This document shows positions 1-64,000 of a stretch of DNA of 64,000 nucleotides, one piece after another. Under the pieces are notes generated by a model. The model made no database searches. It was not told where the DNA came from and worked only from the letters and a program-made list of their open reading frames with translations. Numbering within the stretch: position 1 is the first letter of the stretch; each line of letters starts with the position of its first letter. Source of the DNA: Shouchella oshimensis (GTDB lineage: Bacteria; Bacillota; Bacilli; Bacillales; Bacillaceae_D); assembly GCF_002019765.1 (NCBI RefSeq), contig NZ_KV917380.1, positions 3,769,836 through 3,833,835 on the forward strand. Reading direction: 5' to 3'. The position numbers and the translations under genes are program-made.

Positions 1-6
1 GATGCA

Positions 7-639
7 ATGATCACTTATCCGTTTGTTACATACACACACTATGTAAAAGAAGCAGATGTTTGGGAAATAACCATTCAAATTTATGGAGAGGAAGAACATT
101 TAATCGAAATCGGTAGCAATGGAGTTCCCATGGATCATTGCGAGCATTCTTCATTAACGGACTATTCCCCTGCCTGTTTTACTGGTTATGTAATCGAAAA
201 CCGGCTTATCAGTACTGAAAATGATTTAATTACATTTACTAACCTCATACGTTCAGCTGAAATTGGCGATCGCGTATCCGTTGAATATACGGACGTAAAA
301 GAAAGTTACCCAGCTTCTGCTACCGCTGTTTCATCTAAAGTCGTCTCTCCACCAAAGCCGGATGGTGCCACCTATTCTGAAAAAGAAGCCATTCAGCAAG
401 CACTCCTCTATTATAATAAACAGAACCGTCAACCTGAATCGGACCCAGTTGCATTTCCAGTTATTCACTTCTGTACTTACCACGATGAAACAGACACGTG
501 GACCATAACGATAAACGATGTGGACATTGAAATAGAAAAAAGAAAAAAGAAACGAGGAAAATTCCTCGTTTCATTTACTTCTTCATATGCTCTGGTAATT
601 GATAAGCCCCGTCTTCATCGTGTATTTCTTCGCCTGTAG
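7..639 (+). CDS. hypothetical protein with a duplicated segment, probably 3'-truncated
   Basis: I do not recognise the family. The first ~115 residues form one unit, and a similar segment restarts near residue 150: compare [13 protein letters not shown] (residues 12-24) with [13 protein letters not shown] (residues 157-169). The second unit breaks off after about 35 residues. The last ~37 codons then run through the ectoine-operon terminator and antisense into the end of ectC, giving a basic, unnatural tail (EKRKKKRG). This suggests that the original 3' end was lost or frameshifted; one base off frame, a TAG at 529-531 would end the protein at a sensible place. The frame is open to the left edge, so the true start may lie outside the window. 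Confidence 0.5.
549..572 (-). terminator. terminator of the ectABC operon
   Basis: This is a perfect 10-bp stem, GAAACGAGGA with TCCTCGTTTC, around a 4-base loop. On the minus strand it is followed by a long T-rich tract, directly after the ectC stop codon. Confidence 0.85.
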
Positions 640-970
640 TTGGTGGATTAAATACACAAACCATTCTCATATCTGTCTTTGCTCGTAAGTAATGTTCGTC
701 ATGTTCATCTAACACATAGCATTCGAATTGCTTTACTGGCCATACCTTACCATCTTTAACGGTTTCAACTTCGCCTTCACCTTCTATAATATAAACTGAT
801 TCAAGGTGATGCTTATACCATAAGTGTGTTTCCGTGCCAGCACGAATTTGTGTATCATGCACAGAATAGCCCACGCCATCTTTCTCTACGACGAGCCGTT
901 GACTGCGCCAGTTTCCACCGTCTACGTCTCGCTCTGTATTTAAAACATCTTCAAGTTTGATTACTTTCAT
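575..970 (-). CDS. ectC: ectoine synthase EctC
   Basis: EctC cyclises N-gamma-acetyl-2,4-diaminobutyrate to the compatible solute ectoine, the last step of osmoprotectant synthesis in the cytoplasm. The 131-aa length is normal for this single-domain cupin. The start [16 protein letters not shown], the WRSQRLV segment, the metal and substrate region [21 protein letters not shown], and [19 protein letters not shown] are all family hallmarks. It is the last gene of ectA-ectB-ectC, 19 bases after ectB, with an AGGAGG-type ribosome binding site. No ectD hydroxylase is adjacent, so the product here is ectoine rather than hydroxyectoine. Confidence 0.95.
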
Positions 971-989
971 TTGTAGGACCTCCTAGCTG

Positions 990-2273
990 TTAATTTAAAA
1001 TAGGTTCTTTAATCCCTAAAGCTGCTCGCACACTCTCTTCAATAATCTCTAATCCTGCTTTTAACGTCTCTTCAGGAATTGTCACTGCCGGAAACAGTTT
1101 GAACACTTCATCGTCAAACCCTGCTGTTTCCATGATTAAGCCTCTTTTAAACGCTTCTGCAGCAATCGATCCGGCCAATGAACAGTCTTCACAACGAATT
1201 CCTTTCATAAGACCTCTACCTTTTACAGTACCTTTTAATTCCGGATACTTTTCCACAATGGTTGTTAAGAAATGATGCACGAGTTCAGCTTTTCTCTGAA
1301 TTGAATCTTGAAAGTCTGATGTTTTCCAATAATCTAAAGATACTGTTGCTGTGATAAAGGCATGATTGTTTCCTCTAAAAGTCCCGTTATGCTCACCCGG
1401 CTCCCAAATATCTAATTCCGGTTTAAACAATGTTAAAGCAAAAGGAAGACCATACCCACCAATTGATTTGGACAGACATACAATATCAGGTGTCAATCCG
1501 GCTTCTTCAAAGCTAAAAAATGTCCCTGTTCGACCAATACCAGCTTGCACATCATCAATAATCATGAGTATCTCGTGTTCCTTACATAAACGTTCTAATC
1601 GCTGTAACCATTCCGTACGTGCGGCATTAATACCACCTTCGCCTTGTACCGTTTCAAGAATTACTGCTGCAGGTATGTCAACTCCTGATCCACCTTCAGT
1701 CAAAAATTGCTCGAGATAATCAAGTGTATCTAATTCATCCGTTAGAAAATTGTCATACGGCATCGTTACAACATTAGTCAATGGTATTCCAGCACCTTTA
1801 CGCTTAAACGCATTACCAGTCACCGAGAGTGAACCAATTGTCATTCCGTGAAATCCATTTGTGAAGCTAATAATATCTGTTCGTCCTGTTACTTTACGAG
1901 CCAACTTAAGAGCTGCTTCCACAGTATTTGTCCCTGTTGGTCCAGGAAACATTACTTTATAGTTTAACCCTCTAGGTTCTAATATGATTTTATTAAAGGC
2001 CGTTAAAAAGCTTGCTTTCGGTGATGTTGCCATATCTAGTGAATGGGTAATTCCGTCACTCATGATATAGTCAACGAGGGCCTGTTTCATTTTTTCATCA
2101 TTATGACCATAGTTTAATGCACCAGCGCCTGCAAAAAAATCAATATACTCATTTCCCTCTTCATCCCACATGGTTGATCCTTTGGCTTTTGTAAATACAG
2201 CTGGGAAACTTCTGCAATAGCTTCTTACTTCAGATTCTTTTTCTTCAAAAATCTTCATGTCTGTTTTATTCAC
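990..2273 (-). CDS. ectB: diaminobutyrate--2-oxoglutarate aminotransferase EctB (GTG start)
   Basis: EctB is a PLP enzyme that transaminates aspartate-beta-semialdehyde to L-2,4-diaminobutyrate, using glutamate, and so commits carbon to ectoine. I place the start at GTG 2273, preceded by AAGGAGG six bases upstream. This yields [23 protein letters not shown], the usual EctB N-terminus, and 427 aa, the usual length. The longer reading frame to 2381 overlaps ectA and has no matching ribosome binding site. Visible motifs are [16 protein letters not shown] (phosphate binding), [13 protein letters not shown] and the PLP lysine in [12 protein letters not shown]. It lies between ectA and ectC in one operon. 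Confidence 0.94.
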
Positions 2274-2292
2274 GGTTTTCCTCCTTGTATTC

Positions 2293-2787
2293 TTAACCCT
2301 TAATTGGTCCAATGCGAAACGTTTTCTCTTCTTCATGTTGATCATCCGGGAATAGCTCCTCACCAAAACAATCAAACACATTACATTCAGTTCCTTGACT
2401 ACGTGCTAGCTTTTTAAAAAGAGATTGAGATGCTTTGTTTGAAGGCGTTACAGTTGCCTCAACATATCTTACATTTTTACAAGCGTCTCGTTCGATTAGT
2501 CGTTCTAATAAATCTAAAGCAAGCCCTTTGCCTCGTTGTGATTCAGCAACACCAACTTGCCAAATAAAGAGGGTGTCTGCTTGTTTAGGCGGAATAAAAC
2601 CAGTAATAAAGCCAACTACTTCATCGTTTTCACGGGCTACAATACACGTTTCGTCAAAATATTCACACATCATGATATACTTATACACTGAGTTGGAATC
2701 AAGCGTTGATGTTTCCGCTAATTGCCACATCGAAGCTCCATCTTCAACAGTCGGTTTTTCGAGGGTTAATACTGGTGTCTGTGCCAT
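2293..2787 (-). CDS. ectA: L-2,4-diaminobutyrate N-acetyltransferase EctA
   Basis: EctA is a GNAT enzyme that acetylates the gamma-amino group of diaminobutyrate, the second step of ectoine synthesis. The start [12 protein letters not shown] at 2787 is chosen because GAGGAGG sits five bases upstream; an upstream in-frame ATG (2811) has no comparable site. The GNAT acetyl-CoA loop is seen as [20 protein letters not shown], and [22 protein letters not shown] follows. At 164 aa it is normal length. It is the first gene of ectABC, and ectB starts 19 bases downstream. I could not identify a convincing promoter between here and 3000; osmotic control is known for the family but is not visible here. 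Confidence 0.94.
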
Positions 2788-3038
2788 ATGCGCCTCCTCT
2801 ATTTTTTTCACAGCGGTGTTCGTCTTTCTTTTACCCGCTTCTCTTTAATCAAAACCACAAATTGTAAATGATCAACATTTTCAATCCTTTTTAATGATAG
2901 GATGCTGGTCACATTTTCGCAAACAGGATTAGTAGAGATTATGTATCAATAAAAGGAGTGATCGACGTTAAGAGTAAGCTAAGAGAGATTTTCTTCCATA
3001 TCCTCCTCCTTTGTCTCAATCCCTCCTATTTTCAAAAT

Positions 3039-3069
3039 AAAAAGAAGAGAAAATGATTTCTCTTCTTTC
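3039..3069 (-). terminator. terminator of the Gly/Pro-rich protein gene
   Basis: The AAGAAGAGAAA stem pairs with TTTCTCTTCTT, and runs into a T tract on the minus strand just after the stop codon at 3078. It is nearly symmetrical, so it may work in both directions. Confidence 0.6.
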
Positions 3070-3077
3070 TTTCCTTT

Positions 3078-3512
3078 TTACACACATTGAAAAGCACTAA
3101 TTCGTCGTGTATCGATTCCAAAGTAAACCCACCTGAAAATAAACCACCGGTAACCAGCGACTGATTGTCTTCCTACAAAGGTTGGATAAAACCAAAATTG
3201 TTCGCCATTATTTAAGCGCAAATACGTGTACCGGAACAAACATCCTCTAATTGCACCTGGATCTACAGCAAATGTGCTAACCGATTGAAGCTGAGGTGGA
3301 TTTCCTGGAGGCGGCCCCGGCGGCTCTCCTCCACCTTGACCAGGTTGAGGTCCTTGAGAAGAACCACCTCCTGGCGTTGGAAACCCAGGGAATGATCCAC
3401 TCCCTGGAGGTCCCGGGGGATATCCTGGACCACCTTGCCCAGGAAAGGGGCCAATCGATCCACCTCCACCACCAGGTGGGAAGAAAGACGAAATGAAGCG
3501 ATGATCTTGCAT
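3078..3512 (-). CDS. Gly/Pro-rich protein with an aromatic C-terminal segment
   Basis: Function is not recognised. After MQDHRFISSFF, residues 12-75 are almost only Gly, Pro, Ser, Gln and Phe in collagen-like low-complexity runs. The remaining ~70 residues are different: rich in Tyr, Trp, Phe and Arg, with two cysteines (IRGCLFRYTYLRLNNGEQFW, and FQCV at the end). There is no signal peptide. The start at 3512 has GGGAGG upstream. Bacillus spore-surface proteins often have this composition, and the divergently oriented neighbour is a germination gene, so a spore coat or exosporium role is a reasonable guess but only that. Base composition is more GC-rich than the surroundings because of the Gly/Pro codons. 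Confidence 0.7.
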   Translation of the reverse strand: MQDHRFISSFFPPGGGGGSIGPFPGQGGPGYPPGPPGSGSFPGFPTPGGGSSQGPQPGQGGGEPPGPPPGNPPQLQSVSTFAVDPGAIRGCLFRYTYLRLNNGEQFWFYPTFVGRQSVAGYRWFIFRWVYFGIDTRRISAFQCV

Positions 3513-3656
3513 ACTTAAAACCTCCCTATTAACATTGATACATTCTACGCATTTGCCTATAAATGGTGCATCGATTTTGCCTTATGTCGGTGAACTGTAT
3601 AAATCAACTAACTTGATGCAAACTACATGTATCTTAGTCAAAAAGGGCGAATTCGC

Positions 3657-5108
3657 ATGAGGACATTAACGGCTCACTTAAAACAAAATGTGCACCTTAT
3701 TCAACAACGTTTTCACACTAAGGATGCGATCCGATCACTGTCTGTAACCATCGGATTAGATATTCATGCTGAGCTCCTCTATCTTCCTAATACAGTGGAT
3801 GAGCAAAAAATTCACTCTTTTTTACTAGCTCCGATTCAACAGCTCGTTAAGCAGTCGGTTACATATGATCAATTAGGAAGTATCTTTAAAGATGGAGAAC
3901 CATCGGTTGCTTATGCCGTTGAAGAATGTGTAGATGGTCTCGTTAACGGAAGAGCCCTTCTTATGTTCAATAAAGAGGAAGGCTATTTATTTAACTGTTC
4001 AAATTGGCGTGTTAGAAGTGTAGACGTTCCGCTCAGCAGCAGCGTTTACGAAGGTCCAGCTTCCGGTTTGACAGAAGACATTTCAGTGAATCTAAATTTG
4101 TTAAGAAATTATTATCGAAGCCCTAATCTTGTCATAGAAACCCTTTCTATTGGTTCTGAAGCAAAAAAAGAAATCTCCATCCTATCAGTTCATGGTGTAT
4201 CAAACCCAGCTATCGTTGAAGAAGTTAAAGCACGATTAAACAATATCAATGTTAGTCAGGCCATTCTCAATCAACTCGCTACAGATGCGTTAGAAGGCGA
4301 TGGTTTATTATTTCCGCGGACGATGTCGATAGACCGGCCTGATGCGTGCGCAATGGCTCTAGCTGCCGGTCGAGTTGTTATTTTAGTAGAAGGTTCCCCT
4401 CTTGCTTTACTTGCACCAAGTATTTTTTATCATTTTTTCCAAAATCAAGATGACTATTTATCAGACTTTGGCAAATTTGGGTCAAGACCATTACGTTATT
4501 CGTACTTTTTTATTGCTACGTTTACTCCAGCTATTATTGTGGCTATTGAACGGTTTCATTTAGATCTCATTCCAAGAGATTTACATGAACAATTAATTAA
4601 GACCCATGATACTCTTGCTCCTTTTACGATTGAATTGCTATTCGTCATTTTACTCATGCAAGTTATCATGGATGGTTCCTATCGATTGCCGGGTAATGTT
4701 ATCTTTGCCGTTACATTTATCGGGACGATGTTAATTAGTGATGTGGCAACTGATGTTAATTTATTTCATCCGGTCACCATCGTCATTATCGGAATTTGCT
4801 ACATATCAAGTTTTCCAGTTCTCCATAGAGGGCTGCTTTCACCCATTTTCTTTATGCGCTTATCGTTCATCATTCTTGCTCACTTTTTTGGATTTGCCGG
4901 ACTGTTTTTAGGAACGACGGTTCTATTGATCCTAATGGCTAAACTTCATTCCATCGGTACACCTTATTTGTATCCTTTTCTTCCTTTTCAACCTGATAAA
5001 TGGAAGGATACCCTTTTTCGAGGAGGCTTACAAAGAGTCATAAATCATCCAAATCCACTTCCATTTAATCGTCATCAAGCTAAAGCAAATCGAAAGCAAC
5101 ATATTTAA
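3657..5108 (+). CDS. GerA-family spore germination protein (GerAA/GerKA type)
   Basis: This belongs to the GerABKA family, the A subunit of germinant receptors in the inner membrane of spores. Residues ~1-240 form the cytosolic N-terminal domain (LLMFNKEEGYLFNCSNWRVR, YRSPNLVIETLSIGSEAKKEISI). The family motif RVVILVEGSPLALLAPSIF is followed by about five membrane spans to residue ~450 (FIATFTPAIIVAIERFHLDLIP, LLFVILLMQVIMDGSYRLPG). The start MRTLTAHL at 3657 is preferred over an upstream TTG-type start. About 480 residues is typical. Receptors normally need B and C subunits, but none follows: the next element is a repeat and then ahpC. It is therefore a solitary A subunit. Confidence 0.9.
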   Translation: MRTLTAHLKQNVHLIQQRFHTKDAIRSLSVTIGLDIHAELLYLPNTVDEQKIHSFLLAPIQQLVKQSVTYDQLGSIFKDGEPSVAYAVEECVDGLVNGRALLMFNKEEGYLFNCSNWRVRSVDVPLSSSVYEGPASGLTEDISVNLNLLRNYYRSPNLVIETLSIGSEAKKEISILSVHGVSNPAIVEEVKARLNNINVSQAILNQLATDALEGDGLLFPRTMSIDRPDACAMALAAGRVVILVEGSPLALLAPSIFYHFFQNQDDYLSDFGKFGSRPLRYSYFFIATFTPAIIVAIERFHLDLIPRDLHEQLIKTHDTLAPFTIELLFVILLMQVIMDGSYRLPGNVIFAVTFIGTMLISDVATDVNLFHPVTIVIIGICYISSFPVLHRGLLSPIFFMRLSFIILAHFFGFAGLFLGTTVLLILMAKLHSIGTPYLYPFLPFQPDKWKDTLFRGGLQRVINHPNPLPFNRHQAKANRKQHI

Positions 5109-5140
5109 TGTGTAAGTTTAAAGCAACCTCCATTAAAAAC

Positions 5141-5316
5141 GAGGCTAGGACATAACGAAAAGTCGTATTTGAAAAGACGAATAGTCTAAAATATGCTGAG
5201 TAGCACCGCTACAGGAGAATCCTTCCGCTAATGTTCATATAAAACAAACGACGAACGTTCCTATTTTCAGGAATGTTCGTCATTTTGCTCTGTCTATCTA
5301 CTTTTGTCCTAGCCTC
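5141..5316 (+). repeat. 176-bp dispersed repeat with terminal inverted repeats, copy 1
   Basis: The element begins GAGGCTAGGACA and ends TGTCCTAGCCTC, a perfect 12-base inverted terminal repeat. Inside is a stem GACGAACGTTCC / GGAATGTTCGTC. A second copy of exactly the same length, about 94 percent identical by eye, lies at 49955-50130. It has no reading frame of note. It sits just 3' of the gerA gene and could serve as a terminator; its structure resembles a MITE or a folded non-coding repeat. Confidence 0.85.
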
Positions 5317-5665
5317 ATTTTTTATATTCCATTCGTTTTACCTTATTTAAGCCTATTGAGAAAATCGATACACATTTGAAAAAAACATTCTTCTGATTTC
5401 TCTTCTCCTAAGGCAGTCAACCATTTTAAAAGATGGTGCAACTTCGTCACGAACGAGAACAAACAAGGTTTTAAATTTAAAAAACAGTGATTTCTTTCTA
5501 TTACTTCCTCTCATTTACATAAGCTTTTTCTCATTTAAAAAGTAAACGCTTACCACGCTGTCATAGAAGGAATTTATTTTATTAATAAAAAATTCAGTCA
5601 ACTACCCCTTTCATATTGCTAAATAGAAACATTCTGTGTCGTTTGTCAAACTTTCGAGAAAGGCA
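5317..5665. other. intergenic stretch, no gene seen
   Basis: About 350 AT-rich bases between repeat copy 1 and the ahpC promoter. A partly palindromic GGTAAGCGTTTACT at about 5546-5560 on the minus strand resembles a cre site, with two mismatches at the ends. I see no credible coding sequence. Confidence 0.4.
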
Positions 5666-5694
5666 TTGACAAACGAAGATCTTTATTCGATAAT
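5666..5694 (+). promoter_or_regulatory. sigma-A promoter of ahpCF
   Basis: TTGACA at 5666-5671, a 17-base spacer and GATAAT at 5689-5694, 68 bases upstream of the ahpC start. The -35 box is perfect and the -10 has one mismatch. Confidence 0.85.
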
Positions 5695-5698
5695 TAGT

Positions 5699-5713
5699 AC
5701 ATAATTAGAATTA
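5699..5713 (+). promoter_or_regulatory. PerR-box-like sequence overlapping the ahpCF transcription start
   Basis: ACATAATTAGAATTA matches the Bacillus PerR box TTATAATnATTATAA at 10 of 14 fixed positions and lies directly after the -10 box, where a repressor would block initiation. PerR control of ahpCF is established in B. subtilis; here it is inferred from this match. Confidence 0.5.
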
Positions 5714-5762
5714 ATACAATTTAAGCGCACATGCTTAGATTTAACATTAGGAGGAATTGTTC

Positions 5763-6326
5763 ATGTCACTTATCGGTAAACAAGTACAACCATTCTCAGC
5801 ACAAGCATATAGAAATGGTGAATTCGTTGAGGTTACAGACGAATCAATGAAAGGTCAGTGGAGTGTTGTATGCTTCTACCCTGCTGATTTCAGCTTCGTA
5901 TGCCCAACAGAATTAGAGGATCTTCAAAATCAATATGAAGAGCTTAAATCTCTAGGTGCAGAAGTTTACTCTGTTTCTACAGACACGCACTTCGTACACA
6001 AAGGCTGGCACGATAGCTCTGAAAAAATTGGTAAAATTACGTACACAATGATTGGAGATCCGTCACAAGCAATTTCTCGTGACTTCCAAGTATTAAACGA
6101 AGCTTCTGGCTTAGCTGATCGCGGAACATTTATTTTAGATCCAGAAGGTGTTATTCAAGCAGTAGAAATCAACGCTGATGGTATCGGTCGTGATGCAAGC
6201 ACGCTTGTAAACAAAATCAAAGCAGCACAATATGTACGTAACAACCCAGGTGAAGTATGCCCTGCTAAATGGGAAGAAGGCACTGAAACACTTACACCAA
6301 GCCTTGATCTAGTAGGTAAAATCTAA
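5763..6326 (+). CDS. ahpC: alkyl hydroperoxide reductase subunit C (2-Cys peroxiredoxin)
   Basis: AhpC reduces hydrogen peroxide and organic peroxides in the cytoplasm and is itself reduced by AhpF. The start MSLIGKQV at 5763 follows TAGGAGG with good spacing. The protein is 187 aa, exactly the usual length. The peroxidatic cysteine is C47 in FSFVCPTE and the resolving cysteine is C166 in GEVCPAKW; the YF-type C-terminal region ends [11 protein letters not shown]. ahpF follows 14 bases later in the same operon. The operon has a strong sigma-A promoter with a PerR-like box. Confidence 0.97.
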
Positions 6327-6340
6327 GGAGTGTTATAAAG

Positions 6341-7870
6341 ATGGCTCTTGCAGCAGAGATTAAAACACAATTAAACCAGTACATGGCGTTACTGGAAAAT
6401 GACATTGTTATTAAAGTACATGCTGGCGACGATGACGTTTCAAGAGAAATGGTTGAATTACTCGACGAACTGTCAGCCATGTCTACGAAAATTACGCTTG
6501 AAAAAGCAGCTCTGCCAAGAACGCCAAGCTTTAGTGTAAATCGTGTTGGAGAGGACACCGGCGTTGTATTCGCCGGTGTTCCTTTAGGTCATGAGTTTAC
6601 ATCGCTTGTTTTGGCGTTGCTTCAGGTGAGTGGACGACCACCTAAGGTCGACCAAGCTATTATTGAACAAGTGAAAGGCATTGAAGGCGAGCACCATTTT
6701 GAATCCTATATCAGCTTATCTTGTCACAACTGTCCAGACGTTGTTCAAGCGCTGAATATGATGAGTGTCGTAAATCCAAACATCACTCACACGATGATTG
6801 ACGGTGCTGCCTTCAAGCAAGAAGTGGAAGAAAAAGAAATTATGGCTGTTCCTACTGTTTTCATGAACGGTCAACCATTCGGTAGCGGTCGTATGACTAT
6901 CGAAGAAATGATCGCAAAAATGGGTGTTACCGTTGACGCAGATGAGCTAACGAGCAAAGACCCATTTGATGTTCTAGTAGTCGGTGGCGGTCCAGCTGGT
7001 TCCAGCGCAGCTATTTATGCGGCTCGTAAAGGAATACGTACTGGTATCGTAGCAGAACGCTTTGGTGGACAAGTTCTTGACACACTAAGCATTGAAAATT
7101 TTATTAGTGTACCGTCAACAGATGGTCCTAAGCTTGCGGCTAGTTTAGAAGAACATGTAAAAACGTATAATGTAGACGTTATGAATCTTCAAGCGGCAAA
7201 GCGCTTAGAAAAGAAAGACTTGTTTGAAGTGACCCTTGAGAATGATGCTGTTCTTAAAGCCAAGACAGTGATCTTGTCAACAGGTGCTCGTTGGCGAAAT
7301 GTCAATGTTCCTGGTGAACAAGAATTTAAAAACAAAGGTGTGGCTTACTGCCCACACTGTGATGGCCCGTTATTTGAAGGTAAGGACGTTGCTGTTATTG
7401 GTGGTGGAAACTCTGGAATTGAAGCGGCCATTGATCTTGCAGGAATTGTGAATCACGTTACAGTTCTTGAGTTTGCAGCCGAACTTAAAGCTGATCGTGT
7501 TCTCCAAGATCGTGCACACAGCCTACCAAACGTAACCATCATTCCAAATGCTCAAACAACGGAAATTACAGGTGATTCTCACGTAAATGGCATCTCATAC
7601 AAAGATCGTGAAACGGGAGAAATTCATCATGTTGCCTTGCAAGGGGTTTTCGTTCAAATTGGTCTCGTACCAAACACAGAATGGTTAGACGAAACCGTTG
7701 AACGTAATCGCATGGGCGAAATTGTTGTTGATAAGCACGGTTCTACCAATGTACCTGGACTGTTTGCCGCAGGAGATTGTACAGACAGTGCGTACAACCA
7801 AATTATTATTTCTATGGGCTCAGGTGCTACAGCTTCCCTCGGCGCGTTTGACTATATGATTAGAAATTAA
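6341..7870 (+). CDS. ahpF: alkyl hydroperoxide reductase subunit F
   Basis: AhpF is the NADH-dependent flavoprotein disulfide reductase that regenerates AhpC. The order is a tandem thioredoxin-fold N-terminal domain (1-195) with its CxxC at C128/C131 (SCHNCPD), then a thioredoxin-reductase-like module with the FAD-binding [15 protein letters not shown] (~215-229), the redox pair C337/C340 (YCPHCDG), the NADH-binding [10 protein letters not shown], and the C-terminal FAD motif [10 protein letters not shown]. The length of 509 aa is typical. It is cotranscribed with ahpC and ends at a strong terminator. Confidence 0.97.
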
Positions 7871-7873
7871 CAC

Positions 7874-7914
7874 AAAGAGCGACACCTCATTAAATTGGGA
7901 GGTCGCTCTTTTTT
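7874..7914 (+). terminator. terminator of ahpCF
   Basis: AAAGAGCGAC...CTC pairs with GAGGTCGCTCTTT, followed by six T, right after the ahpF stop. Confidence 0.9.
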
Positions 7915-8051
7915 CATGCTCTATTCTTTTAGACACTTGCTTGTTAGTAGCAACATGTCCATGACTCAATTTGCGGCAGTGCTTACCTTTTCACAAATAA
8001 GATTTGTTATAATGCGAGAAGAGCTACTTTATCAAGACACCTTATGTTGGA

Positions 8052-8810
8052 ATGAGTGATGGAACCATGTTACTTCTTATTATCTTTTTTGCAGTTTTTA
8101 TTGGGGCGTTTATACAGGGTGCAACTGGACTCGGATTAGGGCTTGTTATTACCGCTATTCTCCCTTTCTTTCTAACGGTTAAGGAAACGACTTTACTCGT
8201 TATTTCACTTCTTATTATTTCTGGGCTCACGGTTACATGTAAGTACTACAAGCATTTGGTATGGAAAGAGATTCTCGGCTTTCTCGTCGTAGTCCTCGTA
8301 GGTCGCTTTGTCGCCTTCTTCATTCTGTCGGCATATGGTGATATGGACTTCTTAAAAATATGGCTTGGTGTCGTGTTATTACTTATTGTCATTTATCAAC
8401 TACTAAGTGCCAAGAAAATGGATACAATTGTCGAGCTTTCACCAAGAAGAAAAAACGTATCACAAATTGGACTCGGCTTTACAGCCGGATTAATTGGTGG
8501 AGTCTTTGGATTAGGTGGGCCATTTATCGTGCTTTATTTTTTACTTTTTTATCCCCAAAAGAAGTTTTCCTATATCGTTAGTGTTCAAGCTGTCACAACC
8601 GTAGCAAGCCTCTTTTCGATATCCATTCATGCAGTAAATGGAGATTTTTATCCGTCTTTCTTTACATACTTTCTTATTGGTCTAGTAGCGGTTATCCTTG
8701 GCACCAACTTGGGATTGCGGTTATTTGAAAAAGTAAATGCGACAATCGTTAAACGAATCACCATTGTGTTAATTACGGTATCTGCCATTACAATCATATT
8801 GTTTGCTTAA
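8052..8810 (+). CDS. TauE/SafE (TSUP) family anion exporter
   Basis: This is an integral membrane protein of the TSUP family, whose members export sulfite, sulfoacetate or other small organosulfur anions. The family repeat shows twice: GAFIQGATGLGLGLVITAILP near the N-terminus and AGLIGGVFGLGGPFIVLYFL near residue 155. There are about eight hydrophobic segments and 252 aa, both normal. The start at 8052 is the first ATG, though its ribosome binding site is weak; a TATAAT at 8008-8013 may be its -10 box. It stands alone between two terminators, so the substrate cannot be inferred from neighbours. Confidence 0.85.
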   Translation: MSDGTMLLLIIFFAVFIGAFIQGATGLGLGLVITAILPFFLTVKETTLLVISLLIISGLTVTCKYYKHLVWKEILGFLVVVLVGRFVAFFILSAYGDMDFLKIWLGVVLLLIVIYQLLSAKKMDTIVELSPRRKNVSQIGLGFTAGLIGGVFGLGGPFIVLYFLLFYPQKKFSYIVSVQAVTTVASLFSISIHAVNGDFYPSFFTYFLIGLVAVILGTNLGLRLFEKVNATIVKRITIVLITVSAITIILFA

Positions 8811-8817
8811 CATCTAC

Positions 8818-8850
8818 GAAAAAAACCTCCAAAATGATGGAGGTTTTTTT
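8818..8850. terminator. bidirectional terminator between tauE-like gene and pdxA2
   Basis: AAAAAACCTCC pairs with GGAGGTTTTTTT with A and T runs on both flanks. It serves the two convergent genes ending at 8810 and 8853. Confidence 0.9.
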
Positions 8851-8852
8851 CA

Positions 8853-9869
8853 TTAATTCTGTTCTTCCCAAATAGGCGCTAGCTCACTAGCAGATTGGAT
8901 GGCAACAATCATGCTTTTTTCATCAGCTATGTTTTTGCCAGCAATATCAAAGGCAGTTCCGTGGTCAACTGAAGTACGAATGATACCACCTTTTAAGCCA
9001 ACTGTAATGTTGACACCTTCTTCAATTCCCATTACTTTAATCGGCGCATGTCCTTGATCATGATAACACGCTACAACAATATCAAAGTCACCGCGTCCCG
9101 CTCTAAAGAAAAGCGTGTCTGCTGGGTAAGGACCTTCTACATGAATACCCTCTTTTTGTGCTTGTTGGATACCCGGAAGCAATTTCTCTTCCTCTTCTCC
9201 GTAACCAAACAATCCGTTTTCACCTGCGTGAGGATTGATGCCACATACCGCTACTCTCGGACTCTCAATACCGGCATTTTTCAATGTTTCATGTGCAAGT
9301 TTCACAACTTTATACGTTCGTTCTGGTGTAATACTTTCAATGGCTTTAATTAAGCCAACATGCGTCGTTAAGTGAATTACACGCAGATTAGGTGTTGTCA
9401 ACATCATGGAATAGTCTTCTGTATCTGTTAATGTTGCGAGAATTTCCGTGTGACCTGGATAAAGATGACCTCCTTTATGAAGAGCCTCTTTATTTAATGG
9501 CGCTGTACAAATTGAATTAATTTCATGCGCTTGAGCTAATGATACGGCTTTCGCTAAATATTGATAAGCTGCATCTCCTACAACGGCTGCTACTTCTCCA
9601 AAAGCCGTGTCTCCTGGCAACAGATCTAAATCAATCATATCAATCGTGCCGTGGCTAAACTGCGCCTGTGCTGGTTCACTCACAACATTGACCTTAACCG
9701 AAGCTTCCGTGATACGTACTGCTTTCTCAATGATTTTAGCATCACCGATAACGAGCGGACGGCATTCTTCGTAAACAGTGGAATGGCTTAATGCCTTTAC
9801 AATGATTTCTGGTCCAATCCCAGCTGCATCCCCCATTGTAATCCCAACGATTGGTTTCGTCTTACTCAT
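8853..9869 (-). CDS. pdxA2: PdxA2-type 4-phospho-acid-sugar dehydrogenase
   Basis: This is a member of the PdxA family (PIVGITMGDAAGIGPEIIVKAL at the start; zinc-binding histidines expected in PGHTEIL, ...CGINPHAGENG and CYHDQGHAPIK). The neighbours are a DUF1537 kinase and a KdgT permease, and no vitamin B6 genes are present. This is the arrangement shown for D-threonate catabolism, where PdxA2 oxidises and decarboxylates D-threonate 4-phosphate to dihydroxyacetone phosphate. That assignment comes from context; PdxA1 of pyridoxal biosynthesis is the alternative. At 338 aa it is typical. Its ATG overlaps the dtnK stop by four bases, so the two are translationally coupled. Confidence 0.85.
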   Translation of the reverse strand: MSKTKPIVGITMGDAAGIGPEIIVKALSHSTVYEECRPLVIGDAKIIEKAVRITEASVKVNVVSEPAQAQFSHGTIDMIDLDLLPGDTAFGEVAAVVGDAAYQYLAKAVSLAQAHEINSICTAPLNKEALHKGGHLYPGHTEILATLTDTEDYSMMLTTPNLRVIHLTTHVGLIKAIESITPERTYKVVKLAHETLKNAGIESPRVAVCGINPHAGENGLFGYGEEEEKLLPGIQQAQKEGIHVEGPYPADTLFFRAGRGDFDIVVACYHDQGHAPIKVMGIEEGVNITVGLKGGIIRTSVDHGTAFDIAGKNIADEKSMIVAIQSASELAPIWEEQN

Positions 9870-11155
9870 TTTTTCTCACCCTTTAACTTTTCGATGGAAT
9901 GAATCAAGACATCCTCTTGACCAAATCCACCTGCTTTTGTTATTGCAAAAAGTCCTTTTACACCAATGAAAGTTGAAATTGGTACCCCTACTTCAAGTTC
10001 ATCGTACAATTGGAATCCTGTTACACGCCAATGTTCACAAATTTTCTTCGCTGTGTCTCCGCCAGTCATAACGACACCTTGGAAGAGCTTGGCTCTTAAC
10101 AGCCTTGCAGAAATTTCGCCCATCATATGAACAATTTCGCTGCTTGTTTCTGAATACGTATAGCCATTCAAATTACCTACCCGGCGTGCGTGCTCAATGT
10201 CATTCTTTTCACCAGCAGAATATAGAACAACATCATGTCCCTCAAAAGCAAGTTTTTTTGCTGTACAATAGACTCTTTCTACTTCAGCTCTTCTCGTTTC
10301 ATCGTCTGAAACAGCTTTATGGGAAGCCACTTCAATCGCTTCTACCGATTTGTTGTTCAGTAGTTGCTTTAACTGCTTTCGTGACTGCACATTTACACTT
10401 CCAACAACCGTCAATACAGATTTCTTCCGATTTGGAATTTCAAACGTATTTTCCGTCTTTTCCAAACCATAATGTTCAGGAAGATGGTTGGCTAAGCCAG
10501 CAGAACCAACAAGACCTATTTTGAATGGCGTGCGCTTCATCTCTTTTAAAAGAAGCTTTAAGTCTTCATCTATTTCCGAATCAATAACAACATAAACAAT
10601 TTGATCTTCCTTTAACTGATTAAGTTTGTCATGAAATAAACTTGTATCTCGTAATTCGGATACTGTCACAAGCCCTACTTTTGTATCAAGTTGATCACCT
10701 ATTAATGTTGGGAGATGGGATTCTACTACAGGCGTAACCGGATCATTCGCAATTTCCGTTTCCCCTAGTTTGCGCCCATTTAAATAATGATATCCCTCTA
10801 TGACCGTTCGACCATTCGTCGGATAACCTGGTGCAATAAAGATAAAGTCCTGTCGATACTCTCCTTGAAAACCTAACAGCTCCGCCCCAATATTTCCGCG
10901 CATAGTCGAATCTATCTTTTTATAAATATTGGTGACACCTTGTTTGAGTAAAAACCTTGTTACACTTGATACCATGTCTTCGGCTTTATCAGCACGAATG
11001 GCACGACTATCTGTATCAAAAACAACGGCATCGTTATCACCAAGATAGCGCTTATCTTCTTTAAAGAAAACAGATGTTTTCAATCCATATTTCGCTAATT
11101 GGACACCACTATCATTAGCACCTGTTAAGTCGTCTGCGATAATTGCTAAATTCAT
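9866..11155 (-). CDS. dtnK: DUF1537 four-carbon acid sugar kinase (DtnK-like)
   Basis: DUF1537 enzymes phosphorylate four-carbon acid sugars at the 4-hydroxyl using ATP. The N-terminal substrate domain starts MNLAIIADDLTGANDSGVQLAKYG, and KIDSTMRGNIGAEL and IAPGYPTNGRTVIEGYHYLNG follow. The nucleotide-binding C-terminal domain has GVVMTGGDTAKKI and FIGVKGLFAITKAGGFG. At 429 aa it is normal. With pdxA2 downstream and kdgT upstream, D-threonate kinase (DtnK) is the most likely role; L-threonate or D-erythronate specificity cannot be excluded. It is the middle gene of the operon, 23 bases after kdgT. Confidence 0.85.
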   Translation of the reverse strand: MNLAIIADDLTGANDSGVQLAKYGLKTSVFFKEDKRYLGDNDAVVFDTDSRAIRADKAEDMVSSVTRFLLKQGVTNIYKKIDSTMRGNIGAELLGFQGEYRQDFIFIAPGYPTNGRTVIEGYHYLNGRKLGETEIANDPVTPVVESHLPTLIGDQLDTKVGLVTVSELRDTSLFHDKLNQLKEDQIVYVVIDSEIDEDLKLLLKEMKRTPFKIGLVGSAGLANHLPEHYGLEKTENTFEIPNRKKSVLTVVGSVNVQSRKQLKQLLNNKSVEAIEVASHKAVSDDETRRAEVERVYCTAKKLAFEGHDVVLYSAGEKNDIEHARRVGNLNGYTYSETSSEIVHMMGEISARLLRAKLFQGVVMTGGDTAKKICEHWRVTGFQLYDELEVGVPISTFIGVKGLFAITKAGGFGQEDVLIHSIEKLKGEKK

Positions 11156-11178
11156 AATTCCTCTCCTTTAATCATCCA

Positions 11179-12165
11179 CTACATCGTTGCATTTATCTCA
11201 TTTATAGGCTTACCGGTTTTTTTCTCTAGTCGCCGCGCTAGTATTCCTATAAAGACAGGTAATAATATCGCGGTTGTTACAACACTTGCCGCTACTTGTA
11301 CCGTTGCAATTTCCGCCATCGGCATGAATGATGCGTTTGCTGTGGCGATTGCCATTGGTGTACCTACTGCGTTTCCAGCTGTTGAGCCTTCTGCTGTTCC
11401 AACAATCGGGTTCCACCCAATCCATTTGAAGATAAAGTAACCAATTCCACCAGTAAGCAAGACGGTTAGTACACCTAGTAAGATTCCACTAATACCACCT
11501 TGAATAATCGCTGTGAAGTTAATCCCCATTCCTAGTGAAAAAGCAAAGAATGGAACGAGTTTGTCGCTGCCTTTGTAAAGAAATTCACCCATGTCTTTAT
11601 CGATATTACCGATTGCAATACCAATTAAAAGCGGGAGCAATACAGCTACAAAGTCAAGTGGAGAAAACATCCCTTGAGCAAAGCCCATTGTTCCGAAGAT
11701 TGCTAACGCTACCATTGTTAAGAATGGACCGTCACTTAAAGCTAAAAATGGATAAGCTGCTTTATCATCTTCTTTTCCGTACTGTCCAGCTAGAGCAATA
11801 TATAAACCACCATTTGAATTCGTCATTGCTGCGATGATCGCAATTGGCGCTAATCCTAAGAACAAGCCATTTGAATCCGCTAAGATTAGTGCGAGTAAGC
11901 CGACACCTGCTCCAATTCCCCATTTAAACGAGAGAAGTGTTAATCCTTTTTTCACCGATGTTCCTGCTGTTTTAAATGTAATCTGTGTTCCAGCAATTAA
12001 TAAAAACAAAGCAATTAGTGCGCCTGAACTATTAACGAATAGAGCTTCTGTAAAACCACCAATTCTTAATGCATTTGGAAAGAATGTATTAATTGTCGCA
12101 GCTAGTAATAGCGGGACAACCATCATGCCTCCTGGGACTCGGTCCAAAAAAGCTTTAATCTTCAT
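11179..12165 (-). CDS. kdgT: 2-keto-3-deoxygluconate permease family transporter (KdgT)
   Basis: This is a membrane symporter of the KdgT family with about ten hydrophobic segments in 328 aa. Characteristic segments are IKAFLDRVPGGMMVVPLLLAA at the N-terminus, IIAAMTNSNGGLYIALAGQYG in the middle, and GTAEGSTAGNAVGTPMAIA towards the end. It is the first gene of kdgT-dtnK-pdxA2, preceded by GAGGAGG, a sigma-A promoter and a cre-like site. In this operon it most likely takes up the four-carbon acid sugar (D-threonate or a relative) rather than ketodeoxygluconate; this is inference from context. Confidence 0.87.
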   Translation of the reverse strand: MKIKAFLDRVPGGMMVVPLLLAATINTFFPNALRIGGFTEALFVNSSGALIALFLLIAGTQITFKTAGTSVKKGLTLLSFKWGIGAGVGLLALILADSNGLFLGLAPIAIIAAMTNSNGGLYIALAGQYGKEDDKAAYPFLALSDGPFLTMVALAIFGTMGFAQGMFSPLDFVAVLLPLLIGIAIGNIDKDMGEFLYKGSDKLVPFFAFSLGMGINFTAIIQGGISGILLGVLTVLLTGGIGYFIFKWIGWNPIVGTAEGSTAGNAVGTPMAIATANASFMPMAEIATVQVAASVVTTAILLPVFIGILARRLEKKTGKPINEINATM

Positions 12166-12185
12166 ATCGTTACTCCTCCTCTATT

Positions 12186-12199
12186 TAAAAACGCTTTCA
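12186..12199 (-). promoter_or_regulatory. cre-like site in the kdgT leader
   Basis: Minus-strand TGAAAGCGTTTTTA matches the CcpA consensus TGNAANCGNWNNCA except for one base (C to T). It lies about 17 bases after the -10 box, so it would act as a roadblock giving catabolite repression of the acid-sugar operon. Confidence 0.5.
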
Positions 12200-12215
12200 C
12201 TTATAAGTTACTTGC

Positions 12216-12244
12216 ATCATAAAAGATATTGAACAATATTGCAA
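12216..12244 (-). promoter_or_regulatory. sigma-A promoter of kdgT-dtnK-pdxA2
   Basis: The -35 TTGCAA (12239-12244), a 17-base spacer and the -10 TATGAT (12216-12221) on the minus strand. The -35 overlaps a TGTTGCA motif that recurs near the regulator gene. No -24/-12 sequence was seen, in line with the regulator lacking sigma-54 contact motifs. Confidence 0.65.
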
Positions 12245-12288
12245 CACATTTTTGTAAAATTAATTCCATAAAATAAAAAGCGTTTAAT

Positions 12289-12300
12289 AATGCAACAGTT
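12289..12300. promoter_or_regulatory. recurring TGCAACAGTT motif, kdgT/regulator intergenic copy
   Basis: AATGCAACAGTT here shares ten bases exactly (TGCAACAGTT) with a site at 14061-14070 upstream of the regulator gene. A related ATTGCAACAC lies at 12238-12247 over the kdgT -35 box. It is a candidate operator of the PrpR-like regulator. Confidence 0.35.
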
Positions 12301-12307
12301 ATATGAA

Positions 12308-12341
12308 TAAAAAAAAGCCTAAAGAATTTAATCTTTAAGCT
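12308..12341 (-). terminator. terminator of the PrpR-like regulator gene
   Basis: On the minus strand AGCTTAAAG pairs imperfectly with CTTTAGGCT, followed by eight T. The stem overlaps the last codons of the gene. Confidence 0.6.
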
Positions 12342-13989
12342 TTCTCCACAGCGTTGCTCGGTTGATACCTAATCGCTTTGCTGCTTGGGTTTGATTTTGG
12401 TTTTCTTCCTGTAGTACTTGAGCAATAATCGCTTTTTCCATTTCTTTTAACGTTCCATTTATTGGAAACGTTTGTTTTTGCTCGGTTGTTTCAACGACCG
12501 ATTTAATCACTTCTTTACTTAATAGGTACTCTTTTTCATCCATCGTTGCATTCTTAATCACTTCTCGTAATGTTCTGATGTGATGCTTGTAAGACAGATG
12601 TTCCAAATAAGAGATAGCCTCTTCAGAGATACCAACTGGCCTTGTTCCATAAATTTGATGGAAATCTGCTAAGAAAAACGTTGCTAAATCCCCAATATCC
12701 TCTTTCCGATCAGTTAAAATCGGCAGATGGACATGTTTTAACCCCCATGTTTCAAGCTGTTCCTCATCCCATCTCACAGAAGTGTGCATTATCAAACGAA
12801 AGGAAGTAGCTTTTCTTTTCTGTAAACATGCAGACAAAAGATCCTGATGTTCATCAATCGAAAATTGATTTAACACGATGGTTCTTGGTTTCTTTGTAAG
12901 CAAGTGCTCTAAATCGTGTAAAGAAAACACATCGGCATCAATTTCCACGTATGGCTCTTCTCTATTTTCAAGTATATGAAGCTGTCTCGTGAGGAACGTT
13001 TTCCCTGTACCTCGTTCACCTGAAATGACAACCGCTTCATTTTTCTTAAATAGATGCTGTAATAGCCTAAACCGATTGGCAGATGGAATTGATGACATTG
13101 CAACAGGTTCCTTTTTCATAATCGTTTTTTCTGTTACACCTTTTAAGTTTAAAACAGGATGCAAGCGACTTAACACATACACTTTATACCGTTTATCTAG
13201 TAACATCCCTCTTACTTGAAGACGTCCTTGGTCTTTTGTATAAAACTCTTTAATGGATTCATTAATAGCAAGACTTTTGTGTAACAGTGACCATTCCGAT
13301 TCTTCTAGTGGGTCACGAAAATCTTGAAAATGCTTGTACAACAAAGTCTCGTCTTCATCAAACATAACAATGTTGCGATGTTCCTCAATAAGCAACGATT
13401 TCATTACATGATTAATAATTGTTTGCTTCTTCAAGGTTTGTATTAAGTAAATTGCTTCTTCAATCGCTCGAGCTACTGATTCTCTTCCTGATTGAAGCAA
13501 CATCCCTTTCAATCCAACCTCATGAGATGTATTAATAGTAATGACATCCCCTAATATATGGCTATAACCTGCCTGCTTCAGTTTAAGTAAGAGCGAAGTA
13601 ACTTCATTTGCTGAATGAATTGTATAGACATTGATTGGCAAATGCAACAGTTTAATAATTGCCGCCGCTCCTGCTGTAATGTTCTGAAAGCCTACAACAG
13701 CTGTTTTTTCATTTAATTTACTTGCCAGCGTTAACGATCTTGTTAAATCATATCCAGAAAGTTGAATATCAATAACCGGAATAGACACTGCTTTTTTAAT
13801 TAGCTTGGCTGTGCCTCCTCGACTAATAATAAGATCAATTCCATCTTCTTGTTTCTCCAACGCAATCTCTAGCCCTCTTTGTAAATCTCCAACAGAATAC
13901 GTAATGTCAGCAGATGGAAAAAGCGGAATACACTCGCTCAAAACGGAAACCATCGCAGAATAAGGTGCGACAATGTGAATGCGTACCAA
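12328..13989 (-). CDS. PrpR-N/AAA/Fis-type regulator with degenerate sigma-54 motifs
   Basis: This is the probable regulator of the adjacent acid-sugar operon. Residues ~1-185 are a PrpR N-terminal sensor domain (VRIHIVAPYSAMVSVLSE, LIISRGGTAKLI, VIDIQLSGYDLTRSL). A middle region is followed by a shortened AAA+ domain with a good Walker A (GERGTGKT, ~324-331), and a Fis-type helix-turn-helix ends the protein (QTQAAKRLGINRATLWRKLK). The GAFTGA loop needed to contact sigma-54 is missing, and the Walker B acidic pair is replaced (TIVLNQF). It should therefore act on a sigma-A promoter, in the manner of TyrR. The start TTG 13989 is chosen because AAGGAG lies nine bases upstream; longer frames start at 14007 or 14040. 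Confidence 0.8.
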   Translation of the reverse strand: MVRIHIVAPYSAMVSVLSECIPLFPSADITYSVGDLQRGLEIALEKQEDGIDLIISRGGTAKLIKKAVSIPVIDIQLSGYDLTRSLTLASKLNEKTAVVGFQNITAGAAAIIKLLHLPINVYTIHSANEVTSLLLKLKQAGYSHILGDVITINTSHEVGLKGMLLQSGRESVARAIEEAIYLIQTLKKQTIINHVMKSLLIEEHRNIVMFDEDETLLYKHFQDFRDPLEESEWSLLHKSLAINESIKEFYTKDQGRLQVRGMLLDKRYKVYVLSRLHPVLNLKGVTEKTIMKKEPVAMSSIPSANRFRLLQHLFKKNEAVVISGERGTGKTFLTRQLHILENREEPYVEIDADVFSLHDLEHLLTKKPRTIVLNQFSIDEHQDLLSACLQKRKATSFRLIMHTSVRWDEEQLETWGLKHVHLPILTDRKEDIGDLATFFLADFHQIYGTRPVGISEEAISYLEHLSYKHHIRTLREVIKNATMDEKEYLLSKEVIKSVVETTEQKQTFPINGTLKEMEKAIIAQVLQEENQNQTQAAKRLGINRATLWRKLKD

Positions 13990-14058
13990 AATTATCTGCT
14001 CCTTCATCTGTATCATTTTTTTACTATCATTGAACCACACTCATTATAAAAATGATAG

Positions 14059-14073
14059 GTTGCAACAGTTGAA
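14059..14073. promoter_or_regulatory. recurring TTGCAACAGTT motif upstream of the PrpR-like regulator
   Basis: GGTTGCAACAGTTGA lies ~70 bases upstream of the regulator start and shares TGCAACAGTT with the copy at 12289-12300. It could be an autoregulatory site. Confidence 0.35.
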
Positions 14074-14233
14074 AACCACATTTCTTATCAATTTTGCAGT
14101 AAATTGACGGATAATCGTAACAAAACGTACGAAATCTAAAAAGGATATTGAATGATCTCCTTCATTCCTATATATTTAGAAATTGGTGAATGCACTCATT
14201 ATTTATGAGTAAATAGAATTGAGGTTTGTTTTT

Positions 14234-15076
14234 ATGAAACAAGTTTCGGAACTGCGATCCTATTCGTTAATTATTCTCGGTACATTTATTGTTGCCTTAG
14301 CATTTAATCTTTTTATGCTTCCAGCCAGTTTGGCCGCTGGAGGAGTAAGTGGTATTAGCATTATTTTAAACGACTTATATGGCTTTACACCTGCGGTGGT
14401 GCAGCTGATTATTAATGTACCTCTTTTCTTTGTCGGTTACTTGATACTCGGTAAAAGCTTTAGTGCAAAAACACTTGTCGGTACCTTCATATTACCTGTC
14501 TTTATATGGCTTACATCCTTTAAGACATTTTCTGTTACTGATCCATTTCTAGCCTCTGTTTATGGAGGCATTCTTTTCGGCGTAGGGCTTGGCCTTGTTT
14601 TTAAAGGAAATGGATCAACCGGTGGAACAACTATTATTAGTCAAATTATGCGGAAGTATTTTAATATTTCCAGCGGATTTGCTCAACTCATTATTGATGG
14701 GATCATCGTCGTTGCTGCAATGATTGTCTTTAATTTAGAACTCGCTCTTTATGCAATGGTCGCATTGTTTATTGGAAGCAAGGTTATTGACTTCGTGCTT
14801 TTACGTTCGACCAATTCAAAGCTTGTTCTTATTATCACGGAGCATGATCAAGTAGTGACAGATCTCATTTATAATGAAATCGACCGCGGTGTAACAAAAG
14901 TCTGGTCTGAAGGCGGCTACTCCAAAGCAAGAAAATCATTATTATTTAGTGTAGTTGACCAATCTGAAGCCGTTTATTTAAAAGAACTCATTCAAACCCA
15001 TGATTCCAATTCGTTTGTTGTCTTCTTAAGCGCATCTGAAATTATTGGAAAAGGGTTTTCGTTACCTAAAAGCTAA
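14234..15076 (+). CDS. YitT family membrane protein (DUF161 + DUF2179)
   Basis: This is an uncharacterised polytopic membrane protein common in Bacillus. Five or six spans occupy residues ~8-190 (IILGTFIVALAFNLFMLPASLAAGGVSG contains the family signature, and GNGSTGGTTIISQIM is the conserved loop). A cytosolic DUF2179 domain follows from ~200, with RGVTKVWSEGGYSKARKSLLFSVV. ATG 14234 is preferred to an upstream in-frame TTG because TTGAGG acts as its ribosome binding site. The 280-aa length is typical. It is divergent from the regulator gene and is followed at once by its own terminator, so it is monocistronic. Confidence 0.85.
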   Translation: MKQVSELRSYSLIILGTFIVALAFNLFMLPASLAAGGVSGISIILNDLYGFTPAVVQLIINVPLFFVGYLILGKSFSAKTLVGTFILPVFIWLTSFKTFSVTDPFLASVYGGILFGVGLGLVFKGNGSTGGTTIISQIMRKYFNISSGFAQLIIDGIIVVAAMIVFNLELALYAMVALFIGSKVIDFVLLRSTNSKLVLIITEHDQVVTDLIYNEIDRGVTKVWSEGGYSKARKSLLFSVVDQSEAVYLKELIQTHDSNSFVVFLSASEIIGKGFSLPKS

Positions 15077-15104
15077 AGTATGCTGGAGCTGCTTTAGCTT
15101 TTTT
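15068..15104 (+). terminator. terminator of the yitT-family gene
   Basis: AAAGCTAAAG pairs with CTTTAGCTTT, followed by T residues. The upstream arm contains the stop codon. Confidence 0.75.
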
Positions 15105-15128
15105 GTTTAGAAAAACGTCTGCGGCGTG

Positions 15129-15770
15129 CTACATCTCATAGGTTGCAACCAAGTGGGACTGAATAATATAGCGGTCCGGCGCTGCACCTAAGTATTGGAA
15201 TGGATAACAGGTTGTAACCGTTAACGTGGCTTCGTCTTTTTTCACAATCACTGTTCGATCCTCTGCATCTGTAATCCACGTGTCATTAATTTCATAAACA
15301 TATTGAATCCCGTCAAATTCCACTATTAGTTGATCCCCTATAACCAATTCACCCAATTCAGAAAACACGGTGTCCCGATGGCCACTTAACACCGTATGTC
15401 CTTTTTCATCAGGTGTTGTTGTCCATTCACTAACATACATGCCAACTCCTTGATGGAGCGTGGCATCGTCTGTGCCCCAGAACGTATCATAGGTTTTATT
15501 TAGCTCAGGAATGGATAACTGGCCAATGTTTTCACCAGTCGAATAGTATGTGAGTTGATCATTGGATTGTGGTTCTGATGATGAAGCCCGACGTTCGCCT
15601 TCAACTTCTTGAACGGCACTTCTATGATTAAGTGAGGTACTATGAGCCTCCTCCAGTAAACTCTCACTTGCCATTGGCTGGACAGATTGAGTGCTTTGCC
15701 ACCATTGATACGAGAAAAAAATGGCAATAGCCAACCCCATTACGATTACACCGTTATAAACGCTCTTCAT
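15129..15770 (-). CDS. class D sortase
   Basis: This is a transpeptidase that joins LPxTx-type surface proteins to cell-wall peptidoglycan. With the start at ATG 15770 (GAGGTG ribosome binding site; the frame opens further upstream without one), the protein is 213 aa: an N-terminal signal anchor (~8-22), a Ser/Glu-rich linker (~30-75), then the sortase barrel. The catalytic residues are all visible: His131 in VLSGHRDTVF, Cys188 in LTVTTCYPF and Arg200 in APDRYIIQ. Class D assignment rests on the TTCYPF motif and on size. No gene for a protein with an LPxT-type sorting signal is adjacent, so its substrate lies elsewhere. Confidence 0.88.
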   Translation of the reverse strand: MKSVYNGVIVMGLAIAIFFSYQWWQSTQSVQPMASESLLEEAHSTSLNHRSAVQEVEGERRASSSEPQSNDQLTYYSTGENIGQLSIPELNKTYDTFWGTDDATLHQGVGMYVSEWTTTPDEKGHTVLSGHRDTVFSELGELVIGDQLIVEFDGIQYVYEINDTWITDAEDRTVIVKKDEATLTVTTCYPFQYLGAAPDRYIIQSHLVATYEM

Positions 15771-15908
15771 ACGATCACCTCGCTTCATCAAGCATACCGT
15801 ACATAAATACAAAAACACAAATGATTCCATGTACTCCTTGAGCTTTTAAAAGGGATTAAAGTTTACTATACTAATAAAAAAAGGACTTCCCAAAATGAGG
15901 TGACCTAC

Positions 15909-16469
15909 ATGGAAAACCATTTTCTTTCTGATAAAGATGGTCAAGCATTACTAAGTACACTAGAAAATCGCTTTAAAGCGAATCAACAACGTCATCCATC
16001 GATTGAATGGACAACGGTTAAAGAGAGATTAAAGAATCATCCTGAAGCGCTTTGGTCACTAAATGAAATGGAGATGACCGGTGGAGAACCGGACGTTGTT
16101 TTTTATGACGCCAAGCAAGACCTCTACACTTTTGTTGACTGTTCAAAAGAAAGCCCTACAGGAAGAAGAAGCGCCTGTTACGATCAAGCCGCCCTCGATG
16201 CTAGAAAGGCAAACAAACCAGCCCTCAATGTTATTGACACGGTGAAGGCAATGGGCACTTCTTTACTTACAGAAGCCCAATACCGTGCTCTACAAGAGCT
16301 TGGTGAATTTGATGCTAAAACGTCGAGTTGGGTTCAAACACCAGCGGATATAAGAAAGCGAGGCGGAGCGCTATTTTGTGATTATCGCTTCGGACATGTC
16401 TTTGTCTACCATAATGGTGCATCATCCTATTATAGTGCGCGAGGGTTTCGAGTCGCCTTAACGATATAA
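15909..16469 (+). CDS. DUF4256 family protein
   Basis: This matches the DUF4256 family, about 185-aa soluble proteins of unknown function found in many Firmicutes. Characteristic stretches are GGEPDVVFYDAKQDLYTFVDCSKESPTGRRSACYDQAAL in the middle and KRGGALFCDYRFGHVFVYHNGASSYYSARGFR at the end. ATG 15909 is preferred to the upstream in-frame GTG because GAGGTG is then the ribosome binding site. No catalytic role can be assigned. It is monocistronic and divergent from the sortase gene. Confidence 0.8.
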   Translation: MENHFLSDKDGQALLSTLENRFKANQQRHPSIEWTTVKERLKNHPEALWSLNEMEMTGGEPDVVFYDAKQDLYTFVDCSKESPTGRRSACYDQAALDARKANKPALNVIDTVKAMGTSLLTEAQYRALQELGEFDAKTSSWVQTPADIRKRGGALFCDYRFGHVFVYHNGASSYYSARGFRVALTI

Positions 16470-16804
16470 GAAGGAGACGGAAAGTGACACCCTTTTTAAT
16501 GTCAAAATAACGATGGCGTAGCGGGGATTGAGGAGACTTCTCTTAAGAGAACTGCGTGGTACGATGAAAAAGAACTAGCAAGGGTCCATTAGCCAAGCAG
16601 TTTTTACATTAATGGGGTTTTAACACCATTCGATTTACCTAACATGTGATAGCTAATGAACCAGCTTTAGCAAATAGAAAGTGGACAAGCATTAATATGA
16701 GTGCTCATTCACATTCCCTCATTAAAAATAACGGGTGTTCCCCATTATTTTGTACCACTATCGTAAGAACCGTTGTTTTTAAGCAAACTTGATCATACTG
16801 GGTT
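16470..16804. other. intergenic stretch of unclear origin
   Basis: About 335 bases after the DUF4256 gene with no credible open reading frame. The composition (GATGGCGTAGCGGGG, GGAGACTTCTC) looks like decayed coding sequence, but I cannot name a parent gene. It leads into the membrane-protein-like fragment at 16805. Confidence 0.4.
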
Positions 16805-16903
16805 GATGCTGTTCTTAACGTCTTATTATATGGAAGTCTCACTGTTGCTTTCATTTTACTCTTTATTTTCATCAGAAAACGCTATTTTCTTAAACGAGAT
16901 TAG
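16805..16903 (+). pseudogene. possible 3' remnant of a membrane protein gene
   Basis: One frame reads DAVLNVLLYGSLTVAF followed by a hydrophobic run and IRKRYFLKRD, then TAG: a transmembrane helix with a positively charged tail, as at the end of a real membrane protein. A stop codon lies a few codons upstream and there is no start or ribosome binding site. The end overlaps the converging Nudix gene by 14 bases. It may be chance. Confidence 0.25.
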
Positions 16904-17342
16904 CGATGTTTTCTTTTACATATTGCCTCATTTCTTCATGACTAAGGCACGTTAAAAATTCACTTTTATGAACGAGCTGGATCCCACTAATTTCCCCATC
17001 TACCGGCTTAAGGTGGTCTACATTCCCTGTAAACTCAACTTGAAAAATCGTTGTTTCTTGCGCACTGTAGCCAATTTTTTCTTGCATCTCAGGAGGAAAT
17101 GAAAAGTGTAGCTGGGCATCAAACTTGTTACAGATCGTAAAAGCAGTTGACCCTGTCTCTTCATAAAGCTCTCGCAAAATAGCCGCTTCCAACGATGGAT
17201 CGCTTTTTTCAACCCCACCTTTTACGATATCCCACTCATCGTCAATCTTCACTTCCCCATTTATCGTATGCTGCCACGACTTACACACGACAATGTAAGA
17301 ATCGCCTTGATGAATGATGGCTCCAACTGCTTGGCGAATCAT
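16890..17342 (-). CDS. Nudix hydrolase
   Basis: Nudix enzymes hydrolyse nucleoside diphosphates linked to another moiety. The 150-aa protein is a single Nudix fold. The box runs from GGVEKSDPSLEAAI to LRELYEETG (residues ~41-63); the catalytic RELYEETG half is intact. The first conserved Glu position of the box is Pro with an Asp beside it, a mild departure. The start MIRQAVGAIIHQ at 17342 fits. It is the most distal of a loose minus-strand run of four genes (GNAT, P-loop kinase, PPOX, Nudix). The substrate is not predictable from sequence. Confidence 0.8.
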   Translation of the reverse strand: MIRQAVGAIIHQGDSYIVVCKSWQHTINGEVKIDDEWDIVKGGVEKSDPSLEAAILRELYEETGSTAFTICNKFDAQLHFSFPPEMQEKIGYSAQETTIFQVEFTGNVDHLKPVDGEISGIQLVHKSEFLTCLSHEEMRQYVKENIANLV

Positions 17343-17368
17343 TGTATTCCCTCATTTCTATTCACCCA

Positions 17369-18004
17369 TTAATAAAGACGTTTTGTGTAGCTTTCTTCTA
17401 ACGATCGTTCAATGTCCTGCTCCGATTTTTGACCGACGCTCACATGAGCCTGTAACATCCTTGCAGGTGAAGGACGCTCCCCTTTCTCAGCCCACGTCTC
17501 AGGCTTCCATAGACCGGAACGAAGAAACGCTTTTGCACAATGAACATAGCACTCGTTCACACGAACGAGCACACCAAAGTGTGGTGTTTTTCCTTTTGCC
17601 ACGCATGCTTTAAGCAGGCTCGGGTCACGGCAAATGAAAGCTTCCCCATTCACACGCAACGTTTCTCCTAATCCAGGAATGAAGAAAATTAAACCAACAT
17701 GAGGGTTTTCAATTATATTGTGAGCAGAATCCATGCGCTTATTTCCAGGCCTTTCAGGAATGAACAAATGATGCGCATCGATCACATGAACAAAGCCCCT
17801 TTCATCTCCTCTAGGTGTCACATCGCATTCACCCTTTTTATTAGAGGATGCCATCGTTAGAAATGGAGAGGCTTGGATAAACGCTACACATTGTTCATCT
17901 AAATAGGAAATCACTTTATTTGCTGCCATCTCGCTTGGCTTTCCAACTTCTTCACAAAAAGCCTCAAATTCATTTTGAGTGGTTATAATGTCTGTAAATG
18001 CCAT
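17369..18004 (-). CDS. pyridoxamine 5'-phosphate oxidase (PPOX) family flavoprotein
   Basis: This is a split-barrel FMN-binding protein of the PPOX superfamily, the larger (~210 aa) type whose members have unknown substrates. Recognisable segments are SPFLTMASSNKKGECDVTPRGDERGFVHVIDAHHLFIPERPGNKRMDSAHNI in the barrel, NPHVGLIFFIPGLGETLRVNGEA, and the C-terminal CYVHCAKAFLRSGLWKPETW. The length is right and the start at 18004 has an AAGGAG site. It is 15 bases downstream of the P-loop kinase gene and is probably cotranscribed with it. Confidence 0.8.
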   Translation of the reverse strand: MAFTDIITTQNEFEAFCEEVGKPSEMAANKVISYLDEQCVAFIQASPFLTMASSNKKGECDVTPRGDERGFVHVIDAHHLFIPERPGNKRMDSAHNIIENPHVGLIFFIPGLGETLRVNGEAFICRDPSLLKACVAKGKTPHFGVLVRVNECYVHCAKAFLRSGLWKPETWAEKGERPSPARMLQAHVSVGQKSEQDIERSLEESYTKRLY

Positions 18005-18019
18005 AATACGTTCTCCTTT

Positions 18020-18583
18020 TTAGTGAAAATGAAAGACATCTTGTATGTGTTGAGCCACTTCATTTGGATATAATGATGTATTATTAATCCGTACGTACTG
18101 CTTTTTGTTTAACTCGCCCTCTTTTGAGTTTAAGCGATGGCTTTCGGCTGTTTCTTTTAGTTCATTCTCCGAAAAGACGATGTCTCGCTTTGTTGGTTTC
18201 TTTTCAAGACGGTGTTCACTTTTATTTCGTACTAAGCGCTCCTCTAACGATGCTTCCAGCTCAACAAAGTACACACGCCCTCCCTGCTCCTCAAAGATAG
18301 CAGAGATGCCTGCAACATAATCCCAATCTTTCTGCAAATCAAACGCCCATACATAGGTGAAGATTACACCCTTCAGATCGCTTTTAGCAGCGGCTTGAAA
18401 GATTTCCCTCCGAAATTGATTCACGATTCGCCACGTTTCATCTGTAAAACCAAAAACAGGAGCAACGGCATCAATTGTCATGTGATTGTGAAACAACTTC
18501 ATGCCCGTTTTCTCTGCTAATGCTTCGCCAACCGTCATTTTCCCAACAGCTTGAGGCCCAAACAGGATAATAAGGTCTGCCAT
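18020..18583 (-). CDS. P-loop (AAA/shikimate-kinase-like) nucleotide kinase
   Basis: This small P-loop protein has Walker A FGPQAVGKMTVGEALAEKTG at residues ~8-27, a hydrophobic ASLEERLVRNKSEHRLEKKPTKRD lid-like region with arginines near residue 115, and no extra domain. It looks like the small kinases annotated as AAA family ATPase or shikimate-kinase-like; the phosphate acceptor is unknown. At 187 aa it is typical for the group. It lies between a GNAT gene (10 bases upstream) and the PPOX gene (15 bases downstream), so these are probably one transcript. Confidence 0.75.
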   Translation of the reverse strand: MADLIILFGPQAVGKMTVGEALAEKTGMKLFHNHMTIDAVAPVFGFTDETWRIVNQFRREIFQAAAKSDLKGVIFTYVWAFDLQKDWDYVAGISAIFEEQGGRVYFVELEASLEERLVRNKSEHRLEKKPTKRDIVFSENELKETAESHRLNSKEGELNKKQYVRINNTSLYPNEVAQHIQDVFHFH

Positions 18584-18593
18584 GTTCTCCCCC

Positions 18594-19037
18594 TCACACT
18601 AGTCCTAACTCATAATGATAAAACTGCTCATCCCGTTTATAGCCATGTTTTTCATACAACCGTTGTGCAGGGAAATTGTCAGGTGCCGTGCTAAGCGCGA
18701 TACTCACTGCACCTGTTTCTAATGCATAGGCTTTTGCCTCTTCAAGAAGAGCTTCTGCTACACCTTTTCCTCTTGCATTCTTATGTACATATAAATCATT
18801 TAAAATCCACGCTTTCGCCATTGAAATAGATGAAAATGTCGGATAAAGCTGGGTGAATCCTAAGTAAGCGTTATCCTCCTTCACCATAAAAAGGACCGAA
18901 TCACCTTTATCTAATCGAGCATGCACGTACTCTCGGGCCCCGTCCAAGTGATCTTCTTGATGATAAAATTTTCTATACTCATTAAATAATTGCGCAATTC
19001 CTTCTAAATCTTCTAATGTTGCTTCCTTTACTACCAT
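18594..19037 (-). CDS. GNAT family N-acetyltransferase
   Basis: This acyltransferase uses acetyl-CoA. The 147-aa single-domain protein shows the acetyl-CoA-binding loop LYVHKNARGKGVAEALLEEAKAYA (~80-103) and the C-terminal ALSTAPDNFPAQRLYEKHGYKRDEQFYHYEL, typical of GNATs close to the PA4866/YhdJ type. The substrate is unknown. It is the first gene of a four-gene minus-strand cluster with short spacings. Confidence 0.85.
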   Translation of the reverse strand: MVVKEATLEDLEGIAQLFNEYRKFYHQEDHLDGAREYVHARLDKGDSVLFMVKEDNAYLGFTQLYPTFSSISMAKAWILNDLYVHKNARGKGVAEALLEEAKAYALETGAVSIALSTAPDNFPAQRLYEKHGYKRDEQFYHYELGLV

Positions 19038-19165
19038 AAAGACCCTCCCCTTTTTTCCACATTATACAGGATTAGCAGAGGAGTTTCATTTATCAATGAC
19101 TCTCTCTCTTATGAAAAAGGTATTATAATGAAAGGAAAAATAATGATCATTTAGGAGAACATACT

Positions 19166-19336
19166 ATGAGTAAGGTACTATTCCATTCAGCTGTAATCGT
19201 CCTTTTGGTTTGTCTACTTATTGTACGATTTGTCTTTAATAAAGAAGGGGATTGGTTCTATTTAGCTGTTATTGGGCTACTTGTTTTAAGACCTATAGGC
19301 AACTTTTATTTAGATAAAAAAAGGCGTTCGAATTGA
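19166..19336 (+). CDS. small membrane protein (56 aa)
   Basis: TAGGAGAAC sits six bases before an ATG that opens a 57-codon frame. The product has two hydrophobic segments (residues ~5-22 and ~31-44) split by a polar loop, RFVFNKEGDWF, and a basic tail, LDKKRRSN. Both the ribosome binding site and the membrane-protein layout support a real gene. I do not know a family for it. It sits alone, divergent from the GNAT cluster. Confidence 0.65.
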   Translation: MSKVLFHSAVIVLLVCLLIVRFVFNKEGDWFYLAVIGLLVLRPIGNFYLDKKRRSN

Positions 19337-19356
19337 ACGCTTTCTAAATCAGATGT

Positions 19357-19575
19357 CTACTTCATTCTTTTCTTCGATTCACGATAACAAAGTATGGTTA
19401 TTTCTAATAGATCATCCTTATACGACAATTCACGAGAACCAATGACGTAACCCCATCCCTCAAGTAGTAAAACATCCTTTTCGATGGGTACAAATAAATG
19501 ATGATCAGATTCAATCGTCTTTAAACTTGTATTTTTACCATCATCTAGCTTGTACAGTAGTCTTGTCTTCAACAA
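19357..19575 (-). CDS. small hypothetical protein (72 aa)
   Basis: The product has a balanced, globular-looking composition (LDDGKNTSLKTIESDHHLFV, EGWGYVIGSRELSYKDD) ending in SKKRMK. The start is uncertain: the frame opens with TTG TTG and no clear ribosome binding site, so the gene may be 5'-truncated. Family and role are not recognised. Confidence 0.45.
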   Translation of the reverse strand: MLKTRLLYKLDDGKNTSLKTIESDHHLFVPIEKDVLLLEGWGYVIGSRELSYKDDLLEITILCYRESKKRMK

Positions 19576-19709
19576 AACCCGTTGCTTAACTCAATCGAAA
19601 ATGTAAGTCATTGCATCTAACAAAAACAGTAGTTTATTAAAAACTATCAGATTGATAACCCTCCTCTTATACCGTTTTATTCCCTATAAACAACAGTTAA
19701 ATAGATTTC

Positions 19710-19750
19710 ACCCGGGTAATATTGACTTTCTTATTTTACCCGGGTATTAT
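19710..19750 (+). promoter_or_regulatory. sigma-A promoter with two ACCCGGGT palindromic operators
   Basis: TTGACT (19722-19727), a 17-base spacer and TATTAT (19745-19750) form a good promoter 31 bases before the DUF2239 gene. Two identical perfect palindromes, ACCCGGGT, lie at 19710-19717 (upstream of the -35) and 19738-19745 (spacer and -10), 28 bases centre to centre. Two GC-only cores in such AT-rich DNA strongly suggest repressor sites. Confidence 0.75.
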
Positions 19751-19781
19751 TAGTGTTGACATTCAATAGAGGAGGTAGAGC

Positions 19782-20405
19782 ATGAAGAAAGACCTAACGT
19801 CTGTTTACTGCACGGCATTTTTGGATATGAATCTTTTCGCCAGTGGCTCATTACATCACGTTGCTGTTACAGTAAAAGATTCTCTAGATGACATAGACGT
19901 TTCGCGGTTGCTTATATTTGACGACAACACCGGAAAGCAGATAGATATTGATTTTCGTGGAGAGATTGATAGCGTACACAAACGATTAGAAGAACGGTTT
20001 AGTGACTTGCCCGATAAGGAAGTGAATCATCAACCTACCCGGCAAGTAGGTCGACCGAAGCTAGGAGTTGTATCCCGTGAGGTTACGTTATTGCCGCGGC
20101 ATTGGGAATGGTTAAAGAACCAACCTGGAGGAGCGTCAGTAACATTACGGAAACTCGTTGATGAAGCTCGTCGCGCTGGAGGAGAACAGAGCAAGATACG
20201 AGAGGCACAAGAAGCAACATATCATTTTATGACAGCTATGGCAGGTAACTCTCATCAATACGAAGAAGCTTTGCGAGAGCTATATGCTGGAAATTCAGAC
20301 TGTTTTTATCACTTCATTGATGATTGGGCACCTGACATCGTTCACTACATTAAAAGACTAGCTGCTAATGCATTCCCTGAACCAAATAAAAATAAGGAGA
20401 TATAA
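19782..20405 (+). CDS. DUF2239 family protein with a ribbon-helix-helix-like segment
   Basis: DUF2239 proteins have no established function. Residues ~1-75 form an N-terminal domain (SVYCTAFLDMNLFASGSLHHVA). Residues ~90-132 run GRPKLGVVSREVTLL, PRHWEWLKNQPGGAS, VTLRKLVDEARRAG: a beta strand followed by two helices, as in Arc/MetJ-type ribbon-helix-helix DNA-binding proteins. The C-terminus is helical. AGGAGG precedes the start. The gene is directly behind a promoter with two palindromic sites, so self-repression is a fair hypothesis. It is two bases from the hydrolase gene, in one operon. Confidence 0.75.
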   Translation: MKKDLTSVYCTAFLDMNLFASGSLHHVAVTVKDSLDDIDVSRLLIFDDNTGKQIDIDFRGEIDSVHKRLEERFSDLPDKEVNHQPTRQVGRPKLGVVSREVTLLPRHWEWLKNQPGGASVTLRKLVDEARRAGGEQSKIREAQEATYHFMTAMAGNSHQYEEALRELYAGNSDCFYHFIDDWAPDIVHYIKRLAANAFPEPNKNKEI

Positions 20406-20407
20406 GA

Positions 20408-21298
20408 ATGAACGTTCTAAAACTAAACACTATCGAATTGGCTTATGACAGTTTCGGTAACGAAAACGACGAAGCTATTATCTTAATTTCCGGTCTTGGA
20501 GTCCAAATGATTCGTTGGACGGATTCGTTCTGTCAGATGCTAACAGAGCGCGGCTTCCGCGTTATTCGTTTTGATAATCGTGACGTAGGCTGTTCAACGC
20601 ACTTTAGCCATTATCCAGCACTGGACTTTACCACCTTGGCGACTTCTCTCATGTCGGGGGAGCGACCAAACATCCCTTACACTCTCAATGACATGGCCAA
20701 AGATGCCATTGGACTGCTCGACGGCCTATCCATTGACCGAGCCCATTTCGTTGGCAGATCCATGGGCGGGATGATCGCTCAAATTGTCGCCAGTGAGTAC
20801 CCTGAACGAGTTTTATCACTTACTTCCATTATGTCCAGTACCGGTAATCCCGCTCTTCCTCAAACTTCCCCAGAAATCATGGCGATGATGACTAAACCAG
20901 CGCCGAATCCATTTGAGGATGAAGTAGGATTTTTGGCGCACAAGCTCTCTTTTGCCAAACGCATCGCCGGCACCGGCTATCCGTTTGAAAAGAATGCATA
21001 TCGTGACTCTATTCTGGCGGAAGTCCAGCGTAACTACGATCCAGGCAGTGTCGGTCGACAAATTGCTGCTATGGCTATTGCTGGTGACCGTCGTCCGCGT
21101 CTTGCGACCATAAAAGTACCGGTGCTCGTCATTCACGGAATGGATGATCCCTTAATCGACCCGGCGTGTGGCAAGGACACGGCTTCTGCCATCCCCGGAG
21201 CTGAGCTACTGTTGGTTAATGGCATGGGACATGACCTGCCGCCACAACTCTATAAAGTAATCATTGATGGTATAGAACGAACGGCTCGTCATCAGTAA
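20408..21298 (+). CDS. alpha/beta hydrolase
   Basis: This 296-aa alpha/beta-hydrolase-fold enzyme resembles the RdmC/esterase type. The nucleophile is Ser118 in VGRSMGGM; HGMDDPLIDP supplies the acid region and His in NGMGHDLPP the base. The oxyanion region ISGLGVQM and RFDNRDVGCST near the N-terminus are typical. The substrate is unknown. It follows the DUF2239 gene after two bases, so the operators upstream control both. Codon use and GC are visibly richer than in neighbouring genes (CCGGCGTGTGGC, GAGCGCGGC), which suggests horizontal transfer of the pair. Confidence 0.88.
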   Translation: MNVLKLNTIELAYDSFGNENDEAIILISGLGVQMIRWTDSFCQMLTERGFRVIRFDNRDVGCSTHFSHYPALDFTTLATSLMSGERPNIPYTLNDMAKDAIGLLDGLSIDRAHFVGRSMGGMIAQIVASEYPERVLSLTSIMSSTGNPALPQTSPEIMAMMTKPAPNPFEDEVGFLAHKLSFAKRIAGTGYPFEKNAYRDSILAEVQRNYDPGSVGRQIAAMAIAGDRRPRLATIKVPVLVIHGMDDPLIDPACGKDTASAIPGAELLLVNGMGHDLPPQLYKVIIDGIERTARHQ

Positions 21299-21645
21299 CA
21301 CATTCATCAGCCGAGTCCCGTGCTGTGCAACGAGGGTAGATAGATCAATTTAAGCTTCCTAATCGAGAGACGTTTTATTTCACTTCTTTCAGCTTTTAAA
21401 ACAAAAAAGCCCGGAAACCGATGGTGACAAATAAACTAAACAACTAAAGTGTATATGATCACGAATGGTTCAACCTCGTTTGTTAGAGTATTATGGGAAC
21501 TGCATCTGTTAAAAGGCTTTAAATGAACAATCAATCACATCAAAACAAGAATTTGTATCAGTTAGATACAAATTCTTGTTTTTTTAGCGACGAAAACTAC
21601 AAAAATGCCAGAACTGTCTAACCACCTTACGCAGGTAAACTTCCT
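21299..21645. other. intergenic stretch with terminator
   Basis: About 350 bases without a credible gene on either strand. It contains the strong hairpin terminator at 21544-21585. Confidence 0.5.
21544..21585 (+). terminator. strong intrinsic terminator
   Basis: AACAAGAATTTGTATC pairs perfectly with GATACAAATTCTTGTT, followed by seven T. Its long perfect stem would also work for minus-strand transcripts ending at 21646. Confidence 0.85.
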
Positions 21646-21783
21646 CTACAATCGTTCAATTGTCACATTCACATCAGCAGTCACCTCTTCCAATTCATCA
21701 AAAACTGTTTTAATAGTAGCTTCCAACGCTTCACGTCTAGGATCTTCTTCTTTTAATCGACCGAATACAAATGGATTTTTCAT
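21646..21783 (-). CDS. small acidic protein (45 aa)
   Basis: TAGGAGG sits upstream of ATG 21783. The product begins MKNPFVFGRLKEEDPRREAL and continues as a charged amphipathic helix ending VTADVNVTIERL. It has no signal peptide or membrane segment. The strong ribosome binding site and the terminator just downstream argue that this is a real gene. Family not recognised. Confidence 0.55.
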   Translation of the reverse strand: MKNPFVFGRLKEEDPRREALEATIKTVFDELEEVTADVNVTIERL

Positions 21784-21891
21784 TCTTTCACACCTCCTAT
21801 CTCAAAGAATAGAGTGTGACGTAAGGTAGCTGTCTACTGTAATTTTTAATTGGTTTCTTTCGTTCCTTGAACTCTACTATCTTATTCTTTT

Positions 21892-22419
21892 TTAGGAATG
21901 TGAGCACCGACCAAATTCTTCTTTTAAAATGGCATAGTAATATTCATCCCACCATCCACTTTCATGCGGGATGCATTTCTTAAAATAACCTTCTCTTCTC
22001 ATACCTACTTTTTCCATCACTCTCCAGGACGGCACGTTTTCAGGTTGACAAGTAGCTATAACTCTATGTAAACCCACGTTTTCAAACCCATATTTCAGAA
22101 GGGCATATGCCGCTTCGGATGCATAACCTTTGTTTCGATAGTTCGGATGAAACACCCATCCTATTTCGAAGGTATGAGAACCAAAATAATCATGGAACAC
22201 GACATGACCAATTAGGGTCTGATCTTTCTTTAAGAGTACTGGAAAATTCTTTGCATGGTCACCACTATTATTTAGAATCAATTGTTTTGTTTCGTCTTTA
22301 GAAAGTACACCTCCAGGCATGTAATACATCGTAGCAGCATCAGAGGTGTAACGATAAACCGCTTCCCAATCATCGTCTTGAAACGTACGAATGGTTACTC
22401 TATTTGTACTTATATCCAC
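21892..22419 (-). CDS. GNAT family N-acetyltransferase (RimJ/RimL type)
   Basis: A 175-aa acetyltransferase of the RimJ/RimL-like group. It begins with RVTIRTFQDDDWEAVYRYTSD; the acetyl-CoA site is VFHPNYRNKGYASEAAYALLKYGFE, and LHRVIATCQPENVPSWRVMEKVGMRREGYFKK is the conserved C-terminal part. It ends with a tyrosine-rich WWDEYYYAILKEEF. The substrate may be a protein N-terminus or a small molecule; the sequence does not decide. Confidence 0.87.
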   Translation of the reverse strand: MDISTNRVTIRTFQDDDWEAVYRYTSDAATMYYMPGGVLSKDETKQLILNNSGDHAKNFPVLLKKDQTLIGHVVFHDYFGSHTFEIGWVFHPNYRNKGYASEAAYALLKYGFENVGLHRVIATCQPENVPSWRVMEKVGMRREGYFKKCIPHESGWWDEYYYAILKEEFGRCSHS

Positions 22420-22485
22420 ACTCTGTCCCCCACTCTTCGAAATGTTTTAACGAAACTTCTCAAATGCGCCATTCTCCGTTTTCCA

Positions 22486-22917
22486 TCAGGAGAACTTCTT
22501 TCTGTACCATTTATTATGATTTTCCATACCATACGTTTGGCAAGGTCTCATAGCCATGGATTTTGTTTTCGTTAGTATTGAAGCTCTTTCAATTGACTCA
22601 TCTCTCTGATTCGAAAACGTTGGCGCCTTTATCGTAATCATAGAATAACCGGACTTTGCATAATTGAGTTGATTTTGCACTTCTGTGTTAGGAAATTCAT
22701 CAAGGAAATCCTCTGCCAAATAGTTCACTCGATTCCTTTCAATTTCCGGGTCCTGTAAATCAAGGGAGACATAGTGGGCACCATTCTTGTAGGCTTCTTT
22801 TGTCAATTCTCGTACTAACGGCAGGTGTTCTGAGGAGAAATTGATTTTGATCAAGTCTCCCTTCTCAACAGACACCCCAACATTTACAATGACGTTGGCA
22901 TAATGAGTTAAGTACAT
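22486..22917 (-). pseudogene. truncated M29-family aminopeptidase (AmpS-like)
   Basis: The protein matches the N-terminal ~150 residues of an M29 leucyl aminopeptidase (YLTHYANVIVNVGVSVEKGD, GAHYVSLDLQDPEIERNR, AEDFLDEFP), then MAMRPCQTYGMENHNKWYRK, and stops. M29 enzymes are about 410 residues, and all metal ligands and catalytic residues lie in the missing part. The proper start is also damaged: a GGGGG site precedes a CTT where a start codon should be. Only a later ATG (22917) is available, and homology seems to begin a few codons before it. It is therefore a decaying fragment, overlapped upstream by the end of the Nudix gene. Confidence 0.75.
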
Positions 22918-22945
22918 ACTGTTATTTATAGTAAGACCCCCTTTT

Positions 22946-23464
22946 TTATAAACGAATGGAGCCATAATGATGTCGGCCTTCAAAAAGAAACGACAGGAGT
23001 CCCTTATAATAAGGCACAAACTCGCCTTGCTGAATAAGGGTTAAAATCTCCTCCTTTGAAGCCCATTTCGCCGCTTTCACCTCTTCACTCTGTAACACCA
23101 ATTTCGTTAAATCAATGTCCTGTTCAATGAGATAATAATCGTCAAAGCCACGGTCAAAATTAATTGTAATGTGCGGACGAATAGTCTTAAAATCATATGA
23201 AATACCTAACTCCTCAAATAACTCTCTCGAAGCAGCCTGCTGACTAGTATCACCGGCAACTGCACTGCCACCACATGTGATATCCCATAAGTTTGGCCAT
23301 CCATATTTGAAAGGTTGCCGCTGTTGAATAAGCATGTCTCCTTTTGAATTGAAAATACATACGTGTACAACTAAATGAAATTCATCGGCTTCCATTGGAT
23401 CTCCACGCATAATTTGTTTCTCTAATTTCGTTCGATTTCTGTCAACTAAATCCCATTTCTCCAT
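22946..23464 (-). CDS. Nudix hydrolase (IDI/YfcD-like)
   Basis: A 172-aa Nudix protein of the type that begins MEKWDLVDRNRTKLEKQIMRG and resembles isopentenyl-diphosphate isomerase-like Nudix hydrolases. WPNLWDITCGGSAVAGDTS precedes the box half ASRELFEELG, which keeps the catalytic REx2EE residues. The substrate is unknown. The end of the gene overlaps the region just upstream of the decayed aminopeptidase. Confidence 0.85.
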   Translation of the reverse strand: MEKWDLVDRNRTKLEKQIMRGDPMEADEFHLVVHVCIFNSKGDMLIQQRQPFKYGWPNLWDITCGGSAVAGDTSQQAASRELFEELGISYDFKTIRPHITINFDRGFDDYYLIEQDIDLTKLVLQSEEVKAAKWASKEEILTLIQQGEFVPYYKGLLSFLFEGRHHYGSIRL

Positions 23465-23647
23465 TTTTAAACTCCTTCATTTCAAGAAAGATACGATCAT
23501 TCATTTTCTTACAATTCCACTACTCTATCCAAATCAGCTGTTGGACACAGGTTCCCTTTTCACTAAATTCTATAAGAAAAGAATCAATTCCTTCCTCCGT
23601 TCACTTTGTTAGGTTACGTACGGTGTAAGAAATACAAGTGATTAACC

Positions 23648-23681
23648 TAAAAAAAGACGCCAGGAAAACCTTCCTAGCGAC
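23648..23681 (-). terminator. terminator of the 4-hydroxybutyrate-type operon
   Basis: On the minus strand GTCGCTAGG pairs with CCTGGCGTC, followed by seven T, 45 bases after the stop codon of the semialdehyde dehydrogenase gene. Confidence 0.8.
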
Positions 23682-23724
23682 ATTCCTTTTCTATCATGTT
23701 GAATCATGATTATAAATGCTATCG

Positions 23725-25152
23725 TTACAACTCCATAGAAATATATTTTACTTCGAGATACTCTTCAATCCCCCAATGACCACCTTCCCGACCAAGGCCA
23801 CTTTCTTTTACACCACCAAAAGGCGCTTGCGCAACAGATGGTAACCCGTCGTTTAAGCCGATAATTCCATATTCCAATGCTTCTGAAATAGTAAAGGCTT
23901 CGCTTAAATTCGTTGAGTAGACGTATGCGGCTAAACCAAAAGGGGTAGCGTTTGCCCTTTGAATAACTTCATCAACGGATTGGTACGTCGTAATTGGCGC
24001 AAGCGGGCCAAACGTTTCTTCATTCATACAGAGCATATCGTCAGTTGCATCCATAACGACAACTGGCGTTTGATAATAACCATTTGTCTCTTCCGGTTCC
24101 TGTCCATAGATAAGGGTTGCGCCTTTTTCTTGCGCATCTCTTAGATGATTCTGAACCTTATCTACCGCGCTTTGATTGACAAGGGGACCGATGATGGAAT
24201 GGTCTGCTAAGCCGTTACCTGTCTTCAACTGTTTGACTGCCTGAATAAATGACTCTGAAAATAGGTCTTTAATGGATTCATGTACGTACACGCGATTTGC
24301 GCATACACACGTTTGGCCACCGTTTCGATATTTGGAACCCATTAATCCATCTACTGCTTTTTCAATATCAGCATGTTGGGTGACAATAAATGGCGCATGT
24401 CCTCCAAGCTCAAGGGATAACTTTTTTACTGTATCCGCAGCCTGTCTCATTAATAATTTCCCGACTGCCGTTGAACCGGTAAACGACACTTTACGAACCC
24501 GATCATCGTTCATCCACACTTCACCTATCGCCGCCGCATCTCCTGTAATGACATTAATCACACCTTTTGGAACCCCTGCTTCTAAAGCAAGATCGGCAAG
24601 GCGATAAGCAGTAAACGGCGTCAATTCTGAAGGCTTGACGACAGCGGTACAGCCAGCTGCTAATGCCGGCCCTAACTTACGAGTGAGCATCGCCGCAGGA
24701 AAATTCCATGGAGTGATTGCTGCAATTACACCAATAGCCTGTTTCTGAACGAGTATTCGTTTATTTGGTGCGCTTGCAGGTACCGTTTCTCCATATATAC
24801 GCTTTCCTTCTTCCGCATACCATGAAAGAAAACTATTGGCGTACCGAATTTCACCCACGGCTTCTGTTAAAGGCTTCCCTTGCTCAATGGTCATCCCTTC
24901 GCCGAGAATCTTTTCATCTCGTTTTATTAATTCGTGCCATTTCAGTAAATATTCGCTTCGCTCAGCAGCAGTTTTACTTTTCCAAGCTTTTAGTGCAGAA
25001 GCTGCCGCGTCTACGGCTTGCTTTGCTTCTTCCCGACCTGCTTTAGCAATTGTACCAATGATTTCTTTTGTGGCTGGATTTTCTACTTCAATGGTTTGAT
25101 TCGTCCAAACGTCTCCATTGTTAATAAATAAAGCACGATTCATGTTACGCAC
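23725..25152 (-). CDS. gabD: NAD(P)-dependent succinate-semialdehyde dehydrogenase
   Basis: An aldehyde dehydrogenase of the GabD/SSADH type, oxidising succinate semialdehyde to succinate. It is 475 aa, as usual. ITPWNFPAAMLTRKLGPALAAGCT is the nucleotide-binding region, SLELGGHAPFIV contains the general-base Glu, and GQTCVCANRVYVH the catalytic Cys. The C-terminal GGVKESGLGREGGHWGIEEYLEVKYI is typical of GabD. It is the last gene of an operon with an iron alcohol dehydrogenase and a permease, and its ATG overlaps the permease end by eight bases. The context (alcohol dehydrogenase first) points to 4-hydroxybutyrate rather than GABA, as no transaminase is present. Confidence 0.9.
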   Translation of the reverse strand: MRNMNRALFINNGDVWTNQTIEVENPATKEIIGTIAKAGREEAKQAVDAAASALKAWKSKTAAERSEYLLKWHELIKRDEKILGEGMTIEQGKPLTEAVGEIRYANSFLSWYAEEGKRIYGETVPASAPNKRILVQKQAIGVIAAITPWNFPAAMLTRKLGPALAAGCTAVVKPSELTPFTAYRLADLALEAGVPKGVINVITGDAAAIGEVWMNDDRVRKVSFTGSTAVGKLLMRQAADTVKKLSLELGGHAPFIVTQHADIEKAVDGLMGSKYRNGGQTCVCANRVYVHESIKDLFSESFIQAVKQLKTGNGLADHSIIGPLVNQSAVDKVQNHLRDAQEKGATLIYGQEPEETNGYYQTPVVVMDATDDMLCMNEETFGPLAPITTYQSVDEVIQRANATPFGLAAYVYSTNLSEAFTISEALEYGIIGLNDGLPSVAQAPFGGVKESGLGREGGHWGIEEYLEVKYISMEL

Positions 25153-26524
25153 TCCTTTTTTCTTTTTGATCTTTTACAAAGGTTTCATCATTCTCTCCAT
25201 TAAAGAACTGCTTTCCGTAAATCAGTAAACATAAGATCACACCTGCAGCAAAGGCCCAAGCCGCACCTTTTACTGCTAAAATGGCTGCTATCACGCCAGC
25301 AATACCTAAATCGCGCTGGCTTTTCGCTTCTAAAATCCCAATTCGAACGCTTACGTACCCCTGAATTAATAAAGTTAACGCCATTGCTACTCCAAGAATG
25401 GGCTCAACTAAGCTTACAATTGGTAATAATAATAGGCCTGTATTCGTCCCTAACCGGAATGAACCCATTCCACCAAAGATAGAATGCATTGATTTCTTTC
25501 CTTCTTTAAATCGCTCTGTAATAACAACCTGCATTGCCGCCCACGTTGGTCCTGCCATCGTTACATCAGGACCAATAATGCTCATAAAACTATTTCTCCC
25601 ACCAAATATAAGGTGAGCACGGTTTGGATTGTACTCTACTTTTTCATCTTCGCGCACTTCATCTGCCTCTTTGATAATGGCTTTCGCTTGGAGAATATCG
25701 CCAAATAAAACGAGATACGCAGCAAATACAGTAGGCAAACTGGTTAAAAACATCATAAGCGGAGGAAAGCCAACGCCAAACAACGTGTATTCATTCCAAA
25801 GGGTAATAAAGTCAGGCTTCGAGAACCCCCACTCAATTGATGGCCAAGGAGCCTCACCGAATAATGGTGCTACCACAACGGCTAAAAGAATGATAGGCAA
25901 AATTCCTAGTTTCCCTACTAAACCGTAAACACCCCCACGTGTTTTCAGACGTTGAAAATGCTTTGAAAACATTAGATAAAAGCCTATCCCGATTGCAATG
26001 GAAATGGTCCATGGAAACGATTCAAAACGTCCTCCAACTTCAAAGATCGTCATCACCGCAATAATTCCTGCTCCTAAAATAACACCTGATTTAATTGCAC
26101 TAGGGACAAAACGAACCACCTTACTTGCTAACCCTGTCGCTCCAAAGAAAATGGAAATGAGCCCTAACGTTAATTGAAACGCAATTAATGCATGCACTCG
26201 TTCATCTTCTGGAAACGATGAAACGTAAATCATAATAAGTGGAATAGCTGGTGTAATCCAACCTGGCACAACCGGATCGCCAAGTAAATGATGGGTTAAA
26301 TAAAACAGTCCATTCAAAATGACGATAGCAAGGGCTGCTTCAAATGGCATACCAAGCAGTTCCATTAGTAACGGAATGGCGGCCAAATCCACTGCACACA
26401 TCAGCAGTCCCTGCACATAATCTGGCCATTCAAAACGGTAGTGGTAGAAAGGTACTCTTAGCTTAAACGGACCTAATGGCTGATACGGTGTTTCCTGACC
26501 AAACTGCCGTTGTCTCCATTTCAT
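25145..26524 (-). CDS. multi-spanning permease (NCS2/SulP-like), putative hydroxybutyrate transporter
   Basis: A 459-aa polytopic membrane protein with about 12 hydrophobic segments. Segments such as LVPGWITPAIPL-like VVPGWITPAIPLIMIY, FVPSAIKSGVILGAGIIAVMTIFEVGG and FGGMGSFRLGTNTGLLLLPIV resemble xanthine/uracil-type (NCS2) and related permeases; I do not recognise a characterised orthologue. A charged loop EADEVREDEKVEYNPNRAH lies in the middle. It is encoded between the alcohol dehydrogenase and the semialdehyde dehydrogenase with overlapping ends, so it most likely imports the operon's substrate, proposed to be 4-hydroxybutyrate. Confidence 0.75.
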   Translation of the reverse strand: MKWRQRQFGQETPYQPLGPFKLRVPFYHYRFEWPDYVQGLLMCAVDLAAIPLLMELLGMPFEAALAIVILNGLFYLTHHLLGDPVVPGWITPAIPLIMIYVSSFPEDERVHALIAFQLTLGLISIFFGATGLASKVVRFVPSAIKSGVILGAGIIAVMTIFEVGGRFESFPWTISIAIGIGFYLMFSKHFQRLKTRGGVYGLVGKLGILPIILLAVVVAPLFGEAPWPSIEWGFSKPDFITLWNEYTLFGVGFPPLMMFLTSLPTVFAAYLVLFGDILQAKAIIKEADEVREDEKVEYNPNRAHLIFGGRNSFMSIIGPDVTMAGPTWAAMQVVITERFKEGKKSMHSIFGGMGSFRLGTNTGLLLLPIVSLVEPILGVAMALTLLIQGYVSVRIGILEAKSQRDLGIAGVIAAILAVKGAAWAFAAGVILCLLIYGKQFFNGENDETFVKDQKEKRSA

Positions 26525-27687
26525 CGCGCTATCCGTCCTTCATATGCCGCTTGATAAATTTCATAGATTTCCTTTTTCGTTAATTGACGTGGGTTATTCT
26601 TTAAGAGGCGATCAATTTTCGACGCATCGTCTGCCATTGCTTCTAAATCACTTCTCTCAATATCAAATGCTTTCAAGCTAGCAGGGATATTCACCTGCGC
26701 GCATAACCGGGTCATCGCAAGAATGGCACGATCCGCAGCTTCATTTAGACTTAACCCTGTCGTTTTCTCGCCTAATGCTGTTGCAATATCACCCAGACGC
26801 TCTAAACAAGCTGGTTTGTTCATTTCCATTACAAACGGTAATAGCAACGCATTACTCACACCATGCGCCATATTAAAACGGCCTCCTAACGGATAGGCTA
26901 GTGCGTGCACCGCTCCTACACCGGCATTTCCGAACGCCATTCCAGCCATTAAGCTTGCTGTTGCCATTTCTTCTCTCGCCTCTAAAAAATGAGCATTTGT
27001 ATATGCTTTCGGTAAACTCCGAGCGATCATGGTAATCGATTGAAGGGCGAGCGCATCTGTAAGTGGTGAGGCATTGACAGATAAGTAAGCTTCAATTCCA
27101 TGAACCATGGCATCAATGCCACTTGCCGCTGTGACATGCTGTGGTGCAGTACGGGTCATCTCAGGTGACACAATGGCTACATCTGGCAGTAAGAAATCAC
27201 TCGCAATCCCCTTTTTCAATTGTGCTTCTTTGTCCGATAAAATCGCAATATTCGTGACCTCTGAGCCTGTACCTGCTGTTGTAGGAATAGCGATAAGTGG
27301 TGCACCTTTCTTCGGAACGAGATCGGTTCCAACAAAATCACTTAGGTCACCATCATATGTTGCATAGACAGATGCCGCTTTAGCCGTATCAATAGCGCTC
27401 CCTCCACCAATTGCAATAAAACCATCGTGATCGCCTTCCAGAAACACACGTTTACATGCTTCAATAACAGCAAAAGCTGGTTCTGGTTGTACCTCTAAAA
27501 ATGTACCATACGACACCGTATCCAAATGGTCACAGACTTCTTCTAACAAGCCTGCATCTGCAATAATACGATCACTAACGATTAACGGCTTCTTCATCTT
27601 TAATCGCTCAACTTCATGTTTCACTTGCTTGGTAGAACCTGACCCTGTCCAAATTTTGTAAGCGCTTTTAAATTGTTGCTGATTCAT
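26521..27687 (-). CDS. iron-containing alcohol dehydrogenase, probable 4-hydroxybutyrate dehydrogenase
   Basis: A group III Fe-dependent alcohol dehydrogenase. The NAD-binding part shows IAIGGGSAIDTAKAAS and IPTTAGTGSEVTNIAIL; the metal site is in SGIDAMVHGIEAY and in GAVHALAYPLGGRFNMAHGVSNALLLP. At 388 aa it is typical. The downstream partner is a succinate-semialdehyde dehydrogenase, and the family includes 4-hydroxybutyrate dehydrogenases, so oxidation of 4-hydroxybutyrate to succinate semialdehyde is the simplest reading; 1,3-propanediol- or other alcohol-specific activity is the alternative. It is the first gene of the operon and starts 32 bases downstream of a perfect sigma-54 promoter. 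Confidence 0.85.
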   Translation of the reverse strand: MNQQQFKSAYKIWTGSGSTKQVKHEVERLKMKKPLIVSDRIIADAGLLEEVCDHLDTVSYGTFLEVQPEPAFAVIEACKRVFLEGDHDGFIAIGGGSAIDTAKAASVYATYDGDLSDFVGTDLVPKKGAPLIAIPTTAGTGSEVTNIAILSDKEAQLKKGIASDFLLPDVAIVSPEMTRTAPQHVTAASGIDAMVHGIEAYLSVNASPLTDALALQSITMIARSLPKAYTNAHFLEAREEMATASLMAGMAFGNAGVGAVHALAYPLGGRFNMAHGVSNALLLPFVMEMNKPACLERLGDIATALGEKTTGLSLNEAADRAILAMTRLCAQVNIPASLKAFDIERSDLEAMADDASKIDRLLKNNPRQLTKKEIYEIYQAAYEGRIAR

Positions 27688-27718
27688 AGTTCTTCCCCCT
27701 ATCTTTTTATAGATAGAA

Positions 27719-27733
27719 GCAAAAATCGTGCCA
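27719..27733 (-). promoter_or_regulatory. sigma-54 (-24/-12) promoter of the hydroxybutyrate operon
   Basis: Minus-strand TGGCACGATTTTTGC is a perfect match to the TGGCAC-N5-TTGC core recognised by SigL (sigma-54). The gene for an intact sigma-54 activator lies immediately upstream. Confidence 0.92.
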
Positions 27734-27772
27734 ACGTATCATTTAGTGCATGAAGGGGTTTACACAGGGATG

Positions 27773-27792
27773 TTGATTACAATATGAATCAA
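27773..27792. promoter_or_regulatory. inverted repeat, candidate enhancer for the sigma-54 activator
   Basis: TTGATT, eight bases, AATCAA: a perfect inverted repeat about 40 bases upstream of the -24 box and just after the activator gene. It is placed where an upstream activating sequence would be. Confidence 0.45.
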
Positions 27793-27804
27793 ACGATTAT
27801 AAAT

Positions 27805-29376
27805 TTAATCAAATGAATAGTTTTTTCGCTTTGTTACTAGCGCCGCTTGGCTTATCCCTAATGCTTCAGCTGCTTTTCGAGTCGTTCTATGGTCAGCCAA
27901 TGCTTTCGTAATCATCGCTTGCTCCAGTTGAACAACGGCTTCCTTTAGCGTAAGCGCCGGCATCTGTTTCTCATTTTGAATAAATGGTTGTGGTAAATCA
28001 CTTGCACGAATGACAGGAGTAGGGCTCGTAGCGACAACAAAATCGATGACATTCTTTAATTCACGAATATTTCCCGGCCATTGTCTTTTTTGTAACGCTT
28101 TGAAGGCATCTGACTCTAATACAACCTTTCTTCCATAGCGACTGTTTAATTCTTGTAAAAAGAAGCGGGCCAAACGATCAATTTCTTTCGGTCGTTCACG
28201 TAACGGCTCAATGACAAGAGGTACGACCGCTATTCGATAATAGAAATCTTCACGCATAATCCCTTCTTTCACTAGACTAGCAAGATTCTGGTGGGTTGCC
28301 GATAGTAGACGGACGTCTACCCGTTTTTCCGTCGTTGAACCAACTGGTGTAAATCGATGCTCATCCAGCACTTTCAACAGCTTTACTTGTGTTCCTTGTG
28401 GTAACTCCCCTACCTCGTCTAGAAAAAGCGTCCCACCATGGGCAGCTTCAATTAGACCTTTTTTCCCTTTTGCTAGAGCTCCTGTAAAAGCACCAGGTCC
28501 ATAACCGAATAATTCAGCTTCAATAAGGGTTTCACTAATAGCTCCACAATTTACAACGACAAAGGGCTTGTCTTTGCGTTGCGAATGTTCATGAATATAA
28601 GCGGCTGCTTTTGTTTTTCCGACACCACTTTCACCAAGGAGGCAGACAGTCGCTGTCGTTTGCGCGACACGTTTCGCCGTAGCTAAAAACGCAACGGTCT
28701 TTTCATCTTCAGCAACAATCGGTGTTCCGTCCACTTTTCCAACAAAGCGCTCAAGCTCAGCTTGCTGTTCCTTTAAGCCTTCTAATTCAGCCTGTATGTT
28801 CAAAAGGTCCGTCATGTCACGAACTACGCTAACGACATATTCAATCTCCCCATGAACGTTAAAAGACGGCGTACCAGACACCATAGCGTTTCGACCACTT
28901 GCTAAACGCTGCATACGAGTTACTACTTTCTTTTGCTTGATCACTTCAAGAGAGATGGAACGGGAAATATAGCCGGCTTTCTCCATATCCCGCATATGCA
29001 TGCCGATAATGGCTTGCGCCGGAATACCTGTTATTCGTTCGTATGCTTTGTTTACTTTTAACGTTACGCCCTTCCCATCAGTTACATAGACACCGTCATA
29101 GAGAGAATTCATTAAGATGGCAAACATCTCACTTTTAAGTAACGATTCAAACTGATGGGGTGCGACTAATTCTGGACGGTGGTCGAGAAGAGATGCAGCT
29201 GTATCGTCTTCACGACCTGATTGAATGGCGTTGCGCACATCGGAAAGAAATAATGTACCTAATACCGCGCCGTCATGATGAACGACTTCAATTGAAATAT
29301 GATCCCCCTTAACCATTGACACGATAACAGCGGAAAGAGAATCACTTCCCTTTACTGAATCCTTGTTCGGAATCAT
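27805..29376 (-). CDS. sigma-54-dependent transcriptional activator with PAS domain
   Basis: The probable activator of the adjacent 4-hydroxybutyrate-type operon. The order is an N-terminal segment (1-80), a PAS sensor domain (~83-190; ILMNSLYDGVYVTDGKG), a short coiled linker, and a complete AAA+ domain with Walker A GESGVGKT (248-255), the sigma-54-contacting GAFTGA (295-300) and Walker B GGTLFLDEVGEL (314-325), then a Fis-type helix-turn-helix (RTTRKAAEALGISQAALVTKRKNY). It is 523 aa. All activator motifs are intact, unlike the regulator at 12328. The effector is presumably the operon's substrate or semialdehyde (inference). Confidence 0.92.
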   Translation of the reverse strand: MIPNKDSVKGSDSLSAVIVSMVKGDHISIEVVHHDGAVLGTLFLSDVRNAIQSGREDDTAASLLDHRPELVAPHQFESLLKSEMFAILMNSLYDGVYVTDGKGVTLKVNKAYERITGIPAQAIIGMHMRDMEKAGYISRSISLEVIKQKKVVTRMQRLASGRNAMVSGTPSFNVHGEIEYVVSVVRDMTDLLNIQAELEGLKEQQAELERFVGKVDGTPIVAEDEKTVAFLATAKRVAQTTATVCLLGESGVGKTKAAAYIHEHSQRKDKPFVVVNCGAISETLIEAELFGYGPGAFTGALAKGKKGLIEAAHGGTLFLDEVGELPQGTQVKLLKVLDEHRFTPVGSTTEKRVDVRLLSATHQNLASLVKEGIMREDFYYRIAVVPLVIEPLRERPKEIDRLARFFLQELNSRYGRKVVLESDAFKALQKRQWPGNIRELKNVIDFVVATSPTPVIRASDLPQPFIQNEKQMPALTLKEAVVQLEQAMITKALADHRTTRKAAEALGISQAALVTKRKNYSFD

Positions 29377-29379
29377 TTC

Positions 29380-29574
29380 TTAAGCCGTCCAACCAGGTTG
29401 ATACGTATAAATGACAGCGCCGCGATGCTGTGCATTTCCACGAAAATCTTTTTTATCCTCTTGCTCCATTAACGCCTCACGAAAACTAGTAAATTGCTCT
29501 TTTGTAACAACCACTTCTTTTATCTCGCCACTACGCAACTGCTCTATTATCTGTTTTGCCTCATGTTGATTCAT
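29380..29574 (-). CDS. small conserved-looking protein (64 aa)
   Basis: The product starts MNQHEAKQIIEQLRSGEIKE, has a central helix VVVTKEQFTSFREALMEQ, and ends KKDFRGNAQHRGAVIYTYQ followed by PGWTA. AAAGGAG sits upstream of the ATG. It ends three bases before the sigma-54 activator gene on the same strand, so the two are cotranscribed and probably coupled. I recognise no family. Its position suggests an accessory role in the same regulation, but nothing in the sequence proves this. Confidence 0.7.
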   Translation of the reverse strand: MNQHEAKQIIEQLRSGEIKEVVVTKEQFTSFREALMEQEDKKDFRGNAQHRGAVIYTYQPGWTA

Positions 29575-29701
29575 TTAAAAACGCTCCTTTATCCTTTACG
29601 TCTTCTTATTATGCCAAAAAAAAACCAAGCAAGGAAGATCTCCCTACTCGGATTTCATTCTAAAGCAACAAACAAAAGACAGGTGCTGTAGCCTTAATCT
29701 T

Positions 29702-30916
29702 TTAGTTAAGCGTACCATGCGGGTCGATGACAAATTTTTTCGCTGCACCACCATCAAAATCAGCATAGCCACCCGGTGCTTCATCTAGAGAAATAACGGT
29801 GGCATTAACAGCTTTTGCAATAGAAGCTTTGCCAGATAATATAAGCTTCATTAATTGTCGGTTATATTGCATGGCCGGTGTCTGCCCAGTCACAAACGTA
29901 TGTGCCTTTGCCCAACCTTGTCCAAACCGCACTTTTAACGAGCCTGTCTTTGCATCTTCATCTGTTGCCCCTGGATCTTCAGTAACATAAAGCCCCGGGA
30001 TCCCTAGTTTCCCACCAGCTTGAGTCACATCCATGATTGCATTGAGTACCGCTGCCGGCTGTTCACCTCCATGCTCTCCATGACCCGATGCTTCAAATCC
30101 TACAGCATCTACTGCTGCATCCACCTCTGGCACACCTAAAATCGCTTCTATTTGTTCCCCGAGTCGATCATGCTTAGAAAGGTCAACTGTTTCACAACCA
30201 AAGCTACGTGCTTGTGCCAATCTCTCTTCGTTAAGATCACCGACAATGACACTTGACGCACCTAGAAGTTGAGCGGAATGTGCCGCCGCTAAACCTACCG
30301 GCCCTGCACCTGCTACATAAACGGTTGATCCAATACTAACACCAGCTGTATAAGCCCCATGGAATCCAGTTGGAAAAATATCTGTTAACATGGTCAAATC
30401 AAGGATTTTTTCCATCGCTTTCTCTTTGTTTGGAAACGTAAGTAATTGAAAATCAGCATAGGGAACCATGACGTATTCTGATTGACCTCCAACCCATCCG
30501 CCCATATCAACATAGCCATAGGCCGAACCTGGACGTTCTGGATTAACGTTTAAACAAATATGCGTTTTTCGCTCCTGACACATTACACAGCGACCACACG
30601 CAATATTGAACGGGACTGAAACAATATCCCCTTTCTCAATAAACTCAACATCTCTACCAACTTCGATCACTTCACCAGTAATTTCATGACCTAATACGAG
30701 ACCCTCTGGAGCTGTAGTCCGCCCACGTACCATATGCTGGTCGCTACCACAAATATTCGTAACGATGACTTTTAGAATCACACCATGCTCACATTTCCGA
30801 CCGACATTCGCTTTAGGAACTCCCGGGCCATCTTTTAACACCAATTCTGGATACTCAATATCTTGTACTTGTACACCTTTTTTACCCATGTATACAACAC
30901 CGCGATTATTTGCCAC
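29702..30916 (-). CDS. fdhA: glutathione-independent formaldehyde dehydrogenase
   Basis: A zinc MDR dehydrogenase of the Pseudomonas putida FdhA type, which oxidises formaldehyde with NAD without glutathione. The start is GTG 30916, with TAGGAGG upstream, giving the family N-terminus ANNRGVVYMGKKGVQVQDI; a longer frame to 30949 lacks a site. VTNICGSDQHMVRGRTTAPEGLVLGHEITGEV holds the catalytic zinc ligands, NIACGRCVMCQERKTHICL the structural zinc cysteines, and VYVAGAGPVGLAAAHSAQLLGAS the NAD site. The signature DAVGFEASGHG and C-terminal extension fit. The 404-aa length is typical. It appears to be monocistronic. Confidence 0.9.
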   Translation of the reverse strand: MANNRGVVYMGKKGVQVQDIEYPELVLKDGPGVPKANVGRKCEHGVILKVIVTNICGSDQHMVRGRTTAPEGLVLGHEITGEVIEVGRDVEFIEKGDIVSVPFNIACGRCVMCQERKTHICLNVNPERPGSAYGYVDMGGWVGGQSEYVMVPYADFQLLTFPNKEKAMEKILDLTMLTDIFPTGFHGAYTAGVSIGSTVYVAGAGPVGLAAAHSAQLLGASSVIVGDLNEERLAQARSFGCETVDLSKHDRLGEQIEAILGVPEVDAAVDAVGFEASGHGEHGGEQPAAVLNAIMDVTQAGGKLGIPGLYVTEDPGATDEDAKTGSLKVRFGQGWAKAHTFVTGQTPAMQYNRQLMKLILSGKASIAKAVNATVISLDEAPGGYADFDGGAAKKFVIDPHGTLN

Positions 30917-31156
30917 GTAATCCCTCCTATAGTGTTCATTTTTTGCCATCCCAAGTCCTTGCTACATCGTTTCGTGTCACCTCTTTCCAAAGAACCAATC
31001 GTTCCTTCTTGCTACTCTATTTACCAGTACTTGTCATTCTAAACCTATTTTTAGAAAAATCAATTACCTCACTTATTGTTGTCCACGCAAAAAAGAGAGC
31101 CTCCGTTGCTCTCTTGGTATTTTTGTAATAGAAGGCTAGAACATACTTACACTGAC

Positions 31157-33232
31157 TCATTCGACTCGGCTAAATAACTCAGGCTCTTCTAATCGAATAA
31201 GTTCAAGCTCTAAACGCTTACGAAATTCAAGCTTATTAAAACCAAAATAAACCGCGATAAACGATTGCTCTTCATTCCAATGAGTATCAATGAAGTGTTT
31301 TTTCTTTTCACCGTAAAGCCTTCTTTGCGTAATCTCTTCCGCCAGTCTTGTGATATCCACTTTATCCCGGTCTTTCAACCAGCGTAGCGTTGGTTTAGTT
31401 TTCGTCTGACTAAAATAGTGGTACAGCGCTGCGAGATCTTGTTCATGAAAACCAAATGTATGTCGTTTTTCTCGAAAATAAGACTTGGCTGTTCTATTTA
31501 GCATGGCAGCCACTTCGTGTTTTTCTACTACTACCATGTTGGCAAGCCACGATTCATAAGCAGTAACCAAATGTTCATAGACAAGAATGTCAATTGACTG
31601 GCGTTGGGAAGGGTCTATAAATGAATACACACCAACAGGGATCGTTTCAACAAAACGATGGGCTTCTGCTTCTTCTTTAGGTAAACTCTTATACCATTTA
31701 TCAACAATTGAAATCGTCAATGGCACTCTTTGATTCTCAACAAACCGTTGCTTCATTTCGGCTGCCTCATCTTGATAGAGTTCATTTGGCGTAATCCAAG
31801 AAATCGTCTCTGGCCATTCATCATGAAAATGCACGATCTGTGCTGATGCCGTTCCTCCTGCTTCAACACCTCGCATCGCCCTTCCAATCATTTGTGTCAT
31901 TAAAATAGCGGACGATGTGGGCCGAGCTAGAAATACAGTTTGAACATCCGGTAAGTCCGTTCCTTCGGTTAACATATTCACGTTTATTAATACATCCAGT
32001 TCATTGTCTTTAAACCGTTTTAGCACTTCTTCTTTCTTCTCTTCTCCTGAAATAAAATAATCAGCTGAGATGCCCGCCTCTATAAACTGTCTTGTCAATA
32101 AAATGGCATGCTTACGATTCATCGCGAACACAAGCGTCTTACCATACACGTGTTTATGAGAACGATACTCTTTTACAATAAGCGCATTGCGCGCTTGGTG
32201 AATCGTCAAATAGTGCTCCACCTTTGGAGGCAAACGATCAGCTGTATGAATGTGCTGAATATCCGCTACCGATAAAGTCGGCAGTTTTTTCACACCGGTT
32301 TTGAGCTCTTTAAAAAACGGTTCTGCTAAAATACCTCTTGCAATTAACGTTGCCACATCTAGCTTATAGACAATATCATCTGAAAACCGTTTCTTTAACA
32401 ATCCTCTCTCTTCTTCTAAGGTCCGAAAAGGGGTGGCAGTTAAACCTAAAATAGTAGAATTTGATTTTTTTGATACTGTCGTTAAAATGTGCTCGTACGT
32501 TTCAGACACTGCATGATGAGCTTCATCAACAACAATCAATATGTCCTCATTAGCCTTTAACCAATTTTCTTGCAGCAAGGATAATTGTCCTACAATACTT
32601 TGATTCGTACCAATAACAATTTGATCGGTTGACTGGATAGCCTTTACCGACTCATGGGTTTCGTCACTCGATATAAGTCGGCACGAAATGGCTTTTCCCT
32701 TCTTCACTAAATCATTTGTTGCAAGGGTGCGAATTGCAGAAAAAGCTTGGTCAAGTAAATCATGACGGTGTGTCAACCACAGCACTTTACGCCCTTTATT
32801 GACTCCTTCTTTCAGAAGCCAATGCACAGCAACGACTGTCTTTCCGCCGCCTGTTGGTATAGACAAGATACCCGAGAACGGCATAGGGGTCTCATCTAAC
32901 CGCCGTAGGGCTTCTTCTTGATGAACATAGAGTTGAAAAGGAAGATCACTGGTCCTCACCTGTATGAGATGAGGAGAATGCTCCACCTCTTGAAAAGAAA
33001 AAGTCACCCATTCTTCCATTTTCAGACGATGCCACTGTGTGCCTGTAGACGAATACGCACGTACCTTCAAACGCTTCAAATGCTTGTTCACAGTAGCAAC
33101 CATTAGCTCCGTACGTCTTTTTTGACCAATCCGCTTCATAAACGAGCGCATTTTGATCGTCATTCGCTGATGCTTCCGTTGCTTCATCTCTTCTTTTAGT
33201 TCAAATAAACCCAATGGTATAGTTGGCTTCAT
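31157..33232 (-). CDS. DEAD/DEAH-box helicase (superfamily II)
   Basis: A 691-aa SF2 helicase. Residues ~1-100 form an N-terminal domain rich in Lys and Arg. The helicase core has Walker A IPTGGGKTVVAVHWLL (~126), the DEAH box VVDEAHH, motif III LTATPF, and in the second RecA domain TLVFAMNRKHA, NVNMLTEGTDLPDVQTVFLARPTSS and the arginine-finger motif QMIGRAMRG. About 200 C-terminal residues have no motif I recognise. ATG 33232 is preferred (GGAGAGAG upstream) over a 50-codon longer frame. Similar proteins are often defence-associated, but no nuclease or methylase is adjacent, so no such role can be assigned here. Confidence 0.85.
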   Translation of the reverse strand: MKPTIPLGLFELKEEMKQRKHQRMTIKMRSFMKRIGQKRRTELMVATVNKHLKRLKVRAYSSTGTQWHRLKMEEWVTFSFQEVEHSPHLIQVRTSDLPFQLYVHQEEALRRLDETPMPFSGILSIPTGGGKTVVAVHWLLKEGVNKGRKVLWLTHRHDLLDQAFSAIRTLATNDLVKKGKAISCRLISSDETHESVKAIQSTDQIVIGTNQSIVGQLSLLQENWLKANEDILIVVDEAHHAVSETYEHILTTVSKKSNSTILGLTATPFRTLEEERGLLKKRFSDDIVYKLDVATLIARGILAEPFFKELKTGVKKLPTLSVADIQHIHTADRLPPKVEHYLTIHQARNALIVKEYRSHKHVYGKTLVFAMNRKHAILLTRQFIEAGISADYFISGEEKKEEVLKRFKDNELDVLINVNMLTEGTDLPDVQTVFLARPTSSAILMTQMIGRAMRGVEAGGTASAQIVHFHDEWPETISWITPNELYQDEAAEMKQRFVENQRVPLTISIVDKWYKSLPKEEAEAHRFVETIPVGVYSFIDPSQRQSIDILVYEHLVTAYESWLANMVVVEKHEVAAMLNRTAKSYFREKRHTFGFHEQDLAALYHYFSQTKTKPTLRWLKDRDKVDITRLAEEITQRRLYGEKKKHFIDTHWNEEQSFIAVYFGFNKLEFRKRLELELIRLEEPELFSRVE

Positions 33233-33845
33233 GTTCTCTCTCCATTCCAACCACCAATTATACGCGATACCCTGTATGTAGAAAACAGGAAAAAAGAGGC
33301 CACAGGAAGCTTTGCTGATGACCAAGGGGTGATTGAGACCAATAAGAGGCAATTGCGATCCGTTTAGAATAAATCTACCCATGTTTTACGAATCCTGCCG
33401 TTAGAAAGATTACTAAATGACAAGCTTTTTCAACAAATAAAATACGATGTTAAATCAAAAAACTAAGCATTGTCTTGTTTAGGGATAACGGGTCCTACTT
33501 GTCCGACTAGCCCTGACCGGTTGAACTTGAGCAGTTCCTAAAACGCACAGAATATATAATTAAAACTTAAGTCCTGATTCTTTAGCTTTTGTTAAACTAA
33601 ATCCTCTTTAAAAATGAACAAAAAAGCACAATCGTTGGATACTGCAAACATTGTGCTTAAGAAACCATAACATTTTTTGTAAAACTGTTACTCAGCAAGA
33701 AGCTTTCACAGCCGAACCCATAATTCATGCACGTTTAATTTGAATACGTACGAATTTAAAATTTATAAACTTTTTATCCTAAATAGGTTTACATACCATT
33801 TATAAAGGGTAATGAAAAATGTTAATTATAGAGGTGGTGAATTAA
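33233..33845. other. intergenic stretch, no gene seen
   Basis: About 610 AT-rich bases upstream of the helicase gene and of the small sda-like gene. I see no coding sequence with a ribosome binding site and no clear terminator. Confidence 0.4.
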
Positions 33846-33989
33846 TTGAAAATTACAGATATTAGCGATACTTTGTTAAACGATTTAATTGAAAAGTCTA
33901 TTCTAGATAACTTAAACAACGACTTCATTCAACTATTAAAAGATGAGCTAGAGAGGAGACTTACTATTAACCACGAGATCACGAAGTAA
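33846..33989 (+). CDS. Sda-like sporulation checkpoint peptide (TTG start)
   Basis: A 47-aa product with ISDTLLNDLIEKSILDNLN, then NDFIQLLKDELERRLT: the two-helix hairpin pattern of Bacillus Sda (LSDELLIESYF..., DFIELIENEIKRR), which binds histidine kinase KinA and blocks entry into sporulation when DNA replication is disturbed. AGAGGTGG lies eight or so bases before the TTG start; no ATG is available. The length matches Sda (46 aa). It is read convergently with another tiny gene, with a 42-base antisense overlap. Assignment is from pattern, not a search. Confidence 0.65.
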   Translation: MKITDISDTLLNDLIEKSILDNLNNDFIQLLKDELERRLTINHEITK

Positions 33990-34073
33990 ATCAATTTCTC
34001 TCGATTCTAAATTTCTTTGAAGCTTTTCTTCAAATTCAAATAGTAAGGTAAATAGCTGCTCATCCTTTTCCAT
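33948..34073 (-). CDS. small helical protein (41 aa), paralogue of the one at 51724
   Basis: GGAGGT lies eleven bases before the ATG. The product, MEKDEQLFTLLFEFEEKLQR and then NLESREIDLLRDLV, is one long amphipathic helix pair. It aligns with the 42-aa protein at 51724 on the pattern E..L...L..E.E.KL.R.L...EI..L. An ATG at 34097 could give a slightly longer form. The function is unknown. The gene overlaps the 3' end of the sda-like gene on the opposite strand, which could make their mRNAs interact. Confidence 0.5.
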   Translation of the reverse strand: MEKDEQLFTLLFEFEEKLQRNLESREIDLLRDLVVNSKSPL

Positions 34074-34532
34074 TGCGTTTTTATTACCTCCATTCATTTT
34101 TAATTTTTATATCATCATATGAAAATACAGTGACAATACAAGATAAATGTTGCTTACTAAATAAACTTTCTACAATTCAATGATACGGTTGTTAGCAATG
34201 GTAATCTGTTTGTATAACTAACGAGCAAGGGCATTCGAATGGATTGAAGTTTTTCCAACATAATAAATTTATACATAACGATTTTCACTTATAAACCGGT
34301 TTAAAAAGAGATGTGAGAGATCTTGGAAGGGGTACAATAAAAGAACCGCTCAAAATGGTTATTCATTAAGATTTCCCCTTTCCTTCTTTCAAATTTAAGA
34401 ACGGTTTTTACTTTAGAATGTAACTTCTTAAGGCCTTTAATTAGTCGTATCCTCCCGCTGTATCCCCATAAACCCATTCTTTCTAAGTATTTTATGTCTT
34501 AAAGCCGTTTTTGATTGGGCCTTTCATTTAGA
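34074..34532. other. intergenic stretch, no gene seen
   Basis: About 460 AT-rich bases with scattered short inverted repeats (e.g. AAACCGGTTT near 34296) and no credible coding sequence. Confidence 0.35.
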
Positions 34533-34705
34533 TTAACGCACGAAAAAATAAATGAAGAGTAACGTCATTAAATCAATACCATTCATAAAATGAGGTAGAA
34601 CAGTAAATCTGTAATAGCAAAACCTAATGTGATCGGAATATAAGATCGTTTGTTTATTCGTTGGTCCATTAATGAACGTACATTGGACTCACTATAGATT
34701 TGCAT
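34533..34705 (-). pseudogene. possible frameshifted small membrane protein
   Basis: An ATG at 34705 opens MQIYSESNVRSLMDQRINKR followed by a hydrophobic segment ending at TGA. One base out of frame the sequence continues HFMNGIDLMTLLFIYFFVR to a stop at 34533. A single-base change would join these into a ~57-aa membrane protein. The AAGGAG upstream is too far (about 20 bases) from the ATG, so the evidence is weak. Confidence 0.25.
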
Positions 34706-34756
34706 GCGCTAAAACACTATATTGATCTCCTTAACCGCTATCAATCTATTACGTAA

Positions 34757-34786
34757 AAAAACCAGCAGTCTATCAGACTACTGGTT
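34757..34786 (-). terminator. terminator of the iol operon
   Basis: On the minus strand ACCAGTAGTCTG pairs with CAGACTGCTGGT around a short loop, followed by seven T, just after the symporter stop codon. Confidence 0.9.
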
Positions 34787-34791
34787 TAACG

Positions 34792-36381
34792 CTATTGTGC
34801 AATTCCCCAAGGTGAAAAGATTAGGTATGTACCAAGAACAGTGATGACAACAACTGCACTAACCCAGTACCGATGCTTCCAAGGGGTGAGATCCACTTTT
34901 TGCTTGCCTGTCTCGAATACAAACGGCGTTGTGGTTTTTTGCAATCGGCTAACACCCCATAAAATAAACAAGTCAACAAAGAACATAACACTAAAAACGT
35001 ATAAGTAATGGACATCTAAGAATAACTGCGATGCTCCATAAACAATGACATGAAAGATAAATGTAAATTTAGCCGCGAAAGGCGTAGCATATTTTGAATA
35101 AAATCCTAATAGCACGATAACAAGAAGTGGCATGCTATACAAACCGTTGAATTGTTGGACCACATGATATAAACCAGCAGGTGCAAATGAAATGAGTGGA
35201 GCAATAATGATTGCCGTTAAACCGACACCGATTGTGAAGATCTTGCCAACACGGGTAATTTGCTTATCTGTTTTCTCTTTTCCTATGGGCTTATAAAAGT
35301 CAAGTGTGAGTAGTGTCGAAGCAGCGTTTAGTGCGCCAATAAATGAACTTAAAATGGCTCCAAAGATGACGGCAGCAAACACACCAAACATCCATTCAGG
35401 TAAAACAGCAGATACCAACATTGGGTAAGCATTATCAGAATTCGAGATGCCGTCCCCGAACATATTTAACGCAATGATGCCTGGAAAAACAAGAAAAAGA
35501 GCGCCGAAAATCTTGAAAAAACCTACATATAATGCACCTTTTTGCCCCTCTCGAAGATCTCTTCCTGCCAAGACTTTTTGCACAATCATTTGGTTTGTAC
35601 ACCAAAAAAATAAGTTATTAAAAAACATCCCTAAAAATAACGTTGGCCATGGTACATAAGCAGAATCAACTGCTCCAATCGCATTAAGCATTTCAGGCGT
35701 ATTTTGACGTATCGTCTCAAAACCTGACAACATATTTCCATTCCCTAACATCATTAAACCAAAAATTGGTACAGATAAACCAGCTATAAGTAAGCCAATT
35801 CCGTAGATAGTGTCACTAAATGCAGCTAACCTTAATCCACCTAACATTAAGTATGCAAGACCAACAACCCCTATTCCACCAGCAATGAATGCAATCGCAA
35901 CAAGTGGTTCGACTCCAAGCATTTCATCAACTGAGAAGATTTGGTTAAACACTAAGGAGCCCGAATAAAGAACGACTGGTAAGAAAGATACAACGTATGT
36001 AAATATGAATAAGGCAGATGCAATCTTCTTTGTGGTTTTGTCAAAGCGTACCTCTATAAAGTCCGTAACTGTATCTACACCATGCTTTAAATATTTTGGA
36101 AGAAAAATTAATGCCAGGGCGACAATCGCAATTGCCGATGTTACTTCCCAAGCCATTACCTCCATTCCAGCAACATAGCTTTGTCCGTTCTGACCAACAA
36201 TCTGTTCTGTTGAGAGATTCGTACCAATTACAGTACCAGCGATTACAATACCAGTTAAGCTACGACCACCTAAGAAGTACCCTTCTGAGCTCGAATTATT
36301 AATCGTCCTACTTTTTCGATAAGCAAAAATCCATATCGCCACAACAATAAAAAGAAACGTGGCTATCGCAAAAGCGTTCAA
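34792..36381 (-). CDS. sodium:solute symporter (SSS family), probable inositol transporter
   Basis: A 529-aa sodium-coupled symporter with ~13-14 membrane spans, of the SGLT-like branch. The N-terminal EGYFLGGRSLTGIVIAGTVIGTNLSTEQIVGQNGQSY and ILSSFIGALNAASTLLTLDFYKPI are characteristic. TTG 36381 is the start codon, behind AAAGGGGG. It is the last gene of the iol operon, where B. subtilis instead has the MFS carrier IolF, so uptake of myo- or another inositol is the likely role (inference from position). Confidence 0.85.
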   Translation of the reverse strand: MNAFAIATFLFIVVAIWIFAYRKSRTINNSSSEGYFLGGRSLTGIVIAGTVIGTNLSTEQIVGQNGQSYVAGMEVMAWEVTSAIAIVALALIFLPKYLKHGVDTVTDFIEVRFDKTTKKIASALFIFTYVVSFLPVVLYSGSLVFNQIFSVDEMLGVEPLVAIAFIAGGIGVVGLAYLMLGGLRLAAFSDTIYGIGLLIAGLSVPIFGLMMLGNGNMLSGFETIRQNTPEMLNAIGAVDSAYVPWPTLFLGMFFNNLFFWCTNQMIVQKVLAGRDLREGQKGALYVGFFKIFGALFLVFPGIIALNMFGDGISNSDNAYPMLVSAVLPEWMFGVFAAVIFGAILSSFIGALNAASTLLTLDFYKPIGKEKTDKQITRVGKIFTIGVGLTAIIIAPLISFAPAGLYHVVQQFNGLYSMPLLVIVLLGFYSKYATPFAAKFTFIFHVIVYGASQLFLDVHYLYVFSVMFFVDLFILWGVSRLQKTTTPFVFETGKQKVDLTPWKHRYWVSAVVVITVLGTYLIFSPWGIAQ

Positions 36382-36439
36382 AATTATTTTCCCCCTTTTT
36401 CAACCTAATAGGGTGAGCGCGCATGTATACGCTTCCTTT

Positions 36440-37471
36440 TTATAGGTGCGTTTTTTCCGGTGCAAACTCTTCTACAATAACTTTTTTTCCTGTTTGATAA
36501 GCGTGTGTTGCTGCTAAAGCCACTCGCAAATCTTGAGTAGCATCTTTATCATCCACAATCGGCTTTTCACCAGTCTGTATACAGTGGATAAAATGCTTCA
36601 GTTCTTCAATGTATGCCACACGGAATCTTGTTTGGAAATCAGGAAACACCTTAAAATTACTTCCATCTTGGTTCAATACGGTTACCTGCTGTTCTCTCAA
36701 GTCGCCTATAAACAAAGCACCTTCTGTCCCAATGACTTCAGCACGAATATCATAGCCATAAGGAGAATTCCTAGACACTTCCATGTCGCCAATGGCACCA
36801 TTTGCAAACTCAACGTAAGTCAACCCATGATCGAGATCATTGAATTCTTTCATAAATTCATATTTTAATACGTTTCCATGAGCGGCAACCGAGGTAATCT
36901 CTGTATTAAACAAGTAACGAGCAATGTCATAATCATGAATGGAACAATCAACGAAAATACCTCCACTACTCTTTATAAATTCCGGTGGAGGTGATCCCGG
37001 ATCCCTTGTAAACGCTTTAAAATAGAGCGGTCGCCCAATTTCGCCGTTATCAATTCGACGTTTGGCATCAACGTAACCCGGATCAAATCGACGCATAAAG
37101 CCAACCTGACAGATAATACCAGCTTTTTTCACTGCCACTGAGACTTTTTCCGATTCTTCTAGATTTAACGTTAATGGTTTTTCAACAAATATATGTTTTT
37201 GATAATAAGCAGCTTTTTTTATAATTTCAGCATGAGTGCTCGTTGGCGTTACGATGACAACAGCATCTACTACTGGGTGAGTAAGAGCATCCTCAATGTT
37301 GGTAGAGTGAAACTCAATTCCGAATTCACCCGCTACTTCCTTCGCCCTGCCTGGTAGTGGGTCCACCACCATATATAAATTTGCCCCATGTACTTCGGTT
37401 AAAAGATTTTTCGTATGGGAATAACCGAGACGACCGAGTCCTAGTACTGCTATATTTATGCGCTTTTTCAT
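36440..37471 (-). CDS. Gfo/Idh/MocA oxidoreductase, second inositol dehydrogenase
   Basis: An NAD(P)-dependent oxidoreductase with an N-terminal Rossmann fold (INIAVLGLGRLGYSHTKNL) and the family motif EKPLTLNLEESEKV. The catalytic-region signature GGIFVDCSIHDYDIARYL supplies the Asp/His pair. Start ATG 37471 follows AAAGGA; the upstream ATG is inside the ribosome binding site. It is distinct from the IolG at 38377 and closer to the inositol/scyllo-inositol dehydrogenases of the IolX/IolG2 kind. Being fifteen bases after iolJ, it belongs to the iol operon and may let the cell use another inositol isomer. Confidence 0.82.
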   Translation of the reverse strand: MKKRINIAVLGLGRLGYSHTKNLLTEVHGANLYMVVDPLPGRAKEVAGEFGIEFHSTNIEDALTHPVVDAVVIVTPTSTHAEIIKKAAYYQKHIFVEKPLTLNLEESEKVSVAVKKAGIICQVGFMRRFDPGYVDAKRRIDNGEIGRPLYFKAFTRDPGSPPPEFIKSSGGIFVDCSIHDYDIARYLFNTEITSVAAHGNVLKYEFMKEFNDLDHGLTYVEFANGAIGDMEVSRNSPYGYDIRAEVIGTEGALFIGDLREQQVTVLNQDGSNFKVFPDFQTRFRVAYIEELKHFIHCIQTGEKPIVDDKDATQDLRVALAATHAYQTGKKVIVEEFAPEKTHL

Positions 37472-37485
37472 TTCAAACATCCTTT

Positions 37486-38361
37486 CTAAAACTTCGGCCT
37501 AACCAGATTGGCTTTGTGAGTTGAGCCGAACTCCTTCAGCTTTTGCTGTACTGCTTCTTGAACAGCATGAATGGCCGGGGTTAATAAAGTTGCAGGCTCA
37601 AACGCATCCGGTTGCTTAATCAACTGTTTCCTTAGTTGATCAGACCAAGCAATCATACATTCTGTATTAATATTCACCTTGGCATGCCCTAACTGAATGG
37701 CTCGCTCTAAATCATGACTTGGAATGCCTGAAGCACCATGAAGCACAAGTGGAATATCCGTCACCTTTGAGATTTGTTCCATTTCCTTAAACCCTAGCTT
37801 AGGTTCTCCATGATAACGACCATGAACCGAGCCTAATGCTGCTGCTAATGCATCAATATTCGCCTCTGTAACTAAACGCTCACATTCATCGACATTCGCA
37901 TATGATACGCCACCAATCACACCATCTTCCGTTCCACCAACCGTCCCAACTTCTGCTTCAACACTAACACCAAACTTTACAGCATAATCTGAAACTTCTT
38001 TTGTCATCGCAATATTCTCTTCAATCGATAGGTGCGATCCATCAATCATGACCGAACTAAATCCAGCGTCAATGGCTTGAAAGCACGATTGAACATTTCT
38101 ACCATGATCAAGATGCAAAACAACAGGAACGTTTATATTCAATTCATTGATTAAGGAGTCGACAAAAGAAACGACTGTACGATATCCACCTAAGTAATCA
38201 ATCATTCTCTCTGATGCTGCTGCGATAACAGGTGATTGTTCTTCCTCAGCAGCAAGAAGAATTGCTTTAGTCCATTGCAATCCATTTATATTAAATTGAC
38301 CGATTGCATAGCGATTTTTCTTTGCTTCTACGAGTAGCTCTTTCATGAAAGCAAACGCCAT
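37486..38361 (-). CDS. iolJ: 6-phospho-5-dehydro-2-deoxy-D-gluconate aldolase IolJ
   Basis: A class II aldolase that splits the phosphorylated inositol intermediate into dihydroxyacetone phosphate and malonate semialdehyde. The N-terminus MAFAFMKELLVEAKKNRYAIGQFN is almost that of B. subtilis IolJ, which decides the start (38361). Zinc-binding motifs are VVLHLDHGRN and GSVHGRYHGEPKL, and LVLHGASGIPSHDLERAI holds the third. The length is 291 aa. It lies in iol order after iolG. Confidence 0.93.
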   Translation of the reverse strand: MAFAFMKELLVEAKKNRYAIGQFNINGLQWTKAILLAAEEEQSPVIAAASERMIDYLGGYRTVVSFVDSLINELNINVPVVLHLDHGRNVQSCFQAIDAGFSSVMIDGSHLSIEENIAMTKEVSDYAVKFGVSVEAEVGTVGGTEDGVIGGVSYANVDECERLVTEANIDALAAALGSVHGRYHGEPKLGFKEMEQISKVTDIPLVLHGASGIPSHDLERAIQLGHAKVNINTECMIAWSDQLRKQLIKQPDAFEPATLLTPAIHAVQEAVQQKLKEFGSTHKANLVRPKF

Positions 38362-38376
38362 GTTACCCACCCCTCT

Positions 38377-39441
<1,065 letters not shown>

Positions 39442-40359
39442 TTAACTATCGACTGTTCCGATACTCTTCTTTAATAATTTACTATCAATGTACTCTCTTG
39501 CTTTTAAAGCGTATTCCAATGGATGAGCAATTTCTGGGTCTTGCTCCGCTTCAACAACGATCCAGCCTTGATATCCCTTCTTTACTAAACGTAAAAACAC
39601 AGGTTCAAAATCAATGCAACCATCTCCCGGAACCGTAAACATTCCTCTTAAAAATGACTGTCTGAACGTTAAACCATCTTGTTCACATGTTGTCAGTACA
39701 TCTTTGCGAACATCTTTAAAATGAACGTGGTTTATTCGATGACAGTATGTATCTAACACTGATAGGTACTCACCGTCAGCGATAAACGTATGACCCGTAT
39801 CGTATAGTAACCCAACAAGATTCAGATTCGTCCCCTCCATCAACCGCTTCACTTCTTCTTTCGTCTGTACAACCGTCCCCATATGAGAATGATAAGCAAG
39901 TTTCAAACCATAGGATTTAGCAATTCCACCTAATCTGTCTAACCCTTGACACACGATTTCCCATTCTTCATCTGTTAGGGTTGGTTTACGGTTTAATGCA
40001 AAGACGTTTTGCTCTTCATTTTGTACACTGTACGTTTGTTCCGATACTACAGCGACTTCAGCATTCACTTCCTTTAGATACGCACAATGCTCGTGAAACA
40101 AAGCTGCAGTTGCACTTACACCATCACGAATGAGATAGCTTGAAAACCATTGACCTACAATTCTTAACTGCCGAAGTTGTATTTCCTTATTTAAAATAGA
40201 AGCTTCAGGAAAAAACCCTCCAACTTCTGTTCCTTCGAACTTTGCGACAACTACATCACTAAGAAGATGGGCAAGTGTGTTACCTGCCCCTATTTCTGGC
40301 AAATCGTCATTACGCCAGCCAATAGGCGCAATGCCCCATCTAATCTGCTTACTGGTCAG
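39442..40359 (-). CDS. iolE: myo-inosose-2 dehydratase IolE, apparent CTG start
   Basis: IolE dehydrates 2-keto-myo-inositol to a trihydroxycyclohexane dione. The usual N-terminus (…[21 protein letters not shown]) is encoded in frame upstream of the first conventional start: codons from 40359 read (CTG)[19 protein letters not shown], then PEIGAGNTL. No ATG, GTG or TTG lies between the in-frame iolD stop (40372) and TTG 40302, and AAGGGGAG sits six bases before CTG 40359. The protein would be 305 aa, the family length; starting at 40302 would cut away a conserved, probably essential strand. [12 protein letters not shown], YDTGHT and HVHFKDVR show the sugar-isomerase-type TIM barrel with metal ligands. 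Confidence 0.88.
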
Positions 40360-40371
40360 AATAATCTCCCC

Positions 40372-42282
40372 TTAATAGAGCTTTGCTGTATTTAATTTCG
40401 TTTGGTGTTGCTGATGTGCCCGCTGAACCGACGTTACGTTTGATGTTTCTGCAACACCAACATTCCACCAGCTCTCGTACCCATCTGTCATTGTTTTCGG
40501 GAGAACTTTAATTTCAATAAGCGTGGAAACCTCTTGACACATTGCATCCTTCACTGCTTTTTGAAGTTGTTCCACTGACGATACCCGGTAGACTTTTGCA
40601 CCATATGCTTCTGCAATTTTGGCGTAATCAATGTTCATAATGTCGCCTGTATGTGTGCGAAATTCACAACCATGACTACCGCTTCCATGATCCATTTGTA
40701 AATTACTTATACAACCGAATCCAGCGTTATCAAATAAGACAACATTCAATTTATACCCATACTGAATGGCTGTGACCAGCTCGGAGTGCATCATAAGAAA
40801 ACTGCCATCTCCTACAAGAGAATAGACTTCTTTTTCAGGTTCAGCTAGCTTCGCACCGAAACCACCTGCAATTTCGTAGCCCATACAAGAGTAGCCATAC
40901 TCTAGGTGGTATGTATTTGGTGTTTCTGTATCCCATAAACGTTGTAGATCTCCTGGGAGAGATCCAGCTGCACAAACGATTACTGCATCTTTAGCTATCG
41001 CTTTATTAAGTGCTATTAAAGCAGTTGTTTGTGGGAATTCGGTGTTTAATGTATCTGCATACTCATTTAATACTTGTTGCGAAAACTGTCCCTCGATTTC
41101 AGGTTTAAACCGATTACGATCAAATGAAATAGAAGACAACCGTTCTCTTTCCTGAATCCACTCTTTTTTCCACGAATCAATAGAACCATGATTACTTCTA
41201 TAGCCCTTTAATTTCTCAAAAAGAATAGATAACGTTACCCTCGCATCTGCTACAACCTGCACAGCGTCCATCTTATACGCGTGCATCCGGCTAGCATTGA
41301 TATTTACAAAGGAAGCTTTGTCAAAAGAGAATGCCGTTTTGGAGGAAGATGTAAAATCTGTGTAGCGTGTTCCTACTCCAATGACTAAATCAGCCTCTTT
41401 TGCTGCAAGGTTCGCTGCTTTTGTACCTGTCACACCAACCCCCCCTAAATTAAGCGGATGATGGCTTTCAACGGTTGATTTACCGGCTTGTGTTTCAACC
41501 ATAGGAACACGATATGTCTCAGAAAAAGTGACTAATTCATCTCGAGCTTCGGAGTATTTTGCCCCACCACCAACAATAATAAGAGGTTTTTTACTTTTGC
41601 GTATTGCTTGAATGGCCTGATCTATTTCACGACTAGTAGGTTCACTTCGATCCACATAATGGACTCTTTTTTCAAAAAAAGACATTGGGTAATCGTACGC
41701 TTCCCCCTCGACATCTTGAGCGATACAAATCGTTACAGGACCTGCTTTCGCCGGGTCAGTCATCACTTCAAATGCTCGAAGCAAGCTACTCATCAATTGT
41801 TCTGGTCGAACCACACGATCCCAGTAACGGGATACTGGTTTTAATGCATCATTTGTAGTAATTGCTGCACTATATTCTTGTTCGAACTGTTGTAAAACCG
41901 GATCAGGCTGTCGCGTGGCAAACGTATCAGCTGGAAGAAGTAGGACTGGGATGTTATTCGCTAAAGCTGTTCCAGCGGCAGGCACTAAGTTAGCCGCTCC
42001 TGGACCAACAGAAGTGGTAACAGCATAAATCTTCTTTCTAAGCATTTGTTTTGAATACGCGATGGCTGCATGTGCCATCCCTTGTTCGTTTTTTCCTTGA
42101 ATGACTTTAAGATGACCAGCATCTTGTTCAAGTGCTTGACCAATTCCGAGCACATTGCCATGACCAAAGATGTTGAACATCCCTTCAACAAAGTGCTCCT
42201 CTTTTCCATCTACTGAAATAAACTGGTTGTTTAAAAATTTCACAAGGGCTTGACCTGTTGTCAAACGAATTGTTTCTGCCAT
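40372..42282 (-). CDS. iolD: 3D-(3,5/4)-trihydroxycyclohexane-1,2-dione hydrolase IolD
   Basis: A thiamine-diphosphate enzyme that opens the inositol-derived ring to 5-deoxy-glucuronate. It is 636 aa, as usual. The N-terminal Pyr domain has GQALVKFLNNQFISVDGKE and FGHGNVLGIGQAL; the central domain has IVGGGAKYSEARDEL; the C-terminal PP domain has the ThDP motif GDGSFLMMHSELVTAIQYGYKLNVVLFDNAGFG. The start at 42282 has AAAGGAGG. It sits between iolC (17 bases) and iolE (12 bases to the proposed CTG). Confidence 0.95.
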   Translation of the reverse strand: MAETIRLTTGQALVKFLNNQFISVDGKEEHFVEGMFNIFGHGNVLGIGQALEQDAGHLKVIQGKNEQGMAHAAIAYSKQMLRKKIYAVTTSVGPGAANLVPAAGTALANNIPVLLLPADTFATRQPDPVLQQFEQEYSAAITTNDALKPVSRYWDRVVRPEQLMSSLLRAFEVMTDPAKAGPVTICIAQDVEGEAYDYPMSFFEKRVHYVDRSEPTSREIDQAIQAIRKSKKPLIIVGGGAKYSEARDELVTFSETYRVPMVETQAGKSTVESHHPLNLGGVGVTGTKAANLAAKEADLVIGVGTRYTDFTSSSKTAFSFDKASFVNINASRMHAYKMDAVQVVADARVTLSILFEKLKGYRSNHGSIDSWKKEWIQERERLSSISFDRNRFKPEIEGQFSQQVLNEYADTLNTEFPQTTALIALNKAIAKDAVIVCAAGSLPGDLQRLWDTETPNTYHLEYGYSCMGYEIAGGFGAKLAEPEKEVYSLVGDGSFLMMHSELVTAIQYGYKLNVVLFDNAGFGCISNLQMDHGSGSHGCEFRTHTGDIMNIDYAKIAEAYGAKVYRVSSVEQLQKAVKDAMCQEVSTLIEIKVLPKTMTDGYESWWNVGVAETSNVTSVQRAHQQHQTKLNTAKLY

Positions 42283-42299
42283 GATCTCACAGCCTCCTT

Positions 42300-43286
42300 T
42301 TAAACACGCTGTTCGTGTTGCTTTAAGAGATCTTCGATTTCTCCAACCGTCGGCATTGCTTCTGATGAGCTATGCTTACTGACCACAATTGCCGCTGAAG
42401 CACCGCCGAACTGTAACGCTTCCTGCGTTGATTTTCCGTTTACAAGTGCATATAGAAAAGCAGATGCATACGAATCGCCTGCACCGAACGTTTTCAAAAC
42501 GTTAGATGGATAGGCTTTAGCCCGGGTAATGGTCCCATCTTCTTCGAATGCAATAGAACCGTCCACACCATGCTTAATGACAACAAGTTCAGCTCGATGT
42601 GCAAGTAACGCTTTTGCTGTTTGTTCATCATCACCATTTTCTTGATTTTCAAGAATGTCATATTCATCACGTGTTCCAATGACAAGATTCGCTTGTTCTG
42701 CTGCCCACTTATAATAAACAGACGTCTCTTCTGCTGATTGCCATGTATATGGTCGATAATCTAATTCAAATACGATCGTCACGTTGTTCTTTTTTGCATA
42801 ACCCACTGCTTGAAATACCGCTTCACGAGAAGGGCTTTGGGCAAGTGCCGTCCCTGAAACTAACAACATTTTTGCTTCGGCAATATATGCCTCTGATACT
42901 TCTTCCGGACGCAAGAATAAATCTGCTACCTCTGTGCGATACATTAAAATACTGCACTCTTCAGGACTCTTAATCTCTGTAAATGTTAAACCTGTCTTAT
43001 GACCTTCTGTATCCGTTATCATTTCTGACGTATCTACGCCAACGCCATCCATATATGAGCGAATAAATCTGCCATGCTGATCATCAGCCAATTTACCAAT
43101 AAATCCTGTTTTTAAGCCTAATTTTGATGAACCAATCGCAACGTTTGCTGGTGATCCACCTACATATTTAGAAAATGTCATCGTTTCTTCCATCGGACGA
43201 TTGTATTCCGTTGCATTTAAATCGATACACGCGCGCCCAATCGCAACTAAATCAAACCGTTTATCTTTTGCAAACGTAACTGTCAT
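42300..43286 (-). CDS. iolC: 5-dehydro-2-deoxygluconokinase IolC
   Basis: A PfkB-family sugar kinase that phosphorylates 2-deoxy-5-keto-D-gluconate. RFDLVAIGRACIDLNATEYNRPMEETMTFSKYVGGSPANVAIGSSKLGLKTGFIGKL is the substrate part, and the PfkB signature KTFGAGDSYASAFLYALV holds the catalytic Asp near the C-terminus. ATG 43286 starts one base after the iolB stop, so translation is coupled; the longer in-frame start inside iolB is not supported. It is 328 aa, a normal length. Confidence 0.94.
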   Translation of the reverse strand: MTVTFAKDKRFDLVAIGRACIDLNATEYNRPMEETMTFSKYVGGSPANVAIGSSKLGLKTGFIGKLADDQHGRFIRSYMDGVGVDTSEMITDTEGHKTGLTFTEIKSPEECSILMYRTEVADLFLRPEEVSEAYIAEAKMLLVSGTALAQSPSREAVFQAVGYAKKNNVTIVFELDYRPYTWQSAEETSVYYKWAAEQANLVIGTRDEYDILENQENGDDEQTAKALLAHRAELVVIKHGVDGSIAFEEDGTITRAKAYPSNVLKTFGAGDSYASAFLYALVNGKSTQEALQFGGASAAIVVSKHSSSEAMPTVGEIEDLLKQHEQRV

Positions 43287-43287
43287 T

Positions 43288-44112
43288 TTACGAATCCTCA
43301 CGATCTAAGATCCACTCATGAGCTGGATCATTATAAAATTTCCAAGTCCGCTTTGGACCTGCCATTACATTTAAATAGTATGATGTATAGCCATCAGGCA
43401 CGCCAACTGGATGATAACCAGCTGGCACTAAAACAACATCTTCATTTTCAACAGTCATCGTTTCATCTAAGCTACGGTCATCTGTGTAAACACGTTGAAA
43501 AACAAACCCTTGTGGCGGATCTTGTTCATGGTAATACGTCTCTTCCAAAAATGATTCGTGCGGCAAATTATCTTGATCGTGCTTATGAGGTGGGTAACTA
43601 GAGAAATTCCCGCTCTCCGTATACACTTCTACAACTAGTAAAGAATCAGCCACATCCAGTGAATCTGGTAAAATATTATGGACAGACCGCTGATTCATTT
43701 TTATGCCACGATGCTCTGGTTGGATATCTTTAGCGGGAAGTAAGCGGTTAGGACGTTTTGTCATCCCAGGTGCATAACAAAGCGCTACTCTAGCATTCGT
43801 ATCAGCTTGAATACGAAAAGTTGTCTCTTTTGTTATATACACACTATCTGTCGGAACTTTTTCAAATACACTTTTTCTAGTCCCAATGGATGAAAATGTA
43901 TCCTCTCCTGCCGTGACAGATGCTTTCCCTGTCACAATGACGGCACAGCACTCTTGGTTTGTTAATGTTTCTTCATACAGTGCGCCTTCTGTGAGGTCAA
44001 TGACGGAAAATCCAACGTATTCAAGAGGCGTTCGACCGTCTTTCACTTCATGTATCAACGTCACACCTTTAGATAATGGCTTCTTTTCCGGTTTGCGTAA
44101 TAACTTAGGCAT
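43288..44112 (-). CDS. iolB: 5-deoxy-glucuronate isomerase IolB
   Basis: IolB isomerises 5-deoxy-glucuronate to 2-deoxy-5-keto-gluconate. It is a bicupin protein of 274 aa. FSSYPPHKHDQDNLPHESFLEETYYHEQDPPQGFVFQRVYT carries the metal-binding His and Glu residues, and VLVPAGYHPVGVPDGYTSYYLNVMAGPKR is a strong family signature. The start MPKLLRKPEKKP at 44112 has AGGAGG upstream. It is the second gene of the operon, between iolA and iolC. Confidence 0.95.
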   Translation of the reverse strand: MPKLLRKPEKKPLSKGVTLIHEVKDGRTPLEYVGFSVIDLTEGALYEETLTNQECCAVIVTGKASVTAGEDTFSSIGTRKSVFEKVPTDSVYITKETTFRIQADTNARVALCYAPGMTKRPNRLLPAKDIQPEHRGIKMNQRSVHNILPDSLDVADSLLVVEVYTESGNFSSYPPHKHDQDNLPHESFLEETYYHEQDPPQGFVFQRVYTDDRSLDETMTVENEDVVLVPAGYHPVGVPDGYTSYYLNVMAGPKRTWKFYNDPAHEWILDREDS

Positions 44113-44134
44113 ATAATCCTCCTGTGCATCTAAA

Positions 44135-45613
44135 TTAATCTTCAAATACTGGATCTACTAAGCGAGCTGTCACCACTTTTTTACGTGTATAGAAATCGAC
44201 ACTATCTTTTCCATTTGCATGAAGTGTGCCGAAGAAAGAAGACTTCCAGCCAGAGAATGGGAAGAATGCCATAGGTGCTGGTACACCAAGATTAACCCCT
44301 AACATACCTGCATCAATGTTTTCGCGAAAGTAGCGAATTGCTTGCGCGTCTTTCGTGAAAATACAAGCGCCATTCGCAAATTCTGATTGGTTTGCCGTAG
44401 CAATTGCTTCTTTCAAATGCTTTACACGGACGATTGATAGTACAGGTGCAAAGATTTCATCTTTCCAAATCTTCATTTCCGTTGTAACGTTGTCAAAGAT
44501 TGTTGGCCCAACAAAGTAACCATCATCACTTGCACGTTCTCTACCGTCTAATAAAAGCGTTGCGCCTTCTTCTATACCGGACTCTATATATGAAAACGTA
44601 CGTTTTTTATTGTCTTCACGAATAACTGGCCCTAAGAATACCCCGTCGTCAATACCCTTTCCCATTTTTAAGCTCTCCGCTTTTTCCGTAAGCTTTGCGA
44701 TAAACGCATCCGCAATAGCATCTTCTACTGTTACAACCGCACATGCCATACAACGTTCTCCAGCAGAGCCGAAGGCAGCACCGACAATATCATTAACCGC
44801 CGTATCTAAATCGGCATCTCGTAAGACAACTGTATGGTTATTTGCACCAGTAAGCGCTTGGACACGCTTTAAATTTTCGCTACCACGCTTAAATACATAT
44901 TCACCAACTGGTTTAGAACCAACAAAAGAAACCGCTTTAATTTCTGGATGATCTAAAATACCGTTTACTACGTCGTGGGCACCATAGACAATATTAAACA
45001 CACCATCAGGGAGTCCAGCTTCTTTTAGCAAGTCTGCAAATTTTTCGACAAGCAAAGGTGTACGCTCTGACGGCTTAAGAATAAATGTATTCCCAAGTGC
45101 GATAGCCATCGGAAACATCCAGCAAGGCACCATCATCGGAAAGTTAAACGGTGTAATACCGCCAACAACACCAATTGGATAGCGGTAATTACTTGCCTCT
45201 ACGTTTGTAGCAATAGCAGGCAACGCATCACCCATCATAAGGGAAGGAGCACTAGCAGCAAATTCAACGTTCTCAATCCCCCGCTGTACTTCACCACGGG
45301 CTTCCGTTAAATTCTTGCCATTTTCCATTGTAATCAGTTGGGCTAATTCTTCTTTATGTTGTTGCAATAGCTGTTGAAAACTAAAAAGTATACGTGCACG
45401 ACGTGGGACTGCAACAGTTGACCAAACGTGGAAAGCTTCCTTTGCAATCTCGGCTGCATAATGAAGTTCTTGCTTTGTTGAAAGCGGCACTCGACAGAGA
45501 ACGTCTTTCGTCGCTGGATTGACCACTTCCTCATACTCTGAAGTCTTACTGACGACCCACTTTCCATTTATGTAGTTTTTTAATGTACGAACTTTACTCG
45601 CTGTTTCGACCAC
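44135..45613 (-). CDS. iolA: malonate/methylmalonate-semialdehyde dehydrogenase IolA
   Basis: A CoA-acylating aldehyde dehydrogenase that turns malonate semialdehyde into acetyl-CoA, the end of the inositol pathway. The sequence follows B. subtilis IolA (MmsA): [66 protein letters not shown] with the catalytic Cys, and the diagnostic [34 protein letters not shown] 45613 is the likeliest start, six bases after GGAGGG; a GTG one codon earlier is equally possible. It is about 492 aa. It is the first gene of the operon behind a clear promoter and IolR operators. Confidence 0.94.
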
Positions 45614-45641
45614 CACAATCCCTCCATCAATTAACATTACT

Positions 45642-45655
45642 AGTAATCGCTTACA
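45642..45655 (-). promoter_or_regulatory. cre-like site in the iol leader
   Basis: Minus-strand TGTAAGCGATTACT matches TGNAANCGNWNNCA except the last base. It lies downstream of the iolA transcription start. CcpA control of the iol operon is known in B. subtilis. Confidence 0.5.
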
Positions 45656-45666
45656 ATAAAAATAAA

Positions 45667-45688
45667 ACTATTGGTTACTTATTGGTTA
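45667..45688 (-). promoter_or_regulatory. tandem IolR operator
   Basis: On the minus strand two 11-mers stand head to tail with no gap: TAACCAATAAG (45678-45688) and TAACCAATAGT (45667-45677). Both match the published IolR direct-repeat consensus WRAYCAADARD at every position. They begin one base after the -10 box and cover the transcription start. Confidence 0.85.
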
Positions 45689-45689
45689 T

Positions 45690-45718
45690 ATATTAATAAC
45701 ATCTTGGATATATGTCAA
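45690..45718 (-). promoter_or_regulatory. sigma-A promoter of the iol operon
   Basis: TTGACA (45713-45718), 17 bases, TAATAT (45690-45695) on the minus strand. The IolR repeats abut the -10 box. Confidence 0.85.
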
Positions 45719-45766
45719 CGATTTATCGGAATATTTTCTTTAATCACGATTAAATATATATATATG

Positions 45767-45796
45767 TTGATTATATTTTGAGTATAATGGTATAGT
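45767..45796 (+). promoter_or_regulatory. probable promoter of iolR
   Basis: TTGATT (45767-45772), 18 bases, TATAGT (45791-45796), 35 bases before iolR. A TATAAT at 45783-45788 is an alternative -10 but lacks a good -35. Confidence 0.5.
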
Positions 45797-45831
45797 ATGA
45801 GATAAGAATTTTTGACGTTGGGAGTAATAGA

Positions 45832-46581
45832 ATGAAGCTAGTTAGGATTCAAGAAATGGAAAACTACATTCTTGCAAACGGAACCGTCTCCATTGATGAT
45901 TTATGTGAGCGCTTCGATGTATCCAAAAATACTGTTCGACGGGATCTTAACCGTTTAACCGAAAAAGGGGTGATTGAAAAAGTATACGGAGGAGTTACTG
46001 CAACGGAAAAACAGTTAATTCCGTTTGAAAATCGTCACCACGTCTACAATGATGAAAAAGTTCGGATCGCTCTACATGCAGCATCTTTTATAGAAGATCA
46101 AGATTTTGTTTATATTGACTCAGGTACCACAACAAAATGGATGTTCGATCATTTCCCTGAAGATAAGTTTATTACGGTTTTGACGAATAATTTAGACGTT
46201 ATCAATGCTGTGTCGGACAAAGAAAATATTGAACTGTTTGTATTAGGGAATCATTACCAAGCAAAAACACGTTCATTCGTCAACATAAGCAGCTTTTCAC
46301 TTAATAAGTATAATGTAGATAAAGCGTTTATGGCTTGTACTGGAGCTAGCATTTCTAAAGGATTAACCAATGCCGATCTTCACGAATATGAAGTAAAAAA
46401 GAGCATTGTTCAGAAAGAAAATGAGCTTTTTCTACTAGCCGATGCTTCAAAATTCGGTCAGTCAACTATGCTTACGTATGCCCCTTTGTCTCGAGTGGAC
46501 CACATTATCACATCTGCCCCTTTAGATGAGTCGTATAAAACCTTCTTTCAAGAAGAAAATATTGTGTTACACACGGTTTAA
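45832..46581 (+). CDS. iolR: DeoR-family repressor IolR
   Basis: IolR represses the iol genes until the phosphorylated intermediate 2-deoxy-5-keto-gluconate-6-phosphate binds. The N-terminal winged helix-turn-helix is VSIDDLCERFDVSKNTVRRDLNRLTEKGVIEKVYGGV; the C-terminal sensor domain has YIDSGTTTKWMFDHFP and LLADASKFGQSTMLTYAPL, typical of DeoR effector domains. At 249 aa it is typical. It is divergent from iolA, with the tandem operators in the shared 218-base gap, as in B. subtilis. Confidence 0.94.
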   Translation: MKLVRIQEMENYILANGTVSIDDLCERFDVSKNTVRRDLNRLTEKGVIEKVYGGVTATEKQLIPFENRHHVYNDEKVRIALHAASFIEDQDFVYIDSGTTTKWMFDHFPEDKFITVLTNNLDVINAVSDKENIELFVLGNHYQAKTRSFVNISSFSLNKYNVDKAFMACTGASISKGLTNADLHEYEVKKSIVQKENELFLLADASKFGQSTMLTYAPLSRVDHIITSAPLDESYKTFFQEENIVLHTV

Positions 46582-46601
46582 TCAATCGTTTAATTAACAA
46601 C

Positions 46602-46640
46602 AAAAAGCGGTGAACCACTATTGTCCACCGCTTCTTTTTC
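46602..46640. terminator. bidirectional terminator between iolR and fra
   Basis: AAAGCGGTG pairs with CACCGCTTC, with A and T runs outside. It serves convergent genes ending at 46581 and 46687. Confidence 0.8.
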
Positions 46641-46686
46641 ATATACCTTCATTTTTAAAGTATGTTGCTGAACAAATAATTTCTTT

Positions 46687-47055
46687 TTACCGCCAAAATT
46701 TCGTATACCCTTTTTTATCCTCAATATTAAACCAAATCATTCTCTCTAATAACTTGTAATCTACAGGTTTATTCCAAGGAATTCTAAACAATCCCTTAGT
46801 TGCACTGTAACCGGCCTGAGCAATTTCATCAGCAAAACGTGATATACCTGCTTCTTCTGGTGAGACGCTTAAATGGTGTTTTGCAGTAGAAACACCAATT
46901 ATAAAAGTGTCTTGATTTGAAAACATCGGCGTGTTCCACTTAATGTGTGGTACTAGCTCAGGAAACTCAACAGCTATCCACGTCAACATTTCTTCTGTTC
47001 GATTACGATGCTCAGGATGATCGACACTTGCTAAGTAATCTTTGAAATGATCCAT
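46687..47055 (-). CDS. fra: frataxin-like iron chaperone Fra (YdhG, DUF1801)
   Basis: This DUF1801 protein follows B. subtilis YdhG/Fra closely: [74 protein letters not shown]. Fra delivers iron for iron-sulfur cluster and haem assembly in the cytoplasm. The start MDHFKDYL at 47055 has GGAGGAG upstream and gives 122 aa, one less than the B. subtilis protein. It stands alone. Confidence 0.87.
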
Positions 47056-47519
47056 ATTCTCCTCCATAATAAGTAAGTCATGATTATCTTTCCCCCTTTA
47101 TACATCACTCTCTTTCTTTTCATTAAAGGGGGCTCTTACACCATCATTAATCATTTTTATACATTCGCAATAGCTTTGCTATCAAGTACATAGTACCTAT
47201 TCTTTTATTTTAATTCAATCAACTGATTCACTCGACCCCTTATTTCAATAGATTTTTTTAGTTCAAAAATAAAAGTATCCCTTCCTTCTGAGTGTTCTTC
47301 GCACTAGCAGAACAGACTACGTCTTTTTAACCTTCAAACTACCCGCTCCAACGAACAATTTGTTGCTGCTTTTACTCTCAAACTGTCCAAAAATAGCATA
47401 ACATTTACAGAAAACAAAAATCGGAATAAGAATACAGTTAAAATTATTCCTAAAATTATAATTATGATATACACTGAGAAGAGAATACATATCTAACAAG
47501 CGAAAAGGCGGGAATCATT
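47056..47519. other. intergenic stretch, no gene seen
   Basis: About 460 very AT-rich bases between fra and the Arr-like gene. I looked here for the missing N-terminal codons of the Arr-like gene and did not find them. Confidence 0.45.
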
Positions 47520-47876
47520 ATGAATCATAACGAATTTTTTGCAGAATATAACGTATCCAATTATCAGGATAAAACCTCTAACCATATCTACTTTACTGCG
47601 ACCTTAGATGCTGCCAAATGGGGAGCGGAATTAGCAAAATCCGACTCCAAAGAAAGAATTTATATTGTTGAACCATTAGGGAACTTTGAAAATGATCCTA
47701 ACTTAACTGATAAAAGATTTCCCGGAAATCCAACACGCTCTTATCGATCGAAATCTCCATTAAAAGTAATAGCGGAATTAGGTTCATGGATACGACATTC
47801 CGATGAAGAAATAAACCATATGCTTGCCTCTTTGAGACAATTAAAAGAAGAAGGAAAAGATGTCATATACGATTAA
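47520..47876 (+). CDS. Arr-like rifampin ADP-ribosyltransferase lacking its N-terminus
   Basis: From residue 20 on the protein matches Arr enzymes, which inactivate rifampin by ADP-ribosylation: HIYFTATLDAAKWGAELAKS, IYIVEPLGNFENDPNLTDKRFPGNPTRSYRSKSPLKV, ending GKDVIYD. The usual first strand with the NAD-binding FYHGTKADL motif is replaced by an unrelated NEFFAEYNVSNYQDKTSN. Arr is about 140 aa; this is 118. It has a plausible ribosome binding site (AAGGCGGG), so it is probably translated, but without the conserved His it may not transfer ADP-ribose to rifampin. Confidence 0.75.
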   Translation: MNHNEFFAEYNVSNYQDKTSNHIYFTATLDAAKWGAELAKSDSKERIYIVEPLGNFENDPNLTDKRFPGNPTRSYRSKSPLKVIAELGSWIRHSDEEINHMLASLRQLKEEGKDVIYD

Positions 47877-48021
47877 AGTGTCACTAGAGGACTAACGACT
47901 AAACAACATAACGTTGTATTATCTTTATTTATCAAAGCATCAAGAGATTTGTTGGCTGATCTTGTCATCAAACAACTTCTAAAGTAATTTTTCGCGCAAC
48001 GAATGGTCTAACGCTTAATTT

Positions 48022-48045
48022 GAGCCGTATCTAACGGCTCTTTTT
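48022..48045 (+). terminator. terminator downstream of the Arr-like gene
   Basis: GAGCCG, seven bases, CGGCTC, then five T, on the plus strand. Confidence 0.7.
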
Positions 48046-48061
48046 CTGTGCTGTGATACAC

Positions 48062-48092
48062 AAAAACAACCGATAATCATTCGGCTGTTTTT
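48062..48092 (-). terminator. terminator downstream of the aldo/keto reductase gene
   Basis: AAAACAACCGA pairs with TCGGCTGTTTT, flanked by A and T runs, so it could act on both strands; the minus-strand gene ends at 48168. Confidence 0.65.
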
Positions 48093-48167
48093 GTAACATG
48101 CACCCATTTTCAGGCTAGAATCGAATTTGATCCTTTTTCTTTGTTATACTCAACCTATTATCGTTAC

Positions 48168-49151
48168 TTAGTAAGGACCCCTAATATGCTGCTCGACTTC
48201 TGACTTATAAAACGCAGCCAAGTTTTTCAATTCTTCGGCTGTGAATTTAGGCTCATGTACAGCCTCTACATTTTTTTCTACTTGCTCAACAGTTTTAAAT
48301 CCAGGTATAACAGTTGTTACCTCTTCTTGATCTAGTATCCAGCGAAGCGCAGCACTCGAAAGATGCTTACGACCATCTTTAATCCAAGATAGCTTTTGAG
48401 CCAGTTCGACCCCCTTCTCGAATTCAATCCCGCCAAACGTTTCGCCAACATTAAATGAATCTCCATCGCGATTAAAATTTCGGTGGTCATCTGTTTCAAA
48501 CGTGTGCGCACTTGTGAATTTTCCTGTTAAGAGTCCACTTGCTAAAGGAACTCTTGCAATAATTCCCACCCCTTGTTCCTTTGCTTTTGGCAATAATGTC
48601 TCAAGGGGCTTTTGTCTAAGAAGATTAAAGATAACCTGTAATGCCTTCACATTCGGATTTTCTAAACATACTAGACCTTCCTCTATTGTTTCAACACTCA
48701 CACCATAATTTCTTATCTTCCCTTCAGCTTGAAGCTGATCAAGTACAGTAAACACTTGTCCACTCTTAAGTATGTCAAGAGGCGGGCAATGAATCTGGTA
48801 TAAATCTAAGCGCTCCCTTTTTAAACGCCTCAGGCTATTTTCGCAATATGAACGCACTTGCTCAGCGGAATACGTATCAGGAGAAAAGATATCCCCTGCT
48901 CTACAAAATTTTGTAGCAATATAGACTTCATCTTCTTTCCCCTTCGTCGCTTGCGCAAGAAGCTCCTCACTATGACCATCCCCGTACACATCAGCTGTAT
49001 CAAAAAAGTTCACACCATGATCCATTGCGGTTTCAAGTGCTTTTAATGATTCTTTGTCATTCGTCCTGCCCCACGAGCCACCAATAGCCCAAGTTCCAAA
49101 GCTTAGCTGACTAATCTTTACATCAGTGTCTCCCAATTGTTTATACTGCAA
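48168..49151 (-). CDS. aldo/keto reductase (TTG start)
   Basis: An NADPH-dependent aldo/keto reductase of the YajO/IolS-like group. The catalytic tetrad is visible: Asp and Tyr in NFFDTADVYGDGHSEELL, Lys in VYIATKFCRAG and His in LDLYQIHCPP. The cofactor region GVGIIARVPLASGLLTGKF and the C-terminal TTVIPGFKTVEQVEKNV are typical. TTG 49151 is the better start: AAGGAG lies eight bases upstream and the protein then begins QYKQLGDTDVKISQLSFGTWAIGG as usual; ATG 49172 has no ribosome binding site. It is 327 aa. The substrate is unknown. Confidence 0.88.
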   Translation of the reverse strand: MQYKQLGDTDVKISQLSFGTWAIGGSWGRTNDKESLKALETAMDHGVNFFDTADVYGDGHSEELLAQATKGKEDEVYIATKFCRAGDIFSPDTYSAEQVRSYCENSLRRLKRERLDLYQIHCPPLDILKSGQVFTVLDQLQAEGKIRNYGVSVETIEEGLVCLENPNVKALQVIFNLLRQKPLETLLPKAKEQGVGIIARVPLASGLLTGKFTSAHTFETDDHRNFNRDGDSFNVGETFGGIEFEKGVELAQKLSWIKDGRKHLSSAALRWILDQEEVTTVIPGFKTVEQVEKNVEAVHEPKFTAEELKNLAAFYKSEVEQHIRGPY

Positions 49152-49441
49152 TTCCCTCAGCTCCTTGTTCATTTATTATTTACTAGTTTAAACGTTTTCT
49201 AACTATTTGCATAATCATACACTTTAAGAAAGAATGCGCTTCCTTACCAGACTATATTCTAAGGAAAGTGGAGGTACGAACATGATTTTCCCTTTTACTA
49301 ACTAGATACGTTTTTCCATGTACTTCTTGCGTATAAATGGCTATTGGTGCGTAGAGCTAGCGAAGGAGATGGAACTATAGAACCATTCTACACATTAAAC
49401 CAGCATAAAATTGATATCTGAGAGATTTACAGATCCTTCTA

Positions 49442-49876
49442 TTATTGTTTTCTTTTTTCTTCCCAAATGCGTATACGCTCTTCATGACTCACTACTTCGT
49501 GAATTTGATGTAACATCCAAACATATCCAAAAGAATCCATAAACATTGCATTCGAAAGTCCATAATCAGGTAAATCCGTAACCGGTTGTATCTCCTTACA
49601 CCCTAAGCTCATTGCTTTTTTATAGGTCTCCTTAATATCAGGAACAGATACGTTAAACCAAATTGTTTTAGGGTCTTCTTTGGTTGGTGCTACCAATTGA
49701 AATTCAGGATTTTCATCCAACATGTGAAAGCGTACGCCGTAGAGAGTAAAGATGGCTTCGTTTGTGCCTTTAGGTAAATCTGATACCTCAATACGTTCGA
49801 TTTCAAATATATTCTCGTATAATTCTAATGCTTTTAAACTATCCGTAACAACCAAGTCAATTTCTACTCCTACCAT
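49442..49876 (-). CDS. VOC (glyoxalase/bleomycin-resistance fold) family protein
   Basis: A 144-aa protein with the VOC fold: VEIDLVVTDSLKALELYENIFEIERI forms the first beta-alpha-beta unit and TIWFNVSVPDIKETYKKAMSLGCKEIQPVTDLPDYGLSNAMFMDSFGYVWMLHQ the second. It resembles the PhnB/YetH-like small VOC proteins. Metal ligands and substrate are not clear, so no activity is claimed. The C-terminus HEERIRIWEEKRKQ is a charged helix. Repeat copy 2 lies upstream. Confidence 0.8.
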   Translation of the reverse strand: MVGVEIDLVVTDSLKALELYENIFEIERIEVSDLPKGTNEAIFTLYGVRFHMLDENPEFQLVAPTKEDPKTIWFNVSVPDIKETYKKAMSLGCKEIQPVTDLPDYGLSNAMFMDSFGYVWMLHQIHEVVSHEERIRIWEEKRKQ

Positions 49877-49954
49877 TGTGTGTTCACTCCTATCTTCGTT
49901 AATCTAGAATCAACATCATTAGACGACCTGCCTCAACATTCGTTACACTATAAA

Positions 49955-50130
49955 GAGGCTGGGAGATAACTAAAAGTAGTATTTGAAAAGACGAATAGCC
50001 TAAAATATGCTGAGTAGCACCGCTACAGGAGAATCCTTCCGCTCATTTTTATATAAAACAAACGACGAACGTTCCTATTTTCAGGAATGTTCGTCATTTT
50101 GGTCTGTCTATCTACTTCTGTCCCAGCCTC
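49955..50130 (-). repeat. 176-bp dispersed repeat with terminal inverted repeats, copy 2
   Basis: The same element as at 5141-5316 and exactly the same length. It begins GAGGCTGGGAGA and ends TGTCCCAGCCTC. Where copy 1 has an A-T pair in the terminal stem, this copy has G-C: both arms changed, so base pairing is kept. The internal stem is identical in the two copies. It ends five bases from the rsbR-like stop codon and could terminate that gene. Confidence 0.85.
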
Positions 50131-50135
50131 TTAGT

Positions 50136-50975
50136 TTACATATCAATCGTTGAGAAATCAAGTTTCGCCAACGCATGAGCAATAGATGAATAAATTTTCA
50201 AACCGCTAAAATCAATACCAATTTGAACAGCTGTTTGGGCAATTTCCGATCGAACACCTGACAGTGAGGTTCTTGTCCCAACTAATGTTAACCCTTTTAT
50301 TAATTGAAACAACTCATTCGCTACCATTGTGTCAATAATTGGGACACCTGATAGATCTACTAGTAAACACTGAATTTGTCTTTTTGCACAAGACTCTATC
50401 GTATTTGTAAAAATGATTTTCGCTCGGTGCGTATCAATTTCACCCACTAGCGGAAGCAATGAAATTTTTTCATTTAAATCAATAATCGGGGAGCTTAATT
50501 CTGTAATTAACTCACTTTGTGCATGAATTAACTGTTTAGACTTAGCTTGGTTTTTAATACTAAAAGCTACAACGATGTCTTTAAAGGTATCTGTTATTTT
50601 CTGCACACATGAAGCATAATCTTCAAATGCTAACTGATCACCATGATGATAGAAATACTTTTCAACATGTTGTAAATATAGCTGCTGATTACGATGGAAT
50701 TCTTCTATAATATCAGGCAAAGCTGTATTTAAATGAGCTTCATCAGAAGTAATGGAATCAATCCATCGTTGAAAAGCTTCATCGCTACATGAGTCTTCGT
50801 CTTCATCAAACAACGTAATGAAGATAGAATGAAAGTCGTAGTTCTGCTTTTTTAACGTTTCGATTTCTGAAGGGTTACATGTACCATAAACGCCTCCTTT
50901 GGTTTTATCGAGGCCATGGTACCATTCTTCAGTCAAAGAAGGGAGTTTTTCATGGAGGTAATCATAGAATAACAT
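50136..50975 (-). CDS. RsbR-family stressosome protein with STAS domain
   Basis: A co-antagonist of the RsbR family, which with RsbS and RsbT forms the stressosome that controls sigma-B. Residues 1-150 are an RsbR N-terminal globin-like sensor domain with no haem motif I can identify. From ~155 the STAS domain reads ELSSPIIDLNEKISLLPLVGEIDTHRAK and CLLVDLSGVPIIDTMVANELFQLI. Both phospho-acceptor threonines of RsbR are conserved: T182 in EIDTHRAK and T216 in IIDTMVA, 34 residues apart as in RsbRA. It is 279 aa. No rsbS or rsbT is adjacent, so it is an additional paralogue. Confidence 0.88.
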   Translation of the reverse strand: MLFYDYLHEKLPSLTEEWYHGLDKTKGGVYGTCNPSEIETLKKQNYDFHSIFITLFDEDEDSCSDEAFQRWIDSITSDEAHLNTALPDIIEEFHRNQQLYLQHVEKYFYHHGDQLAFEDYASCVQKITDTFKDIVVAFSIKNQAKSKQLIHAQSELITELSSPIIDLNEKISLLPLVGEIDTHRAKIIFTNTIESCAKRQIQCLLVDLSGVPIIDTMVANELFQLIKGLTLVGTRTSLSGVRSEIAQTAVQIGIDFSGLKIYSSIAHALAKLDFSTIDM

Positions 50976-51064
50976 TGCCTTACAAGCTCCTTATTTTTTC
51001 TCCTATTATTGCATTGTCGCTATGGATTGTCTATAAAAAAGAGAACCTAAATTTATACTATTTG

Positions 51065-51091
51065 GTTTTAAAGAAAAATAAATGTGGGAAT
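51065..51091 (+). promoter_or_regulatory. sigma-B-like promoter
   Basis: GTTTTA (51065-51070), 15 bases, GGGAAT (51086-51091) fits the sigma-B consensus GTTTAA-N12-15-GGGTAT with two mismatches. It is 36 bases before a small stress-protein-like gene and divergent from the rsbR paralogue. Confidence 0.55.
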
Positions 51092-51127
51092 GGGACTATA
51101 CAATTATTATAGATAGAGGTGAAGAGT

Positions 51128-51433
51128 ATGCAAAGACCCATGTTTAAGGACTTCAATAGTGAAGAGGAAGCGTATGATGCTGTTAAAAAAATGAAGCAAA
51201 AATATGATTCATCCCGGATCAAGGTCGTTGCTCCTTTTCCGCACAATAACCAAACAAAAACGCATAATGACTACGGCTTACCAAAGGAAAATGTAAAGTA
51301 TGATGGCGATATGTACAGCTTAGAACAGTTGCTTGAAGGATGCGGTTTTAGTAATAACCAAGCGAAAGAATTGAATAATACGGTTGAATCGGGGCAACTA
51401 TTAGTGATTGTGTGTCAGGATAAAACTAGTTAA
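51128..51433 (+). CDS. small protein resembling general stress protein 17M (YflT)
   Basis: A 101-aa soluble protein. Its layout resembles the YflT/heat-induced stress protein family: EEEAYDAVKKMKQKYDSSRIKVVA at the start (helix, strand) and a closing ELNNTVESGQLLVIV strand. The assignment is tentative. ATG 51128 (MQRPMFKDF) is chosen because AGAGGTGA precedes it. The sigma-B-like promoter upstream supports a general stress role. Confidence 0.55.
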   Translation: MQRPMFKDFNSEEEAYDAVKKMKQKYDSSRIKVVAPFPHNNQTKTHNDYGLPKENVKYDGDMYSLEQLLEGCGFSNNQAKELNNTVESGQLLVIVCQDKTS

Positions 51434-51723
51434 TTCCGTAAATAGAAACTATCTGATTAAGGCAAAAACGTATTCGTTTTTGCCCTTACTATCGTACAGA
51501 TTAGTAAAAAGCATGATTGTAATTAAATTATACCGAGGAAATGGAACCTCTTTTGAAGAGCATGATTGAAAAACAAAGAACTCCTATTTTAAGTGGGGAA
51601 CTGTCAAACTTATGAGAATGAAGGAACAACACTCAAGTTCTACTTTTGAAATCAGCGAAAATTTGATTGATTTTTTAATAAAGGTTCTTTAGTATTGCTC
51701 ACAAAGGCGGGAAGGAGAGATGA
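51434..51723. other. intergenic stretch with short overlapping frames
   Basis: Contains two short overlapping frames (51540-51690, products under 30 aa) whose spacing resembles a broken gene. I could not assign a parent. No terminator is obvious. Confidence 0.3.
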
Positions 51724-51852
51724 ATGGATGATTACGAGGAACTTTTACAAAGTTTAATAAACGAAATGGAATTAAAGCTAAATCGAAAGTTATCCCAAAA
51801 AGAAATCATCTACTTACAAACTATCATTTTTCAACACCTCTTTTCCAAGTAG
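51724..51852 (+). CDS. small helical protein (42 aa), paralogue of the one at 33948
   Basis: GAAGGAGAG lies just before the ATG. The product reads MDDYEELLQSLINEMELKLN, then RKLSQKEIIYLQTIIFQHL, mostly one amphipathic helix pair, with the same spacing of E, L and K/R as the 41-aa protein at 33948. It has no signal peptide. The function is unknown; it is reminiscent in size of small Bacillus phosphatase-like or regulator-binding peptides but lacks the Spo0E SQELD motif. Confidence 0.55.
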   Translation: MDDYEELLQSLINEMELKLNRKLSQKEIIYLQTIIFQHLFSK

Positions 51853-52282
51853 CTTTATCGTTACAATACTGTCTTTTTTATTCCCCATCTACTCTCTACA
51901 TTTCTTACACTTTCTCTTTTGAATGTTCTATACCACCCTTTTTTATTACTCATTCAAAACCCTCTATTTACCCGCAAAGGTTCAGCTAACTAATTGAATT
52001 AAATATGATGCCTTTGCATTACTTTAAAAACTTTATTGGTAATCTAATCATCCAGTACGAGGATTAGGCATGCATTCTCTGTCCTTTTCACTTCCTAATC
52101 TTAATGTCCACCTAAAAAAGAAGAAGCCAATCACTATTGGCCTCTTTTCTTTACCTTTATTTTTCTTTATTGCATATTTTTTCGTATTTCCTGATCTTTC
52201 CTTCTGCGTAACACGGCACTAATTTATGTATATCTTTAGATTGACAGAAAAACTTGCGTGTCTGGACAACATGATAAGTAAT
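51853..52282. other. intergenic stretch with one hairpin
   Basis: About 430 AT-rich bases. The only structure seen is a hairpin at 52112-52152 (GCCAAT/ATTGGC with A- and T-rich flanks) that may terminate the minus-strand gene ending at 52283. No gene is apparent. Confidence 0.4.
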
Positions 52283-53026
52283 CTATGACTTGGGGTTTGT
52301 GTGGTCACTCCTTTCCACTTCATCTCGGTCACGATTTTCTTTTGTCTCTTCTTGGGACTCTGTATAGCTACGTTGCTTTCGATTCCTCTTAGCCTCTTCT
52401 TGCCTTTCGTCTGGATTTGTATGATCGCCTCTCTCCTCTTCATCCCGATCTCGATTTTCCATTGTTTCTTCTTGGGCATCCGTATTGCTGCGGTCCCCGT
52501 CAGCCTTCCCTTCTATTTGCTTTTTCTCTTTTTCTTCTTCTCTCTGCTTCTTATAATCAGACCGTTCTCCGTGCCACATTAAATCGAAAATAGCCCGGCC
52601 ATTCGTTGGTTGTCCATCTGGTAAATAAACAGGAATAACATCAAAAAGCATGTAGTAAAAGCAATAGAAAATAAACGTTGACCAAAAAATATTAGCTGGC
52701 AAAATACCCTCTAAAACGAAAGCGTTCGCTAGAAAAGCAACTGTTCCAGTTGAAAGGATGGGTGCAGCATAAATCAACCCATGCCAAAATCGATTACGTG
52801 GTTTTAATTCATCATACTCCATCCAGCTAAACATAAAGAAGTAACGTCTGATTTCTACAGTAGGGAATTTAACCAATGTAGGTCCGCTACCAATAACAAG
52901 TTTTTTGTTCTTCCCTCTAAGCAATGTCGCTACCACATAATAGCCAGATTCGCGGATTATCGTAACTAGTGGAAGAATGAAAAGAGCCGCCATAAATAAT
53001 CGAACCCAGTCCATATGACTAAACAA
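52283..53026 (-). CDS. degenerate M50-like (site-2 protease fold) membrane protein with repeat tail
   Basis: About 155 residues are membranous. The first segment carries IIRESGYYVVA (R25-E26-S27-G28-Y29) where M50 site-2 proteases have HExGH, and a later FDVIPVYLPDGQPTNGR (~128-144) stands where the NPxPxxPLDGxR-type motif lies. Both zinc-binding histidines are absent, so it is probably not a protease. The C-terminal ~90 residues are highly charged and contain two similar blocks around QEETxENRDRDE and DHTNP. The start is TTG 53026 with GAGG upstream; ATG 53014 is an alternative. Its role may be binding a membrane protein. Confidence 0.65.
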   Translation of the reverse strand: MFSHMDWVRLFMAALFILPLVTIIRESGYYVVATLLRGKNKKLVIGSGPTLVKFPTVEIRRYFFMFSWMEYDELKPRNRFWHGLIYAAPILSTGTVAFLANAFVLEGILPANIFWSTFIFYCFYYMLFDVIPVYLPDGQPTNGRAIFDLMWHGERSDYKKQREEEKEKKQIEGKADGDRSNTDAQEETMENRDRDEEERGDHTNPDERQEEAKRNRKQRSYTESQEETKENRDRDEVERSDHTNPKS

Positions 53027-53221
53027 GATGCATCAACCTCTTATACGTTTGTTTTTATTTCTTTAACACAAATCATTGATTTTCAAACGCACATTTCTTT
53101 AAAAAATGGCTGATTAAGAAAATGGTATAAAGAAGAAAATGAGAGGGGGTAGTCACGTTTTTAGCGAGGGTATGTGATGCTCTTTCAATTTTTGTATAAT
53201 GGCATGATGAGGAATGATGAC

Positions 53222-53248
53222 AGCTCGCTTCACTTTTGAAGCGAGCTG
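53222..53248. other. strong hairpin without a T tract
   Basis: CAGCTCGCTTC and GAAGCGAGCTG form a perfect 11-bp stem upstream of the M50-like gene and 3' of the YjaB-like gene. It lacks the T run of a terminator on either strand but may still end or protect transcripts. Confidence 0.5.
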
Positions 53249-53270
53249 TAAAAACCTATTCTAAACGAGT

Positions 53271-53729
53271 CTAGTGAGTGATTGAGCTTTCCATTTGCAT
53301 CGTTAGTATGGGGAAAGGTCTTCCTCTATCATCGTGTTCAGAACGATGAATTTGTATAAACCCCATATGTTTATAAAACTGAACCGCATGAGTATTTTGT
53401 TCATTAACATCTACTAATGTAGCATGTAAGGTTTCAACTGCATAAGACAATAATGTCTTACCTATTCCTTCTCCCATTACTGCAGCATCAATAAACAACA
53501 TCTCTATTTTTTTAGTGTCAACGCCAATAAAACCGACAATTTCGCTATTCTTATAAAAACAAAAAAGATGTTCTACGCTTCTTATCCCTAACAAAACATC
53601 TGGCCTAATTCGTTCTATATCTGAAGACGTTAAAAAGCTATGTGTTTCATTAACACCGGATTCCCATATTTGTAGCAATCTAGTCTCACTGTTACGATCC
53701 AATTGAACTATTCGCTTTATACCGTTCAC
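53271..53729 (-). CDS. GNAT acetyltransferase, YjaB-like
   Basis: A GNAT protein matching the YjaB group: IWESGVNETHSFLTSSDIERI near the start, KIEMLFIDAAVMGEGIGKTLLSYAVETL with the acetyl-CoA loop, and LVDVNEQNTHAVQFYKHMGFIQIHRSEHDDRGRPFPILTMQ. I place the start at GTG 53729 behind AAAGGGATGG, giving 152 aa. The frame opens as far as 53810, but a TATAAT (53781-53786, minus strand) lies inside that extension and probably belongs to the promoter. The substrate is unknown. Confidence 0.8.
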   Translation of the reverse strand: MNGIKRIVQLDRNSETRLLQIWESGVNETHSFLTSSDIERIRPDVLLGIRSVEHLFCFYKNSEIVGFIGVDTKKIEMLFIDAAVMGEGIGKTLLSYAVETLHATLVDVNEQNTHAVQFYKHMGFIQIHRSEHDDRGRPFPILTMQMESSITH

Positions 53730-53892
53730 TTCTATCCATCCCTTTCCTTGACTATACATGTGTACGATCGTTTTTTGCTCATTATATCCTATTAGCGACC
53801 TCATTTGCACCGAGGAGTTCAGTGAATGAACAATTTGACTATTATGTTTTTATAAGCTATGATAAAACAACTAAATGAAGGAGGGATTATAG

Positions 53893-53925
53893 TGATCGTA
53901 ATTATCCGCAAATTGAACAGCTAAA
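53893..53925 (+). other. 10-codon leader-like frame behind a strong ribosome binding site
   Basis: GAAGGAGGG precedes GTG ATC GTA ATT..., which encodes MIVIIRKLNS and stops. Two hairpins follow (CTCTG.AATGCATT.CAGAG near 53942-53962, and the terminator at 54006-54036), then the SDR gene. It may be a leader peptide of an attenuator or simply the stub of a lost gene. Confidence 0.35.
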
Positions 53926-54005
53926 TTTATAGTTCAGTGGCTCTGGAATGCATTTCAGAGTTTAGCGGAAATTGTCTGTCCTTTTATATCTCTCAATCGT
54001 ATTGA

Positions 54006-54036
54006 AGAGTGTGGCGGTCTGTCCCCCACGCTTTTT
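54006..54036 (+). terminator. terminator-like hairpin upstream of the SDR gene
   Basis: GAGTGTGG pairs with CCCACGCTT, followed by seven T. It lies about 100 bases upstream of the SDR start, so it ends or attenuates the transcript reading through the short frame at 53893. Confidence 0.65.
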
Positions 54037-54139
54037 TTGTATACATTGGCTTTCTTCCCCTCTAAAATGAACGTCTTAGAGACACTGTTCTATTTCTTTT
54101 TATGATGAAGATGAAAGAATACAGGAGGAGTGAAGAATA

Positions 54140-54991
54140 ATGAAACCAAACAATTCAACTTCAAAAGTCTGGTTTATCACCGGTGCAAGCAGTGGATTAG
54201 GACTTGAATTTACGAAAACAGCACTTAACTTAGGAGATAAAGTAGTCGGGGTTGCTCGAAATATAGAGCCCTTAATGGAATTAGAAAAAAGATACAAAAC
54301 TACCTTTAAGTCATTTAAGTTGGACATCACAGAACGGGCTTCAGTTTTTGAGACTGTTGAAAAAGCGATTACTCATTTTGGTAAACTTGATCTAGTAGTA
54401 AACAATGCCGGAAACATGATATTGGGAATGATTGAAGAATTTACCGAGGACGACATTAAACAACAAATCGACACTAATTTTTATGGTGCCGTTTGGGTCA
54501 GCCAAGCAGTTTTACCTCACCTCAGAAAACAAAAGTCTGGTCACATTATACAAATATCCAGTATTGGAGGCATTCTTGCTGGCCCAATGACTGGAATCTA
54601 CAGTGCAAGTAAGTTCGCATTAGAAGGTTTTAGTGAAGCATTAGCACAAGAGGTCTCTCATTTTGGGGTTCATGTATCTATTGTAGAGCCAGGCGGATAT
54701 TGGACAAATTTATATACAAACATGCAGTTCACTACTATACATGAAGAATATAGTCCTGTCCGAGAGTTTTTAGAAACTCAAGGCTATGAAAGCAAAGATA
54801 GCCACCCTAAGGAAGCTGCCACTGCATTACTAAAACTGATTAATGACGAGAAGCCACCTTTAAGACTCATTTTAGGGAGCCACGTCTTTGATGCAGCCAT
54901 TGAACATGAATTGAGCAAAATAAAGACATGGAAAGATTGGGAAACGGTAAGTCGTTCTGCTGAAAAAGCGATTCCACAGCCAGAGGAATAA
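54140..54991 (+). CDS. short-chain dehydrogenase/reductase (SDR)
   Basis: A classical SDR of 283 aa. The cofactor motif TGASSGLGLEF (~15-25), NNAGNMILG, the catalytic Ser in QISSIGG and the YxxxK motif in YSASKFALEGFSEALAQE are all present. The absence of an acidic residue after the second strand (VGVARNIEPL) suggests NADP. The substrate is unknown; close relatives are annotated as oxidoreductases acting on carbonyls. ATG 54140 follows AGGAGG. It ends at a strong terminator. Confidence 0.9.
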   Translation: MKPNNSTSKVWFITGASSGLGLEFTKTALNLGDKVVGVARNIEPLMELEKRYKTTFKSFKLDITERASVFETVEKAITHFGKLDLVVNNAGNMILGMIEEFTEDDIKQQIDTNFYGAVWVSQAVLPHLRKQKSGHIIQISSIGGILAGPMTGIYSASKFALEGFSEALAQEVSHFGVHVSIVEPGGYWTNLYTNMQFTTIHEEYSPVREFLETQGYESKDSHPKEAATALLKLINDEKPPLRLILGSHVFDAAIEHELSKIKTWKDWETVSRSAEKAIPQPEE

Positions 54992-55006
54992 AAAGAATAC
55001 GGGTAA

Positions 55007-55044
55007 GAGGACATTTCTAATAAGAAATGTCCTCACTTTTATTT
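55007..55044 (+). terminator. terminator of the SDR gene
   Basis: GAGGACATTTCT pairs perfectly with AGAAATGTCCTC, followed by a T-rich run. It may also serve the converging MFS gene. Confidence 0.8.
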
Positions 55045-55101
55045 ATGCTAACGTAAAGAGTAGTGCTCACTGTTTTTTCAAGATTTGCCATTGCAATAAA
55101 G

Positions 55102-56367
55102 CTATGCTTGAACGTTTGATTCTTGGAAAAGTTTAACATGGTCTATACTTGGAAGTTTACGCAATGCAGAACTACTTAACCAAGAAAGGCTAAATAGCAT
55201 CATGGAAACACCACAAATAAGAATGGGTATTTCTGTTGCAAACATCTCCCCTAGCATTCCACCTATTAAAGCCCCGATGGGCATTCCTAAAGCAGCTGCG
55301 CTCGTTATCAGGGTAATCACTCTACCAATGAAGGTGACTTCAACTTGTCTTTGTATGGATGAAAAGACAAGAATGTTTATTATGCCGATGGAAATAGCTC
55401 CAATGCTAAACAAAATCATGGAGAACACAAGTGGGAGAAGCGCTGTTCCGATCCACATCACACCTGTGCCGAAAAAAGAAAAGATAATTAATTTCCCGAA
55501 ATCAATTTGTTTTAATTTAGAAGCGAGAATCGTTCCAATCATAATTCCAATCGACATAGCCGCTAAGTAAAACCCATAAGAAGCTTCTATCCCACTACCT
55601 TTCATAAGAGAAAACGCGGGTAAATTTGTCGTCATAATCACCATAGCCAGGTTTATAAAAACGATTGAAAAAATCATTTTAGGAATAAGAGAGTTTCCAA
55701 TGTAAGTGAAGCCAGCTTTTAAATCAATAAAGTACGTACGAACTGCAGAACCTACGGATGTAGAAGGATCTCTCTTTACGTCTGGTTGTAAGAAGGTAAA
55801 AAAAGAATAGGCTATTGTGACGAGTATGAGACATGTTGCTGTGATGATGATAGCTGGAATGGTCCCTGTAAATGTAATAAGAATCCCAGCGCCTGCGAGA
55901 AACGCAATATCCATTGCTTCTCGAATGGTTTGCAAAAAGGAGTTAGCGGCTATCACATTATCTTTCCCCACAATGATTGGCAGGATTGTCGATTCAATTG
56001 GATACGTAAATTGCGTAAATAGGGCTGTTATAAACAATAAACCAATTACGTACCATACATGTAGACCAACTGTGTAGTGCAATATAGGGATGGTAAAAAG
56101 GATAAGCGCTTTTAGTAGATTACTATAAACCAAACCGTTCTTGTACTTAAAATAGTTAGCCAATGGTGCAATTAAAAAAGATAATACACCTGCTGAGGTG
56201 ATCGCAAATAAAGCAAAACCAGAATAGAGAACGCTACCACTCAAGCTCAATACTAGTAACATTCCGGCTATTGCGTATACACCACTTCCTAACGCATTGA
56301 TGAAAACACCCATCATTAAAAGGATAAAATTCCTTTCTACCATAAACGACTCAAATTTCACCTTCAT
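55102..56367 (-). CDS. MFS transporter
   Basis: A 421-aa major facilitator with 12 predicted spans of the enterobactin-exporter/macrolide-efflux (MFS_3-like) type: FILLMMGVFINALGSGVYAIAGMLLVLSLSGS at the start, TQFTYPIESTILPIIVGKDNVIAANSFLQTIREAMDIA in the middle, and GMPIGALIGGMLGEMFATE in the second half. GGAGGG precedes the ATG. It is divergent from the HTH-TPR regulator with a 266-base shared gap, so it may be that regulator's target and export, or give self-protection from, the RiPP made by the neighbouring cluster; this is inference. Confidence 0.85.
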   Translation of the reverse strand: MKVKFESFMVERNFILLMMGVFINALGSGVYAIAGMLLVLSLSGSVLYSGFALFAITSAGVLSFLIAPLANYFKYKNGLVYSNLLKALILFTIPILHYTVGLHVWYVIGLLFITALFTQFTYPIESTILPIIVGKDNVIAANSFLQTIREAMDIAFLAGAGILITFTGTIPAIIITATCLILVTIAYSFFTFLQPDVKRDPSTSVGSAVRTYFIDLKAGFTYIGNSLIPKMIFSIVFINLAMVIMTTNLPAFSLMKGSGIEASYGFYLAAMSIGIMIGTILASKLKQIDFGKLIIFSFFGTGVMWIGTALLPLVFSMILFSIGAISIGIINILVFSSIQRQVEVTFIGRVITLITSAAALGMPIGALIGGMLGEMFATEIPILICGVSMMLFSLSWLSSSALRKLPSIDHVKLFQESNVQA

Positions 56368-56549
56368 TTATACCCTCCATTCATCGAATTCACTAATTAT
56401 TTCGTTAAAATAGGTCTTTTTATTTAAATACAAACCAAAAACTTTACTATTTGCCAAATTTATTTGATATAATTCCATTTACATAGCTATCAAAAATGCG
56501 TTTATAAGCGACTGTAACTGGATGGGGATACGTTTTTTATTGACATTGT

Positions 56550-56557
56550 TAACGTAT
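56550..56557. promoter_or_regulatory. TAACGTAT motif upstream of the RRNPP-type regulator
   Basis: The octamer follows a TTGACA (56540-56545) in the MFS/regulator gap and is the same as the direct repeats at 63605-63626 upstream of the lanB-like gene. It is a candidate binding site of the nearby regulators. Confidence 0.3.
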
Positions 56558-56633
56558 ATTATCTACTTCCTAATAACGCCCCCTATTTTTAATAAATAGA
56601 TCGAATAAATAATTTATTGAAATGAGGGAACAA

Positions 56634-57929
56634 ATGAGTATATACATAGGTGAAAAAATTAGACATTTAAGGATATACAGAAAACTTTCTCAATCAGAAT
56701 TGGTAGAAGGCATTTGTTCAGTTGCCTATTTAAGTCGAATTGAAAACGGCAAGACGAAGCCATCAAAACAATTTCTAGATAAGATTTCGAAAAGGTTAGA
56801 CGTTACTATCGACATAATGGATCATAACAGTTCAACTAGTCTACAAGACAAGATTGTAAATGTACTCAATACAGTAGAGGGAGAATCTAAATCGTTATCG
56901 AACGAAGGGGAAGCTCTCCTTAGAATGTCTCTATTAGAATTTATTCAACCTTCTCTCCTCATTAGAGTGTTTTCAGTCTTATTAAATCATTCAATGACAA
57001 AAGGTGAAATGAATGATGCAGACACTATTTATCGTTCTAACATAAACTTAATTGATGTAAAAGATAACACCGAGTTTAAAGACCTTAACGAACAACAGAT
57101 TTATTTTAGGCTTCATAATATATTAGGGAAGTATTTTTACTCCAAACAGAATTTCTCCCAAGCCCATTACCATTATTCAATATCAGAAAATTTAAACGTC
57201 GATAACACAACTATTGAAAGTGCCAAACTCTATTATAATATTAGCTTAGTCAAACAACGCATTATGGAAGACAAATCAATTGCCCTTTACTATTGTAAGA
57301 AATCATATGATCTATTCCTAAAATTAGGTGATACCGAAAACATAGTAAATGTATTAGTTACCCTTGGCGTTCAATATCACTTGCTTTCACAATATGATAA
57401 ATCCTTACGTACTTTACAAGAGACTGAACGATATTTAGCTGACTTAAATGTAAAAAATAAGAATCGTTTGTTTACCATGATCACATATAATATTGGTAAA
57501 GTGTTTCAAAAGCTCGAGAAGTATGACGAAGCCATTGTTTATTACAATAAAAGTTTAGCTAACCTCGAAAGTGACGTTAGTAAAGTATACGTTTTGAAAG
57601 GCTTATTAGAAATAAAACTCTTAAAAAAAGAATGGACAGAGGTTAAAGACCTTTTAGATACATGCTTACATTTGGTCGATCAACACCAAATGAGCTATTT
57701 AGACATTGAATTACATGTCATTAAAGCCATTGTTTTTAAACAAAGAGGTGATTTTCTTAACTACGAAAAATTATTAAAACGTACAATTGAACGTGCTGAA
57801 AAAGATAGCCATTCCATACTAATAAAGAAAATGGCAGAAGAATTAGCTCATTATTACTTTGAGTTGAAATTTTACAAAAAATCTTCCGAGTATTACTTAA
57901 TGGCACTTAACCATTCTTCAAGTGTGTAA
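56634..57929 (+). CDS. RRNPP-family quorum-sensing regulator (HTH + TPR, NprR/PlcR-like)
   Basis: Residues ~1-60 are an XRE helix-turn-helix with the RRNPP signature: IGEKIRHLRIYRKLSQSELVEGICSVAYLSRIENGKTKPS. The remaining ~370 residues form about nine TPR-like helix pairs (LHNILGKYFYSKQNFSQAHYHYSIS, YNIGKVFQKLEKYDEAIVYYNKSLANLE). The size matches NprR (about 423 aa), whose TPRs bind a re-imported peptide. ATG 56634 (MSIYIGEK) is chosen over 56622 because GAGGG then forms the ribosome binding site. A secreted small peptide gene of the expected kind lies 1.3 kb away (59202-59327); the pairing is inferred. Confidence 0.88.
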   Translation: MSIYIGEKIRHLRIYRKLSQSELVEGICSVAYLSRIENGKTKPSKQFLDKISKRLDVTIDIMDHNSSTSLQDKIVNVLNTVEGESKSLSNEGEALLRMSLLEFIQPSLLIRVFSVLLNHSMTKGEMNDADTIYRSNINLIDVKDNTEFKDLNEQQIYFRLHNILGKYFYSKQNFSQAHYHYSISENLNVDNTTIESAKLYYNISLVKQRIMEDKSIALYYCKKSYDLFLKLGDTENIVNVLVTLGVQYHLLSQYDKSLRTLQETERYLADLNVKNKNRLFTMITYNIGKVFQKLEKYDEAIVYYNKSLANLESDVSKVYVLKGLLEIKLLKKEWTEVKDLLDTCLHLVDQHQMSYLDIELHVIKAIVFKQRGDFLNYEKLLKRTIERAEKDSHSILIKKMAEELAHYYFELKFYKKSSEYYLMALNHSSSV

Positions 57930-58007
57930 GTAAATGGTAAGATTTTGTCCAAGCTTCATATTCCTGACTTGAAAGTGCGGATGAATAGTGATAAACGTAC
58001 CGTATGA

Positions 58008-58613
58008 TTAAACAACTTCTAACGAGCAATCGTAGCTGCCTACACGATCAATAAGGTCTTTTCTTATATAAAGAAACCCTTGAACATTCGTAATGACCTT
58101 TTGTTTTTTTAATTCATTCAAGAGTTTCGTAACCGTTACTCTACTAGAGAGAATGAGACTGGATAAATGTTCGTGTGTCAACGGAATGTTTAGAATGTAA
58201 TACTGGTTTTCAATTTCACCAAACTCTTGGGACAAGAATTGCAATAAATAAACCAACCTATTTTTCACAAATTTCTTTCTTTTAATGTGATTAATCAATT
58301 CTGTTCTCATTGTTGTGGTAGCTACTTTATTAAGTAAGTAGTATTTCTCCTCTATTTTGTGAAGAGAATCCCATTTGTATAAAATTAACTGTGCCTTTTC
58401 TTTATTCGTTCTAAACTCATATACACTATTGATGCTAGGATCTGGCAGTCTCACAGCATCGTCTGGCTTTAAAACATTAATGAGTATTTCTACCCCATCA
58501 TTGTGTAATTCCCATAATTGCAACGTTCCTTCTTGTAGATAATAGACATACCCTGACTCCATACTGACAATTTGATCGTCACTTAAAAGAATTTCTTTAC
58601 ATTCATTTAACAT
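58008..58613 (-). CDS. Crp/Fnr-family transcriptional regulator
   Basis: A 201-aa protein with an N-terminal cyclic-nucleotide-type barrel (MESGYVYYLQEGTLQLWELH, ILINVLKPDDAVRLPDP) and a C-terminal winged helix (IPLTHEHLSSLILSSRVTVTKLLNELKKQKVITNVQGFLYI). No cysteine cluster or cAMP-binding arginine signature is apparent. ATG 58613 has AAGGTGGAG upstream and overlaps the end of the preceding gene by 11 bases, so the two are translationally coupled; the longer frame to 58736 is in the neighbour. Crp-like proteins regulate several peptide-antibiotic clusters; its placement suggests control of this one. Confidence 0.85.
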   Translation of the reverse strand: MLNECKEILLSDDQIVSMESGYVYYLQEGTLQLWELHNDGVEILINVLKPDDAVRLPDPSINSVYEFRTNKEKAQLILYKWDSLHKIEEKYYLLNKVATTTMRTELINHIKRKKFVKNRLVYLLQFLSQEFGEIENQYYILNIPLTHEHLSSLILSSRVTVTKLLNELKKQKVITNVQGFLYIRKDLIDRVGSYDCSLEVV

Positions 58614-59199
58614 GTTCAACTCCACCTTTTTTTTTAATCCAATGAAGTAGTCTAAGGTTGAAATTAGTATTAAGTAATGGAAAGGTAATGACTTCTGGAT
58701 GTTCAATCGAAGTGCTTTCGCAATTGAGATCTCCATGTAGATGGATTAAATCATTCAATTGATCAGACAGTTTTTCATTCACTGAACATTGATTAGGACT
58801 GTCAGTTAAAAAGCTAATGAGTAAAGAGCCCTTGAGGTTTAATCTTTCTTGAACGACTGTAAGACTTTCAAAAAAACGCCTATAATCCTCTTTCCCAAAC
58901 AAGTAAACAAATTCATTCTTTCGGATATTTACATAATATACCCCAGCAGATTCCATGCGGTTAATCACATTATTTTCTGTAGCAACAATTATAGGTAAAC
59001 CGCATTCTTCTTTTCTAAGAGACCGTAAAACATCAAATATGATTTGACTTAATACATCCTTATCAATCGTGTAGTCAATTAACCTCACTTGGTTTTGTTG
59101 ATCTTCTTTAAAAATCACGCACGGAGTAGAAATAGGGTGCTTATTGCATACTTTTTGAGTTAGTTCACTTGTTGCTACCAAAAACTGTTGATGGTTCAT
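58603..59199 (-). CDS. unrecognised 198-aa protein between the small peptide and the Crp-like gene
   Basis: I do not recognise this protein. It is soluble in appearance, with no signal peptide or membrane span. Visible features: one cysteine pair early (VCNKHPISTPCVIF), a mixed alpha/beta middle (IIVATENNVINRMESAGVYYVNIRKNEFVYLFGKEDYRRFFESL, LLISFLTDSPNQCS) and a basic end (HWIKKKGGVEHVK). Its ATG lies two bases after the stop of the 41-aa peptide gene and its stop overlaps the Crp-like gene, so the three are one coupled unit. It may be a partner that senses or processes a signal for the regulator; nothing in the sequence settles this. Confidence 0.7.
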   Translation of the reverse strand: MNHQQFLVATSELTQKVCNKHPISTPCVIFKEDQQNQVRLIDYTIDKDVLSQIIFDVLRSLRKEECGLPIIVATENNVINRMESAGVYYVNIRKNEFVYLFGKEDYRRFFESLTVVQERLNLKGSLLISFLTDSPNQCSVNEKLSDQLNDLIHLHGDLNCESTSIEHPEVITFPLLNTNFNLRLLHWIKKKGGVEHVK

Positions 59200-59201
59200 A
59201 A

Positions 59202-59327
59202 TTAAACTAATGGACCCTCAGGATCGCCGAATGGACCTGGTTGATATTCATCAGAAGCTACGTCAAGGGTTGATCCTCCAGCTACTAACAACAAGCTTAC
59301 CATTACACTAAACAGTATTTTTTTCAT
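59202..59327 (-). CDS. 41-aa secreted signalling-peptide precursor (Phr/PapR/NprX-like)
   Basis: AAAGGAGAG stands seven bases before the ATG. The product has the layout of an RRNPP pheromone precursor: MKK, a hydrophobic signal segment (ILFSVMVSLLLVAGG), then a short acidic C-terminus (DVASDEYQP, then GPFGDPEGPLV). Mature pheromones of this class are the last 5-7 residues, so something like DPEGPLV is a candidate. No cysteine is present. It is the first gene of a coupled trio (peptide, 198-aa protein, Crp-like regulator) and faces an NprR-type receptor gene 1.3 kb away. A Dha-forming RiPP precursor is unlikely, given the Sec-type signal. Confidence 0.7.
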   Translation of the reverse strand: MKKILFSVMVSLLLVAGGSTLDVASDEYQPGPFGDPEGPLV

Positions 59328-59712
59328 CTAATCGCTCTCCTTTATTAGTTGTTACATGAATTGTATCGTTACATTCTGATTAATAAGAAGAGGTTAAATT
59401 ATTGTAAATTAAACATACATAAAGTGCTTTTATGAAGGCCTTACTTAACTACTCACTCAAGTAGATTAACAGCTAGTTAAAACTTACAGATTCCTACTTC
59501 CCACAGCATTTTAAATTGTTTCCATTAAAAAATGATAAGAAGAGCTTGTTTTATAGTGATCATCACGTAACGTAACCACAATCTAAATCTCCAATGGGAA
59601 GAGAAAACGGACGGACTACTATGCATTAAAAATACCGTCTGGAACTGGAGTGATCTTCTTCCAATCCCATGACGGCTTGCTTACAATCATTTATTTTATT
59701 GTTCATACGCCT
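59328..59712. other. intergenic stretch between the signal-peptide gene and the lanB C-terminal gene
   Basis: About 385 bases. It holds a probable -10 (TACAAT) close upstream of the peptide gene on the minus strand, a GTAACGTAAC sequence near 59567-59576, and a 26-codon frame (59626-59706) that I do not accept as a gene. No terminator hairpin was found, so read-through from the lanB-like genes is possible. Confidence 0.4.
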
Positions 59713-60714
59713 TTATGACACGGAGGCCTTATTCAGACTTTGCACTGGATAATCTGACAATTCCTTTTCCGAAAAATTTAACCGAGCGATCACGTAATTC
59801 ATGTAGAAGCGATCCATATTGGTTAAACCTAAAAGTAACAATTTTTTGTATAAAGCATTTGTGACCCATCTGTTAGCAATTAAAACCTCATTGTATAAAT
59901 AGATATGCATATTCTCTTTTGCAAAAGTAACTTGATGTCTTTTGGAAGCATATTCAATCTTTTCATCAATATGAGAACGATCAAAAGGCATATAGAAGTT
60001 AAGATCTTTCCTTTCTATTAAAGGGCGTAATTTATAAAAGAAACCAAGTAAATTCTCCGTTAAAGCTGTTGAAGATAGATCGAAATTCAACAAGCCTTCT
60101 TTCGAATCACTTTCAAACCTCCGTTTAAAATCGTTTTCTACTAGTTCTTTATCCTGAGCATTTAAACGATTAATAAACGCAACATAGTGAGAAAGATGAC
60201 AATTATAAGCTTGATGTTCAACAACATAAGTCTCTAGTTGTTCATATTCTGTCATTTTATGATGAAACTTCATTATTTCAGCAATAATTGGGTGTAAAGC
60301 ATTTTCTTCAAAATAATATTCGCTAAAATAATGATCAAAAATTTTATTCGACTCTTTAAACAAATCATCTTCTAATTTTTCATTAAAAATAAGATCCTCT
60401 TCTTTAACGATAACGTCGTTCTTCAAAATGGGGTTAAATGGGTTAGCATGTCTTAATATAGTTGCTGTAGATTGATAGTTTCTACTAAATTCCGCCTCAT
60501 CAAAACTTGTTAAAGAGCAATTCACGCCTGCTTTAAGCTCTTTTAACATCCACGATAAATCACTGCGACGAATCGTTCCTCTAAGGTGCAAGTGATAGCC
60601 ATTTTCCCACCCTTTATCAATCATAAAGTTGTAATTCTTTATAAGTTTTTTTATGGTAGCCTTTAATTCTTGAGATGGTTCTACCACATAACATTTAATA
60701 CTATAATGCTCCAT
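59713..60714 (-). CDS. LanB C-terminal-type (elimination domain-like) protein, split from the dehydratase
   Basis: A 333-aa protein resembling the stand-alone thiopeptide-type bacteriocin biosynthesis (lantibiotic dehydratase C-terminal) family. In full LanB enzymes this domain removes glutamate from glutamylated Ser/Thr to leave dehydroalanine or dehydrobutyrine. KGWENGYHLHLRGTIRRSDLSWMLKEL (~35-61) corresponds to the conserved N-terminal part, and HPIIAEIMKFHHKM plus CHLSHYVAFINRL to the later helices. The ATG overlaps the stop of the 953-aa partner by 14 bases. Similarity is modest and judged by eye. Confidence 0.65.
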   Translation of the reverse strand: MEHYSIKCYVVEPSQELKATIKKLIKNYNFMIDKGWENGYHLHLRGTIRRSDLSWMLKELKAGVNCSLTSFDEAEFSRNYQSTATILRHANPFNPILKNDVIVKEEDLIFNEKLEDDLFKESNKIFDHYFSEYYFEENALHPIIAEIMKFHHKMTEYEQLETYVVEHQAYNCHLSHYVAFINRLNAQDKELVENDFKRRFESDSKEGLLNFDLSSTALTENLLGFFYKLRPLIERKDLNFYMPFDRSHIDEKIEYASKRHQVTFAKENMHIYLYNEVLIANRWVTNALYKKLLLLGLTNMDRFYMNYVIARLNFSEKELSDYPVQSLNKASVS

Positions 60715-63562
60715 TTTTTAATACTCCCTCCTGAAGGTAGTAACGAATGTTTGAAAATGAGAACCTCATATATTGATTGGTTTCCAATTCTAGTTCTCTC
60801 TTAAAAGGAAAATGACGATTCATTGCCATATGAACAATGCTTTGTACAATGTAAAACAAGTAATCATCTGATAATCGTAGTCTCTTAGCTGCTATTAACA
60901 GATCTGCTGCTAACTGATTGTATTCAATTAGCAATGGATGTGATGTTTCATTGTAATCCTTTAACGCTTGTAACACGATTCCACGGTAATTCGTGCGTTT
61001 TTTTGCAAATGGTTTAACATATTTGCTCTCTTTCTCTATACTGCTTTCAATGTACTGGAACAACAGATTTGTATCTTTCCCAAGCAATCCATATAATACA
61101 TAGCTAGAGAGATACAATGCACTTTCACTCTCATTGTAAGGTGCGTAAGCTTGTTTCAATACATTTAGTAACTTTGTTTCAGCCGAAAACAATGTATACA
61201 CGAGATTGTATAGCCCATTTCCACCATATCTGTTCACTTCAGGCCGAAACAACGTTTTTTGGAAATCGTATAAACACCCTGATGAAAGCATTGAGGATAA
61301 GATTTCTTCCCATTTACTCTCTGTTTCGAGATTCTTTTTGTATCGTACGCGCATATGTTCTTTCTTATTCTCATCAATATAATTCACAATAAATACATCT
61401 TCTAACAAGTGATCTTTTTCATTTAACGCCAAAATCATGTTTTCTACTTTTTCTCTTTTACCACTTCTGTAGTACAAATGATAAGAATTTATACAAGGGT
61501 CTATTTTTTCTTTTAATTTTTGTGCATGTACGATTTGCTTAGTATCGAGGTCAAAGGTCCCTTGATTTTGGTTATACTGTTTTGATGAATAGATCCAATC
61601 GCTGACTTCTTCAGTCGATTCATCTAATTCCGGCGCTTCCATTAGTACAAGCTGATCCTTCTTGCTTATACAACTTTCCAAAAATAACATAGCCTCCTCA
61701 TTATTGAGAGGTACAGGTAGCGTTTTATCTCCCTCCAAAAAATAAATATATTTATTTTGATTCAAGCTGTACTTATTTAAGAGGTCGCTAATCTTCTTTA
61801 CTCTTTCCGTTTTCGTACTTTCATGCTCAAATTTGATATTGACTCTAGCAGGTGACACAATGAGATTTTTGTATTCAATCCTAGGGATATATTCCAAATA
61901 AGAGAAATTTTCGATAGGGAAGTTATTCGGGTACTCGAAACAGTACCTAGAAAATTCACTTAGAAAGACTAAAGCAGGATGTTCATTAAAGTTTCGATAA
62001 CTGAACAAATGAGTTGATACAGGATAGATGATTTGATCTTTGTGGATCATATGAAGGCGATTCTTATGGGCAACCATATCGATTTCATTTAGGGGAATTC
62101 TCCCTTTTAATCGATCAGTGTGGCCGATGCAATCGATAAACGTATTGCTCTCTGATCGATAAGTTAAACCGACATCTTTAAAATAATTGCTCATATAGCT
62201 TAATTCTGAATAGCCATGGGAATCCACTCCTTTACTCCCCTTACAAGACGAAAAACGACCTGTAAAAGAATAACGAGGGAAAGAAAACGCGTTAGGAGGT
62301 AAAAGAAATCCAGCCTTACTCTCCACAATCTTGCAATCAAATGAAATAGGAATCCTACCGTCCCCTTTTTTCCCGTATAACGCTTTAATCGATAAAAAAT
62401 CTTCTTCAGTAAGGGTAAGCGTTGGTTTATCGCTCACTCTATGCCACTGCATCATTTTGTTCAGAATGTATTTTTCAATTCGATTATCTCTATCATCAAA
62501 AGACAGGTGCTGCATAAAACCCAGCCCAGCATCTTTATTTATCATCTCAAGTAAAGGGACTCTTGTGTAAAAGCCATATTTCCCTATAAACCGATTGTAA
62601 TAGTTGTTCCAATCGATCCCTTGGTGTTTGTCAAAAAAAGCCATTAATTCTAGGGATTCTCCATTATCAAGGGCCTGTTTAATTTGTTCTTTATTCTCCA
62701 AAGAATCGTATATAGACAAATCAACAAGTAAATATGAGGAACTTTTGCACAATGCCGCCATTTTTGAAACTAACGCTTTGTATACGTCAATCCCTTTGCC
62801 AACTTCCAATTCCTTATAGTTATGTATTAATTCTTTAATTGTTTTTATAGATGAAACTAATTCAACATCGTACTTACTGTAGCTTAAAAGGCTTTCTAAA
62901 AAAGCATCAGCATCTCTATTGATAGAATAAGTAGAAAGTTCAGTTTTTATAATATCTGATTTTAGTAGCTCTTGTATAACTCCTAACACTAGAGCTTTTT
63001 GAGAGTCTTGATATTGATCTAATAGTGTCTGACTATAAATAGGTGATCTTAAGGAATCGAACAAGTCTTTCAAAAACCTGGAACTTTCTAAATAAATGTA
63101 GGCCGTATTTTCTTTTGAAAACGTCTCTAACAAAAACTGTTGATCTTTCTCGTATAGTTTTGGATTTAACGTCAGTTTTATGTTGGAAAACGTAAGAATA
63201 GAATTTTCGAGTTTTTTTATTACATTTTGTTCCCACTCCACAGATATACTTACCTGTTTTAATTCGGTCCGCCCACGAAAACGGTCACTGTCATTCGTAC
63301 AGATTCCTGAGTTCATACGGTTAGGCTGCGGTCTCGCCGCCATTCTTAATAAATAGTTCACTACGGTTTTTTTTGTTTTTTTATCGATCTTTCTGTCTTC
63401 ATCAACAATTTTTTTTAACTTATTGTATAGGGGAGTACTATTTAGTAATATCCTTTCCAAGAAAGCCGAGTCTCTTATTACTTCATGCAAATACTCATCT
63501 TCTTCTTCAGTAAACAATTTGCGCACAGCAGAGAATTTTAATGCGGCTTTTCTTTTAATCAT
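60701..63562 (-). CDS. LanB-type lantibiotic dehydratase, glutamylation part
   Basis: A 953-aa protein of the lantibiotic dehydratase N-terminal family, which transfers glutamate from glutamyl-tRNA to Ser/Thr of a precursor peptide. Family features are VNYLLRMAARPQPNRMNSGI near residue 70-90 (the RxxxRPxPfg motif region), SFPRYSFTGRFSSCKGSKG, LKGRIPLNEIDMVAHKNRLHMI and YIPRIEYKNLIVSPARVNIKF, typical of LanB middle regions. The elimination part is absent and is supplied by the next gene, as in thiopeptide and goadsporin clusters. AAGGAGGAG precedes the start. It lies 135 bases downstream of the precursor genes. Confidence 0.85.
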   Translation of the reverse strand: MIKRKAALKFSAVRKLFTEEEDEYLHEVIRDSAFLERILLNSTPLYNKLKKIVDEDRKIDKKTKKTVVNYLLRMAARPQPNRMNSGICTNDSDRFRGRTELKQVSISVEWEQNVIKKLENSILTFSNIKLTLNPKLYEKDQQFLLETFSKENTAYIYLESSRFLKDLFDSLRSPIYSQTLLDQYQDSQKALVLGVIQELLKSDIIKTELSTYSINRDADAFLESLLSYSKYDVELVSSIKTIKELIHNYKELEVGKGIDVYKALVSKMAALCKSSSYLLVDLSIYDSLENKEQIKQALDNGESLELMAFFDKHQGIDWNNYYNRFIGKYGFYTRVPLLEMINKDAGLGFMQHLSFDDRDNRIEKYILNKMMQWHRVSDKPTLTLTEEDFLSIKALYGKKGDGRIPISFDCKIVESKAGFLLPPNAFSFPRYSFTGRFSSCKGSKGVDSHGYSELSYMSNYFKDVGLTYRSESNTFIDCIGHTDRLKGRIPLNEIDMVAHKNRLHMIHKDQIIYPVSTHLFSYRNFNEHPALVFLSEFSRYCFEYPNNFPIENFSYLEYIPRIEYKNLIVSPARVNIKFEHESTKTERVKKISDLLNKYSLNQNKYIYFLEGDKTLPVPLNNEEAMLFLESCISKKDQLVLMEAPELDESTEEVSDWIYSSKQYNQNQGTFDLDTKQIVHAQKLKEKIDPCINSYHLYYRSGKREKVENMILALNEKDHLLEDVFIVNYIDENKKEHMRVRYKKNLETESKWEEILSSMLSSGCLYDFQKTLFRPEVNRYGGNGLYNLVYTLFSAETKLLNVLKQAYAPYNESESALYLSSYVLYGLLGKDTNLLFQYIESSIEKESKYVKPFAKKRTNYRGIVLQALKDYNETSHPLLIEYNQLAADLLIAAKRLRLSDDYLFYIVQSIVHMAMNRHFPFKRELELETNQYMRFSFSNIRYYLQEGVLKNGAL

Positions 63563-63604
63563 ATGTACTCCTCCTTATGAGTTAAATCAAATTGTTCGAT
63601 TTTT

Positions 63605-63626
63605 TAACGTATTATTAGTAACGTAT
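63605..63626. promoter_or_regulatory. TAACGTAT direct repeat upstream of the lanB-like gene
   Basis: TAACGTAT at 63605-63612 and again at 63619-63626, 14 bases apart, between the precursor genes and the dehydratase gene. The same octamer occurs upstream of the RRNPP-type regulator (56550). It is a candidate regulatory site. Confidence 0.4.
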
Positions 63627-63641
63627 ACGAATAGTAAATAA

Positions 63642-63673
63642 TTGTGTGGCATGGATCTAAGCACACCACACAA
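63642..63673 (-). terminator. hairpin between precursor and dehydratase genes (attenuator-like)
   Basis: TTGTGTGG and CCACACAA form a perfect 8-bp inverted repeat with a 16-base loop. On the minus strand it is followed by TTATTTAC, a weak T tract. Such partial terminators after precursor genes let cells make much more precursor than enzyme. Confidence 0.6.
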
Positions 63674-63697
63674 CCTTTTCGGAGAATAGATTCAAAC

Positions 63698-63838
63698 TTA
63701 GTTTGCTAGTTCTGGTCGAATAATCACTGATGCATAAATGGATGCTTCCATTTCTTGCATAACTGTTGATGACTTTACGCTATAATCTTCTAGTTTTACA
63801 TTAATATCATTTGAATTGATTACTTTTTTGTTTTCCAT
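63698..63838 (-). CDS. RiPP precursor peptide 1 (46 aa, no cysteine)
   Basis: The start is ATG 63838 with GAGGAG upstream; the frame is open further but without a site. The leader part reads MENKKVINSNDINVKLEDYS, with the LEDY segment in the place of the FNLD-type recognition motif of LanB substrates; the rest is rich in Ser/Thr (VKSSTVMQEMEAS) and ends YASVIIRPELAN. There is no cysteine, so lanthionine rings cannot form; dehydrated Ser/Thr is the expected change. It is the gene directly upstream of the dehydratase. A second copy encoding the same C-terminal sequence follows at 63899. No relative is known to me. Confidence 0.75.
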   Translation of the reverse strand: MENKKVINSNDINVKLEDYSVKSSTVMQEMEASIYASVIIRPELAN

Positions 63839-63898
63839 TTTAGGACAGCTCCTCTTTTTTTGTTTTTTTGATTTTATAGGCTGGTCATGCTTATACAA

Positions 63899-64000
63899 TT
63901 AGTTTGCTAGTTCTGGTCGAATAATTACTGATGCATAAATAGATGCTTCCATCTCTTGCATAACTGTTGATGACTTTACGCTATAGTCTTCTAGTTTTAC
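63899..64000 (-). CDS. RiPP precursor peptide 2, cut by the window edge
   Basis: The last 33 codons of a second precursor gene in tandem with the first. The visible protein, from VKLEDYS to the end RPELAN, is identical to that of precursor 1. The DNA differs at four positions, all silent. It is separated from precursor 1 by 60 bases that carry the ribosome binding site. The start, and any further copies, lie to the right of the window. Confidence 0.8.
   Translation of the reverse strand, partial: VKLEDYSVKSSTVMQEMEASIYASVIIRPELAN

What the first reader, a model, noticed from the sequence alone, without database searches (positions are those of the whole stretch)
58008..64000. RiPP cluster with a split LanB dehydratase and cysteine-free precursors
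A LanB-type protein (953 aa) and a separate elimination-domain-like protein (333 aa) follow at least two precursor genes whose peptide has no cysteine. Split LanB enzymes are known from thiopeptide and goadsporin pathways, but no azole-forming YcaO/dehydrogenase or LanC gene lies in the visible part. The product could be a linear dehydro-peptide, or a peptide with a modification not yet described. Firmicute chromosomes with this combination are not known to me.
Basis: partly seen in the sequence, partly recalled or inferred. Interest (0 to 1): 0.85.

Follow-up and report, generated by a model that had tools for sequence, protein, structure and literature searches.

The report
Azole-free pyridine-ring peptide gene cluster
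A Bacillus-related bacterium carries a small gene set that probably turns a short peptide into a ring closed by a pyridine, like thiopeptide antibiotics but without their azole rings, using a one-piece dehydrating enzyme and probably an unusually small ring.

Summary
The genes are real, but the dehydratase is not split. The 953-aa protein is a complete LanB: it matches both Pfam LanB families, and the glutamylation and elimination residues checked are kept. The 333-aa protein is not an elimination domain. Its AlphaFold model matches the [4+2] pyridine synthases TbtD/PbtD (first 12 PDB hits), and its Tyr289 aligns with their catalytic Tyr (PbtD Y293). Four tandem precursor copies, one complete in the window, encode the leader end ...MQEMEA and the core SIYASVIIRPELAN, without cysteine. 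No YcaO or LanC gene lies in the cluster. Four more genomes carry the enzymes (one as a contig fragment). All 20 precursor copies seen in four genomes (5 distinct cores) have Ser1 and Ser5 and no Cys. A sister lineage has the same fused LanB plus synthase, but keeps YcaO and a core Cys. Best reading: a pyritide pathway with a fused (LanB_A-type) dehydratase. It would dehydrate Ser1 and Ser5, join them into a pyridine, and eject the leader, leaving an 11-membered ring. MroD, the known pyritide cyclase, closed nothing below 14. The pyridine and ring size are inferred, not shown. New variant of a known kind.

The parts
63698..63838 (-). Precursor gene, copy 1: MENKKVINSNDINVKLEDYSVKSSTVMQEMEA | SIYASVIIRPELAN (46 aa, no Cys)
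   Evidence: SD-like AAGAGGAG before ATG; four tandem copies, three of them in a 201-bp register; same peptide x4 in a same-genus genome (L017)
63899..64000 (-). Precursor gene, copy 2, cut by the window edge (full copy 63899-64039; copies 3 and 4 lie outside at 64100-64240 and 64301-64441, window numbering continued)
   Evidence: window position = L002 position + 56000
60701..63562 (-). Full-length LanB dehydratase, 953 aa: glutamylation domain 31-624 and elimination domain 694-927 in one chain
   Evidence: PF04738 2.7e-45; PF14028 3.8e-13; TIGR03891 8.9e-16, above the cut-off; seven-sequence profile against NisB 1e-59; catalytic columns invariant in seven LanBs
59713..60714 (-). [4+2] aza-cyclase / pyridine-synthase-like protein, 333 aa (overlaps the LanB end by 14 bp)
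   Evidence: weak NF045556 TbtD_PbtD matches, far below the cut-off; AF2 pLDDT 85.7; top 12 PDB hits TbtD/PbtD; hhalign; Tyr289 = catalytic Tyr
59202..59327 (-). 41-aa peptide with an N-terminal signal-like stretch (by eye) and a conserved QPGP(F/Y) tail; probable secreted signalling peptide for the TPR regulator (inferred)
   Evidence: homologues in L017, L018 and L025 next to the same genes
58603..59199 (-). 198-aa conserved protein of unknown function
   Evidence: homologues in L017, L018, L025 (95, 36, 40% identity); no Pfam family over its cut-off; AF2 model unreliable (pLDDT 42)
58008..58736 (-). Crp/Fnr-type regulator, 242 aa
   Evidence: PF13545 1.8e-9; homologues in L017, L018, L025
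56622..57929 (+). HTH plus TPR regulator, 435 aa (RRNPP-like, probable peptide-sensing regulator; function inferred)
   Evidence: HTH_3 3.1e-10, TPR_12 1.9e-11; 97, 58 and 56% identical homologues in L017, L018, L025
55102..56367 (-). MFS transporter, 421 aa, probable product exporter or self-protection pump (inferred from linkage)
   Evidence: PF07690, PF05977; 99, 73 and 74/71% identical homologues in L017, L018 and L025 (two copies)

Best explanation
This is a pyritide-type (azole-free, thiopeptide-related) RiPP cluster with a one-piece LanB. Proposed order of events: (1) the leader and a hydrophobic stretch after Ser5 are recognised; (2) the 953-aa LanB glutamylates Ser1 and Ser5 from Glu-tRNA and eliminates glutamate in the same chain, giving two dehydroalanines; (3) the 333-aa enzyme performs a formal [4+2] aza-cycloaddition between Dha1 and Dha5, and Tyr289 helps aromatise the product to a pyridine, expelling water and the leader as a C-terminal amide, so no protease is needed; (4) the result is a pyridine-bridged ring with an exocyclic tail (VIIRPELAN, if not trimmed). 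By the published ring sizes (second Ser at core position 6 or 7 gives 14 or 17 atoms) Ser1 to Ser5 gives an 11-membered ring; calculated [M+H]+ 1474.805 for the untrimmed product; (5) the linked MFS protein probably exports it, and a secreted peptide with its TPR regulator probably controls expression. Shown by sequence and model: gene content, homology of both enzymes, kept catalytic residues, conserved Ser1/Ser5, absence of Cys and of azole genes. Inferred: substrate, Glu-tRNA use, pyridine, ring size, export, regulation.
For: The AF2 model of the 333-aa protein (pLDDT 85.7, pTM 0.83) hits only TbtD/PbtD in its first 12 PDB matches, E 9.7e-9 to 2.3e-6; the next, NisB, has E 4.3e-3. hhalign against six Bacillota TbtD-family proteins (themselves matching TbtD/PbtD in the PDB at E 3e-37 to 3e-34): probability 98.5 over 301 columns; against three elimination-type proteins: 3.1. 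Tyr289 is invariant in all 9 rows of A3 and aligns with PbtD Y293 (8ejz is the Y293F variant) and, by my count with a three-residue tag, TbtD Y319, which a review describes as key to catalysis. LanB: seven-sequence profile against NisB E 1e-59; NisB R83, R87, D299, R464 and R786, R826, H961 all have their counterparts. All 20 precursor copies seen in four genomes (5 distinct cores: SIYASVIIRPELAN, SYVGSVIIVTK, SWVGSVITIDR, SGVMSIIVITRP, SGVASIIIITKP) have Ser1, Ser5 and no Cys. The leader end (M-E-A | S) matches the sister precursors (M-G-A | S). No match to YcaO or its two companion genes in 4 of 4 azole-free loci, against YcaO in 14 of 15 other Bacillota loci with a TbtD-family match. Purifying selection on LanB and synthase (dN/dS 0.154 and 0.142, one genome pair).
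Against: The synthase scores only 20.8 bits against NF045556, cut-off 325, and phmmer/hmmsearch found no PDB relative by sequence. None of the Bacillota comparison proteins passes that cut-off either (0 of 398 genomes). Of 19 invariant columns of the six Bacillota synthases, 17 align, and only 5 keep the same residue in all nine rows of A3; conserved E105, R194 and E198 (L037 numbering) are replaced, so the active site is remodelled. LanB: NisB T89 corresponds to Q79, and PFGLFSG to PNRMNSG, in this lineage; use of Glu-tRNA is not shown. MroD did not form 8- or 11-membered rings (PMC9247985). No product is known.
Confidence: 0.72

Rival explanations
1. The 333-aa enzyme is a [4+2] cyclase but makes something other than an 11-membered aromatic pyridine: a dehydropiperidine that keeps the leader, an intermolecular dimer, or a ring using another Ser (for example the leader Ser at -9).
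For: Remodelled active site; MroD could not close 11-membered rings (PMC9247985); a leader Ser at -9 is present in all five distinct azole-free precursors.
Against: The Tyr linked to aromatisation is kept in 9 of 9. The leader Ser is not fixed in the sister lineage: Ala in most precursors, Ser in L020 and L074, Asp in L075. Ser1 and Ser5 are the only Ser in any of the five cores.
Confidence: 0.18
2. The product is a linear (dehydro)peptide; the 333-aa protein is a second or spare elimination domain, i.e. a split LanB.
For: Elimination domains and [4+2] synthases share one fold; NisB appears in the fold search at E 4.3e-3.
Against: LanB already has an elimination domain with its residues kept; hhalign 98.5 against 3.1; catalytic Tyr kept.
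Confidence: 0.06
3. Azoles are added in trans by a YcaO cluster about 220 kb away, so it is an ordinary thiopeptide.
For: A YcaO match over the Pfam cut-off exists at genome 3,608 kb (30.2 bits).
Against: The core has no Cys; three other genomes with the cluster (G031, G396, G782) have no YcaO match; the distant gene sits among neighbours of its own that look like a separate RiPP cluster (by eye).
Confidence: 0.02
4. The LanB is an aminoacyl-tRNA ligase (PEARL-like) that adds amino acids to the peptide C terminus.
For: Altered motif next to the counterparts of NisB R83/R87.
Against: PEARLs typically lack the elimination domain (PMC11962472, passage); here it is present with its catalytic residues kept.
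Confidence: 0.02

Closest known systems
Pyritide A1/A2 pathway of Micromonospora rosaria (MroB, MroC, MroD; PMC9247985)
   Same: Cys-free precursors, no azole genes, LanB-type dehydration of two core Ser, dedicated [4+2] cyclase, hydrophobic residues right after the second Ser
   Different: Dehydratase is one chain here, two proteins there; ring would be 11-membered (14 and 17 there); 6-9 residues after the second Ser instead of 3; Bacillota, not an actinomycete; 4 to 7 near-identical precursor copies per genome. MroD itself was not available for comparison
TbtD / PbtD pyridine synthases (thiomuracin, GE2270)
   Same: Fold and catalytic Tyr
   Different: Only 13-16% identity in the structural alignments; three polar positions conserved in the Bacillota comparison set are replaced; thiopeptide systems with azole enzymes and split LanB (partly recalled)
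   Same: Fused LanB immediately before a homologous synthase; similar leader; core starts at Ser after MGA
   Different: Keeps YcaO and two companion genes (no family match, taken by position as the ThiF-like and oxidase partners), and often a MATE-like transporter (by eye); core S-xxxN-S-C-S with one Cys
Class I lanthipeptide dehydratases (NisB, MadB)
   Same: Domain layout and catalytic residues of the 953-aa LanB
   Different: No LanC beside it and no Cys in the precursor

Membership tests
Pyritide (azole-free; class-defining six-membered N-heterocycle) | Precursors without Cys and no azole-forming genes | tested here: met
   20 of 20 precursor copies in four genomes; no match to YcaO or its companions in 4 of 4 loci; no YcaO in 3 of 4 whole genomes, a distant one in the own genome
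Pyritide | Dedicated [4+2] aza-cyclase homologous to TbtD/PbtD with catalytic Tyr | tested here: met
   weak by single-sequence score (20.8 of 325 bits)
Pyritide | Two core Ser, the first directly after the leader, available for Dha formation | tested here: met
   Ser1 and Ser5 in 5 of 5 distinct cores; the leader/core border is inferred from the sister and Mro precursors
Pyritide | Pyridine or related ring in the product | not testable with these tools
   needs MS/NMR of the product
Pyritide | Separate glutamylation and elimination proteins (LanB_B, as described for thiopeptides and pyritides in PMC11962472) | tested here: not met
   one 953-aa chain with both domains; a usual trait rather than the class-defining one
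Thiopeptide | YcaO cyclodehydratase and azole-forming residues | tested here: not met
   no Cys in the core
Class I lanthipeptide | LanC in the cluster and Cys in the core | tested here: not met
   the only LanC-like match of the genome lies in an 878-aa protein about 206 kb away

The most novel reading that the evidence does not exclude
A separate branch of [4+2] aza-cyclases, found so far in Bacillaceae and kin, naturally closes 11-membered pyridine rings, smaller than the 14-membered limit reported for MroD, on azole-free peptides dehydrated by a one-chain LanB. It arose by loss of the azole genes from a fused-LanB thiopeptide lineage, and is run by its own peptide quorum-sensing pair.
Probability: 0.4. 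Interest if true: 0.75.

Novelty: new variant of a known kind. Interest (0 to 1): 0.58.

Why it matters
[quoted passage not shown] A second, distant azole-free lineage with natural core variants would show how azoles can be lost from a thiopeptide pathway. It would offer two enzymes instead of three for making pyridine macrocycles, and would test whether [4+2] cyclases can close rings below 14 atoms.

Tried and rejected
Split LanB: rejected. LanC or Cys precursor just outside the window: looked for and absent. Azole formation in trans: unlikely. Relatives in viral contigs: none found with six peptide patterns. Direct sequence search of the PDB with the 333-aa protein or its profile: nothing. 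Fold of the 198-aa protein: model unreliable (pLDDT 42), so not searched further. Rfam over L002 2000-10000: no match at gathering scores. Tree of 22 synthases: the azole-free group is one clade (100/100) inside the fused-LanB group (100/100), but the branch that would nest it within the azole-bearing rows has only 84/87 and the tool warns of long branches, so loss of azole genes is a lean, not a result.

Rows not followed: of the 14 genomes matching at E <= 0.01, six weak ones (E 0.0015 to 0.0092) were dropped; of the 15 other genomes, one (G566, a weak match with stops inside) was not fetched.

Prior print: searches listed no paper that I could recognise as an azole-free pyritide in Bacillota. 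Of the 13 papers I opened six, one of them largely read (PMC9247985, parts 1-3 of 4), the others by passages; of the 6 papers I looked at passages of four. The founding pyritide paper (Hudson 2021) and the two TbtD/PbtD mechanism papers are not held, and the supplement of PMC9247985 with its table of natural precursors was not seen, so earlier listing of these precursors cannot be excluded.
Full report
WHAT IS THERE. The window ends inside a minus-strand gene set. One search shows a 953-aa ORF (60701-63562), a 333-aa ORF (59713-60714) overlapping it by 14 bp, and the end of a precursor array. The own genome is one contig, so I read on to the right. There are four tandem precursor copies (63698-63838, 63899-64039, 64100-64240, 64301-64441 in window numbering). 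Three 201-bp units were compared: two are identical and the third agrees at 194 of 201 bases. Each copy encodes the same 46 aa apart from one K/R position: MENKKVINSNDINVKLEDYSVKSSTVMQEMEA, then SIYASVIIRPELAN. Beyond the array come a glutaminase-like gene and genes that look unrelated (by eye); no YcaO, LanC or protease gene was seen there. A different MFS-like ORF lies about 3.6 kb further right.

THE DEHYDRATASE IS WHOLE. Pfam places PF04738 at residues 31-624 and PF14028 at 694-927; TIGR03891 scores 58.6 bits against a cut-off of 48.45. A profile of seven relatives matches NisB along its length (E 1e-59) and MadB (8.1e-90). From these alignments the glutamylation residues known for NisB (their roles recalled, positions counted) have counterparts: R83 to R73, R87 to R77, D299 to D281, R464 to R436. 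R4 aligns with R14 of MadB. The elimination residues R786, R826 and H961 correspond to R740, R778 and H911. All are invariant among the seven LanBs. Two changes stand out in the azole-free lineage: T89 to Q79, and PFGLFSG to PNRMNSG.

THE 333-AA PROTEIN IS A PYRIDINE-SYNTHASE RELATIVE. It has no Pfam match and a weak NCBIfam match to TbtD_PbtD pyridine synthase (20.8 bits, cut-off 325). In an alignment of nine sequences AlphaFold2 gives pLDDT 85.7 and pTM 0.83. Foldseek's first 12 PDB hits are all TbtD or PbtD (E 9.7e-9 to 2.3e-6, query TM 0.58-0.67); NisB follows at 4.3e-3. Profile comparison gives probability 98.5 against six Bacillota proteins and 3.1 against three elimination-type proteins. 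I picked both sets: the six are NF045556 matches, all below that family's cut-off but matching TbtD/PbtD in the PDB at E 3e-37 to 3e-34; the three come and were judged elimination-type by their H-I-R-x-R, RYGG and HM..NR motifs. A review reports that TbtD Y319 is key to catalysis (PMC12018205, passages), and PDB entry 8ejz is the PbtD Y293F variant. PbtD Y293 lines up with Y289, invariant in 9 of 9 rows; TbtD's Tyr falls at 322 of the printed chain, which I take to be Y319 with a three-residue tag. Against this: of 19 columns invariant in the six Bacillota synthases, 17 align and 5 are identical in all nine rows (G39, H41, S175, H260, Y289); E105, R194 and E198 are replaced.

RELATIVES. The synthase was found in 2 of 41 genomes of the own family (own genome and G031), and strongly in 7 of 397 of the order (own, G031, G396 and four of the sister lineage; seven more matched weakly, E 4.4e-5 to 0.0092, one of which, G299, is a separate thiopeptide-like locus). 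A scan of one genome per species (GTDB r220) gave 9 loci (pattern-based, so not exhaustive). G031, of the same genus, carries the whole set at 93-99% identity with four precursors. Halobacillus litoralis (G396) and Virgibacillus sp. YIM 98842 carry it, and a Lentibacillus salicampi contig of 3.3 kb carries the synthase and the end of LanB, at 53-58% identity for LanB and synthase. Precursor copies seen in window genome, G031, Halobacillus, Virgibacillus: 4, 4, 5 and 7. All 20 have Ser1 and Ser5 with three variable residues between them, then (V/I)-I, and no Cys. With profiles made from the sister lineage, none of the four full loci has a match to YcaO or its two companions, whereas 14 of 15 other Bacillota loci with NF045556 matches have YcaO; the fifteenth is an 11.8-kb stretch with no LanB or synthase match either. 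Three of the four whole genomes have no YcaO match.

THE SISTER LINEAGE. YcaO is confirmed by Pfam in L019; its two neighbours there match no Pfam or NCBIfam family, and I take them by position as the ThiF-like and oxidase partners. Most precursors share a leader (EVYEVSS.TVL..MGA) and have cores S-xxxN-S-C-S; L075 is divergent. Aligned from the tail, Ser5 here corresponds to Ser8 there, which follows the single Cys (my alignment by eye). The tree puts the azole-free synthases in one clade inside this fused-LanB group (100/100); nesting among azole-bearing rows has 84/87 support.

HOW IT WOULD WORK. In PMC9247985 (parts 1-3 of 4 read) MroB and MroC make two Dha, and MroD joins them to a pyridine and ejects the leader as an amide. 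Both leader and C-terminal tripeptide are recognised. Rings of 14 and 17 atoms for Ser6 and Ser7 give the rule 2 + 3(n - 2), which also gives the 11 and 8 atoms of the shorter variants that MroD did not close. Ser1 to Ser5 gives 11. The conserved hydrophobic stretch after Ser5 would stand for the tripeptide. Calculated product [M+H]+ is 1474.805. That no protease gene was seen in the cluster fits leader ejection by the synthase. The MFS gene (99, 73 and 74/71% identity in three loci, more conserved than LanB) is the likely exporter. The 41-aa secreted-looking peptide with a conserved QPGP(F/Y) and the HTH-TPR regulator are a likely quorum-sensing pair. These last two assignments rest on linkage only.

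SELECTION. Between the window genome and G031, dN/dS is 0.154 for LanB, 0.142 for the synthase, 0.124 for the 198-aa protein, 0.181 for Crp/Fnr, 0.072 for the TPR regulator and 0.020 for MFS.

NOVELTY. A 2025 PNAS paper says that in some cases, including thiopeptides and pyritides, the two LanB domains are separate proteins (PMC11962472, passages), and a 2025 review says almost all pyritides are thiopeptides (PMC11920963, passages). My searches showed no azole-free pyritide reported in Bacillota, but the library holds open-licence papers only and the key precursor tables were out of reach. I rate it a new variant of a known kind.

Noticed in passing
L002:8690-8940 (window numbering 64690-64940, just right of the precursor array): Interspersed repeat of about 220-250 bp: 40 matches scored of 85 candidates in the own genome, the other copies 88-92% identical; no Rfam match in L002 2000-10000. 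Nature unknown.
   Followed up: partly
L019, L020, L021, L022, L027-L029, L031, L074, L075: A fused-LanB thiopeptide-like lineage with YcaO and a single core Cys (S-xxxN-S-C-S; divergent in L075), apparently making small-ring products with at most one thiazole.
   Followed up: partly
window 59202-59327 (-) and 56622-57929 (+): Secreted-type 41-aa peptide with conserved QPGP(F/Y) beside an HTH-TPR regulator in four genomes: candidate new peptide quorum-sensing pair.
   Followed up: partly
G000:C1 about 3606400-3611300 (L035:6412-11313): Separate RiPP-like gene group: one YcaO match over the Pfam cut-off and neighbours that look YcaO-like, ThiF-like and ABC-transporter-like by eye.
   Followed up: no
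G000:C1 about 3623200-3625900 (L036:7244-9880): 878-aa protein with a LanC-like match and a kinase-like middle part (by eye), class III lanthipeptide synthetase type, with ABC-like genes nearby.
   Followed up: no
LanB residues 80-86 (window 60701-63562, -): The PFGLFSG motif of other LanBs is replaced by P(N/S)R(M/I/L)NSG in the azole-free lineage, next to the glutamylation arginines.
   Followed up: no
window 58603-59199 (-): Conserved 198-aa protein without a family, beside the Crp/Fnr gene in all four full azole-free loci.
   Followed up: partly
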